The notes beneath the pieces were generated by a model. The model searched no databases. It was given only the letters and a program-made list of their open reading frames with translations, and had not been told where the DNA came from. The position numbers were made by a program, and so were the translations under genes. DNA of 39,568 bases from an uncultured Hungatella sp. (GTDB lineage Bacteria; Bacillota; Clostridia; Lachnospirales; Lachnospiraceae): positions 1-39,568 of the forward strand of contig CAMUJH010000037.1 in assembly GCA_947089145.1 (NCBI GenBank). Direction: 5' to 3'. Below are positions 1 through 39,568 of the stretch, one piece after another. Each line of letters starts with the position of its first letter. Within the stretch, counting starts at the first letter, position 1.

Positions 1-620
1 GCCATGTACTCTTTCCCTGCCTCCCGCACATATCCCAGATATTCGCCTGTCCTCCTGGACAATTCCGGCACGCGAAACAGTTCCCCCTGGCCGCAGAAGA
101 CTGCCGTATATCCGTCTTTGCCGCAGGTGTGGTCAAACAGGCTGCGCACTCCGTCGTAATTCCCCTCCGCAGTATAAAAGCCGCAGGTAGAGATAACCAC
201 GGTTTTCTTTCCGCTCATGTCATATCTGGAGGGATGGCCTCCGCTTCCGGTTGGGTTTTCCCCTTCTTCCATGAAAGGCAGCGACATGGGAAGCTGCCGG
301 TCAATCAGGTTCTTCAGCATTCCGGGAACCGTGTAATAGTAAAGAGGAAAGCTCCATATGGCAATATCCGCCCACAGCCGCTTTTCAATCACACCCTGCA
401 TATCATCCTGAATACAGCAGGTTCCGGGAGTTTTGCTCCAGCAGGAAAAACATCCCAGGCACGGGCTGATATCCAGCTGTTTTACTGAAATCTCCTGAAT
501 TTCAAGAACCTGTCCCACAGCCTGCGCATGTTCTTTCATGCCGTCCAGAAACGCGCTGGTTAATTGATAGGTATTGCTCCTGCCGCCTTTGGGGCTTCCG
601 TTGATTACCAGAATGTTCAT
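1..620 (-). CDS. NAD(P)H-dependent flavin oxidoreductase (flavodoxin-like), cut by window edge
   Basis: This gene reads leftward from an ATG at 618-620, preceded by GGAGGAG, and runs off the window at base 1, so its C-terminus is missing. I translated about 206 residues. The N-terminus MNILVINGSPKGGRSNT is the phosphate-binding loop of flavodoxin-like FMN reductases. A cysteine-rich stretch around residues 54-70 (CLGCFSCW, then CC before IQDDM) is typical of the iron-sulfur flavoprotein/WrbA-like NADPH-dependent FMN reductase group. The motif FPLYYYTVPGMLKNLIDR follows, as in this family. It is probably a cytosolic FMN-binding reductase; the substrate cannot be told. It lies 83 bases downstream of the M13 peptidase on the same strand, with its own good ribosome site. 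Confidence 0.85.
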   Translation of the reverse strand, partial: MNILVINGSPKGGRSNTYQLTSAFLDGMKEHAQAVGQVLEIQEISVKQLDISPCLGCFSCWSKTPGTCCIQDDMQGVIEKRLWADIAIWSFPLYYYTVPGMLKNLIDRQLPMSLPFMEEGENPTGSGGHPSRYDMSGKKTVVISTCGFYTAEGNYDGVRSLFDHTCGKDGYTAVFCGQGELFRVPELSRRTGEYLGYVREAGKEYM

Positions 621-703
621 ATGCTCTCCTCCTGTAATTGGCCTATGCAGTCCCGGCTCTGTTCTCCCATAAAGAATACCCTCATCATAACCGAATCCCA
701 TCT

Positions 704-2875
704 CTACCAAACATTCACCCTGTCTTCAGGCGCAAGATACATCCCGTCCCCTGGCTGAATCTGGTATGTTTCCATAAATTCGTCACAATTCTGCAATGGA
801 ATATTTACCCTAAGGTTGCAAAGCGGATGAGGATCGCCCTGCTGCTGGCTAATAAGGCTGTTTTTTGTGGAAATCACTGCCCATCCTTTTGCCGCCGCCC
901 GGAAAAACGCATCATAATCAAATCCCTCTTTGTCTCGTGCTATCATCAGAGCTGCCCTCATGCCTCCCAGATCAGCAATCATCTCTGTCTTTTGCATCTC
1001 CCCGTTAACGGGCTGGAAATCTTTGCAGGGAATAATCTGGTTCAAATATGCCGCCAGCCGTCCGGATCGTTCCTGAAAAGCGGCATAGTCTGATTCCTCC
1101 CACCAGTTATTGTAATTGCCGTCCTTATCAAACTGTGCGCCGTTTGTATCAAATGCGTGGGAGATTTCATGGCCAATTGTCTGTGCGCCTACAGTGGCCA
1201 GCACAGCTTCATAGGACTGCTCCATGCTGAAAGCCCCCACCAGGGTACCGCAGAGGATATTGATCGAGTTATCTATGGGAGAATAATAGGCATTCACCTC
1301 CCTGGTTGACATTTCCCAAAGATCTGGATTGACTTTCTGATTGACTTTTTTCTGTTCCAGAAGCCAGCGATGCCGGATAATGGCCTGCAGCGCTTCCAGA
1401 TAAGTTCCTCCCTCCGCTTTTGAGGCAAAGTTTAATTCGGAAAAATCCTCCCTCGTATCAGAATAACAGGCGCGGATTGTAAGATTGTCCAGCTTTTCGA
1501 TGGCGCACTGTCTTGTTTTTTCCGTAAGCCAGTCCTCCTGCTCCAGCATTTTGCGGTAGTATTCCGTAAATCCGCAAATCATGTCAATAACCTGCTGGCG
1601 TTCCTCTTCAGAACAGTAGGCGTCAATGTACACATAGTCCATAGCTTCGGAAAGGTAGCTGTTTACGGCGGCCAAGCCAATCTCCTCATCCGGTATGATC
1701 CCCGTTATGCCGTATCGTTGGCTTCTATATGCCTGCACGGTATCATAAGTATCCCGATCCAGCTTTCCAGCCATAGAATACACATAATGGGAAAGAATAT
1801 AATCTTTGATATTTTCAATGTTATCTTCCGTATAAAGCCTTCCCAATGCTGACAGCCACTCAGGCTCATACAGATTATAAGTATTGGAGCCATCCATCCC
1901 ATAAGCTTTTAGTATTTCTACAAGAGGATAGTATCCCTGGGCCTTCTCCAGATCTTCCAGCGTATATGTATTGATGATCTTGTCATAGATGTCATCAGAA
2001 TACATTTCATCCCTTGTTATCATATGCTCCGCCAGTGCCGTTTCAAAAGCCCTGCAGCCTGACCACGTTTTCTCACGCTCTTCCTGGGAAAATCCCAGCC
2101 GCTCCATCATATAGCAGACTACGTTCTGGAAAAACTCCTCTGCAAGCTTTCCGTCTGCGCTTTGTTCGAAATACTCTTTCGGATCTTCTAAAAAAAGCGA
2201 GGTGGAATTAATCCCTACCGTATAATTTCCTGGTTCCACCAAGGAGTTTTCAACTTGAAAGCTTGCCAGCATAACAGAAAACATATCCTCGCCATTTGCC
2301 TCATATGCAGCTAGATCGTCAATGGTACGGATAGACTTGATTCGCTCCACTCCTGCTGCCATTGGCTCAATGCCTGTCTCATTTCTTTTCTCCCAGTCCA
2401 GCGCCAGCTGGTAAAGGCTGCCTGCAAGCTTTCCCTCATGGCTTTTGGGATTTTCTTCTCTTAACAGAGCCAGCGTGCGCTCGGTCATAATCTTGTCGGC
2501 ATCCCGGAATACTCCTGCTGACGAATAGCCGTCTTCAATGGCAAGTCCTGAAAAATACTCCAGATTCACCGCCGTATAATAGTCATCCTTCAAAGAGACT
2601 TCTGTATTGGGTGTCACTGCCTCGGCAATGGCAGAAGCATACCATTTGGCTCCTGCCGCACCCTGTCCAAGGTAATCCTCCTGCTTCATATTTTCAGATG
2701 ATGTGTCCGTTTCCTGCAGGGCCGCCTCTGTTTCCACAGCTGTCTCTAGTAGGGTCTGCCCAGCAGCTTGGGTACTCTCTTCCCCATGGGCCGCCCCCCG
2801 GCCTGAGCAGGCGCTTATAGCCGACGCTGTTACGGCTGCCGCCAATAGAAATGCCGCTGATTTTTTCCTGTCCAT
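704..2875 (-). CDS. M13 (neprilysin/PepO-like) family metallopeptidase, lipoprotein
   Basis: Predicted zinc endopeptidase of family M13, about 723 residues. I chose the ATG at 2875 because AGGGGAGG lies just upstream; an ATG at 2899 has no such site. The N-terminus is a lipoprotein signal with lipobox ISAC (Cys23), so the enzyme should be anchored outside the membrane. The family motifs are all present: NAYYSP (about residues 528-533), the zinc site HEISH (His569, Glu570, His573) and the third ligand in EMIADLGG (Glu631). The C-terminus (CDEF, QPGDGMY, VNVW) follows the M13 pattern, and the length is as expected. M13 enzymes cleave oligopeptides. It follows the pectin genes on the same strand, but a promoter in the 164-base gap suggests separate control. 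Confidence 0.93.
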   Translation of the reverse strand: MDRKKSAAFLLAAAVTASAISACSGRGAAHGEESTQAAGQTLLETAVETEAALQETDTSSENMKQEDYLGQGAAGAKWYASAIAEAVTPNTEVSLKDDYYTAVNLEYFSGLAIEDGYSSAGVFRDADKIMTERTLALLREENPKSHEGKLAGSLYQLALDWEKRNETGIEPMAAGVERIKSIRTIDDLAAYEANGEDMFSVMLASFQVENSLVEPGNYTVGINSTSLFLEDPKEYFEQSADGKLAEEFFQNVVCYMMERLGFSQEEREKTWSGCRAFETALAEHMITRDEMYSDDIYDKIINTYTLEDLEKAQGYYPLVEILKAYGMDGSNTYNLYEPEWLSALGRLYTEDNIENIKDYILSHYVYSMAGKLDRDTYDTVQAYRSQRYGITGIIPDEEIGLAAVNSYLSEAMDYVYIDAYCSEEERQQVIDMICGFTEYYRKMLEQEDWLTEKTRQCAIEKLDNLTIRACYSDTREDFSELNFASKAEGGTYLEALQAIIRHRWLLEQKKVNQKVNPDLWEMSTREVNAYYSPIDNSINILCGTLVGAFSMEQSYEAVLATVGAQTIGHEISHAFDTNGAQFDKDGNYNNWWEESDYAAFQERSGRLAAYLNQIIPCKDFQPVNGEMQKTEMIADLGGMRAALMIARDKEGFDYDAFFRAAAKGWAVISTKNSLISQQQGDPHPLCNLRVNIPLQNCDEFMETYQIQPGDGMYLAPEDRVNVW

Positions 2876-2930
2876 GCGATATCCTCCCCTTATGTACATT
2901 CCGAAAGCAGATTTACAATATTTAGGCTAC

Positions 2931-2960
2931 ATTTTATCATAATTCTATTGTAAATTGCAA
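2931..2960 (-). promoter_or_regulatory. Putative sigma-70 promoter of the M13 peptidase gene
   Basis: On the minus strand, TTGCAA (2955-2960) and TAAAAT (2931-2936) are separated by 18 bases. TGA directly before the -10 gives an extended -10. The site lies about 55 bases upstream of the chosen start codon. Confidence 0.5.
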
Positions 2961-2971
2961 TACCGCTCATG

Positions 2972-3001
2972 CTGTTGGCGGCTTTTCTGTTGGCGGTTTT
3001 T
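2972..3001. repeat. Two-copy 15-bp tandem repeat
   Basis: CTGTTGGCGG followed by CTTTT occurs at 2972-2986 and again, with one substitution (TTTTT), at 2987-3001. The second copy is followed by CAACAG, which can pair with CTGTTG. It lies just downstream of the TIM-barrel gene on the minus strand and may add to its 3' end structure. No function is evident. Confidence 0.6.
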
Positions 3002-3039
3002 CAACAGCAGGGGGGCGTCCCCAACCAGTGCAAGGAGGT

Positions 3040-3852
3040 TTACAGGTTTTGCATAAACGCCAAATCTTCCTTTACATACAGAAGGTTCATTTCCTCCCGC
3101 ACCAGGCTGATCTCCCGCTTCTGGTTATCCAGCCAGCGGCTGACAGACTCATACCGCATTACCCCTTTTCCCAGTGGTTCCGCCTGATACTGCCGCCTTT
3201 GATCCAGGCTGAAATCCTTAATGTGGAGGACGTCTACATACTCCCCGATTTGTTCAAGCCACTCTGTCCACAGCTGATCCTGATCCGTGTCTTCCGGAAA
3301 TTCCAGCAGATTGGAAGCGTCAAAAATCAGCCGCAGATGCTTTTCATCCCCCACTGCCCTGATTACCTCCGCGGCAGTCTCCAGATCCGCCAGGGGGTGC
3401 CAGTAAACCGGCTCCAGCGCCAGACATACGTCCTCCCGGGCAGCCGTCTCCATGACCCGCTTGACGCTGTCCAGCATAAAAGGCTTCCAGGCCTTTTTCT
3501 CCTCCTTGGTCAGACGGGCATAGGCTGTCTCAGTGCCCACCACGCCGGCTCCCAGATCCTTTGCCCAGACCAGGCAGCGTTTTAACGTCTTTACGGCATA
3601 CTCCCGCACCTGCGGATCTGGGTTTCCCAGATCCATGTAGCATCCAAGCACTGGTATTGCCACGTCGTTTTTTTCAAATGCATGGCGCACCCGGTTCAGG
3701 ATCTTCGGCGTAACGTCCTCATACCTGCCGATCTCTCTGAATGCTTTCGGCAAAACCAATTGGGCAGCCCCATACCCCTCATCGTGAAGGAGGGCAGCCA
3801 TTTCTTCTATTTCCCTTTTCCCATAGTCATGGGCCCGAACCCCTATTTTCAT
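3040..3852 (-). CDS. Sugar phosphate isomerase/epimerase (xylose isomerase-like TIM barrel)
   Basis: 270-residue protein of the AP endonuclease 2/xylose isomerase-like TIM-barrel superfamily, a cytosolic metal-dependent isomerase or epimerase. The strand-end ligands can be seen: ALEPVY (Glu), LIFDASNL (Asp), VLHIKDF (His) and LVREEMN (Glu). It starts MKIGVRAHDYG, with no transmembrane segment. It lies 67 bases downstream of the CE12 esterase on the same strand and is probably the last gene of the GH105-CE12 unit, so it may process a pectin- or rhamnogalacturonan-derived sugar. The exact substrate cannot be told from sequence. A second, different member of this superfamily lies at 38631-39455. 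Confidence 0.85.
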   Translation of the reverse strand: MKIGVRAHDYGKREIEEMAALLHDEGYGAAQLVLPKAFREIGRYEDVTPKILNRVRHAFEKNDVAIPVLGCYMDLGNPDPQVREYAVKTLKRCLVWAKDLGAGVVGTETAYARLTKEEKKAWKPFMLDSVKRVMETAAREDVCLALEPVYWHPLADLETAAEVIRAVGDEKHLRLIFDASNLLEFPEDTDQDQLWTEWLEQIGEYVDVLHIKDFSLDQRRQYQAEPLGKGVMRYESVSRWLDNQKREISLVREEMNLLYVKEDLAFMQNL

Positions 3853-3919
3853 CTGACACCTCAGTTTTCCGGCCTTTGCGGCCTCCCCTTATTTGTCCTT
3901 GCCTGCCTCCTGGCTAAAT

Positions 3920-5125
3920 TCAGCATCCTGCCTCCCTGATCGCTTTCAGAAGCTCCCCTGTGGACTTCTCCATATTGTCAAACTGCTCCCTCTGGGTTTG
4001 GGAGGTATTTTTCCGCCCGTTCAGCCCCAGCTTTTCCCACAGACCGCCCGGGGGAGTAAAATCCATGTGCTGTTCCCTGGCCTGCAGGATTTCCGGAAAA
4101 AGCCCTGCCAGCCTTTTTGCCACGTATTCTCCGAAAAAACAGGCCCCGTACTCATTGGTATGGGTATAATCCTCAGGATGGAAAAAGCTTCGGCAATATT
4201 CCATTCCGTTTTTGCAGATAAAATCAACGGAAAACCTGTGAAGATCAATCCTTGGAACACGCTCCTGCTCTGCCACGCGGCATACTGCCTGGGCATGCTC
4301 TTTGAGAAGATCCAGATACGTGTTGTCTCTGCTCCATATATTTCTTCCCAGCGGGGTAACCAGCACAGGATATGCCCCGCTTTCCCGGATCTCTCTTACA
4401 AACCGCCGCAGATTTTCCGGATATTCTCTGTCTGCCAGCAAATGGGGAAGCTTCTGATCATTGTGCCCGAACTGGAAAAGGCAGATATCCCCTTTGCAGA
4501 TGCGGCGTTTCACAATATCAAAATGTCCCTCCTGCCGAAAGGTTTCTGTGGTCAGACCGCAATGGGCCTGGTTCTCCACTGCAAAACTCCCTTCCAAAAA
4601 CGCCGGAAGATCCTGTCCCCAGGCCGCATAGCAGGCACCTGGCTCATAGGGCAGCTCGCTGGCATGATCCGTAACCGTAGAATCTCCGCATAAAAAGATT
4701 CTTGTCACACCTTCCTTTTTGGGTTCCCACCTGGCCTGAACCTGTACATCCTCCGGATTCTCTGTACAGATGGTAAAAAACAAATGCTCAGTCAGAACGA
4801 TGTTCTCCTGAAAACGGGGAATGATCTCCATTACTGACACGTTATAAATCCGCTCCAGGCGCTGTCCGCCCTTTAGGGAAAGAATATCCCGAAGCTGCTT
4901 CCTCCCGGTAAACAGGTAAATCCGGTCCGCATCTTTAAGCGCCTTTATGCAAATATGGATCTGGTATATTCCGGCAGGGACCGGATCTGACCGGAAGCTT
5001 ACAGGCGCCATGCCCAGGGGGAGGGGAGGAAGGGTTTCATCAAAGCCATCCGTCACTTCCGGAAACATGGGCCCCTCCAGGATGCTTCCAGCGTTCCGGC
5101 TGTATAAGCGAAAACTATTCTCCAT
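3920..5125 (-). CDS. Rhamnogalacturonan acetylesterase-like SGNH hydrolase (CE12 type)
   Basis: 401-residue SGNH/GDSL hydrolase resembling rhamnogalacturonan acetylesterases (RhgT/YesT, CE12). I chose the ATG at 5125, with AAGGAG about ten bases upstream; a TTG at 5134 sits too close to that site. Residues 1-140 form a non-catalytic, probably beta-rich domain. The catalytic part then shows block I GDST (Ser149), block III GHND (221-223) and block V DYTH (Asp319, His322). The family removes acetyl groups from galacturonate residues of rhamnogalacturonan I. No signal peptide is visible, so it probably acts on imported oligosaccharides inside the cell. It starts 24 bases after the GH105 stop, which supports co-transcription. 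Confidence 0.87.
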   Translation of the reverse strand: MENSFRLYSRNAGSILEGPMFPEVTDGFDETLPPLPLGMAPVSFRSDPVPAGIYQIHICIKALKDADRIYLFTGRKQLRDILSLKGGQRLERIYNVSVMEIIPRFQENIVLTEHLFFTICTENPEDVQVQARWEPKKEGVTRIFLCGDSTVTDHASELPYEPGACYAAWGQDLPAFLEGSFAVENQAHCGLTTETFRQEGHFDIVKRRICKGDICLFQFGHNDQKLPHLLADREYPENLRRFVREIRESGAYPVLVTPLGRNIWSRDNTYLDLLKEHAQAVCRVAEQERVPRIDLHRFSVDFICKNGMEYCRSFFHPEDYTHTNEYGACFFGEYVAKRLAGLFPEILQAREQHMDFTPPGGLWEKLGLNGRKNTSQTQREQFDNMEKSTGELLKAIREAGC

Positions 5126-5149
5126 GGCTGCCAATCTCCTTTTTTGCCT

Positions 5150-6268
5150 TTACATGGCCAAAGCTTCCGCCAGAGCCAGGATCGTCAGGGACTGGCCATA
5201 AGCCATAGGGGCAATGAGAATATTTTTGTAATGTTCCGCATTGTATCCCATGCCGGTTCCCCCTGATACATTGAGAACCGTCCCGTCCTCATCAATATGG
5301 TTCAGGATTCCCTTGATGGCTTTCTGTGCACAGGGCAGATAGGAATCATCCAGAATCCCGTAACGGATGCCCTTTAAGATTCCCGCGGCAATGGCTGCCG
5401 TGCCTGATGTTTCCAGATAGCTGGTATTGTCCAGAAGAACCGTGTGCCAGAGTCCGCCTGCATCCTGCACCTCTTTCAGCTTTGCCACCTGGGCCTTATA
5501 GGTATCCACAATAAAAGCCTTCAGCCCTGCATTCATGGTCCCTTCAAACAGGTCAATATAATCCAGGATGCCAAGGGTAAACCAGCTGTTCCCCCTGCAC
5601 CAGAAGATGCCGCCGAAATTATTGCGCTCATTAAAGGTCCAGCCATGGTAAAACAGGCCGGTTCCCTTGTCATACAGATACTTGATGTGCATCAGCACCT
5701 GGTGGATGGACTCATCAATCCAGTCCTGCCGGTGATATTTCTGCCCCATCTTATTCAAAAACAGCACTGTCATAAACAGCGTGTCGATCCACATCTCATT
5801 TTCGTTGAGACGGACCCCCTGGCGATCCCCGTTGGCGCTGGTCACATGCTGAAAGCCTCCCTCCCAGGTACGGGGCAGACAGCACATCAGCCAGTCCGCC
5901 CATTTCAGGCAGAGCTCCTCAAACTGTTCATCCTGATAATCCTCATTTAACTCCGCCAGTGTCAGAAGAGGCGTAGTGGTATTAATATTTTTTGACGGAA
6001 GCCCTGCGCTGATATTATCCTTAAACCAGCGATACAGAAAATCGCGGTACTCATCCTTTTTTGTGACCTTCATTATTTTCAGCAGGCCATACAGCCCCAC
6101 TCCCTGGGGCCAGTCCCATTCATGAATCCCGAAATCCCGGCGGAAAAAGCCGATCTTCTCCCCTCCCTCAGCCAGTTCCTGCTCATCCTCCGGTCCTCCC
6201 AGATTCATCAGCTTCTCAATTACCAGCCCAAGCTTTTGCTCCAGTTCTTTTTTGTCTATATTTTTCAT
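5150..6268 (-). CDS. GH105 unsaturated rhamnogalacturonyl hydrolase (YteR/YesR-like)
   Basis: 372-residue glycoside hydrolase of family 88/105. The start ATG at 6268 has GGAGG five bases upstream. The fold's hallmarks are present: HEWDWPQGVGLYGLL near residue 50, and MWIDTLFM with Asp162 at the position of the catalytic Asp (Asp143 in YteR). Further helices have the expected six-hairpin pattern (FYHGWTF, FWCRGNSWFTLG, GTAAIAAGI). The length matches the family. No signal peptide is seen, so it is likely cytosolic. The family hydrates the unsaturated galacturonyl residue left by rhamnogalacturonan lyase, giving rhamnose and 4-deoxy-5-keto-uronate. It is the first gene of the minus-strand unit and is divergent from the AraC gene. 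Confidence 0.92.
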   Translation of the reverse strand: MKNIDKKELEQKLGLVIEKLMNLGGPEDEQELAEGGEKIGFFRRDFGIHEWDWPQGVGLYGLLKIMKVTKKDEYRDFLYRWFKDNISAGLPSKNINTTTPLLTLAELNEDYQDEQFEELCLKWADWLMCCLPRTWEGGFQHVTSANGDRQGVRLNENEMWIDTLFMTVLFLNKMGQKYHRQDWIDESIHQVLMHIKYLYDKGTGLFYHGWTFNERNNFGGIFWCRGNSWFTLGILDYIDLFEGTMNAGLKAFIVDTYKAQVAKLKEVQDAGGLWHTVLLDNTSYLETSGTAAIAAGILKGIRYGILDDSYLPCAQKAIKGILNHIDEDGTVLNVSGGTGMGYNAEHYKNILIAPMAYGQSLTILALAEALAM

Positions 6269-6309
6269 TTTTCCTCCATTCTGGCCAGATGAGCTCTAAA
6301 AATCTCTCC

Positions 6310-6338
6310 TGGATTTTTTTCCATACATTTATTATAAT
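6310..6338 (+). promoter_or_regulatory. Putative promoter of the AraC-family gene
   Basis: A perfect TATAAT at 6333-6338, with a weak -35 (TGGATT, 6310-6315) 17 bases upstream. The -10 overlaps the minus-strand -10 of the GH105 operon by four bases. Confidence 0.45.
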
Positions 6339-6358
6339 AGTCACATATCAATACCCAA
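6331..6358 (-). promoter_or_regulatory. Putative GH105 operon promoter sharing its -10 with the araC-type gene
   Basis: On the minus strand, TTGGGT (6353-6358) and TATAAT (6331-6336) are separated by 16 bases. The -10 lies inside the palindrome ATTATAAT, which also forms the -10 of the divergent regulator gene. The -35 is poor, as expected for an activator-dependent promoter. Confidence 0.5.
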
Positions 6359-6361
6359 GTG

Positions 6362-6413
6362 CGCCCGCCGTACGTTCATGTGCGGCGGTGCGCCCCCAGC
6401 CGGGCGCATGGGG
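6362..6413 (+). other. GC-rich imperfect hairpins in the leader of the AraC-family gene
   Basis: The block from 6361 to about 6410 is far more GC-rich than the flanking AT-rich promoter. CGCCG near 6366 can pair with CGGCG near 6383, with GCGC on both outer sides, giving an imperfect stem. A further GCGCCC/GGGCGC pairing is possible with 6401-6408. The block lies in the predicted 5' untranslated leader and could hinder translation or transcription. No known RNA family is recognised. Confidence 0.35.
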
Positions 6414-6433
6414 TTTACAGAAAGGCTGTCTCT

Positions 6434-7342
6434 ATGGAAAAAGTTACCTACTACGGCGAAACAGACGGAATTGCCTTAGAGCAAATGGTCCGTTACGAAA
6501 AATTTGATATGCGGGTCAAGCATTTCCATACCCAATATGAAATCTTCTATATCATAGAAGGGGAACGGGTATTCTTCTTCAACAACCGGGAATACATTGC
6601 CCGGGCAGGCGATCTGATCCTGGTGGACTCCAACCTGATTCACATGACCCGCTCCATCGTCGGCTCCAATGACGGCCACAGCCGCATCATTCTCTACATT
6701 ACCCGGGAAAAAATGGAATCCTATGATCAAATGTATCCCTCTCTCCACCTGGTACGTTTCCTGGAAAATTATTACGGAGTCTATCACTTAGACCGGGAAC
6801 AGCAGGCCCTGATCCTCAGCCTGTTCCGCTCCCTGCGCCATTTTCTCAACAGCAGGGAACACAACTATAAAGTTGGCATTGATTTGGAAATTCTGGCCTG
6901 GTTTTTCAAGCTGATGTCCTTTGTCCGCCATCAGCGCCAGGAAGTTCCAAATGACTCTGACAACCCGAAATACAAAGCTGCCTACGGCATTGCCGACTAT
7001 CTGTCCGAAAACTGCCAGCGCCCCATTTCCCTGGACGAGCTGGCAGAACGGTTTTATTTAAGCAAATCCTATATCTGCCGGATATTTAAGGAAGTGACCG
7101 GCTATACCATCAGCGAGTATACCAACATCCACCGCATCCGCAGGGCCAAACGGTATCTGGAAGAAACCGACATGAGCATCTCCCAGATCGCCAGCGCACT
7201 TGGGTATGAAAGCCTGACTTATTTTGAGCGGACCTTTAAAACCTACATGACCATGCCTCCGCTGAAATACCGGAAAACCTTAAACACGGTTACCTATACC
7301 AATGTACCCAATCCCCATTTCTCTGCCAGGCCTCCCCAATAG
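6434..7342 (+). CDS. AraC-family transcriptional regulator
   Basis: 302-residue AraC/XylS-type regulator. I chose the ATG at 6434, with GAAAGG eight bases upstream; the longer frame from 6359 crosses GC-rich leader sequence and looks non-coding. The N-terminal part (to about residue 120) is a cupin-like sensor domain (YIIEGERVFFFNNREY, AGDLILVDSNLIHM). The C-terminal hundred residues hold two helix-turn-helix motifs (ISLDELAERFYLSKSYICRI and SISQIASALGYESLTYFERT). It is divergent from the GH105 operon and convergent with the TRAP operon, so it probably senses a uronate or oligosaccharide and controls one or both. The ligand is inference. Confidence 0.92.
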   Translation: MEKVTYYGETDGIALEQMVRYEKFDMRVKHFHTQYEIFYIIEGERVFFFNNREYIARAGDLILVDSNLIHMTRSIVGSNDGHSRIILYITREKMESYDQMYPSLHLVRFLENYYGVYHLDREQQALILSLFRSLRHFLNSREHNYKVGIDLEILAWFFKLMSFVRHQRQEVPNDSDNPKYKAAYGIADYLSENCQRPISLDELAERFYLSKSYICRIFKEVTGYTISEYTNIHRIRRAKRYLEETDMSISQIASALGYESLTYFERTFKTYMTMPPLKYRKTLNTVTYTNVPNPHFSARPPQ

Positions 7343-7361
7343 CGCAAAGACAGCCTGCTTA

Positions 7362-8666
7362 TCAGAGAAGTCCCAGCACTCCAGGCAGCCACATGGAGAA
7401 CGCCGGCACAAAAGTTACCAGCAGAAGCCCTGCCACAATCGCCAGAAAATACGGGATCAGCTGTTTAATCACATCTTCCACCGGCAGATGGGCCACGCTG
7501 CACCCTACAAAGAGAACGCTCCCCACCGGCGGAGTGATGGTTCCGATAGCCAGGTTCATAATCATCATAATTCCAAACTGAATGGAATCCATTCCCAGGC
7601 TTTTGACCACCGGAAGAAAAATCGGAGTGAAAATCAGAAGAGCCGGGGCCATATCCATAAAGGTTCCTACAATCAGCAGAATCAGGTTGATAATCAGCAA
7701 AATCACAATCTTGTTATCCGAAATGCCCAGCAGCAGATTGCTGATAGCCTGGGGCAGCCCGGTAAAGGAAAGCACGAAGCTGAGAACCGTGGATGCGCCG
7801 ATAATCAGCATAACAATGGTGGTCATCACTGCCGTGTTGGTCAGAATCCCCATAATTTCCGAGATCTTAATGCTGCGGTAAACAAACACTGCCAGTATGA
7901 AGGCATACACCACTGCCACGCCGGAAGCCTCTGTTGCCGTAAACTTTCCGGATAAGATTCCGCCGATGATAATCACGATTAAAAACAGGCTGGGCACTGC
8001 ATCCCACACGGTTTTCATAGCCGCAGCCGCCGTGATTTTTTCGCCCTTTATTACATATCCTTTCTTTTTTCCGTACAGGAAAGCCACCAGCATGCAAAGC
8101 CCGGCCCATAAAAGCCCTGGAATCCATCCTGCCATCAAAAGGGCTGCTACTGAAATTCCTCCGGCTGCTGTAGAATAGATGATGGGCGCCGTAGTAGGCG
8201 GAATCAGCTGCCCTACGGGAGCCGAAGCGATATTAACTGCCGCTGAAAAGGTTTCGTCATATCCGTGCTCTTTCTCCAGCGGGTTCATGACCCCTCCAAT
8301 AGCTGTTGCGGCTGCGATGCCTGAGCCTGAGATCGATCCGAACATGGCGTTTCCCGCAATATTGGTCAGAGCCAGGGAGCCAGGCACCCGCCCCATAATC
8401 AGCAGCGCCAGATTTACCAGGCGCCTGGCAATCCCGCCGCTGCTCATCAGCAGGCCTGCCAGAATAAAAAACGGAACCGCAAGCAGTGAGAAGCTGTCAA
8501 TTCCTCCCACCAGCTTCTGAGCTGATATAAACATCCCAAAGCCTGGGCTTAAGAACATGATAATGGTTACCAATGCTGCGCTGATAATGCTGAATGACAC
8601 CGGAACCCCGTAAGCCAGCAGCATGAAAAACACCAGAATTAAAACAATTGCGGCCTGAATCTGCAT
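7362..8666 (-). CDS. dctM: TRAP transporter large permease subunit (DctM)
   Basis: 434-residue, very hydrophobic protein with about eleven or twelve membrane segments, the ion-coupled channel subunit of a TRAP transporter. Family signatures include PFFILAGLLMSSGGIARRLV near the N-terminus, MFGSISGSGIAAATAIGG, and TPPVGSVLFVGCSVA near the C-terminus. Its ATG immediately follows the dctQ stop (TAAATG), so the two genes are translationally coupled. Together with DctQ and DctP it forms a sodium-driven importer of organic acids. The neighbouring pectin enzymes suggest a uronate or unsaturated uronide as substrate, but that is inference. The gene ends 19 bases from the convergent AraC gene. Confidence 0.95.
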   Translation of the reverse strand: MQIQAAIVLILVFFMLLAYGVPVSFSIISAALVTIIMFLSPGFGMFISAQKLVGGIDSFSLLAVPFFILAGLLMSSGGIARRLVNLALLIMGRVPGSLALTNIAGNAMFGSISGSGIAAATAIGGVMNPLEKEHGYDETFSAAVNIASAPVGQLIPPTTAPIIYSTAAGGISVAALLMAGWIPGLLWAGLCMLVAFLYGKKKGYVIKGEKITAAAAMKTVWDAVPSLFLIVIIIGGILSGKFTATEASGVAVVYAFILAVFVYRSIKISEIMGILTNTAVMTTIVMLIIGASTVLSFVLSFTGLPQAISNLLLGISDNKIVILLIINLILLIVGTFMDMAPALLIFTPIFLPVVKSLGMDSIQFGIMMIMNLAIGTITPPVGSVLFVGCSVAHLPVEDVIKQLIPYFLAIVAGLLLVTFVPAFSMWLPGVLGLL

Positions 8667-9170
8667 TTATTTTCCCTCCTTGTGTGCGTTGTCTCCTGAT
8701 GAGGCCAGTCCTCTCCACTCTTTAAGAAAACCGCTCAGACGGTTGATACAGTAAAATACCATCATCACGCCGCCAACCGGCACGCAGGCATAGTACAGCT
8801 CCATAGGCATGTGCAGGGCCGGGGATATCTGTCCGGAAGAATTCATGGTCACTGTCCAGCCTCCTATGATCATGACAAAAACGCTCAGGAACAAAATCAG
8901 AATCTCTATTCCCATTTTTGTCATCAGCAGTCCTTTTTTGTCAAAAGACCGGGTAATCAGATTAATTGACAGATGGCTGTCTTTTCCATAGGCATAAGGC
9001 ACGCCCAGCATTGTCATCCAGATCAAAAGATACCGCAGCAGCTCCTCTGTAAACTTGCTGGGGCTGTTTAAGACAAAGCGGGTAAATACCTGCCAGAAGC
9101 ATCCCACTACCATTACTGCCACCACACACCCCAGAAAAACTTCCAGAATTCTATTTAAGATTTTCATCAT
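8667..9170 (-). CDS. dctQ: TRAP transporter small permease subunit (DctQ)
   Basis: 167-residue membrane protein with four predicted transmembrane helices, the small TRAP permease. Typical features are FTRFVLNSPSKFTEELLRYLLIW after helix one and LGVPYAYGKDSHLSINLI in the second helix region. Two adjacent ATGs (9170 and 9167) follow AAGGAGG; the inner one has the better spacing, so the protein may be one residue shorter. The Shine-Dalgarno site overlaps the end of dctP. The subunit pairs with DctM in the membrane. Confidence 0.93.
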   Translation of the reverse strand: MMKILNRILEVFLGCVVAVMVVGCFWQVFTRFVLNSPSKFTEELLRYLLIWMTMLGVPYAYGKDSHLSINLITRSFDKKGLLMTKMGIEILILFLSVFVMIIGGWTVTMNSSGQISPALHMPMELYYACVPVGGVMMVFYCINRLSGFLKEWRGLASSGDNAHKEGK

Positions 9171-9178
9171 TCCCCTCC

Positions 9179-10201
9179 TTACCGCGCATATTTCTGAATA
9201 TCGTCATACAGAGCCTTGTAGCTTTCCCCTTTGGCGCAGTAGTTCTCATGAACCGGCTGCACTGCCTGGATGAACGCCGTCTTGTCAATATCCCGGTAAA
9301 TGGTAACGCCGTGGCCTTCTGCCTCCTCAATGGCCTCCGCCATCATACCGTTATACAGGCTCTTGAAATTCTCGTTGGCCTTCTGAATGGAATCCACCAG
9401 CAGCTTTTTCTGCCCGTCCGTCATCCGGTTCCAGGTCCTGGTGCTGACGATGTAAATGTCCGGCGAATACTGATGCTCCGTGTATGTATAAGCTTTAACC
9501 AGATCCTGGTGCCCGTCTACTGTCAGCACCAGCTCCGTGTTCTCTGCCCCGTCTACGATCCCCTGCTGCAGGGCGCTGTATGTCTCCCCTCCTGCCATGG
9601 GCACCGGGGAGCCGCCCATCAGTTCGATCATATCCATGGAGGTAGAACTGGGCATGGATCGGATCTTCTTGCCTTTGAGAACCGACGGCTCCGTACACGC
9701 CACGTTTTCTTTCAGATAAAAGTTTCGGGAACCATTGGCATAATAGCCGATGGCAATATATCCGTCCTCCTCTGTGGACTGAAACAGTTCCTTCACCTTT
9801 TCACTGTTCTCGCAGGCCGCATAGTAATGTTCCTGGCTCTGGAACAGGTAGGGCACCGCAAAAATCGAGTACTCATCCTTAAACTGGCCCAGCGTATTGG
9901 AGCTGACCTTTGCCATGTCTAAGACCCCTGCCTGCACCATCTCAATCTCTTCCTTTTCCGTCCCCAGCACGCCGCTGGCATAGATGGAAACCTTCAGCTT
10001 CTGGCTGGGGTCCTCTTCCACAAACTCCGAGATCTTGGCGATCGATCCGGCAATTTCCGATCCGGCTGCCTGGTTATGTGCCAGACGAAGTTCCAGCACA
10101 TCTCCAGACGAAGTCCCTGCTACTGAGAAAAAAGTGGCTCCTACTGTCACAACAGCGGCTACGCTGGCAGCAATTCCCAGCGTTTTTTTCCATTGCTTCA
10201 T
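9179..10201 (-). CDS. dctP: TRAP transporter substrate-binding protein (DctP)
   Basis: About 340 residues. I chose the ATG at 10201 because GGAG lies ten bases upstream; the upstream ATGs at 10237 and 10210 are poorly placed. An N-terminal signal segment (KKTLGIAASVAAVVTVGATFF) exports the protein. The mature part has the DctP pattern: LRLAHNQAAGSEI, the ligand-arginine region GKKIRSMPS, and GGETYSALQQGIVDGAEN. It captures the substrate outside and passes it to DctQM. The arginine in KIRSM normally clamps a carboxylate, which fits a uronate ligand. It is the first gene of dctPQM, transcribed from the AT-rich region at 10202-10592. Confidence 0.93.
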   Translation of the reverse strand: MKQWKKTLGIAASVAAVVTVGATFFSVAGTSSGDVLELRLAHNQAAGSEIAGSIAKISEFVEEDPSQKLKVSIYASGVLGTEKEEIEMVQAGVLDMAKVSSNTLGQFKDEYSIFAVPYLFQSQEHYYAACENSEKVKELFQSTEEDGYIAIGYYANGSRNFYLKENVACTEPSVLKGKKIRSMPSSTSMDMIELMGGSPVPMAGGETYSALQQGIVDGAENTELVLTVDGHQDLVKAYTYTEHQYSPDIYIVSTRTWNRMTDGQKKLLVDSIQKANENFKSLYNGMMAEAIEEAEGHGVTIYRDIDKTAFIQAVQPVHENYCAKGESYKALYDDIQKYAR

Positions 10202-10592
10202 ACCTTTCATTCTCCTTTTCTTTTGTCCATCTCTCATAAAAAATCCGGAATTTTATAAAAAATGCACAAATTTTTACTTTGTTTCTTGATATATACCGGT
10301 ATTTTTAATCATTTTTAATATACCATATTCAAAAAAACAAATGTTTCCTTGAATTGACACAAATTTATCATTTTCAAATTATATTGTACTCATTATCTTT
10401 GATTTTTTGTAGAATTCCCATTGACAGTCCCTGCTTTCTCTGACGTCCCTGGGCAATATGAAACAAAAGAAAACCGGCTGTCCCCTGTTTTTCCCCGTTT
10501 TTTACAAAAATCTTTGGAAATCAGCGCCCAACTGCTTGACAGTATCATAAAGTACACACTATGATTAAAAAAATGGCAAGGACGTGTATGGA
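10202..10592. other. AT-rich divergent intergenic region between dctP and the SPL-family gene
   Basis: This gap of nearly 400 bases is strongly AT-rich from about 10240 to 10430 and holds no convincing gene. On the minus strand, TGG followed by TATATT near 10310-10325 resembles an extended -10 for dctP without a good -35. A plus-strand TTGACA near 10355 has a TATATT 20 bases on, which is too far for a confident promoter. The good plus-strand promoter at 10536-10565 is listed separately. Confidence 0.5.
10536..10565 (+). promoter_or_regulatory. Sigma-70 promoter of the SPL-family radical SAM gene
   Basis: A perfect TTGACA at 10536-10541 and TATGAT at 10560-10565 are separated by 18 bases. The start codon at 10593 lies only about 20 bases from the predicted transcription start, so the leader is very short. 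Confidence 0.7.
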
Positions 10593-11489
10593 ATGGATTA
10601 TATTTCTGCCAAAACTATTGTCACAAAGACAAAGGGGAGCGGCTGGTTCGGCATTGACTACAACATGAATATTTATAAAGGCTGCTGCCATGGCTGCATC
10701 TACTGTGACAGCCGGTCTGACTGTTACGGGATCGGGGATTTTGACCGCGTGCGGGCGAAAGAAAACGCCCTTATGATTATCCGGGATGATTTGCGCCGCA
10801 AGGCAAAGAAAGGGATCGTGGGAACCGGAGCCATGAGCGATCCCTACAACCCGTTTGAGAGAGAGCTGAACCTGACCAGGCACAGCCTGGAACTGATAGA
10901 TGCTTTTGGCTTCGGGGCGGCCATTGCCACCAAAAGCCCGCTTCTTTTCCGGGACGCGGATATCCTGGAAAGCATCCGGGAACATTCGCCGGTTCTGTGC
11001 AAGGTAACTGTCACTACCATAGATGACAGGCTGTCAGAGAAAATCGAACCAGGGGTTCCCGTATCTTCCAGGCGCTTAGGGCTGATCTCGGATCTGAATG
11101 CCAGGGGAATCTTTACAGGAATCCTTCTTATGCCGGTGCTCCCTTTTCTGGAGGACAGCGAGGAAAATATTGTGGGCATTGTAAAAGGCGCCCATGAAGC
11201 TGGCGCCAGATTTATATATGCCGCTTTTGGAATGACGTTAAGGGACAGGCAGCGGGAATGGTATTTTCAGAAGCTGGAGGAATTATTTCCAGGCCAGAAC
11301 CTGCCATGGCGGTATGGCAGGGCCTTTGGAAACCGGTATGAATGCCATAGCCCCAGGGCGCGGCAGCTGTGGAAGCTTTTTACGCAGCAGTGCCAGAAAT
11401 ATGGGATTCTATATGACATGAGGGACATTATCTGCGCATATAAGCGGGGATATGAGGAAAACCGCCAGTTAAGCCTGTTTGATCGGTAA
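10593..11489 (+). CDS. SPL-family radical SAM protein (spore photoproduct lyase-like)
   Basis: 298-residue radical SAM protein. I chose the ATG at 10593 (MDYISAKTIV), with AAGGA about ten bases upstream; a GTG at 10584 is too close to that site. Near the N-terminus, Cys31, Cys35 and Cys38 form the CxxxCxxC motif (GCCHGCIYCDSR) that binds the 4Fe-4S cluster. TGAMSDPYNPFE, ATKSPLLFRD, VTVTTID and LMPVLPFLED follow, as in the SPL-like family common in clostridia. The family uses SAM to make a 5'-deoxyadenosyl radical. Whether this member repairs spore photoproduct or acts on something else cannot be told. It is a single gene with its own promoter. Confidence 0.9.
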   Translation: MDYISAKTIVTKTKGSGWFGIDYNMNIYKGCCHGCIYCDSRSDCYGIGDFDRVRAKENALMIIRDDLRRKAKKGIVGTGAMSDPYNPFERELNLTRHSLELIDAFGFGAAIATKSPLLFRDADILESIREHSPVLCKVTVTTIDDRLSEKIEPGVPVSSRRLGLISDLNARGIFTGILLMPVLPFLEDSEENIVGIVKGAHEAGARFIYAAFGMTLRDRQREWYFQKLEELFPGQNLPWRYGRAFGNRYECHSPRARQLWKLFTQQCQKYGILYDMRDIICAYKRGYEENRQLSLFDR

Positions 11490-11517
11490 GTCTCTTACGG
11501 CGGCATATATGCCGAAA

Positions 11518-12429
11518 TCAGAGACAGGCTGAAACCGCCGCAAGCCACTGCTCCCGGAATTCCACGATGGTTTTGTAACGTTTGCTTCTGTCTGTGCTGG
11601 CGGCTTTTGCCGCAGCCCTGTAGGCGGCCTCATTCAGCTCCCAGCCAGCATAGGAACATGGGACAAACCGGTTTAGCCGGTATCTGTCCTTTACCTCTTT
11701 TGCCGAAAAGCTGCCGAAAAACTCAAAGATCAGTGCTCCCAGCGTAAATATATTGGTCTGCTCATCTATGGGACTGCCCTTTTCATACTCCTCAGGCGCT
11801 TTCAGGCGTTTCGTCCCGTACCATTCCATGCCCATGTCATTGATAACAGGCGCCTTTCGAAACAGATCAATATCGCAAAGCATGGTCTGATGTGTTTCAA
11901 AATCATACAGAATGCTTCCGTCGTAGAAATCAACGGCAACATATCCCCTTCGATGTACCAGCTCCAAAAAAGAAAAGAGAACATTTGCCACGGCTGCCCT
12001 CCTGCAGGCCGGCAATTTGCGGAACTTCTCTTTGGGGCTTATGAGAGAGCTGTTTGCCTTGTATGTTTCAAAATTCCAATGATCAAATAGGCACTGGCCG
12101 CTGAGCCATGAAAAAACCACCACGTAAAAAGGCCCATGGTCATATGCTTCGATGACTCTGACCAAATTGGGATGTTCTAAGTCGCGATACAGGGAAACCG
12201 CCTGTTTCAGTATTTCAACAGATTCCCGGGGGCTTACCTCCGCCTCCATGGTATTGACGCCTGCGATTTTGCAGAAATATTTCTTCTCTTTGTCCTCCAT
12301 GCCGATCCCAATGCACCCGGAACCGGTTTCATCAACACACCAAAAGGCTTTTCCGTACTTCTTCAGCCAGCTAAAATCCTGATATTCTTTTAATCGGATG
12401 GAAACGCCATCCAGCTTAATGACTTCCAT
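11518..12429 (-). CDS. Divergent Hanks-type protein-kinase-like protein in the ABC operon
   Basis: 303-residue protein with a recognisable but eroded eukaryotic-type kinase fold. Visible elements are FCKIAG (Lys54, the ATP lysine), HPNLVRVIEAYDHG, the catalytic loop VAVDFYDGSIL (Asp167 kept, HRD histidine and arginine lost, expected Asn replaced by Ser172), CDIDLF in place of DFG (Asp186), KAPEEY (residues 210-215) and FTLGALIFEFF. No transmembrane or PASTA region follows, so it is cytosolic. It starts 15 bases after the ATPase gene, with AAAGGG upstream, and so looks like the sixth gene of the ABC operon. It may be a weak kinase, a pseudokinase or a kinase for a small substrate. Confidence 0.75.
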   Translation of the reverse strand: MEVIKLDGVSIRLKEYQDFSWLKKYGKAFWCVDETGSGCIGIGMEDKEKKYFCKIAGVNTMEAEVSPRESVEILKQAVSLYRDLEHPNLVRVIEAYDHGPFYVVVFSWLSGQCLFDHWNFETYKANSSLISPKEKFRKLPACRRAAVANVLFSFLELVHRRGYVAVDFYDGSILYDFETHQTMLCDIDLFRKAPVINDMGMEWYGTKRLKAPEEYEKGSPIDEQTNIFTLGALIFEFFGSFSAKEVKDRYRLNRFVPCSYAGWELNEAAYRAAAKAASTDRSKRYKTIVEFREQWLAAVSACL

Positions 12430-12444
12430 GGTTTTCCCTTTCTT

Positions 12445-13068
12445 TTATGTCGAAACATCTGCTGAAATATCTGTCAGATCTATGATCCTGGCGGCGATTC
12501 TCCTGGCAAGGTGCTGGTTGTGGGTCACGGCGAGGATTCCCATGCTGCGCTTTCGGGCTTCCTCCAGAACCGCCTGCCAGATCTGGGCCTGGGTAATCAC
12601 ATCCAGCATGGTGCTGATTTCATCGCAGATAACGTAATCCGCACCGCTTAACAGAGCCCTTGCCACGCAGAAGCGCTGCAGTTCCCCGCCGGACAGTTCC
12701 CTGGGAAACCGATCCAGCCATGCCTGCTCAATGCCGAAAATGCCCAGCGCCTCCTGGGTTATGTTGCCGCTTTCTTCCAATACGTGTTTCAGCTTCCAGC
12801 GGGGATTAATGGCTTTCTCAGGGTGCTGGCAGATCAGCTGCACGGGGCAGACGCCTTTCATAGGCAGGGGCCTGCCGTCAGCCAGGATCTTACCTTTATC
12901 CGGTTTCAGATAACCGGCTAAAAGCAGGGCGAGGGTTGTCTTTCCGTAGCCGCTTGGGGCGGACACGGCCACGCATTCCCCTTTCTCCAGGGTCAGGCTG
13001 CAGTCTCTGAAAATCCATGGCTGTTTCCTGCCATAGCGAAAGTACAGATTCCTTGCTTCAAGAGCCAT
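12445..13068 (-). CDS. Peptide/nickel-type ABC transporter ATPase, second subunit (DppF/NikE-like)
   Basis: 207-residue ATP-binding subunit. The nucleotide-binding elements are complete: Walker A PSGYGKTT, Q-loop LICQHPEKAINPRW, signature LSGGELQR, Walker B YVICDEIST and H-loop AVTHN. It is short for the family (NikE about 268, OppF over 300) and lacks the C-terminal oligopeptide domain, so it is a minimal domain. Its start overlaps the upstream ATPase gene by 11 bases, with GAGG before the ATG. It acts at the inner membrane face, paired with the other ATPase. The short length and context resemble nickel/metallophore importers, but this is not decisive. Confidence 0.88.
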   Translation of the reverse strand: MALEARNLYFRYGRKQPWIFRDCSLTLEKGECVAVSAPSGYGKTTLALLLAGYLKPDKGKILADGRPLPMKGVCPVQLICQHPEKAINPRWKLKHVLEESGNITQEALGIFGIEQAWLDRFPRELSGGELQRFCVARALLSGADYVICDEISTMLDVITQAQIWQAVLEEARKRSMGILAVTHNQHLARRIAARIIDLTDISADVST

Positions 13069-13993
13069 GACAGCACCTCACTTCCCCTCCCCGGATTTCA
13101 CGTACCGGAGGGGTTTTTTCGATGCACTCTTCTGTCCTGTAAGGACATCGGGGCGCAAAGAGACAGCCCTTTGGCAGCGATCCGGCGTAGGGCTGAAAAC
13201 CCGGTATGGGCTGAAAACCGTTTTGAGGCAATGCCTTCCACAGGGCTTTGGAGTAGGGATGGCGCAGGGCCTGGGGGCCGTCTCTGAAATCAGAGGCAGG
13301 GGCGGTTTCCACTGTGGTTCCTGCATAAAATACGGCCACCCTGTCAGCAAATTCAAAGGCAAGATCAATGTCGTGGGTTATGAGAATCACCGCTTTTCCT
13401 TCATCTGCCAGCTGACGAAACATTTTCAGCGCCTCCAAAGCCTGATCAAGGCTCATGCCAGGCGTGGGCTCGTCGGCGATAATCAGCTGAGCGTCCGTAA
13501 TCAGAGCGGCGGACACCAGCACCCGCCTTGCCATGCCGCCGGAAAGCTGAAACGGATAAAGGCGTTCTGTGTTATCCGGCAGGCCGAAACGCCGAAACAG
13601 CTGTTTCCGCCTGTCCTTTGGCCGGGGCCTTTTATGTCCGTCGGCCTGGGAGCCTACTTTCATCAGAGGGTCCAGAAAAGCAACTGACTGAGGCACAAGG
13701 GCCATCTCTTTCCCCCGAAGCTGCTGCTGCCTCTTGGGCGTTAATTCCTGCCCTTTGTAGTGCATATGCCCTTTCACCTCTGCATTGCCCGGCAGAATCC
13801 CCAAAATGGCGGAGGCCAGAAGGCTTTTTCCGGAACCGGATGATCCTGCAACGGCCACGATCTCCCCGGGGCGCACAGTAAGATGCAGGTCGGAAATAAC
13901 CTGAAGCCTTGTCTGGTTCAGGCCGTGATCATACATTTTAAAAGAAACCGACAAATCGTGGATCTCCAGCAGAGTTCCTTCTTTCTGTTCCAT
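13058..13993 (-). CDS. Peptide/nickel-type ABC transporter ATPase, first subunit (DppD/NikD-like)
   Basis: 311-residue ATP-binding subunit with Walker A GSSGSGKS, Q-loop LVPQSVAFLDP, signature LSGGMARR, Walker B LIIADEPTPGMS and H-loop LITHD. The C-terminal extension carries the oligopeptide-transporter region GCLFAPRCPYRTEECIEKTP, whose cysteines form an iron-sulfur site in some family members. AGGAGG precedes the ATG, nine bases after the permease stop. It pairs with the shorter ATPase encoded next to it to drive import. The cargo (oligopeptide, nickel or metallophore) is unproven. Confidence 0.9.
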   Translation of the reverse strand: MEQKEGTLLEIHDLSVSFKMYDHGLNQTRLQVISDLHLTVRPGEIVAVAGSSGSGKSLLASAILGILPGNAEVKGHMHYKGQELTPKRQQQLRGKEMALVPQSVAFLDPLMKVGSQADGHKRPRPKDRRKQLFRRFGLPDNTERLYPFQLSGGMARRVLVSAALITDAQLIIADEPTPGMSLDQALEALKMFRQLADEGKAVILITHDIDLAFEFADRVAVFYAGTTVETAPASDFRDGPQALRHPYSKALWKALPQNGFQPIPGFQPYAGSLPKGCLFAPRCPYRTEECIEKTPPVREIRGGEVRCCHGS

Positions 13994-14002
13994 TTTTTCC
14001 TC

Positions 14003-14827
14003 CTATTCCTGGGCGCTGTAAGGGTCTGAAATGATCCGCAGATGTTCCCCCAGCCTGTCTGTCAGCAGCACCAAAAGCACCAGGGAAAGGCCGGGCAGCA
14101 CTGCGGGCCACCACATTCCGGCAGAAAGGTATCTCATGCTTTCAGCCAGTATTATGCCGATGGCCGGCTGCTCCGGAGACAGACCGAATCCGAGAAACGA
14201 CACAGAGGCTTCGTGCAGGATGGCATGGGGAAACATAAGAACCAGGCCTGTGAAAAACTGAGGCAGAAGGTGAGGCAGCATGTGATGCATCAGTATCCAT
14301 CCGCCGGATTTTCCCAGCCTGCGGGATACTGCCACATATTGCCGGCATCGAAGCTGCAGGACTTCGCCCCGGATAAGCCGGGCCAGGCTGCACCAGTGCG
14401 TGGCGGATATTCCTATAAGCAGGCCCTTTAGCCCGCGCCCCATGGCAAAGGAAATCAAAATCACCAGAATCGTATGGGGCACGCTCATGACAAGATCAAT
14501 GAGCCAGCTGACAAGGGCATCCCCCCGCCTGGAGCCGGATGCCGCTGCCATGCCTGCCAGCACGGCGATGACTGCGCTGCTGAACGACGCGGCCAGCCCT
14601 ACAGTCATGCTGACTGACAGCCCTTTAAGAGTCCTGAAAAACAGATCCCGTCCCAGGGCATCGGTTCCGAAAAAATGCTTCCGAGAAGGCGGCTGTCCTG
14701 CATCCAGAAAGCTGCCCAGAATCTTGTCATCGGGAATCACGATTCCGCAGGCATATATGCCAATCAGCGCTATTCCCATAACCACTGCAGCCGCTACGGC
14801 CTTTGTGCGGCGGTTTGGGCCTCTCAT
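14003..14827 (-). CDS. Peptide/nickel-type ABC transporter permease (DppC/NikC-like)
   Basis: 274-residue inner-membrane permease with about five or six transmembrane helices. FGTDALGRDLFFRTLKG is the classic DppC/OppC N-terminal motif, and SVSFLGFGLSPEQPAIGIIL is the conserved C-terminal loop that contacts the ATPase. The start overlaps the stop of the upstream permease by four bases (ATGA), which couples translation, with GGAGG well placed. It forms the channel together with the DppB-like subunit. Confidence 0.92.
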   Translation of the reverse strand: MRGPNRRTKAVAAAVVMGIALIGIYACGIVIPDDKILGSFLDAGQPPSRKHFFGTDALGRDLFFRTLKGLSVSMTVGLAASFSSAVIAVLAGMAAASGSRRGDALVSWLIDLVMSVPHTILVILISFAMGRGLKGLLIGISATHWCSLARLIRGEVLQLRCRQYVAVSRRLGKSGGWILMHHMLPHLLPQFFTGLVLMFPHAILHEASVSFLGFGLSPEQPAIGIILAESMRYLSAGMWWPAVLPGLSLVLLVLLTDRLGEHLRIISDPYSAQE

Positions 14828-15819
14828 GGCACCGCCTCCTGAATCTGGGGGTCAATAAGCCCGTACAGCAGATTGGCCATGGTATTGCCGACGCAGACAA
14901 ACAGGGCGGAAAACAGAGTCACCCCGAGAAGCAGCGGCACATCGGAGTTGAGCCCTGCGGCAGCCGCCGCGCTGCCAAGTCCAGGATAACTGAATACGTT
15001 TTCAGCCATGACGAAGCCGCCAAACAGCTCGGAAAAGGATGCAAACTGCAGAGTCAGAGCCGGAATCACGGTGTTTCGCAGCCCGTGACGCCAGAGGATC
15101 GTCCGGTTTTCCTCCCCTCTGGCCCGTGCAAACAGCACATAGTCGCTGTTCAAAACATCGGTCAGCTTCTGCCGGGTATGCAGCGCAATATTTGCAAAAG
15201 ACATAAAGCTCAGTGTAACGGCAGGCAGGATCAGGTGGTAAAGCTTCTGCCAGATGGTCACGTCCCTGCTGGCCACGCCTATGGGGCCGGAAAAGCCAAT
15301 GGGGAACCATTTCAGCCATACGGAAAAAACAAGAAGCATGACCAGTCCCAGCCAGAAGGTGGGGACGGAGCTTAACAGATAGCATATGCTTTTCAAAAGC
15401 TTATCCGGCCACGTATCCCGGTGCATTCCCATGACGCACCCCAGAACAAATCCTGTGACGCCTGACAATGCCCATGCGCAGAGCATCAGGGCCAGGGAAT
15501 TGGAGAAACGTTCTCTGATAATGTCTGCAACCGGCCTGCGGTACAGGGCGGATTCCCCCAGATTGCCCCGAAGAAGGTTGGAAAGCCAGTTCATATAACG
15601 CTTGGCAGGAGGCAGGTTCACTCCCCAGTACTCCTCGATCTCAGCGCGCTGTTCCGGCGAAACGGCAGTGCCCAGTCCTAGAATGTACTGCTGTACCGGA
15701 TCTATTGGCGATACGGTGACCAGCACAAATGCAACTATGCTTACTGCCAGCATAAGCGCCGCCGTCTTTGCGCCGGACAAAGCAAGAATGCGGGCAAGCC
15801 GTCTGATTATCCCTTTCAT
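14824..15819 (-). CDS. Peptide/nickel-type ABC transporter permease (DppB/NikB-like)
   Basis: 331-residue permease. I chose the ATG at 15819 because GAGG lies seven bases upstream; a GTG two codons earlier is less well spaced. The family features are present: an N-terminal helix, VSPIDPVQQYILG (the DppB periplasmic start), WLSNLLRGNLGESALYRRPV and FARARGEENRTILWRHGLRNTVIPALT, which is the cytoplasmic loop contacting the ATPase. About six helices are predicted. It starts 20 bases after the solute-binding protein gene. Confidence 0.92.
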   Translation of the reverse strand: MKGIIRRLARILALSGAKTAALMLAVSIVAFVLVTVSPIDPVQQYILGLGTAVSPEQRAEIEEYWGVNLPPAKRYMNWLSNLLRGNLGESALYRRPVADIIRERFSNSLALMLCAWALSGVTGFVLGCVMGMHRDTWPDKLLKSICYLLSSVPTFWLGLVMLLVFSVWLKWFPIGFSGPIGVASRDVTIWQKLYHLILPAVTLSFMSFANIALHTRQKLTDVLNSDYVLFARARGEENRTILWRHGLRNTVIPALTLQFASFSELFGGFVMAENVFSYPGLGSAAAAAGLNSDVPLLLGVTLFSALFVCVGNTMANLLYGLIDPQIQEAVP

Positions 15820-15839
15820 AAGCACACCTCATTCCAACA

Positions 15840-17474
15840 TTATTCTTCCCAGGCCCACCGGTGCAGGTTCTGGATCAGTGGCAGGCCGTGGCCATGGCCG
15901 TGAATCGGCTGCTCTCCGATGGAAAGCCCGTCACGGACATAGGTTACATGATCCAGGTTGACGATCCACACCCAGGGGCATTGGCCTTTCATGGCAGTGC
16001 CGGCTGCGCCGTCCCACTGGACGTTCTTCCAGCTGGCGTTGGCCTCGTCAGCCGTAAGGGCTCCCATGGCATCCTCAAGGTAGCCGTCCGTCACAGGGTT
16101 TTGGTAACCTTCCGGGTTGTAGAAGTCATCCTGGAAGGCCCCCTGGGAGCGGTACAGATAGTAGGTTTCATTGGGGATGGCAGAACCCCAGCCCATCATC
16201 ACTGCCTGGGAGAACATGCGCTGCATGATCTCGTCCCAGCTGGTGCCTTCCACATGGATTTGGATGCCAATGGCTTTTACCTGCTGGGCGGCAGCCATGG
16301 CGATGGCCTGGCGCACCGAATCGCCGGAAGGGTACAGACAGGAAAATTCCGCCTTCAGGCCGTCTTTTTCAACAATGCCGTCATTGTCATGATCCTGCCA
16401 CCCGGCGTCAGCCAGAAGCTTCTTGGCATATTCCACATCTGTTTCAATGACTACTTCCGGATTGTTCCACGGCATGCCGTCATTTTCCGAATAGGCCGGC
16501 CTGCCGAAGCCGTTCAGCACAAGATCCGCAATCTGCTGCCGGTCAATGGCATATGCGATGGCCTGCCGGATCTCAAGGCAGCAGGTTACATTATTTCCGA
16601 TGGGGGCTCCGCTCTGGGTGCTCTTCCCCTCATCCGGCTGCAGGGGAAGGGTAAAGCCCCGGTTATCGGCAGAGGCAATGGATTCTACGTGATAACCGTT
16701 AACCTTTGCAGTGCCCAGGGAGGCCGTGGAGTAGGCAACATCAACCTGTCCTGCCTGAACAGCCGCAAGGGCCGCGTCTTCAGACATGAACACAACAGTC
16801 ACATTTTTAATGGCAGGAGCGCCGCCGTAATACTCTTCATTGGCAGTAAACAGGATCTGTTCCTGAGGCCGCCACTCAACGAATTTATAGGGGCCGGAGC
16901 CTATGGGGCTTGCGCCGTAATTTTCATCATAAGCATGCATGGGGACAATGCCGATGGACGCCACTGTGTTGAGGAAAATGGACGCAGGCTTAGACAGAAC
17001 TACCCTGAGAGTTGCCTCATCCAGCGCCGTGGCGCTTTCCATATAAGTAAGATCAACGGAGCCTTGCGCCGCCTTTGCCGTTTCCAGAGTAAAGGCGGCG
17101 TCAAAGGCAGTCAGCTTTTCGCCGTCCGTAAAATAAGCGTCATCACGGATTGTAAAAGTCCAGATAAGGCCGTCAGAAGACAGATCATAGCTGACTGCCA
17201 GATCGTTTTCAAAGTCCAAATCCGCCGTATATTTTACCAGGGTGCTCTGGACAATGGGGCAGCTGCCATGCCCCCACCCTTTCGTAGGATCAAGGGTTTC
17301 CGGCTCAGATCCAATGGCAATGACGACGCTGTCCCTGGAAGCCGTCTTGCTTTCTGCAGACAAATCTTCCTCTTTTTCGCTGTCCTGCCTATTGTCCCCG
17401 CTGTTTTTGCAGGCTGACGCTGCACAGAGCATGGCAGCTGCAGCCAGGAAGACAATGATTTTTTTGATTCTCAT
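15840..17474 (-). CDS. Family 5 solute-binding lipoprotein (peptide/nickel type) with C-terminal histidine cluster
   Basis: 544-residue extracellular binding protein, first gene of the operon. The signal peptide ends in a lipobox-like ASAC (Cys22), so it should be lipid-anchored. Family 5 features include IGSEPETLDPTKG, the WTFTIRDDAYFTDGEKLTAFDAAFT segment, SPIGSGPYKFVEW and EIRQAIAYAIDRQQIADLVLNG. The C-terminus carries alternating His-Gly (His525, 527, 529) and His538, which could bind a metal, as in nickel- or metallophore-binding relatives. The ATG at 17474 has GAAAGG upstream. The ligand is unproven: a metal complex or a peptide. Expression is probably governed by the leader at 17475-17649. 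Confidence 0.9.
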   Translation of the reverse strand: MRIKKIIVFLAAAAMLCAASACKNSGDNRQDSEKEEDLSAESKTASRDSVVIAIGSEPETLDPTKGWGHGSCPIVQSTLVKYTADLDFENDLAVSYDLSSDGLIWTFTIRDDAYFTDGEKLTAFDAAFTLETAKAAQGSVDLTYMESATALDEATLRVVLSKPASIFLNTVASIGIVPMHAYDENYGASPIGSGPYKFVEWRPQEQILFTANEEYYGGAPAIKNVTVVFMSEDAALAAVQAGQVDVAYSTASLGTAKVNGYHVESIASADNRGFTLPLQPDEGKSTQSGAPIGNNVTCCLEIRQAIAYAIDRQQIADLVLNGFGRPAYSENDGMPWNNPEVVIETDVEYAKKLLADAGWQDHDNDGIVEKDGLKAEFSCLYPSGDSVRQAIAMAAAQQVKAIGIQIHVEGTSWDEIMQRMFSQAVMMGWGSAIPNETYYLYRSQGAFQDDFYNPEGYQNPVTDGYLEDAMGALTADEANASWKNVQWDGAAGTAMKGQCPWVWIVNLDHVTYVRDGLSIGEQPIHGHGHGLPLIQNLHRWAWEE

Positions 17475-17649
17475 ATAACAGGTTCCTTTCAGCTTTTAAT
17501 CAAAAATGCTTTAACAAAATAAAGCACACAAGTCCCCTTCTGAGGACATGCGTGCTTTCAAGCATACCGTTTGCAGATAATCTGCCGATTCTTCTTAAAT
17601 ACCTAACACTTTTGCATTAGCTGGGACGGCTTCGTGCCGTCTAAGTTAG
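17475..17649 (-). ncRNA. Structured 5' leader RNA of the ABC operon, possible riboswitch or attenuator
   Basis: The predicted leader is about 170 nt. In transcript order it can form: a perfect 6-bp hairpin GACGGC/GCCGTC (17641-17625), a 7-bp hairpin CTAATGC/GTGTTAG with an AAAA loop (17620-17603), a small GCAGA/TCTGC hairpin (about 17584-17572), and a long terminator stem (17558-17521) followed by a U-rich run. GGTATGC before the terminator can pair with GCAT inside its left arm, which offers a possible antiterminator. I do not recognise a known class: no T-box, SAM, TPP, cobalamin, c-di-GMP or NiCo consensus is visible. Confidence 0.5.
17511..17558 (-). terminator. Intrinsic terminator/attenuator inside the leader
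   Basis: On the minus strand AAAGCAC begins a 15-bp stem (one wobble and one mismatch) closing on GTGCTTT with a short loop, followed directly by TATTTTGTT. It lies between the promoter and the first gene, so it would stop transcription before the operon unless disrupted. Confidence 0.75.
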
Positions 17650-17678
17650 ACTATACAGGATTTCGTTCCAAAAGTCAA
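17650..17678 (-). promoter_or_regulatory. Sigma-70 promoter of the peptide/nickel-type ABC operon
   Basis: TTGACT (17673-17678) and TATAGT (17650-17655) on the minus strand, spaced 17 bases. Transcription would begin near 17643, just before the first hairpin of the leader. The promoter starts 15 bases after the stop of the upstream hypothetical gene. Confidence 0.75.
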
Positions 17679-17693
17679 TGCCTTTTGCTGCGG

Positions 17694-18179
17694 CTATGCA
17701 GTGACATCCACAAGTTCCCCTGTCTGCTGCACCGCCTCAGCGGCTTCTCCTGACTTGTCATATGTCATATCCTGCACATCGGATGCCTGCTCCATAGAAG
17801 GCTGGCCTTCCGCCTGAATTTGAGATTTTCCCTCCTGGCTGATTTCTGCAGTATCAACATTCGGGCCATCTCCTGCACCTGACTGCTGCTCGATCTGTTC
17901 TTCCTGCTCTCTGCGCTCGTCTCTTCTGGCCTCAATCAGCTTTTCCTGCCGCAGCTTCTCCTGCTCCTTTGCCTCCTTTCCATCCAGCTTCATGCCCTGC
18001 TCTGCTTTGTCGCCGTACTCCTCAGCCTGCTGCCTGACTCCGGCTGCGTAGCCCAGCGCACGCTTCATCTTGTCAGTGTCCCCTTTGCGTTCCGCCTCCT
18101 TTGCCACATTCATGGGGGTGGATATCATGCTGATGCTGGTGCTGGCTCCAGCCAGCCCTTCCATTGTCTTTACATTCAT
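17694..18179 (-). CDS. Hypothetical Gln/Glu-rich coiled-coil-prone protein
   Basis: 161-residue protein with no function I recognise. I chose the ATG at 18179 (MNVKTMEGLAGAS) because GGAGG lies seven bases upstream; a longer frame to 18269 has no such site. The first 45 residues are mildly hydrophobic and Met/Ser-rich. Residues 50-115 are highly charged (KEAKEQEKLRQEKLIEARRDERREQ), probably a long helix or coiled coil. The rest is acidic, Gln-rich and likely disordered. There is no signal peptide, membrane segment or cysteine. It is a single gene, with the AgrC-type kinase upstream on the same strand and the ABC operon promoter just after it. Confidence 0.7.
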   Translation of the reverse strand: MNVKTMEGLAGASTSISMISTPMNVAKEAERKGDTDKMKRALGYAAGVRQQAEEYGDKAEQGMKLDGKEAKEQEKLRQEKLIEARRDERREQEEQIEQQSGAGDGPNVDTAEISQEGKSQIQAEGQPSMEQASDVQDMTYDKSGEAAEAVQQTGELVDVTA

Positions 18180-18554
18180 TGGCTGACCTCCTTTTTTGTC
18201 TATGCACTCTCGGAATCTCTCCTGCACCTGCCCTTGCGGCTGATTTTTCGTTATATGCTCATCTGACAAAATCAGGCACAGAGAGACTCTGACAGTACAT
18301 GTCTTTTAAATATTGCCCCTGCATCAGTTTTGCAGGCGGCTTCCCATCAGATGCGCTGAAGCGAAATTCATACATATTTTGATTTTATGCGCATCTGAAT
18401 ATCAGTATTATCGCCGCAGAAAAAGGGAGCTTTAGCGCAATGACTTATACGGATTCTTTGACGTCATATACGGCGGATAGACACAGAATACCGAAAGCTG
18501 CAGCTGCACTTCGGGGGATGTATGCAGGACGCAAAAAAGCATTCCGCCGCAGTC
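18180..18554. other. Intergenic region between the sensor kinase and the hypothetical gene
   Basis: I see no convincing gene here; short plus-strand frames are shadows. The notable structure is a perfect 10-bp inverted repeat, TCAGATGCGC at 18347-18356 and GCGCATCTGA at 18389-18398, with a 32-base AT-rich spacer. It has no U-tract and could be an operator or a weak processing stem. I found no strong promoter for the 18179 gene. Confidence 0.5.
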
Positions 18555-18563
18555 CTACTGCGG
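18547..18563 (-). terminator. Possible terminator overlapping the sensor kinase stop codon
   Basis: CCGCAGT/ACTGCGG form a 7-bp stem with a three-base loop that contains the stop region at 18555. On the minus strand a run of six T follows about eight bases later. The distance to the T run is longer than usual, so this is tentative. Confidence 0.4.
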
Positions 18564-19931
18564 GGATTCGCTGCTTTCACAGTGCATGGGCAGCAGAACC
18601 GATGCGGAAAAGATTTTGTTTTCTGCTTCTACGTGCACCGTCCCATTGTAATTTGCCGCTGCCGCCTTCACGCTGGCAAGTCCCAGGCCGTGCTTTTTTG
18701 GGCCCTTTTTCCTGCTTTTGAAAATTTCGCTGTCAGACGGCAGCTCTGTGCTGTTTCGCACCTCCAAAAGAAGGCACTTCTTTATTTGCCCCATATACAC
18801 CTGAATAAAGGTATCTGCCTTTTGAAGCCTTTGACAGGCCTCTATGGCATTGTCCAGGATGTTTCCTGCAATAATGCACAGATCCGTTTCTTTTATAGGC
18901 AAGTCGGCTGGCAGTTTTGCGTCACATTGCCATGTTATCCCCTTCTTTTCTGCCTGAAGCCTTTTATGGTAAAGAAGGGCGTCCATGACAAGGCAGCCTG
19001 TAACCTGCTCTCCCGTCTCCAGGCTGCCTGCCTCTGCCATATCTTTCAGGTAACGGCCTGCATGATCCCACTGTCTGTTTTTTACCAGATTTTCCAGGGC
19101 GATCATGTGATTCTTCATGTCATGCCTAAGCCGCTCCATCTGGCAATACTGCTCCTCCAGCATCCGGTAATACATAACCTGGGACTGATACTGTTCTCTG
19201 GCTTTTTCCTCCCGGTGAATCCGCTCCGTCCCAAACACAAAAAAGCCTGCCGCAGCCATGGCCACGGCAGTAAACATGCACATGGCTCCGTGACTGAAAA
19301 GCTGGTTCTCATACAGCCCGTATTTTTCCCGGCTCTGAACCATAATTCCGTTGCTGGCCGCCCAATTGGCTAAATCCGTTATGAGAGTTATACATGCCAG
19401 GGGAATGGCCAGGCTCAGGCACCAGCTTCTTTGGTTATGGGCAAAGACAGGCTCAAGAGGCTTTGCCAAGAAGCTTACAGCCGCAGTCCCCACGGCATAA
19501 GTCATAAGCAGAACAACCCGCCCTGCCCATGATCCCATAAAGGTCATGGAGCCGCTGCCTGATAGGGCATGAATGAAAATCAGCCCTCCGCAGGAAAGAA
19601 GCGATTCGGTAAAATTCCATATCAGTCCGGTCATTGTCTCCCAAATAACTCCTGCCAGCATCTTTTTCTCCTTCTCTTCTTCAAAGACTGCCAAAACCAG
19701 CACGATCAGCAGCATATGGCTGACGAGGGCGCCGAAAATATAGGGAACTCTGCCATCCGCCAGAACCGCTGCAGTAATCATGCTGCCGAAAAAAATCAGG
19801 ACGCCCAGCAGCCTTGCCGCCCACGGCTTTCCCCCTAACTGCCTTCTGAAAAAGCAGGCGGCGCACCAGGCATATGCCCCATAGCAGACGATGGCCAGGA
19901 ACCTATCCGGATCGTGTGCTGAAACTCTCAT
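18555..19931 (-). CDS. AgrC-like GHKL sensor histidine kinase
   Basis: 458-residue membrane sensor. The first 230 residues hold about six or seven hydrophobic segments. A helical linker (HREEKAREQYQSQVMYYRMLEEQYCQ) then leads to the H-box RHDMKNH, the N-box NILDNAIEACQ and the G-box KKHGLGLASVKAA. This is the HATPase_c_5/GHKL arrangement of quorum- or peptide-sensing kinases. Its ATG overlaps the stop of the response regulator by four bases (ATGA), so the two are translationally coupled. The signal is unknown; no agrD- or agrB-like gene is visible here. Confidence 0.9.
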   Translation of the reverse strand: MRVSAHDPDRFLAIVCYGAYAWCAACFFRRQLGGKPWAARLLGVLIFFGSMITAAVLADGRVPYIFGALVSHMLLIVLVLAVFEEEKEKKMLAGVIWETMTGLIWNFTESLLSCGGLIFIHALSGSGSMTFMGSWAGRVVLLMTYAVGTAAVSFLAKPLEPVFAHNQRSWCLSLAIPLACITLITDLANWAASNGIMVQSREKYGLYENQLFSHGAMCMFTAVAMAAAGFFVFGTERIHREEKAREQYQSQVMYYRMLEEQYCQMERLRHDMKNHMIALENLVKNRQWDHAGRYLKDMAEAGSLETGEQVTGCLVMDALLYHKRLQAEKKGITWQCDAKLPADLPIKETDLCIIAGNILDNAIEACQRLQKADTFIQVYMGQIKKCLLLEVRNSTELPSDSEIFKSRKKGPKKHGLGLASVKAAAANYNGTVHVEAENKIFSASVLLPMHCESSESPQ

Positions 19932-20644
19932 AAGATCCCTCCGTTCTTTCTCATATAGGAAAGGATTGCCTGACAGAATTCCTCGTATCTGCGCTTGGCC
20001 ATAAGAATCCTCTCTCCATTGTCAAGGATTGCTTCCTGCCTGTTATAGCCATCTACATGTTTTAAATTTACCATGTAGCTTTTGTGGCATCGGAAAAACC
20101 CCTTTCCCAAAAGCTGTTTTTCTAAAGTTCCAATCTGTTCATAATAGGTAATGATCTCTTTCTCTTCGTGGACGTCCACCTGCCTGCCCTTCATCTCAAA
20201 ATACAGAATGCGGTCTAAAAACAGCTTTCTCCTCTGCCCCTTTAAGCTGGCTACAATGTATTCCTGGGAGGCGCCCCTCTCCCTGTCCGCCGCCCGTTTT
20301 AAGACGCCTTTCAGCTTCTCCTGGCTTACAGGCTTCACCAGATAGTGAAAGGCTTCCACATCATAGGCGTCAAACACATATCTGCGGCTGGAAGACAAAA
20401 AGACAATCATTTTTTTATATGCAAGTTCCCGGCATCTTCTGGCAGTCTCCATGCCGTCCATGTCATCCATAAGGATGTCCAGGAAAATAAGATCAAACTG
20501 GTTCAGGCATAAAAGCAGTTCTTTTCCCCTGGAGAACTGCTTTATGGCGTACGGGATGTTCAGATCCTCCATGCATGTCTTTATTTTTGCACATATATCC
20601 AGGCATTCTAAAAGCTCATCATCACAGACTGCTATTGACAGCAT
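19928..20644 (-). CDS. LytTR-family response regulator (AgrA-like)
   Basis: 238-residue response regulator. I chose the ATG at 20644, with GAAGG eight bases upstream; a GTG three codons earlier is less likely. Residues 1-120 are the receiver domain: acidic pair CDDE near the N-terminus, phospho-acceptor Asp in LIFLDILMDDMDG, and a conserved Lys in YLVKPVSQEKL. The C-terminal half is a LytTR DNA-binding domain (ILYFEMKGRQVDVH, GFFRCHKSYMVNLKHV). It is the first gene of the pair with the kinase and would regulate target promoters after phosphorylation. The targets are unknown. Confidence 0.92.
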   Translation of the reverse strand: MLSIAVCDDELLECLDICAKIKTCMEDLNIPYAIKQFSRGKELLLCLNQFDLIFLDILMDDMDGMETARRCRELAYKKMIVFLSSSRRYVFDAYDVEAFHYLVKPVSQEKLKGVLKRAADRERGASQEYIVASLKGQRRKLFLDRILYFEMKGRQVDVHEEKEIITYYEQIGTLEKQLLGKGFFRCHKSYMVNLKHVDGYNRQEAILDNGERILMAKRRYEEFCQAILSYMRKNGGIL

Positions 20645-20791
20645 AAGTCTCACCTTCTTTCTTTTTCAGTATCCCACATGCCTGATTTTTATATCGGCAA
20701 AAGGCCGGACAGGTTCAGTTTCTGCTGTAAACGGATGAAAATATGTCATAAACGTTGCCGCTTCCACACTAATTTATGTCCTCTCTATCAG

Positions 20792-20820
20792 TTGCAAATC
20801 AAAGGCTCCTATGGTATGAT
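20792..20820 (+). promoter_or_regulatory. Sigma-70 promoter of the HD-GYP gene
   Basis: TTGCAA (20792-20797) and TATGAT (20815-20820) with a 17-base spacer. TGG before the -10 gives an extended -10. It lies about 40 bases upstream of the chosen start codon. Confidence 0.65.
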
Positions 20821-20859
20821 AATGCGGAGGAAAGTCAGGCTGACAACGAGGATAATAAT

Positions 20860-22101
20860 ATGGAAATAATACATAGTGATAAAGTAATTACCGTAATGCG
20901 CCGCGGACTGAATCTTATCGACAAACGGCTGACTGATCACGGAGTCAAAGTGATGCTTGTGGTACAGGATATGCTGGAGGCTGACGGCTGTCATGACGCA
21001 TCTGTCAGAAAAGACATGAGCCTGCTGGCTCTGCTGCATGACATAGGCGCTTACCGCACAGAGGAAATTGACAACCTGGTAAAATTTGAGCTGGGAAACG
21101 TGTGGGAGCACTCCATCTATGGATATCTGTTTTTAAGAGAGTTTACCCCCTTGGGAGAATGGGCCAAGACGATTCTCTACCACCATGCGGATTACAGCGC
21201 CATGGAACATGAGCCCAGGCTGCTTCGGCATTATTCCCAGATGCTCCATACTGCAGACCGGGCAGTGGTATGGCACGACGAGGTGAAACGGTCAGAGGAT
21301 GAGCTGGAAAGGCATTTTTCCAACGGAAGAGGCCGCATTTTTTCACCGGAATCCATTGATCTGTGGCAGAAATGCCGAAAATCAGGAACCTTTTCCCGTC
21401 TGGACGATCCCGGCTGCCTTGATGCCGCCCTGTCCTGCGGCCTTCTGGATGACAGCGAAGCCAAGGCATATCTGACCATGGTTATTCACACCATTGAATT
21501 CCGCAGCCGCGTCACGGTTACCCATACCATGGGGGTTATGGAGATCGGGGTGCGGCTGGCCCGGCATATGGGGCTTTCAAAAGAAACCTGCCAGCAGATC
21601 TATTATGGGGCCATGCTCCATGATCTGGGAAAGATCGGGACCCCTGTTTCCATCCTGGAAAGGCCGGGGCGCCTGACACCGGAAGAAATGGCCATTATGC
21701 GTCAGCATGTGGTTTTAAGCGGCCAGATTATAGATGGCTGCGTGGATCAGGCCGTAGCCAGAATCGCCCTGCGGCACCATGAGAAGCTCAATGGCTCCGG
21801 TTACCCCTTAGGGCTTTCCCATAAAGACCTGACCCTTCCGGAGCGGCTGCTGACAGTGGCAGACATTATCAGTGCGCTGTGCATGAGCCGCAGCTATAAG
21901 GAGGCCTACTCAAAAGAGCGGTGCCTGGCCATACTTTGGGATATGTGCCGCCGGGGAGAACTGGACGAAGCCATTGTATCAGCGGCGGAAACTTTTTTTG
22001 ACGAGATCATGACACAGGCCGATGAGGCGTGCGAACCTACAAGGCAGGCCTATGAGCGGATCAGCGCCGAATATCAGGCAATTTTAAAAGAGCATATATA
22101 A
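20860..22101 (+). CDS. Tandem HD / HD-GYP domain protein, probable c-di-GMP phosphodiesterase
   Basis: 413-residue cytosolic protein. The ATG at 20860 has AGGA seven bases upstream; a longer frame from 20776 would overlap the promoter. The N-terminal half looks like a first HD domain (LLHDIGAYR, His60-Asp61; later ILYHHADYS, His108-His109). The C-terminal half is an HD-GYP domain: HTMGVMEIGVRLA, MLHDLGKIG (His254-Asp255), and HHEKLNGSGYPLGL (residues 306-319), which carries the GYP motif. The family hydrolyses cyclic di-GMP with a metal centre. The bacteriohemerythrin follows after 89 bases and may be co-transcribed. Activity is predicted from motifs only. Confidence 0.9.
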   Translation: MEIIHSDKVITVMRRGLNLIDKRLTDHGVKVMLVVQDMLEADGCHDASVRKDMSLLALLHDIGAYRTEEIDNLVKFELGNVWEHSIYGYLFLREFTPLGEWAKTILYHHADYSAMEHEPRLLRHYSQMLHTADRAVVWHDEVKRSEDELERHFSNGRGRIFSPESIDLWQKCRKSGTFSRLDDPGCLDAALSCGLLDDSEAKAYLTMVIHTIEFRSRVTVTHTMGVMEIGVRLARHMGLSKETCQQIYYGAMLHDLGKIGTPVSILERPGRLTPEEMAIMRQHVVLSGQIIDGCVDQAVARIALRHHEKLNGSGYPLGLSHKDLTLPERLLTVADIISALCMSRSYKEAYSKERCLAILWDMCRRGELDEAIVSAAETFFDEIMTQADEACEPTRQAYERISAEYQAILKEHI

Positions 22102-22190
22102 GACGGCATATGCAAAACTTATCTTCATGCTGACTTCACTGTGCACACCGCCTTACTATATAGTTATAAGAAAGAAAGGAAGGATAACTT

Positions 22191-22589
22191 ATGAGGTATG
22201 AATTGACAAAGGAGCTGGAAACAGGAAACGCAATCATTGACAGGGAGCACAAGGAACTGTTCAGGGCAGTAAACGCTTTGATGGATGCATGCTCCAAAGG
22301 GCAGGGGCGGGCCGCCATTGAGCCTACCATAAAGTTTCTCCTGGATTATGTGAACAAACATTTCTCCCATGAGGAGGAGCTTCAGCAGAAAAACAAGTAT
22401 CCCAATATAATTGCGCATAAGCAGTTTCATGTGACATATACCCGGAAACTGAGGGATATCGTCAATGCGATTCCTGCGGCAGGCCCTACGGTTTCGGATT
22501 TAAGCACCCTTAACCAGCATATTGCCGTGCTGGTAACCCATATCCGCACAGAGGATAAAAAAGTCGGCGCCTTTTTAAACGGAAAATAA
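22191..22589 (+). CDS. Bacteriohemerythrin
   Basis: 132-residue four-helix protein that carries an oxygen-binding di-iron centre. All expected ligands are visible: His20 (DREHKELF), His57 and Glu61 (HFSHEEE), His76 and His80 (HKQFH), and His117 and Asp122 (HIRTED). The length is typical of single-domain bacteriohemerythrins. The ATG has AGGAAGGA upstream. In anaerobes these proteins bind or buffer oxygen, or sometimes NO. It lies between the HD-GYP gene and the alpha-galacturonidase, only 24 bases before the latter. Confidence 0.94.
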   Translation: MRYELTKELETGNAIIDREHKELFRAVNALMDACSKGQGRAAIEPTIKFLLDYVNKHFSHEEELQQKNKYPNIIAHKQFHVTYTRKLRDIVNAIPAAGPTVSDLSTLNQHIAVLVTHIRTEDKKVGAFLNGK

Positions 22590-22613
22590 CCCAATGCCTC
22601 AGGAGGACTTTCC

Positions 22614-24011
22614 ATGAACCATGCACACCGCACCATAACCGATCTGCAGATTGCCTACATAGGCGGCGGCTCCAGGGGATGGGCCTGGACATTTATGACA
22701 GATTTGTCCATGGATGATTCCTTAAGCGGAACCATACGCCTGTACGATATTGACCAAAAAGCCGCGAAAAATAATGAGATCATCGGAAACCATTTAACGG
22801 CGCAGCCGGATACTGCGGGCAAATGGAACTACATTGCCTGCTCTGATATGGAAGAAGCGTTAACCGGGGCGGACTTTGTCATCATCTCCATTTTGCCTGG
22901 TACTTTTGATGAGATGGAATCCGATGTCCATCTTCCGGAGCGCCTTGGCATCTACCAGTCCGTAGGCGATACTGCAGGGCCGGGAGGGATTATCCGCGCC
23001 CTAAGGACGATTCCCATGTTTGCTGAATTTGCAAAGGCCATTAAGGCCTGGGCGCCCCATGCCTGGGTCATAAACTACACCAATCCCATGACGCTTTGCG
23101 TAAAAACTTTATACCATGTATTTCCGCAGATTAAGGCGTTCGGGTGCTGCCATGAGGTATTCGGCACGGAAAAGGTTTTAAAGGGCATTGCGGAAGAAGC
23201 TTTAGGGGTTGACCGGATCGACCGCCGCGATATCCATGTTAACGTGCTGGGCATCAACCATTTTACCTGGTTTGATCAGGCCTCTTATCAGGACATTGAT
23301 CTGTTCCCTGTTTACAGAGACTACATCGACAAACATTTTGAGGAAGGATACAGGGAACCGGACAGAAACTGGGCAAACAGCACCTTTGCCTGTGCGCACC
23401 GGGTAAAATTTGATCTGTTCCGGCGCTTTGGCCTCATCGCCGCTGCCGGCGACCGCCATTTGGCAGAGTTTATGCCAGGGAATGAATATTTAAAAGACCC
23501 GGAAACAGTAGCCGGCTGGAAGTTCGGCCTGACCACGGTCCGCTGGAGAAAGGAAGATTTAAAACAGCGGCTTGCCAAAAGCGCCCGTCTGGCAGAGGGC
23601 CTGGAAGAGATGGAACGGAAGCCTTCCGGCGAGGAGGGAATCCTGCTGATAAAAGCCTTATGCGGTCTTGATCGGGTAATCAGCAACGTGAATATTCCCA
23701 ATGCCGGCTTACAGATCCCTAACCTCCCTGCTTTGGCCGTGGTGGAAACCAATGCGGTATTCAGCCGGGATTCCATCAAGCCGTTAATGGCAGGGCCGCT
23801 TCCTGAACCTGTGCGCCGCCTGATCCTGCCTCATACCGCCAACCATGAGGATGTCTTAAAGGCTGCGATGGACTGCCGCAGGGATCTGGTTTACAAGGCC
23901 TTCTTCAATGACCCCCTTGTAAAGGGCCGTGCGAAGGAGGAAGATATAAAGAAACTGGCCGACGACATGATAGCCAACACCCTGGCCTATCTGCCGGAGG
24001 GCTGGAAATAA
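22614..24011 (+). CDS. lplD: GH4 alpha-galacturonidase (LplD-like)
   Basis: 465-residue NAD- and metal-dependent glycosidase of family GH4. The N-terminal Rossmann motif is IAYIGGGSRGWA. SVGDTAGPGGIIRALRTIP, NYTNP (154-158), the metal site CHEV (Cys179-Val182) and NHF (Asn215, His216) follow. CHEV is the signature of alpha-galacturonidases such as Bacillus subtilis LplD; alpha-galactosidases and phospho-glucosidases of this family differ there. It acts in the cytosol on alpha-galacturonides from pectin, using an NAD-based redox mechanism. AGGAGG precedes the ATG. It is probably the last gene of the HD-GYP unit and is followed by a strong hairpin. The length is close to LplD. Confidence 0.9.
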   Translation: MNHAHRTITDLQIAYIGGGSRGWAWTFMTDLSMDDSLSGTIRLYDIDQKAAKNNEIIGNHLTAQPDTAGKWNYIACSDMEEALTGADFVIISILPGTFDEMESDVHLPERLGIYQSVGDTAGPGGIIRALRTIPMFAEFAKAIKAWAPHAWVINYTNPMTLCVKTLYHVFPQIKAFGCCHEVFGTEKVLKGIAEEALGVDRIDRRDIHVNVLGINHFTWFDQASYQDIDLFPVYRDYIDKHFEEGYREPDRNWANSTFACAHRVKFDLFRRFGLIAAAGDRHLAEFMPGNEYLKDPETVAGWKFGLTTVRWRKEDLKQRLAKSARLAEGLEEMERKPSGEEGILLIKALCGLDRVISNVNIPNAGLQIPNLPALAVVETNAVFSRDSIKPLMAGPLPEPVRRLILPHTANHEDVLKAAMDCRRDLVYKAFFNDPLVKGRAKEEDIKKLADDMIANTLAYLPEGWK

Positions 24012-24031
24012 CCGTATCTGTTTGGGAATAT

Positions 24032-24066
24032 ATGATGCTGGAGCGGCTTTCTGTCTCCAGCATCAT
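24032..24066 (+). terminator. Hairpin terminator after the alpha-galacturonidase gene
   Basis: Perfect 12-bp arms ATGATGCTGGAG (24032-24043) and CTCCAGCATCAT (24055-24066) with an 11-base loop, 20 bases after the stop. Only a weak T-rich stretch follows. Confidence 0.65.
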
Positions 24067-24123
24067 GTCTCTTCATGACTTCCGGTAATCAGGAAGAAGC
24101 TGCAGCAGCGCACTTTTCGGCTT

Positions 24124-24648
24124 CTAATGGTTTTTGTGCAGGCGGTATGAATTAATTCTAACAATTCTTTGATTATAGTCAGAAATCTTTTCCTGACGGC
24201 TTGCCGCTAATTGAAACCCGTTTTTTTGTATAACCCTGTTGCTGCCCTTATTTTCATCGGCGGCCTCAATAACAATCGTCTCATATCCATGCTCAAACAG
24301 CTCATCCGTCACGGCTTTCAGCGCCTCGGTCATATAGCCGTTTCCCCAATACCGTTTTCCCAGACAGTAACCGATAACCGGATTTCCATGGTGGAAGCCA
24401 ACGACATCAATCATGCCTATAAGCTGTCCGTCAGACTTTTTTTCAATGCCGTACCGAAAACAATCCGGCTTTTCATACTGAGCAAGCCAGTCATCAAGAA
24501 CAGCCTTTGTATCTTCCACGGAACCGTGGGGCTTCCATGTCAGAAACTCCGTGACTGCAGGATCATGGGCCCAGCAGGAAAATATTCTCTCTGCATCCTC
24601 TTTCCTTAATCTGCGGAGAAAAAGACGATCCGTAAACAATTCTTTCAT
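24124..24648 (-). CDS. GNAT-family N-acetyltransferase (RimJ/RimL-like)
   Basis: 174-residue cytosolic acetyltransferase. I chose the ATG at 24648 with GGAGG six bases upstream; a TTG two codons earlier is embedded in that site. The RimJ/RimL-type fold shows FTDRLFLRRLRKEDAERIF at the start and the acetyl-CoA site GKRYWGNGYMTEALKAVTD. EAADENKGSNRVIQKNGFQ follows near the end. The family acetylates protein N-termini, antibiotics or amines; the substrate here is unknown. It lies downstream of the hypothetical gene at 24713 on the same strand. Confidence 0.9.
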   Translation of the reverse strand: MKELFTDRLFLRRLRKEDAERIFSCWAHDPAVTEFLTWKPHGSVEDTKAVLDDWLAQYEKPDCFRYGIEKKSDGQLIGMIDVVGFHHGNPVIGYCLGKRYWGNGYMTEALKAVTDELFEHGYETIVIEAADENKGSNRVIQKNGFQLAASRQEKISDYNQRIVRINSYRLHKNH

Positions 24649-24712
24649 TCTCAACCTCCTCGCTGGCTAATTGCCGCGCCCCGGCGCTTTCCTCATTGTT
24701 ATTTCCGCAATG

Positions 24713-25369
24713 CTATATCCTCCGATCCACGGAGTTTGACGGATTCTCTACAGACTCTCTTGTAACGCCGTCTAATGCCCCTTCCGGAACAGGGCTTCCG
24801 ATATCCCAGTTTGGATCGGCCTTCCTCGCCGCAGCCAAAAACGCGTGCCGGTAGGATCGCTCATACTGCTGCATGGTGTAGCCTGCCGCCAGCCGGTCAT
24901 TCTTCTTCATCTTCCGGTACAGGTTCGTGTACACATCTGACCGCTTTGTGGTATCGCCGTTGAGAACGCCGTTTTCACGCAGGAATTCCCGCTTAGTCTG
25001 CTCAAACATCTCCTCCTTGCTGCTTTCCGGTATCGAGATGATGCGTTTCCGGCTGGCCTCATTTTCCTCTGTAACCAGAAGGCCTGCCAGGCCTGTTGTG
25101 GGATCAATGTAATCCCCGTCGCTGTCATATCCTTTCATCATATTCTTAATGCATTGGATATTGGTATACATGGCGCCATTGCCGTTTGACATCATATGGC
25201 TTACTGCGGCCTTGTACTGTTTGCTGTTGGTATTAATTCCCGCCGCCTTCAGCTGGGCCTGTACAGAGCCGCTGTTTAACTGGGATAACTGGAAACTGCC
25301 CGCCCTTCCCATATTCGGGATTCCAAAAGTTTTCTCCAGCAGAAAGGTGTAATCCATAATTCTCGTCAT
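24713..25369 (-). CDS. Hypothetical protein
   Basis: 218-residue protein I do not recognise. The ATG at 25369 is preceded by AAGGAGGGGG; a longer frame to 25393 has no comparable site. There is no signal peptide or membrane helix. The N-terminal part is Gly/Ser/Asn-rich (GRAGSFQLSQLNSGSVQ), followed by NMMKGYDSDGDYIDPTTGLAG, an Asp-rich patch resembling a calcium-binding loop, and a charged helical middle (SSKEEMFEQTKREFLRENG). The C-terminus contains YRHAFLAAARKADPNWDIG. It is probably co-transcribed with the acetyltransferase, 64 bases downstream. No function is proposed. Confidence 0.75.
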   Translation of the reverse strand: MTRIMDYTFLLEKTFGIPNMGRAGSFQLSQLNSGSVQAQLKAAGINTNSKQYKAAVSHMMSNGNGAMYTNIQCIKNMMKGYDSDGDYIDPTTGLAGLLVTEENEASRKRIISIPESSKEEMFEQTKREFLRENGVLNGDTTKRSDVYTNLYRKMKKNDRLAAGYTMQQYERSYRHAFLAAARKADPNWDIGSPVPEGALDGVTRESVENPSNSVDRRI

Positions 25370-25539
25370 TATGACCCCCTCCTTTATAAACATTTTTAAA
25401 AAGATATTTTACATAACTTCGACAGGATTTCAGCCGTAAATAACTTCTTATACATAAAATGCGCTGTTTTTGCCGTGAAAGTATTGAATCCCTGCATCCT
25501 TAGAGGGTTCATAGATCCCCTCTTTATCAGAACAGCACC

Positions 25540-25568
25540 TTGCATTTTCCCTCAACCTTATTTATACT
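25540..25568 (+). promoter_or_regulatory. Putative promoter of the OLD-family nuclease gene
   Basis: TTGCAT (25540-25545) and TATACT (25563-25568) with a 17-base spacer, about 45 bases upstream of the chosen ATG. Confidence 0.55.
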
Positions 25569-25612
25569 ATTCTTATGATGATCTCACACCACCCCAAAGG
25601 AGGCCCCTTTCC

Positions 25613-27472
25613 ATGCAGATTACCCGCCTTGCCGTCCGCAACTTCCGCTCCATCCGCAGTCTGGAGATTCACAGCATTGAGAATGCTTTCATCTTAGTAG
25701 GCAAAAACAACACCGGTAAAACCGGCATTCTGAAAGCCATCCGCGCAGTCCTGGGAAATTATCCCATATCCAGGGACGATTTTAATGAAAAAAACCAAAA
25801 TATTGAAATATCCATGACTCTGGACATTACCCAAGAAGATCTGGCCCAGCTTCATCACTGCGGGACTGTCAGCCAGTATAAGCGGTTTGATGCCTGGAAG
25901 CGGGATTTCTGCGCCAAGCTTCCTTCTTTTGACGGCAGCCGGCTTTCTTTCACCTGCATTATCAATCACAATCATGATATCCGTTACCATGACGGCATTG
26001 GCAAAAACAACCGATTTATCCCCCAGCTGATTCCCCGCCTGTACTTCATTGACGTAAGCCGCCAGCTTACTGCTTTTCAGGAGGATCTGCTGCTGTTTCA
26101 GGATGAAGAGCAGCTGCGCCATCTGCGCTCCAATGCCTGCATGTTCAGCCCCTCCAGGCTGTGTAACCACTGTTTCAACTGCATCGGCCTCATTAACCAA
26201 AAAAAGCCGGAGGATCTGCTGTTAAGCGAAACCGCGCGTCTTCTGGAGTATAAGATGTACCAGATGAACCTGAAAAAGTTTTCTGAGAAAGTCAATGAAA
26301 ACTACCGCAAAAACGGCGGCATTGAGGAAATCTGCTACACTCTGGCCTGCAATCCGGACAATCTGTTCTGCGTAACCGCCCAAACCCTGCGGGACGGCCA
26401 TCAATCTCCAAAGCCCATTGAAGATTTAAGCAATGGCATGAAAAGCATTTACATGCTGTCTTTGCTGGAAACCTATATTCAAAGCGAGAAACGGATTCCC
26501 AGCATTATTATGGTGGAATATCCGGAGCTGTTTCTGCACCCGTCCCTGCAAAAGACGGCCGGAGCCATATTGTACCGGCTGTCCAAGAAAAACCAGGTAA
26601 TCTTTTCCACCCACTCCCCTAACCTGATTGCCAACTTTACCAGCGGCCAGCTCTGCCAGGTGTCCACGGATAAAGACGGCTGCCCCTTTGTCCGGGAGCA
26701 TGGGGATCTTGATCAGATTCTGGACGATCTGGGCTATGGAGCCAGCGATCTTTTAAATGTAAGCTTTGTGTTTATTGTAGAAGGAAAACAGGATAAAAGC
26801 CGTCTGCCGCTGCTTTTAAGGAAGTATTACCCGGAACTTCACGATGCAGACGGCCATCTTTCCCGCATCGCCATCCTTACTACCAACAGCTGTACCAATA
26901 TTAAGACCTATGCCAACCTGAAATATATGAATCAGGTGTATCTTCAGGATCAGTTTTTAATGATCCGGGACGGCGACGGCAAAGATCCGGAGCTTCTGGC
27001 GTCCCAGCTGTGCCGGTATTACGACCAGCGCAATGCCGAGGACGCTGACAAGCTGCCAAAGGTCCGCCGCCGCAACGTGCTGATCCTGAAATATTACTCT
27101 TTTGAAAATTATTTTCTCAATCCTGCAGTGATGGCTCAAATCGGCATCGTTGAAAGCGAAGCCGCTTTCTGGGAGACTCTTTTTGCCAAATGGACCGAGT
27201 ACCTGCACCGCCTGTCCAGCGGACGGCAGTTTACGGAGCGATTGGGCAGGGAACCGGATACCATACAGGATCTGAAGGACAATTTTGAGCTTTTCAAGAT
27301 CTGCATCCGGGGCCATAATCTTTACGATATTTTCTACGGCCCCTTTAAGCAGCAGGAACAGGAACTGCTGAGACAGTATATTGAGCTGGCGCCCAGGGAG
27401 GATTTTCAGGACATTCTGGATGCCGTTGACGCATTCCCTTTCTTTGAAAGCCGGAAATGTGTGCCCTTTTAA
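25613..27472 (+). CDS. OLD-family ATP-dependent endonuclease (AAA/ABC-type ATPase plus TOPRIM)
   Basis: 619-residue protein. The ATG at 25613 has AAAGGAGG upstream; the longer frame from 25475 covers the promoter. The N-terminal ATPase shows Walker A GKNNTGKT (30-37), a signature-like DLSNGMKS (271-278), Walker B IIMVEYPE (298-305) and FSTHSPNL (H-loop region). The C-terminal TOPRIM part has FIVEGKQD (Glu390) and RDGDGKD (Asp453, Asp455). Between Walker A and the signature sits a four-cysteine cluster (Cys176, 184, 187, 190). OLD proteins are DNA nucleases, often in phage defence. No GajB-type helicase lies nearby, so a class 1 (solitary) OLD is the best reading. Confidence 0.87.
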   Translation: MQITRLAVRNFRSIRSLEIHSIENAFILVGKNNTGKTGILKAIRAVLGNYPISRDDFNEKNQNIEISMTLDITQEDLAQLHHCGTVSQYKRFDAWKRDFCAKLPSFDGSRLSFTCIINHNHDIRYHDGIGKNNRFIPQLIPRLYFIDVSRQLTAFQEDLLLFQDEEQLRHLRSNACMFSPSRLCNHCFNCIGLINQKKPEDLLLSETARLLEYKMYQMNLKKFSEKVNENYRKNGGIEEICYTLACNPDNLFCVTAQTLRDGHQSPKPIEDLSNGMKSIYMLSLLETYIQSEKRIPSIIMVEYPELFLHPSLQKTAGAILYRLSKKNQVIFSTHSPNLIANFTSGQLCQVSTDKDGCPFVREHGDLDQILDDLGYGASDLLNVSFVFIVEGKQDKSRLPLLLRKYYPELHDADGHLSRIAILTTNSCTNIKTYANLKYMNQVYLQDQFLMIRDGDGKDPELLASQLCRYYDQRNAEDADKLPKVRRRNVLILKYYSFENYFLNPAVMAQIGIVESEAAFWETLFAKWTEYLHRLSSGRQFTERLGREPDTIQDLKDNFELFKICIRGHNLYDIFYGPFKQQEQELLRQYIELAPREDFQDILDAVDAFPFFESRKCVPF

Positions 27473-27481
27473 AATTAAGAT

Positions 27482-28813
27482 TTAATATCCGTACTTTTTT
27501 TGATACCTGAAGAACATAAAAGCCGACAAGGCCAAAGCCATGATCTCGGCTGCCGGGGTTGCCAGCCAGATGCCGCTGACCCCTAATATCCGGGGCAGAA
27601 TCATCATGGCAGCCATCATAAACACAAAGGATCTGGAAAATGCCAGCACTGCCGATACTATGCCATTGGAAAGCGCCGTAAACATTCCGCTGGCAAATAT
27701 GTTAAAGCCGATGAAAAGCAATGCCATGGTGCATACCCTGTTTCCCGTTACTGCCAGGTCAAAAACCGGGTTGTCAGGACGGGTAAATACGGATACCAAG
27801 GGCTCTGTCAGAAAGAATGACGCTGCCGCCGTCAAAACAGAAATCACTGCAATGACCTTTAAACTGACCCTGGCAAGGGTTTTCAGCTTCCCCTGATTCT
27901 TCTCCCCGTAGTAAAAGCTTATCATAGGAGCAACCCCGTAGGAATAGCCGGTGTAAAGGGAACTTGCAAACATCAGCACATACATGATAATGGTAACTGC
28001 CGCCACTCCTTCCTCCCCCACATAGCGGAGCATGGTCCAGTTGAACATCATTGTAACGATTCCGGTCACAAGGGCAGCGGCCATTTCAGAGCATCCGTTT
28101 GCAGCTGCCTCTGCAAGCACCCTCAGACGCAGCACCGGTTTCTTAAAATGCAGCAGATTCTTTTTTTGGCTGAAAACAAACATTCCCGCAGCCGCAGTCA
28201 CGGAATATCCCAGTCCCGTTGCCACTGCCGCCCCGCTGATCCCCATGTGAAATCCGGCAATCAGCACATAGTCAAGGGCCATGTTCAGGATGCCGCCTGC
28301 AACGGAACACGTTAAAGACAAAGATGCTTTCTCGCTTGCGATCATGTAAAGGGTAAAATTGTTCATCAGCAAAATAGGAACCGTAAACAGCAGGTAGGGG
28401 CTTAAATATTCTACGCAGTATGCGGCCACGTCAGGAGACAGGTTCATGCCTGCAAAAATCCGATCCATAGCCAGGTATCCTGCGCCGCACATGATCATTC
28501 CCACCAATACGTTGACCAGAATCAGGAAGGTAAAATCTTCCCTTGCCTCCCCGCACCTGTTCTCCCCCATCTTTTTCATAATAACCGCGCTTCCTCCGGT
28601 GGCCAGCATCGTGGATACGGCGGTTACGGCCTGGATAACCGGGGCAGTCAAATTAATTGCCGACAGCGCATGAGTGCCAATAAGATTTGACACAAACAGG
28701 CCGTCAACCATTGTGTAGAAAGACATAAATACAGTCATGGCAATGGTAGGAACGGCAAATTTCAAAATATTCTTAAGCGTTACTGGTTTAGCGTATACAT
28801 TGTTTTTTTCCAT
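27482..28813 (-). CDS. MATE-family efflux transporter
   Basis: 443-residue membrane protein with twelve predicted helices of the multidrug and toxic compound extrusion family. I chose the ATG at 28813 because AAAGGAG lies six bases upstream; the earlier ATGs lie within the promoter region. Typical features are FAVPTIAMTVFMSFYTMVDGLFVSNLIG in helix one and ITAPVIQAVTAVSTMLATGGSAVIM in helix two. It should expel cationic drugs or metabolites in exchange for sodium or protons. It is divergent from a MerR regulator and has a MerR-type promoter, and it ends nine bases from the convergent nuclease gene. Confidence 0.94.
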   Translation of the reverse strand: MEKNNVYAKPVTLKNILKFAVPTIAMTVFMSFYTMVDGLFVSNLIGTHALSAINLTAPVIQAVTAVSTMLATGGSAVIMKKMGENRCGEAREDFTFLILVNVLVGMIMCGAGYLAMDRIFAGMNLSPDVAAYCVEYLSPYLLFTVPILLMNNFTLYMIASEKASLSLTCSVAGGILNMALDYVLIAGFHMGISGAAVATGLGYSVTAAAGMFVFSQKKNLLHFKKPVLRLRVLAEAAANGCSEMAAALVTGIVTMMFNWTMLRYVGEEGVAAVTIIMYVLMFASSLYTGYSYGVAPMISFYYGEKNQGKLKTLARVSLKVIAVISVLTAAASFFLTEPLVSVFTRPDNPVFDLAVTGNRVCTMALLFIGFNIFASGMFTALSNGIVSAVLAFSRSFVFMMAAMMILPRILGVSGIWLATPAAEIMALALSAFMFFRYQKKYGY

Positions 28814-28854
28814 GATTTTCTCCTTTCGCATTGAATTTGTGTTTCTCATGTTGT

Positions 28855-28885
28855 ATCATAAACTATACAGTAACAGTATGGTCAA
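28855..28885 (-). promoter_or_regulatory. MerR-type promoter and operator of the MATE gene
   Basis: On the minus strand, TTGACC (28880-28885) and TATGAT (28855-28860) are separated by 19 bases, the overlong spacer typical of MerR-activated promoters. The spacer holds a dyad, ACTATAC at 28862-28868 and GTATGGT at 28876-28882 (six of seven positions match), placed as the regulator site should be. A MerR-family gene is divergent from it. Confidence 0.85.
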
Positions 28886-28928
28886 TAGAGAAATACAAAT
28901 TTTTATAATGGGAAAGGAACCGGATAAC

Positions 28929-29747
28929 ATGAATGAAAAAGATAAGCTGCTGACCATCGGCCAGTTTGCCTCCTTACACGGCATCAATAAAAAGACCCTG
29001 ATGTGGTATGACGAAATCGGGCTGTTTAAGCCTGCAGCCGTTAATCCGATTAACGGATACCGCTGCTATAATTACCATCAAAGCGCAGTTTTAGAAACCA
29101 TCCTGCTTCTGCGGGAACTGGATGTATCCATCGGGGAAATCCAGGGCTTTATGAAAAAGCGTTCCGCTGAAAGCTTAAAAAATCTTCTTGAGGAAAAGCT
29201 TCAGGCTTTGGATCTGCAGATCATGCATCTGAAGGCAGTCAGAAACACCTTATACAGCCGCTGCCAGGATATGGTTACCCTGCTGACCATGGATCTGTCC
29301 CAAATTGCGGTCATTGATAAACAGGAGCAGTATCTGGTCACCGTGGACATAGACAGGGACGTAACATTTGAAAAAGAGGTGGAACTGATCACGGCGGAAA
29401 CAGCCAGATATCACTTAGGCCGCCTTCATGATGCATCCTATGGTTCCATGATACCTGTGGCCAGCCTTCACAACGGCGATTTTGACGATTATACAAAACT
29501 GTTTATAGAAATCCCTTTTCTCGAAAAGAAAAAAGGGCTGCATATGCAGCCTGGAGGGAAATATCTTAGGGCGTTTCACAAAGGAGGGTGGAACCAGATG
29601 CCTCAGCGGTACAGGGAAATTTTAGATTATGCCCACGGTCACGGCCTGGCCCTGTCCGGCTATTCTTATGAAAAAGGCATCAACGAAACCGTGGCTGAAG
29701 AGACAAAGGACTATATCGTGCAGATTGAAATCCCCATCCTCGCCTGA
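28929..29747 (+). CDS. MerR-family transcriptional regulator with GyrI-like effector domain (BmrR-like)
   Basis: 272-residue regulator. I chose the ATG at 28929, with AAAGGAA upstream; the longer frame from 28737 runs through the MATE gene and its promoter. Residues 1-75 are the MerR winged helix (LLTIGQFASLHGINKKTLMWYDEIGLFKPA, NGYRCYNYHQSAVLETILLLRELDVS). A coiled-coil follows, then a C-terminal GyrI-like ligand domain (about residues 120-272), as in BmrR, which binds cationic drugs. It likely activates the divergent MATE exporter from the 19-bp-spacer promoter. The ligand is inference. Confidence 0.92.
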   Translation: MNEKDKLLTIGQFASLHGINKKTLMWYDEIGLFKPAAVNPINGYRCYNYHQSAVLETILLLRELDVSIGEIQGFMKKRSAESLKNLLEEKLQALDLQIMHLKAVRNTLYSRCQDMVTLLTMDLSQIAVIDKQEQYLVTVDIDRDVTFEKEVELITAETARYHLGRLHDASYGSMIPVASLHNGDFDDYTKLFIEIPFLEKKKGLHMQPGGKYLRAFHKGGWNQMPQRYREILDYAHGHGLALSGYSYEKGINETVAEETKDYIVQIEIPILA

Positions 29748-29824
29748 TAATTACCTTTTCAAAAAATCGCTGAATCCCTTCCAATGTCATTTAGTTAAAG
29801 TTGCCGCAGGCCCCAAGGGCTCCA

Positions 29825-29914
29825 TCTCCTGTCAGGGTTCAGAATTTCCAAACGTTCCGAAGAACCCGAAAAACAGGTTTCTTCTCCATGGCATTAATTC
29901 ACCCTGACAGGAGA
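29825..29914. repeat. Palindromic 90-bp element with 14-bp perfect inverted repeats and a nested stem
   Basis: The arms TCTCCTGTCAGGGT (29825-29838) and ACCCTGACAGGAGA (29901-29914) are perfect inverted repeats. A second imperfect stem (GAAGAACC 29859-29866 with GGTTTCTTC 29876-29884) lies in the 62-base centre. The element sits in the 200-base gap between convergent MerR and RpiB-like genes. There is no ORF and no clear U-tract, so it is not an ordinary terminator. It could be a small repetitive element or a structured RNA. Confidence 0.6.
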
Positions 29915-29948
29915 CGGCATAGTTCTTCGCTTACAGAGCCAGGACAGG

Positions 29949-30584
29949 CTAAATCAGTTTCTTTACGTATTCCCCGATATCCGAATCTTTGCACCCTGCA
30001 AAAAACAGTTCCTTAAAATGCTCTCCTGCAACAGCGCCTTTGACAAGTTCCGGGTCAATGCCGTCAAGGCACTGGGTAAGAGGGCGCAGGGTTTTCAGCC
30101 GCACTTCATCCAGAATCCGCTTGTTGCGCATTTCCGGCTCCACCCGCTCCGGCGGATATCCCTGTCCATGGCCGAAGCCGAACAGCTTTTCAAAAACATA
30201 CTGAAGATTCAGCTCGCCGCCCCATCCGAATCCCTTGGCAAAAGGAATGGCCACGGCATTGCCGTCATTTACATGGGCAAAGGTGTAAGCGTCCACAGGG
30301 TCTTCCACATGGCCGCAGATCACTCCCGGGAAGCTGTTCATAGCCAGCATGGCTCCCTCCCCCGTGCCGCAGCCGGTGATCACATAGTCCGCCGCGCCGC
30401 TGTTAAGCAGGATGGCGCCTAAAATGCCGCACTGGACATAGGTCAGCTGGGCCTTGTCATCCGCCCCGTACATGCCGTAGTTGTCTACCGTGTGGCCCAT
30501 GGGGACAACTACCTTTTCCAGAGCAGACAGAATCAGCCCGTTCTTGGCTGCCTGACTGTTTTCATTGATCAATGCAATCTTCAT
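29949..30584 (-). CDS. RpiB/LacA/LacB-family sugar-phosphate isomerase, possibly DhuI-like
   Basis: 211-residue cytosolic isomerase. The active-site motif GCGTGEG (Cys72) matches the RpiB/LacAB family, followed by AYTFAHVNDGNAVAIPFAKGFGWG. It is longer than plain RpiB (about 150), like streptococcal DhuI, which converts 4-deoxy-L-threo-5-hexosulose-uronate, the product of unsaturated uronyl hydrolases. With the GH105 gene in this window, DhuI activity is a sensible prediction but only an inference. AAAGGAG precedes the ATG. It is divergent from the alpha-galactosidase and read leftward alone, with its own leader. Confidence 0.82.
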   Translation of the reverse strand: MKIALINENSQAAKNGLILSALEKVVVPMGHTVDNYGMYGADDKAQLTYVQCGILGAILLNSGAADYVITGCGTGEGAMLAMNSFPGVICGHVEDPVDAYTFAHVNDGNAVAIPFAKGFGWGGELNLQYVFEKLFGFGHGQGYPPERVEPEMRNKRILDEVRLKTLRPLTQCLDGIDPELVKGAVAGEHFKELFFAGCKDSDIGEYVKKLI

Positions 30585-30931
30585 ATATTCTCCTTTCCTT
30601 CCTTCTTGCTGTCAGGCGTTTGAAAAACGCCGGAACTTATACATGCAGGATTGCTTATGTTCTATCTCCCCTATGGGCGGACCAGCCTGCCTAAAGGGGA
30701 AACGTACCTATATCATAACATACCTCAGCCAATAACTGCAAGCAATCTTCTGGAAAGTAAATCTCCATGAACCCGGCGGAGGGACGATGCAAGTCTTTCC
30801 ATTTTTCCTGTTTTATCATTCATTAGGCTAAAGTAATATTTTGAAAAATATGGTAAACTGTTGTAGCATAAAACAAATTATTACAGTGTCAGGAAAAAAC
30901 TTATCCCTTCCAGACACAAAAGGAGCGTCAT
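30585..30931. other. Divergent intergenic region between the RpiB-like and GH36 genes
   Basis: No gene is seen. On the minus strand, TTGCAG and TATGAT with an 18-base spacer (about 30707-30736) could drive the isomerase. Its leader would contain a CCCCT/AGGGG-closed hairpin (about 30667-30703) and a perfect 7-bp GGCGTTT/AAACGCC hairpin (about 30614-30630). On the plus strand, a promoter for the GH36 gene lies at 30841-30869. I saw no clear catabolite-response site. Confidence 0.45.
30841..30869 (+). promoter_or_regulatory. Putative promoter of the GH36 gene
   Basis: TTGAAA (30841-30846) and TAGCAT (30864-30869) with a 17-base spacer, about 60 bases before the start codon. Confidence 0.5.
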
Positions 30932-33127
30932 ATGTCCATCATTTTCAACGAGAAGACAAAAACCATTACTCTTCACACCAAAAATACGTCCTACCAGATG
31001 AAGATCGGCAATCTGGATTATCTGCTGCACCTTTATTACGGTCCCTCCATTCCGGATGAAGATATGAGCTGCCTGATTATGCAGTATGACAGGGGTTTTT
31101 CCGGAAACCCCTATGAATCACGCAGTGCCCGTACTTTTTCCCTGGATGCCCAGCCTCAGGAATTTTCCACCCAGCAGCAGGGAGATTTCCGCACCTCCAG
31201 CATTGAGGTGGTTAACAGCGACGGAAGCTATTCTTTCCATGGCAAAGCAGTGAATTACAAAATATCCAAAGGCAAATACCAATTAAGCACTCTCCCATCC
31301 GTTTTCGCAGGCCGGGATGATACGGCGGACTCCCTGGAAGTCACTCTCTGTGATGTCGTGAGCAATATTCAGGTGACCCTCCTTTACGGCGTTTTTGAAG
31401 AGGCTGATATTATTACCCGCGCCGTAAAAGTGACAAACCACGGAAAAAATCCTGTCTATTTAAAGAAAATCATGTCCATGTGCCTGGACTTTTTAAATGG
31501 GTCGGATTTGGATCTTATAAGCCTTCCGGGACGCTACGGCCAGGAACGGCAGGTGGAGCGGCAGGCCATGACTCACCATATCCACAATATCGGCAGCGTC
31601 CGCGGCTCTTCAAGCCATCAGCAGAACCCCTTTGTGATCCTCTGTGACAGGGAGGCTGGGGAAGATTATGGCAGATGCTACGGTTTCTCCCTTGTTTACA
31701 GCGGCAATTTCCTGGCTGAGGCGGAACTGGATCAGTATGATCAGCTGCGCTTTGTCATGGGGATCAATCCCAAGCAGTTTCTGTATGAGTTAAAGCCAGG
31801 GCAGGTTTTCGAATGCCCTGAGGTTGTCATGGCTTTCACTTCCCACGGCTTTACTGCCTTAAGCCATCTGTACCACGATTTTTACCGAACCAACTTATGC
31901 CGCAGCAAATTCGTAAGCCAGGTGCAGCGCCCTGTGCTGATCAACAGCTGGGAAGCGGCTTTTATGGATTTTGACGATGTAAAGCTGGTGGAAATTGCCA
32001 AAGCCGCCAAGAACATGGGCGTGGATCTGCTGGTTATGGATGACGGCTGGTTCGGCAAGCGCGACGACGACAACAGCGGCCTGGGCGACTGGTTTGTCAA
32101 TGAAACCAAGATCAAATGCGGGCTTCACAAACTGGTAGAACAGATCAATGATCTGGGCATGAAATTCGGGATCTGGTTTGAACCGGAGATGGTTTCCGAG
32201 GACAGCGATCTGTACCGCGCCCATCCTGACTGGGCCATGGAGATTCCCGGCCGCCACGCCGTCCGCAGCCGAAACCAGATCGCCCTCGACATGAGCCGCC
32301 GGGATGTCCAGGATTATCTCATTGAAAAAGTCAACGCCATCCTGGATGACGCCAATATTTACTATGTAAAATGGGATATTAACCGCTCCCTGGCTGACAT
32401 ATGGTCCAATGCGCTGCCGCCGGAAAAACAGGGGGAAGTTTACCACCGCTACGTCCTGGGACTGTACCGGGTTATGGACAAGATTATCCTGACCCATCCG
32501 GACATTCTGTTTGAAGGCTGCAGCGGAGGCGGAGGCCGTTATGACCCGGCCATGCTTTCCTATTATCCCCAGTACTGGGTCAGCGACAACAACAATCCTA
32601 TTGACCGGTTAAAACTCCACTATGGCACTTCCTTCGTGTACCCTACCTGTACCATGGGAGCCCATATTTCCGACAGCGGCAGATTTGTCCCCCTGGAGAC
32701 AAAAGCGGTTGTGGCCATGTGCGGAACCTTTGGCTATGAGCTGGATGCCACCCATCTCTCTAAGGAGGAGCTTGCCATCTGCAAGGAGCAGAGCCAGCGT
32801 TTCCGCAAATATTACCACATTACGTTTAAAGGAGACTTTTACCGTCTCACCAACCCGTTTCAGATGGGCAATATGACTGCGTGGCAGCATGTGACAAAGG
32901 ACAAAAAGGAGTCCCTCTTAAGCGTGGTGGTAACAAACCTGACCTGCAACGGCCCCCAGGAATATATCCGCGCCAAGGGCCTGGATGCGGATGCCTTCTA
33001 CTCCATAAACGGCGGCCCCCAGATCCGTTCCGGCTCTTCCCTGATGAACGCCGGAATCCCCATTAACCGGGAGGTGCCTGAGTATTCCGCATTCCAGTTC
33101 CATCTTGTAAGACAGGACGAAGCATAA
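30932..33127 (+). CDS. GH36 alpha-galactosidase
   Basis: 731-residue enzyme typical of cytosolic bacterial alpha-galactosidases. An N-terminal beta-sandwich (to about residue 320) precedes the TIM barrel. MDDGWFGKRDDDNSGLGDW, GIWFEPEMVSEDSDLY, the nucleophile in YVKWDINRS (Asp482) and the acid/base in YWVSDNNNP (Asp552) are clear. CSGGGGRYDPAML (near 531) and the C-terminal beta domain follow. AAAGGAG lies six bases before the ATG, and no signal peptide is seen. It removes alpha-galactosyl residues from raffinose-family sugars or galactomannan and could also trim pectin side chains. It is a single gene ended by a strong hairpin. Confidence 0.96.
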   Translation: MSIIFNEKTKTITLHTKNTSYQMKIGNLDYLLHLYYGPSIPDEDMSCLIMQYDRGFSGNPYESRSARTFSLDAQPQEFSTQQQGDFRTSSIEVVNSDGSYSFHGKAVNYKISKGKYQLSTLPSVFAGRDDTADSLEVTLCDVVSNIQVTLLYGVFEEADIITRAVKVTNHGKNPVYLKKIMSMCLDFLNGSDLDLISLPGRYGQERQVERQAMTHHIHNIGSVRGSSSHQQNPFVILCDREAGEDYGRCYGFSLVYSGNFLAEAELDQYDQLRFVMGINPKQFLYELKPGQVFECPEVVMAFTSHGFTALSHLYHDFYRTNLCRSKFVSQVQRPVLINSWEAAFMDFDDVKLVEIAKAAKNMGVDLLVMDDGWFGKRDDDNSGLGDWFVNETKIKCGLHKLVEQINDLGMKFGIWFEPEMVSEDSDLYRAHPDWAMEIPGRHAVRSRNQIALDMSRRDVQDYLIEKVNAILDDANIYYVKWDINRSLADIWSNALPPEKQGEVYHRYVLGLYRVMDKIILTHPDILFEGCSGGGGRYDPAMLSYYPQYWVSDNNNPIDRLKLHYGTSFVYPTCTMGAHISDSGRFVPLETKAVVAMCGTFGYELDATHLSKEELAICKEQSQRFRKYYHITFKGDFYRLTNPFQMGNMTAWQHVTKDKKESLLSVVVTNLTCNGPQEYIRAKGLDADAFYSINGGPQIRSGSSLMNAGIPINREVPEYSAFQFHLVRQDEA

Positions 33128-33130
33128 AAC

Positions 33131-33175
33131 AGCCATCCCCCAAAGCCTGTTTTCAGCCGGCTTTGGGGGATGGCT
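33131..33175. terminator. Bidirectional terminator between GH36 and GH2 genes
   Basis: A 17-bp near-perfect stem pairs AGCCATCCCCCAAAGCC (33131-33147) with GGCTTTGGGGGATGGCT (33159-33175), with an 11-base loop. It lies between convergent genes, with T-rich sequence on both sides. Confidence 0.85.
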
Positions 33176-33187
33176 TATGTATAGTCC

Positions 33188-34957
33188 CTACTTTTTCCGT
33201 TCATTTATCTTCCTGATCTCCTCAGGGTCAAACTTATACTGGTGATCCCTGGTGAGAAGCCCGTTAGTCTCTTGCTCCACGTCTGTCAGCTGGGTATAGC
33301 AGAAACCGCTTAACAGATCGGAATCATAGATGGAATCCACGATCCTCCCGTACTCTTCCAGGAAATCGTCTCTGGAGGCGGAGGTATACCCCCAGTCCCC
33401 TTTTCCCTGTTCCGACAGGGCCTGGTTTTCTTCCCCGGGTTCCGCCTCTTTCGCCACGGCAATGCCGCCGCACTCTGTCAGCACTACAGGCTGCCCTTGG
33501 TAGGTGCTTCCCTTGGCAAAGGTCAATTTTTCCATAACCAGATGCAGGGTATCCACCTGTTTTAAGCAGTCCCGAAACACTTTATGCTGCTCGGCGTCTT
33601 CTTTTTCCCCGTGCTTATAACTGTGAATCGCACAGATATCCGTCTCGGTCATCTCCCACCCGTCGTTGGAAATTACCAGGCGGGTAGTGTCCAGCCCTTT
33701 GGCCAGGTAGTAAAGCCCCCGGGAAAAGTCCTGCTGCTGCCTGCTGCTGTAGATTCTGGGAACCCCCCAGCTTTCGTTAAGCATTCCCCACACCACGATG
33801 CTGGGATGGTTGTAGTCCCTCTGGATAACATCCATCCACTCCCTGGCAAATGCGGCTGCCGCCTGGGGGGTATAAGACCAGAAACTGGCCATGGCCTCCC
33901 AGACCAAAAAGCCCATTTTGTCAGCCCAGTACAGAAATCTGGGGTCTTCCACCTTCTCATGCTTGCGGCATCCGTTAAATCCCATCTCTTTTGATTTGCG
34001 AATGTCCTCCTGATAATCCTGGTCTGACGGAGCCGTTACCAGCCCCTCCTCCCAGTACCCCTGATCCAGCAAAAGCTTGTGGTAATAGGGCTGGTTGTTC
34101 AGGTAAAGCTTCCCGTTCTCCACATGTATTTTCCGCATCCCGAAATACGTTTTGACGCAGTCCGCCATGGCGCCGCTTACGCCTTCATCCACCTGAACCT
34201 CCACATCATAGAGAATAGGGGTTTCCGGTGTCCAGTAATTTCCTGTAAAATGGAAGGAGCCTTCCATTGCCTTTTTCCGGAAAACATCTACAGTCAGGCT
34301 GTTGTACAGGGTGTTGCAGACCATGTTCCCATGGAAAATCTCCTCATCTCCCAGCCGCACCTTGATATGCACCCGGCACGGCAGAGCGGAGCATTCCGAA
34401 AGGCGGTAATCAATTTTCACGGTTCCCTCGTCAATATCCGGCGTAAAGTGCATCCACGAAAGGCTGGTGGCAGCTACCGGCTCCAGCCAAACGCTCTGCC
34501 AGATGCCGGTGCTGGGAGTATACCAGATAAACTTGGACTCCTCCTCCCAGAACTGTTTCCCTCTGGCGATCTTTTCATCCTTTAAGGGATCATTTACCTC
34601 CACCCGCACCTGCTCCTCCTCCCAGGTCAGATACGGAGTGATATTGAAGGAAAACGGCGTCTGCCCTCCTGTGTGGCTTCCCACGCAGCTTCCGTTGACA
34701 TACACGTCGCATTGATAATCCACTGCCCCGAAATGCAGCAGCACCTGCTGCTCCGCCCAGTCTTTTGGAACTGTAAACGCCCTTTCATATGTGACATGAT
34801 CCTGCGCAATTCTCTCGCCGATCCCGCTTAATTTGCTCTGACACACAAATGGAACCTGAATTTCTGTCTTCCTGCTGCCCAGTTCAAAGGACCATCTCCC
34901 ATTCAGATTCATCCACTGCTCCCGGACAAAATCCGGGCGCGGATATTCCTGTCTCAT
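33188..34957 (-). CDS. GH2 family glycoside hydrolase (beta-galactosidase/beta-glucuronidase type)
   Basis: 589-residue GH2 enzyme with the usual order: sugar-binding domain (about residues 1-160), immunoglobulin-like domain (to about 275) and TIM barrel. The acid/base lies in GMLNESWGVP (Asn394, Glu395) and the nucleophile in VVLTECGGIA (Glu495). NGCRKHEKVEDPRFLYWADKMGFLVWEAM is the barrel entrance. GGAGG precedes the ATG, with no signal peptide, so it acts in the cytosol. It is the last gene of the CUT1 transporter operon, 14 bases after the second permease, so it likely hydrolyses an imported beta-linked oligosaccharide. The exact sugar cannot be told from sequence. Confidence 0.92.
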   Translation of the reverse strand: MRQEYPRPDFVREQWMNLNGRWSFELGSRKTEIQVPFVCQSKLSGIGERIAQDHVTYERAFTVPKDWAEQQVLLHFGAVDYQCDVYVNGSCVGSHTGGQTPFSFNITPYLTWEEEQVRVEVNDPLKDEKIARGKQFWEEESKFIWYTPSTGIWQSVWLEPVAATSLSWMHFTPDIDEGTVKIDYRLSECSALPCRVHIKVRLGDEEIFHGNMVCNTLYNSLTVDVFRKKAMEGSFHFTGNYWTPETPILYDVEVQVDEGVSGAMADCVKTYFGMRKIHVENGKLYLNNQPYYHKLLLDQGYWEEGLVTAPSDQDYQEDIRKSKEMGFNGCRKHEKVEDPRFLYWADKMGFLVWEAMASFWSYTPQAAAAFAREWMDVIQRDYNHPSIVVWGMLNESWGVPRIYSSRQQQDFSRGLYYLAKGLDTTRLVISNDGWEMTETDICAIHSYKHGEKEDAEQHKVFRDCLKQVDTLHLVMEKLTFAKGSTYQGQPVVLTECGGIAVAKEAEPGEENQALSEQGKGDWGYTSASRDDFLEEYGRIVDSIYDSDLLSGFCYTQLTDVEQETNGLLTRDHQYKFDPEEIRKINERKK

Positions 34958-34971
34958 TTTTTGATCCTCCT

Positions 34972-35802
34972 CTATTTTATACCTGACTGCGTAAACCCTC
35001 TTACAATATATTTGTTTGCAAACATAAAGATAATCATAACCGGAAGAACCGATACCACGGTGGATGCCATCATCAGGCCCGGATTGGTGTAGTTTTCCCC
35101 AAGCACCAGGGATGCTATGCCTAAGGTAATGGTCCTGCTTTCATTTTTGCTGATAACCAGGGACGGCCATAGATAGCTGTTGTAAAGTCCCAGGAACGTG
35201 ATGAACGCCTGGGTCACAATTACCGGCTTTACAGACGGAACTACGATATGCCACAGTACCTGGAACACGTTGGCGCCCTCCACAAAGCCTGCCTCCTCCA
35301 GTTCCTTGGGAAACGCCAGAAGGAACTGGTAGATCAGGTAAATGCACATAACGCCGGAGCCTGACGGCAGGATCAGGGGCCAGAAGGTGTTAAGCCCTCC
35401 CAGCTGTTTAAAAATGTAAAACAGCGGGAAAAAGGTTACGATCTCCGGGATGGCCATGGCCCAGATCAAGGCTACCAGAATAAACTTTTTGCCCGGCACC
35501 GGAAGCCTGGCCAGGGCATAGGCAGCCAGAACGCTGGTGACGATCCGCAGCGCCGTGCCGGCAAACGTGACAACCGCCGTGTTGCCCAGCCACCGCATCA
35601 CCGGCGAAGTGGCCGTATTGTGAAACAGCTCGTTATAGTTCTCCATGGTCCATGCCTTAGGCAGCAGCGTGGTAGAAGTGACAGACTCCGCGATTCCTTT
35701 AAAGCTGGTAAAAACCATGAACATCAGCGGCAAAAGGAATATGTAGGCGACAATACAGGCAATGATGATCAGAAATATTTTGTTAATTTGCTTTGCTTTC
35801 AT
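34972..35802 (-). CDS. CUT1 ABC sugar transporter permease (MalG-like)
   Basis: 276-residue permease with six predicted helices. The conserved EAA loop is visible (FPKELEEAGFVEGANVFQVLWHIVVPSVKPVI), as is the MalG-type start with FTSFKG. AAGGAGG precedes the ATG, twelve bases after the other permease. It forms the membrane channel with the MalF-like partner; no ATPase gene is in this operon, so a shared MsmK-type ATPase is presumably used (inference). The partner permease gene is frameshifted. Confidence 0.93.
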   Translation of the reverse strand: MKAKQINKIFLIIIACIVAYIFLLPLMFMVFTSFKGIAESVTSTTLLPKAWTMENYNELFHNTATSPVMRWLGNTAVVTFAGTALRIVTSVLAAYALARLPVPGKKFILVALIWAMAIPEIVTFFPLFYIFKQLGGLNTFWPLILPSGSGVMCIYLIYQFLLAFPKELEEAGFVEGANVFQVLWHIVVPSVKPVIVTQAFITFLGLYNSYLWPSLVISKNESRTITLGIASLVLGENYTNPGLMMASTVVSVLPVMIIFMFANKYIVRGFTQSGIK

Positions 35803-35814
35803 AATTCCCTCCTT

Positions 35815-36709
35815 TTACCTCAGCTCTTCTTTTTCCTTTGTCAGGTAATACTGCCCTATGGAGCAAAGCACAATGACGATCCCCATGAGAATGGTCATGG
35901 CGCTTCCTACGCCCAGATCGTTCCGATCCATAATGGTGGACGTTATCATCATGATCATAGGCTTCGTGGTTTCGCCCGGCCCGCCCTGGGTCATCAGCCT
36001 TGGCTGTCCGTACACGTTAAAGGAGGCGATAATCGTGGTCATCAGCACGAAGAAAAACACGTTCTTGATTCCCGGGAAGATGATATAGCGCAGCTGGGTG
36101 CCGAATCCTGCGCCGTCAATGGAAGACGCCTCGTAAAGCTGGGTATCAATCTCATTAAGGGCATTGACAAACAGCATCATATTGTAGCCGATGGTCCACC
36201 AGATGGTTGCCACTGTAAGGGAAACCCACACAAAAGGCTGCTGCTCCATCCAGGGAATGGCTTTTTTGATGATCCCCATATTGATCATCATGTTGTTCAG
36301 ATATCCGCCGTTTCCTTTCATCAGCCAGACGAAAACTGCCGCGACGGCTGTTACGGAAACCGCATAGGACGCAAAATAAATGGTTCTGAAAACCCCTTTT
36401 ACATTTGTCCGGGAGCCTGTCCAGAAGAAGAGCCAGGGCAAGGCTTCCAAGTACCAGAAACGGGGTGGTCAAAAGCACAAAGATCACCGTGTTCTTCATG
36501 CCCAGCCAGAAAGACTTGTTATACATGGAGGAGGAAAACAGGACTTTCATATAGTTTTCCAGCCCTACAAAGCCCTGATTTCCCTTTACAAGGCTGTATT
36601 TGCTCAGACTCATGACAAGTCCGTACAAAAAGGGTATCAGCCAGAACATCAGAAAAAACAGGATAAAAGGCAGTACAAACAAAACGGCTGTCGTTTTTTT
36701 CTTAATCAT
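35815..36709 (-). pseudogene. CUT1 ABC sugar transporter permease (MalF-like), disrupted by a single-base frameshift
   Basis: The permease reads in two frames. The first part (36709 down to about 36400) starts MIKKKTTAVLFVLPFILFF and reaches LLLDRLPDKCK. The second continues as GVFRTIYFASYAVS in the next frame to 35815, with the EAA-type region LYEASSIDGAGFGTQLRYIIFPG. The total length, 895 bases, is three times 298 plus one, so one extra base in the AAAAGGGG run (36393-36400 on the plus strand) restores a single frame. The rest looks intact. It may be a real mutation, a phase-variable homopolymer, a programmed slip or a sequencing error. If real, the transporter is inactive. Confidence 0.85.
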
Positions 36710-36743
36710 CTATCGACCCTTTCCGGCTGCTCTGCAGCCATAC

Positions 36744-36761
36744 GGGGCCCAAAAGGGCCCC
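36744..36761 (-). terminator. Hairpin between the binding-protein and permease genes
   Basis: Perfect arms GGGGCCC (36744-36750) and GGGCCCC (36755-36761) around a four-base loop, with no U-tract on the minus strand. In many sugar operons such a hairpin after the binding-protein gene stabilises its mRNA and lowers downstream expression. Confidence 0.55.
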
Positions 36762-36828
36762 TTTCACAATTAACAGGACGGCCTTACTCACTTGCAGATT
36801 ATGGGGCTTGGAACCGTTTTGTCAGACT

Positions 36829-38142
36829 CTACTGCTCAGACAGCTCAATGGCTATTTCGGTGGCATTCTTCAGTTCTTCCATCAGCTGCTCCCTGGTTAG
36901 ATCCGGAGTCTGCAGCACCAAGGACCACACGTTGGCATTGACGTATTTCACCTGCTCGCGGATGTTGTAGATGGCGGGAAGGATCATGGCATTGTCAAAA
37001 ATCTCGTAGTTAACTGCGGCTACCGGATACTTTTCAGGCTGTTCTTTCACCTTCTCCATAGTTGCAAGATGGATGGGGGCCTGGCCGGAATCGGCCCAGT
37101 TAAGCATTACGTCCGGCTGGTATGCATATTTCATGAATTCGGCGATTCCGTCCAGCTTTGCCTGGTCGGTTACCTCTGCGGAGACTGCAAACGTGTGGCC
37201 GCCTGCCGGCACGCACGGCGTATCTCCGTAGATCTGGGGAAGGGTCCCGATTCCCAGATTGTCGCCTAAGATCTCTTTGGCAGTCACGTATTTCCAGGGC
37301 CCTGTAAGGCACATGGCGCTTTTTACATTGGCATTGTCCGTGGATTCATTTACAAAGGTGTTGTAATGATCCTGATCTCCCAGGCCCGCAGCGCTTAAAT
37401 GATCCTTGTAAATAAGATCATGCACTTTCATAAATGCGTCACACACTTCTTCCGTGTCCATTTTAATGTGCTCGCCTTCCACCCAGCTGCAGCCGGACTG
37501 CCCCAGAGCAGTCATCCACGCCCACTGATGATCGCCTGTCAGAGGAAGGCCCATGGGATATACCTGGGTATTCTCGGAATCAAGCTTGTCTCTCAATGCA
37601 ATCATGTCTTCATACGTCTCAGGAGGCGTCTCTGTCAATTCTTTATTGTAGAAAAACGTTTCTGCGTACAGATCCAGAGGGAATGCAAATACGCCGTCAT
37701 CATATTTGGCATAGGTCTGGGTAATGGGATGCCAGTCATTCTCAAACGAAAGGCCGGCTTTGTCATACAGATCGGAAACCTCCCTTAAAAGCCCCATGGC
37801 ATGGTAGGTGGAGATCCAGTCCGCATGGATAATAAGCATGTCGAAATTGTCGGATTTGAATTTGGTGTAGTGATCCGAGTCCTGAAGCTGCTCGATAAAA
37901 TACTGGTCCTGGGACTCATTAAACCCGTCCACGATCTTGCTCATATAAGGACCGTCGCCGCCTGTAAATCCGTTAATAAAAGTGATCTTTGTTTTTCCCG
38001 CCGCATCCGCCGAAGACGCGCCCCCTGACTGGGCTGCGCTTTCGCCGCCTGTGGCAGTGCCTGAACTTTGGGAACCTCCTCCGCATGCGGTCAGTGAAAA
38101 TGCCATAACGCCTGCCAGTAATGCTGCTGCTGCTTTTTTCAT
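36829..38142 (-). CDS. CUT1 ABC sugar transporter solute-binding lipoprotein
   Basis: 437-residue extracellular binding protein of family 1. The signal peptide ends in lipobox LTAC (Cys20), followed by a Ser/Gly-rich linker. The mature part has KITFINGFTGGDGPYMSKIVDGFNES near the start. FPLDLYAETFFYNKELTETPPETYEDMIALRDKL follows in the middle, and MCLTGPWKYVTA and WADSGQAPIHLA come later, as in this family. AAAAGGAG precedes the ATG. It is the first gene of the operon with the two permeases and the GH2 enzyme. The imported sugar is unknown but probably an oligosaccharide from plant polymers. The promoter and dyad are described separately. Confidence 0.93.
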   Translation of the reverse strand: MKKAAAALLAGVMAFSLTACGGGSQSSGTATGGESAAQSGGASSADAAGKTKITFINGFTGGDGPYMSKIVDGFNESQDQYFIEQLQDSDHYTKFKSDNFDMLIIHADWISTYHAMGLLREVSDLYDKAGLSFENDWHPITQTYAKYDDGVFAFPLDLYAETFFYNKELTETPPETYEDMIALRDKLDSENTQVYPMGLPLTGDHQWAWMTALGQSGCSWVEGEHIKMDTEEVCDAFMKVHDLIYKDHLSAAGLGDQDHYNTFVNESTDNANVKSAMCLTGPWKYVTAKEILGDNLGIGTLPQIYGDTPCVPAGGHTFAVSAEVTDQAKLDGIAEFMKYAYQPDVMLNWADSGQAPIHLATMEKVKEQPEKYPVAAVNYEIFDNAMILPAIYNIREQVKYVNANVWSLVLQTPDLTREQLMEELKNATEIAIELSEQ

Positions 38143-38294
38143 CTTTTTCTCCTTTTCTTTGTGCCTTTCCGGTAATTTAGTACGAATAAAATGTAATAAA
38201 AATGCCGTGAAATGGCGGTTTTAATAGGCCTTAACAAAAGTTACCGAAACCTTGTAGTTTTATGCTAGCATATATCCGGCATATTGTCAATAAA

Positions 38295-38323
38295 ATTATA
38301 TATTTTTTTGCTATGATTGTCAA
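38295..38323 (-). promoter_or_regulatory. Consensus sigma-70 promoter of the CUT1 operon
   Basis: On the minus strand, TTGACA (38318-38323) and TATAAT (38295-38300) are separated by 17 bases, a perfect consensus match. A second candidate downstream is TTGACA (38285-38290) and TAGCAT (38262-38267), also spaced 17, with TGC before the -10. Confidence 0.8.
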
Positions 38324-38333
38324 TTATGACAAT
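38316..38333. promoter_or_regulatory. Probable operator dyad over the CUT1 operon -35
   Basis: ATTGTCA (38316-38322) and TGACAAT (38327-38333) are perfect 7-bp inverted repeats with a four-base spacer, overlapping the -35. A half-site-like ATTGTCA recurs near 38283-38289. It fits a repressor site; no regulator gene lies next to it in this window. Confidence 0.6.
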
Positions 38334-38630
38334 TATGTATGGCGTATTCTTTATTTCTGTTTGTTTTTATTATAATAATTATGTAATAAAAAGACGGTTT
38401 TAGGACATTGAAAAATAAAATAATGTAAAAAAAGAGAAAATTTTTATTTTTTGCCTATTTTCTCAGGAAACCTCTTGATTTTTTTTTAAATTGATGTACA
38501 CTTGCCTTATTTGGAAAATATGTCTGCAACAGGCAGACGGGCAGAATTTTTGACAATTTGGAAATATGACATGGAAAAAAATGATCCGAAAGCCGCCAGG
38601 CAGAAAGAAATGAGAATGAGGAGAACGGGT

Positions 38631-39455
38631 ATGAGACATTTACATATTTCTACCATTATCGGGAGCACCGTGGATCAGGAGACACAGATTGCCCTGATCA
38701 AAAAAACAGGCTTTGATGGTTTTTTCACTTCTTTTGATGGGACGGAACCCATTGATTCATGGGCAAAAGCCGCCAGGAAGAACCATCTGACCTTTGAGAC
38801 GGTTCACGGGCCCTTTGCAGATGCCAACCGAATGTGGGAGGACGGGGAACAGGGCGACCAATATCTGGCATTTTTAGAAGGAACCATAGATGTGTGCAGC
38901 CGGATTGAAGTGGACAAATATATTCTTCATGTAACTGTGGGCAATACGGCTCCGCCAGTGTCCCCGCAGGGCCTTGAGCGTTTCCGGCAGCTTTGCGATC
39001 ATGCCAAATCCCAGGGAGTTTCCGTCTGTTTCGAAAACCTGGAGCCTCTTCCCCACCTGGAAGCCGTCATGGATTTCATCACAGACCCCTATCACGGATT
39101 CTGCTGGGACATCGGCCACAACGCCTGCTATTCCCCCCATATTAACATGCTGGACAAATACGGCCCGCGGCTGAAATGCCTTCACATTCACGACAACCGG
39201 GGAGTCACCCGCCCCGGGGACATTGATTACCGGGACGATCTCCATCTGCTGCCTTTTGACGGGATTTTGGACTGGCAGTGGTTTGCAGGCCGGTTAAGGG
39301 CCTGGAAGTATGATGGTCCCATTACGCTGGAAGTGTCGTGCCTGGGCAGCGCCGGATATCAGATTATGACTGCAGAGGAATATCTGGCGGAAGCCTACAA
39401 GCGGGCGCAGATGCTTAGGGATCTGATAGACTGCGGTTCTCCGCAGCCCTGTTAA
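38631..39455 (+). CDS. Sugar phosphate isomerase/epimerase (xylose isomerase-like TIM barrel)
   Basis: 274-residue TIM-barrel protein. I chose the ATG at 38631 (MRHLHISTIIGS) because GAGGAG lies seven bases upstream; the longer frame to 38502 begins inside the promoter. Metal-ligand strand ends are visible: CFENLEP (Glu), CWDIGHNA (Asp, His), CLHIHDNRG (His) and ITLEVSC (Glu). It is probably a cytosolic epimerase or isomerase. It is divergent from the CUT1/GH2 operon, so it may process the same imported sugar. It is distinct in sequence from the TIM-barrel gene at 3040-3852. Confidence 0.85.
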   Translation: MRHLHISTIIGSTVDQETQIALIKKTGFDGFFTSFDGTEPIDSWAKAARKNHLTFETVHGPFADANRMWEDGEQGDQYLAFLEGTIDVCSRIEVDKYILHVTVGNTAPPVSPQGLERFRQLCDHAKSQGVSVCFENLEPLPHLEAVMDFITDPYHGFCWDIGHNACYSPHINMLDKYGPRLKCLHIHDNRGVTRPGDIDYRDDLHLLPFDGILDWQWFAGRLRAWKYDGPITLEVSCLGSAGYQIMTAEEYLAEAYKRAQMLRDLIDCGSPQPC

Positions 39456-39499
39456 AGCTTTCTAGTACTGCATTGCGGAAATAACGGTGAAAAAAGTAC

Positions 39500-39568
39500 C
39501 AGATGTCTGCGTCATCTGTGCGTCTGCAAAGCGACGGCGTAGTGGTGCCTACGTCTAGCTTTGCAGAC
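39500..39568. repeat. Palindromic structured element at the right edge
   Basis: A CAGATG/CATCTG hairpin (39500-39505 and 39513-39518) is followed by perfect 11-bp arms GTCTGCAAAGC (39522-39532) and GCTTTGCAGAC (39558-39568). A nested CGTAG/CTACG stem lies inside (39538-39542 and 39549-39553). GTCTGC recurs at 39505 and 39522. The element ends at or continues past the window edge. It may be a dispersed palindromic repeat, an element end or a terminator; no protein-coding signal is seen. Confidence 0.55.

Follow-up and report, generated by a model that had tools for sequence, protein, structure and literature searches.

A conserved RNA leader with two mutually exclusive folds upstream of nickel-related genes in Clostridia, with DUF3842 as a possible partner

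Lactate racemase depends on a cofactor, the nickel-pincer nucleotide, which is made by the products of larE, larB and larC. In Lactobacillus, these cofactor genes are controlled by LarR, a DNA-binding activator of the lar operon. At the RNA level, the NiCo riboswitch is tied to nickel or cobalt genes and controls export, and leaders of the LicT/BglG type carry a protein-held antiterminator hairpin that overlaps a terminator. A collection of 224 candidate RNAs was reportedly assembled in a 2017 study. Dual-hairpin leaders, the targets of the ANTAR proteins EutV, NasR and AmiR, have six-base loops with A at position 1 and G at position 4, according to passages of PMC3369931. In the open-access literature, we found no report of RNA control of lar or nickel-import genes, no paper on DUF3842 by name and no paper joining the pincer nucleotide with a riboswitch. 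In PMC5640608 and PMC6311696, the passages on lactate racemase and riboswitches are unconnected, and the main texts of two large RNA-discovery papers do not mention nickel, larB, oligopeptide or racemase. Since this survey covered open-access main texts, an unnamed motif may be present in a supplement. Here, we describe a leader that is a conserved RNA family, widespread among relatives and matching no Rfam family. Nearly all genomes in which it occurs also encode DUF3842, a small uncharacterised protein that may be its partner.

The window, a 39,568-nucleotide contig from an uncultured Hungatella sp., carries the leader on its minus strand (17678-17475), between the end of an open reading frame at 17694 and the start of a binding-protein gene at 17474. 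The parts of the leader and of its operon described below are on the same strand. The leader consists of a promoter, then hairpins, then an intrinsic terminator. The promoter TTGACT-17-TATAGT of the original prediction is found as a –35 box at 17673-17678 and, after a 17-base spacer, a –10 box at 17650-17655, both read from the sequence. The three hairpins previously described are all present. H1 (17625-17641, GACGGC-ACGAA-GCCGUC) has a five-base loop ending in GAA, and H2 (17603-17620, CUAAUGC-AAAA-GUGUUAG) has the loop AAAA in the window. The third hairpin (17573-17585) is not conserved, the region around it differing among relatives in both length and sequence. As predicted, a terminator stem-loop (17521-17558) with a U-rich tail (17513-17520) precedes the first gene. 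A helix alternative to this terminator had also been proposed and is supported; however, the conserved pairing is not GGTATGC with GCAT but UAUGCU with AGCACG. This antiterminator helix, P4 (17551-17566, UAUGCU-UGAA-AGCACG), uses the left arm of the terminator as its own right arm, so that P4 and the terminator are mutually exclusive. The tip of the terminator is the hairpin P5a (17532-17547, GUCCUC-AGAA-GGGGAC). In the window, P4 has one A-C mismatch, and its loop is a base short by comparison with most relatives. A putative leader peptide (ATG-CAA-AAG-TGT-TAG, a frame in H2 of the window) was discarded, its ATG being missing from many relatives.

The folding energy of the window leader is -57.3 kcal/mol (z = -4.87), a value reached by none of 200 shuffled sequences. 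The terminator fold has a calculated energy of -40.5 kcal/mol as compared to -24.7 kcal/mol for the antiterminator fold. The terminator fold being the more stable in the window, termination would be the default and antitermination would need help to hold P4 and the terminator tip.

The genes behind the leader agree, by family matches, with the peptide/nickel-type ABC operon originally predicted. The first gene (15840-17474) encodes a family 5 solute-binding protein (SBP_bac_5, NikA/Opp-like, NCBIfam matches below cut-off) with the C-terminus HGHGHG, the His-Gly cluster that had been noticed. It is followed by two ABC permeases (Opp/Nik B type, 14824-15825, and Opp/Nik C type, 14003-14827) and two ABC ATPases (Opp/Nik D type with an oligo_HPY tail, 13058-13993, and Nik E type, 12445-13068). 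No lar gene lies between the leader and the binding-protein gene. Directly 3′ of the ATPases, a protein-kinase-like gene is found (Pfam Pkinase, 11518-12429, minus strand), followed by the TRAP transporter genes DctP, DctQ and DctM (7362-10237). Upstream of the leader, a Glu/Gln-rich open reading frame with no Pfam or NCBIfam match (17694-18269, minus strand) occupies the position of DUF3842 in many relatives, and a histidine kinase and a response regulator are encoded at 18555-20653 on the same strand, with weak LytR/AgrA-type matches below cut-off.

The families of Rfam 15, riboswitches included, gave no match at gathering score in the window or in the loci of 10 relatives, in line with the earlier statement that no known riboswitch class was recognised. 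When the window leader and the Lutispora thermophila leader (L027) were scanned permissively, all matches were well below the gathering scores of their families. A dispersed repeat, named beforehand as an alternative, was also rejected, since a second copy was not found in the leader's own genome: the best non-self DNA match was 32 bases long (E = 0.0099) and the covariance model R1 gave only a 22-bit match (E = 0.38).

Relatives of the leader were collected starting from 80 loci in which a relative of the binding protein is encoded. BLASTN with the window leader matched 24 of them at E ≤ 1 and 22 at E ≤ 0.05; 14 of these 22 matches do not adjoin the binding-protein gene but are found some 3 kb upstream of it. 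In the matched loci with a distant leader, the first genes are larE, larB and larC. All three pass the NCBIfam cut-offs in the Lutispora locus. With lar genes between leader and binding protein in relatives, the window looks like a shortened version of this arrangement. A regular-expression search for leaders returned many chance matches and was replaced by R1, built from 25 leaders, 24 of which came from binding-protein loci. R1 detected a leader in 34 of the 80 loci, partial in L043 and weak in L102 (E = 0.0016), where the wider model R2 gave a firmer match. A scan of the order with R1 gave 22 of 392 genomes at E ≤ 0.01, with 12 loci (L108-L119) judged real besides the window's own, two of them (L109 and L110) being copies of loci already in the sample. 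At E ≤ 0.001, R2 found leaders in 27 of 391 genomes of the class and in 38 of 397 genomes of the family. Many of the leaders found by R2 directly precede lar genes, an information absent from the model.

Two alignments were used for the analysis of covariation. A1, made with MAFFT, contains 25 of 28 leaders (L043, L058 and L061 left out). A4 contains 92 leaders, the window's and 91 relatives', and was fitted to the structure. L043, which is devoid of H2, was left out of alignments A2 and A4. L115 and L120-L130 were left out of A2, of A4 and of the counts of neighbours in 58 leaders presented below. L115 is a good leader (63.7 bits) between DUF3842 and ECF S-component genes; its inclusion would bring the upstream DUF3842 count to 39/59 and the ECF S-component count to 16. 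L120-L130 were judged chance matches, two lying at tRNA genes and the majority at ordinary terminators; L129 reads L109 from the opposite strand, and several of these rejected matches score 27-39 bits with R2. From the R2 stage on, the terminator-only L153 and L156 were omitted, as well as L109, L110, L131 and L157, copies of L055, L038, L027 and L029, respectively. Eight matches of the family scan had no locus of their own: one (G198) corresponds to L152 and the seven others were rescored later, outside A4.

Covariation was found across homologous leaders. In A1, 20 of 29 pairs show two-sided changes and 93.0% of cells are paired, with none of 500 shuffles as high. The pairs with two-sided changes include every pair of H1 and of H2 as well as 7 of the 16 in the terminator; the pairing signal was lost when the partner was shifted by 1 to 3 columns. 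RNAalifold, used unaided, returned the same three helices, with two-sided changes in 17 of 24 pairs. In A4, 28 of 29 pairs show such changes, including 6/6 in P5a; the values of 6/6 for H1 and 7/7 for H2 hold in both alignments. For P4, covariation in the narrow 25-leader alignment did not exceed chance. A4 was built without fitting to P4; on it, 90.1% of cells are paired as compared to 81.4% after shuffling, and 50 cells carry two-sided changes as compared to 19. The number of P4 pairs with two-sided changes (4/6) is not unusual, being reached by 70 of 500 shuffles. Sliding the partner by +2 left 49 two-sided cells, but only 51% paired. P4 with one A-C mismatch is found in the canonical group (29/92).

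The columns common to both folds were also examined. At columns 222/236/279, the combinations G-C-G (54 leaders), A-U-A (22) and A-U-G (8) are found, and both alternative pairs are intact in 86 of 89 leaders. For the other five shared columns, both pairs are kept in 66/84, 56/88, 85/92, 88/89 and 85/91 leaders. A switch would be expected to show such joint change, a terminator alone would not; these triple compensatory changes support both exclusive folds. The leader thus has the hallmarks of terminator/antiterminator attenuation: two conserved helices that exclude each other, one being an intrinsic terminator. No conserved junction or internal loop was seen: the conserved letters are those of the hairpin loops and closing pairs, and the stems vary freely. 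A promoter-like sequence is present directly 5′ of 63 of 90 aligned leaders as compared to 8/90 and 11/90 in two control stretches, 2 of the 92 leaders having too little upstream sequence to be counted.

Examination of the loops revealed a repeated module, consisting of a hairpin with a five-base NNGAA loop followed by a hairpin with a four-base NGAA loop. H1 and H2 form copy 1; P4 and the terminator tip form copy 2. With a scan for hairpins of at least 4 pairs and a loop ending in GAA, 3.28 hairpins per leader were counted in the 92 leaders as compared to 0.16 in mononucleotide shuffles, and 76 leaders have at least 3 of them. Five-base loops are found in H1 (70/92) and P4 (76/92), four-base loops in H2 (85/92) and the terminator tip (79/92), and 5-4-5-4 is the commonest order of loop sizes (19/92). 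The loop ends in GAA in 85/92 leaders for H1, 80/92 for H2, 84/92 for P4 and 72/92 for the terminator tip. The window is typical, apart from its H2 loop AAAA and the P4 loop one base short. This pattern indicates that a two-hairpin module occurs twice in the leader, its second copy being built into the terminator. In addition, a shorter leader-like stretch downstream of DUF3842 (L210, 1978-2051) seemingly has the second module only; the gene after it resembles a methyltransferase. Overall, the leader observation of the original prediction is confirmed, and the finding goes beyond what was described.

We then considered the genes located within about 1.5 kb downstream of 58 leaders from the genome scans, with identities taken from single representatives. 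A lar gene is found in 20 of the 58; it may stand by itself, follow a pair of genes for small membrane proteins, or accompany CbiM or FecCD transporters. Of the other leaders, 15 are followed by an ECF S-component (9 with a kinase in reach), 10 by a family 5 binding protein, 7 by the small membrane pair with no lar gene, 2 by FecCD with an ATPase and 1 by a methyltransferase with a permease; 3 have no assigned neighbour. Nickel is the simplest common thread of these genes, and cobalt or corrinoid uptake is a possible alternative for the CbiM, FecCD and methyltransferase loci. The small membrane pair (L111, 1055-1471 and 723-1040, minus strand; the first protein begins MACFLVPAAEAV in L111) recurs in L114, L118, L132, L134, L136, L137, L149, L155, L162, L170, L175 and L180. 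It stands directly after the leader, often preceding lar genes, had no Pfam match in the loci scanned, and is a candidate new nickel transporter. The ECF S-component gene, under the same type of leader (L116, 1657-2780, plus strand), is also present in L115, L140-L144, L146-L148, L150-L152, L154, L173 and L177. The gene after it often encodes a protein resembling uridine kinase, which in some cases carries an extra domain at its N-terminus.

On the upstream side, and whatever follows downstream, 38 of the 58 leaders directly adjoin the end of a DUF3842 gene on the same strand. This gene is on the other strand in 1 further case and absent within about 1.5 kb (188 bases for L134) in 19. Among binding-protein loci, DUF3842 is upstream in 18 of 31 loci having a leader and at least 600 bases upstream, as compared to 2 of 46 loci counted as leaderless. 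Of the 18, 17 were identified by script and L105, with a 10-base overlap, was added; they include L027 (2713-2868), in which an intact leader and a lar-nik operon stand beside a mere decayed remnant of DUF3842. The leaderless group includes L064, whose leader is truncated at the edge of the locus, and L101, one of the two with DUF3842, where a weak leader lies beside it (31.5 bits, R2).

The association extends to whole genomes. Among 397 genomes of the family, 94 have DUF3842, 38 have the leader and 37 have both (p = 3.4e-25, a value which, like the next one, treats species as independent and ignores relatedness). The sole leader genome without DUF3842 has the weakest leader match. When the 23 adjacent cases are set aside, DUF3842 is present in 14 of 15 leader genomes as compared to 2.8 expected (p = 3.3e-10), as would be expected of a trans-acting partner. 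In 3 of these 14 genomes (G041, G060 and G192), DUF3842 is on the other strand within about 2 kb, and in G352 it is about 3 kb upstream. The window's genome, in an assembly 87% complete, has one DUF3842 found, on another contig and 50% identical to a leader-linked reference. Conversely, 26 of 92 DUF3842 loci in the family sample have a model-positive leader adjoining. The other 66 show a mean of 0.26 GAA hairpins downstream versus 0.15 upstream, indicating that most sampled DUF3842 genes are without a detectable leader beside them; some of these loci (e.g. L280, L306 and L275) resemble diverged leaders. A sensitive search of 24 DUF3842 genomes without leader gave matches at E ≤ 1 in 12, only 2 being plausible. 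This search was not exhaustive, since it missed a 31.6-bit candidate beside DUF3842 in G051. AlphaFold confidently predicts DUF3842 to be a small Rossmann-like protein of NAD type (pLDDT 86, pTM 0.84), which is not among the folds known to bind RNA. Foldseek/VIA-align matches of the model reflect the generic Rossmann arrangement, and no RNA-binding relative stood out among them. The model suggests that DUF3842 may bind a nucleotide, and such binding might suit the sensing of a nucleotide cofactor.

From these data, we infer that DUF3842 binds the leader, and likewise the direction of control and the signal. As we picture it, the long terminator would form by default and transcription would stop before the operon. 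In its active state, the protein would grip P4 and the terminator tip, the tandem pair of GAA-loop hairpins that makes up copy 2, and would probably bind H1 and H2 of copy 1 in the same way. P4, once held, would occupy the left arm of the terminator, the lower terminator stem would be unable to close, and the nickel or cofactor operon would be transcribed. The signal would probably be the status of nickel or of the nickel-pincer nucleotide, low nickel or low cofactor being a natural guess for the on-condition. We give an even chance to this reading, in which an RNA-binding protein acting in trans, most likely DUF3842, controls an attenuation leader, with a probable nickel or pincer-nucleotide signal. 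Against it stand the many DUF3842 genes with no leader beside them, the distant DUF3842 of the window's genome on another contig, and the modelled fold. Somewhat more tentatively, we propose as a working hypothesis that DUF3842 is the founding family of RNA antiterminators with a nucleotide-binding fold, which would read tandem GAA-loop hairpins and report nickel or pincer-nucleotide status.

The metal- or metabolite-sensing RNA that had been guessed from the sequence has gained a link to nickel genes in relatives; the RNA itself as the sensor is less supported, because conserved hairpin loops on varying stems resemble protein binding and because DUF3842 accompanies the leader. The earlier interpretation is thus partly supported overall, and none of the three findings named in advance as refuting it, a confident Rfam match, absence of covariation or a dispersed repeat, was made. 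In such a riboswitch, the RNA alone would bind nickel, the pincer nucleotide or a precursor and so choose between P4 and the terminator, and DUF3842 would be a co-travelling protein of nickel metabolism. The controlled genes fit a nickel or cofactor ligand, two exclusive folds are present, and the two module copies could be a tandem aptamer. However, the confinement of conservation to the loops and closing pairs of hairpins goes against an aptamer, and the DUF3842 association, which holds also when the gene is not adjacent, would need a separate explanation. We consider a riboswitch rather unlikely. With conservation confined to the loops and stems and with DUF3842 as a partner, a protein-bound antiterminator is favoured over a metabolite aptamer.

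The protein could instead be another RNA-binding protein or a transcription-factor paralogue holding the GAA hairpins, in which case DUF3842 could be part of nickel metabolism, as an enzyme or chaperone kept with the regulon. The protein-type loop conservation would fit, many DUF3842 genes have no leader, and the modelled Rossmann fold might suggest an enzyme or a nucleotide binder. Against this, no further leader-linked gene was noticed incidentally, an argument of little weight. We hold this possibility to be less probable still than a riboswitch. Finally, a constitutive attenuator, in which the terminator would merely trim expression without switching, would agree with the clearly more stable terminator fold of the window. 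Yet P4 is kept, and its columns covary with those of the terminator, though termination does not require P4; moreover, the upstream H1-H2 copy is equally conserved. Such an attenuator appears highly improbable. Our order of preference is thus a protein, with DUF3842 ahead of any other, then a riboswitch and, last, a plain attenuator.

The present work provides a defined RNA element and a predicted switch through which Clostridia may control nickel import and the synthesis of the nickel-pincer cofactor, and it names a candidate partner. If the reading of DUF3842 as an antiterminator is true, it would be a new protein-RNA regulatory system and, to our knowledge, the first RNA-level control of nickel-pincer cofactor genes. 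It would also give DUF3842 a function, and would assign several unnamed transporters, such as the small membrane pair and the ECF S-component accompanied by a kinase, to a regulon for nickel or the cofactor.

The leader can finally be compared with the known systems. LarR and the leader are both found at nickel-pincer cofactor genes, LarR acting on DNA whereas control here would be exerted by an RNA leader. Like the NiCo riboswitch, the leader is an RNA tied to nickel or cobalt genes; it precedes uptake and cofactor-synthesis genes instead of controlling export, and no NiCo match was obtained in the Rfam scans of the window and of relatives' loci. The protein-held hairpin overlapping a terminator that is proposed here recalls LicT/BglG leaders. 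The Rfam model bglG-cis-reg scored 15.1 bits in L027, for a cut-off of 80, and was not among the window's matches. A dual-hairpin leader of the ANTAR type was rejected on its loop rule: hairpins with a six-base A1/G4 loop number 0.62 per leader as compared to 0.64 in mononucleotide shuffles, and at least 2 hairpins obeying this rule are found in 13/92 leaders as compared to 14% of shuffles. The loops are NNGAA and NGAA, in two module copies, unlike those of ANTAR leaders. According to PMC3369931, ANTAR leaders likewise carry, ahead of a terminator, two small hairpins in tandem, separated by a few bases, whose loops have conserved letters, and protein binding prevents termination, the same working as proposed here. 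As in leaders of that type, a hairpin, here P4, excludes the intrinsic terminator. Therefore, apart from their different loop rule, ANTAR dual-hairpin leaders would be the closest known analogue in the way the leader is proposed to work.
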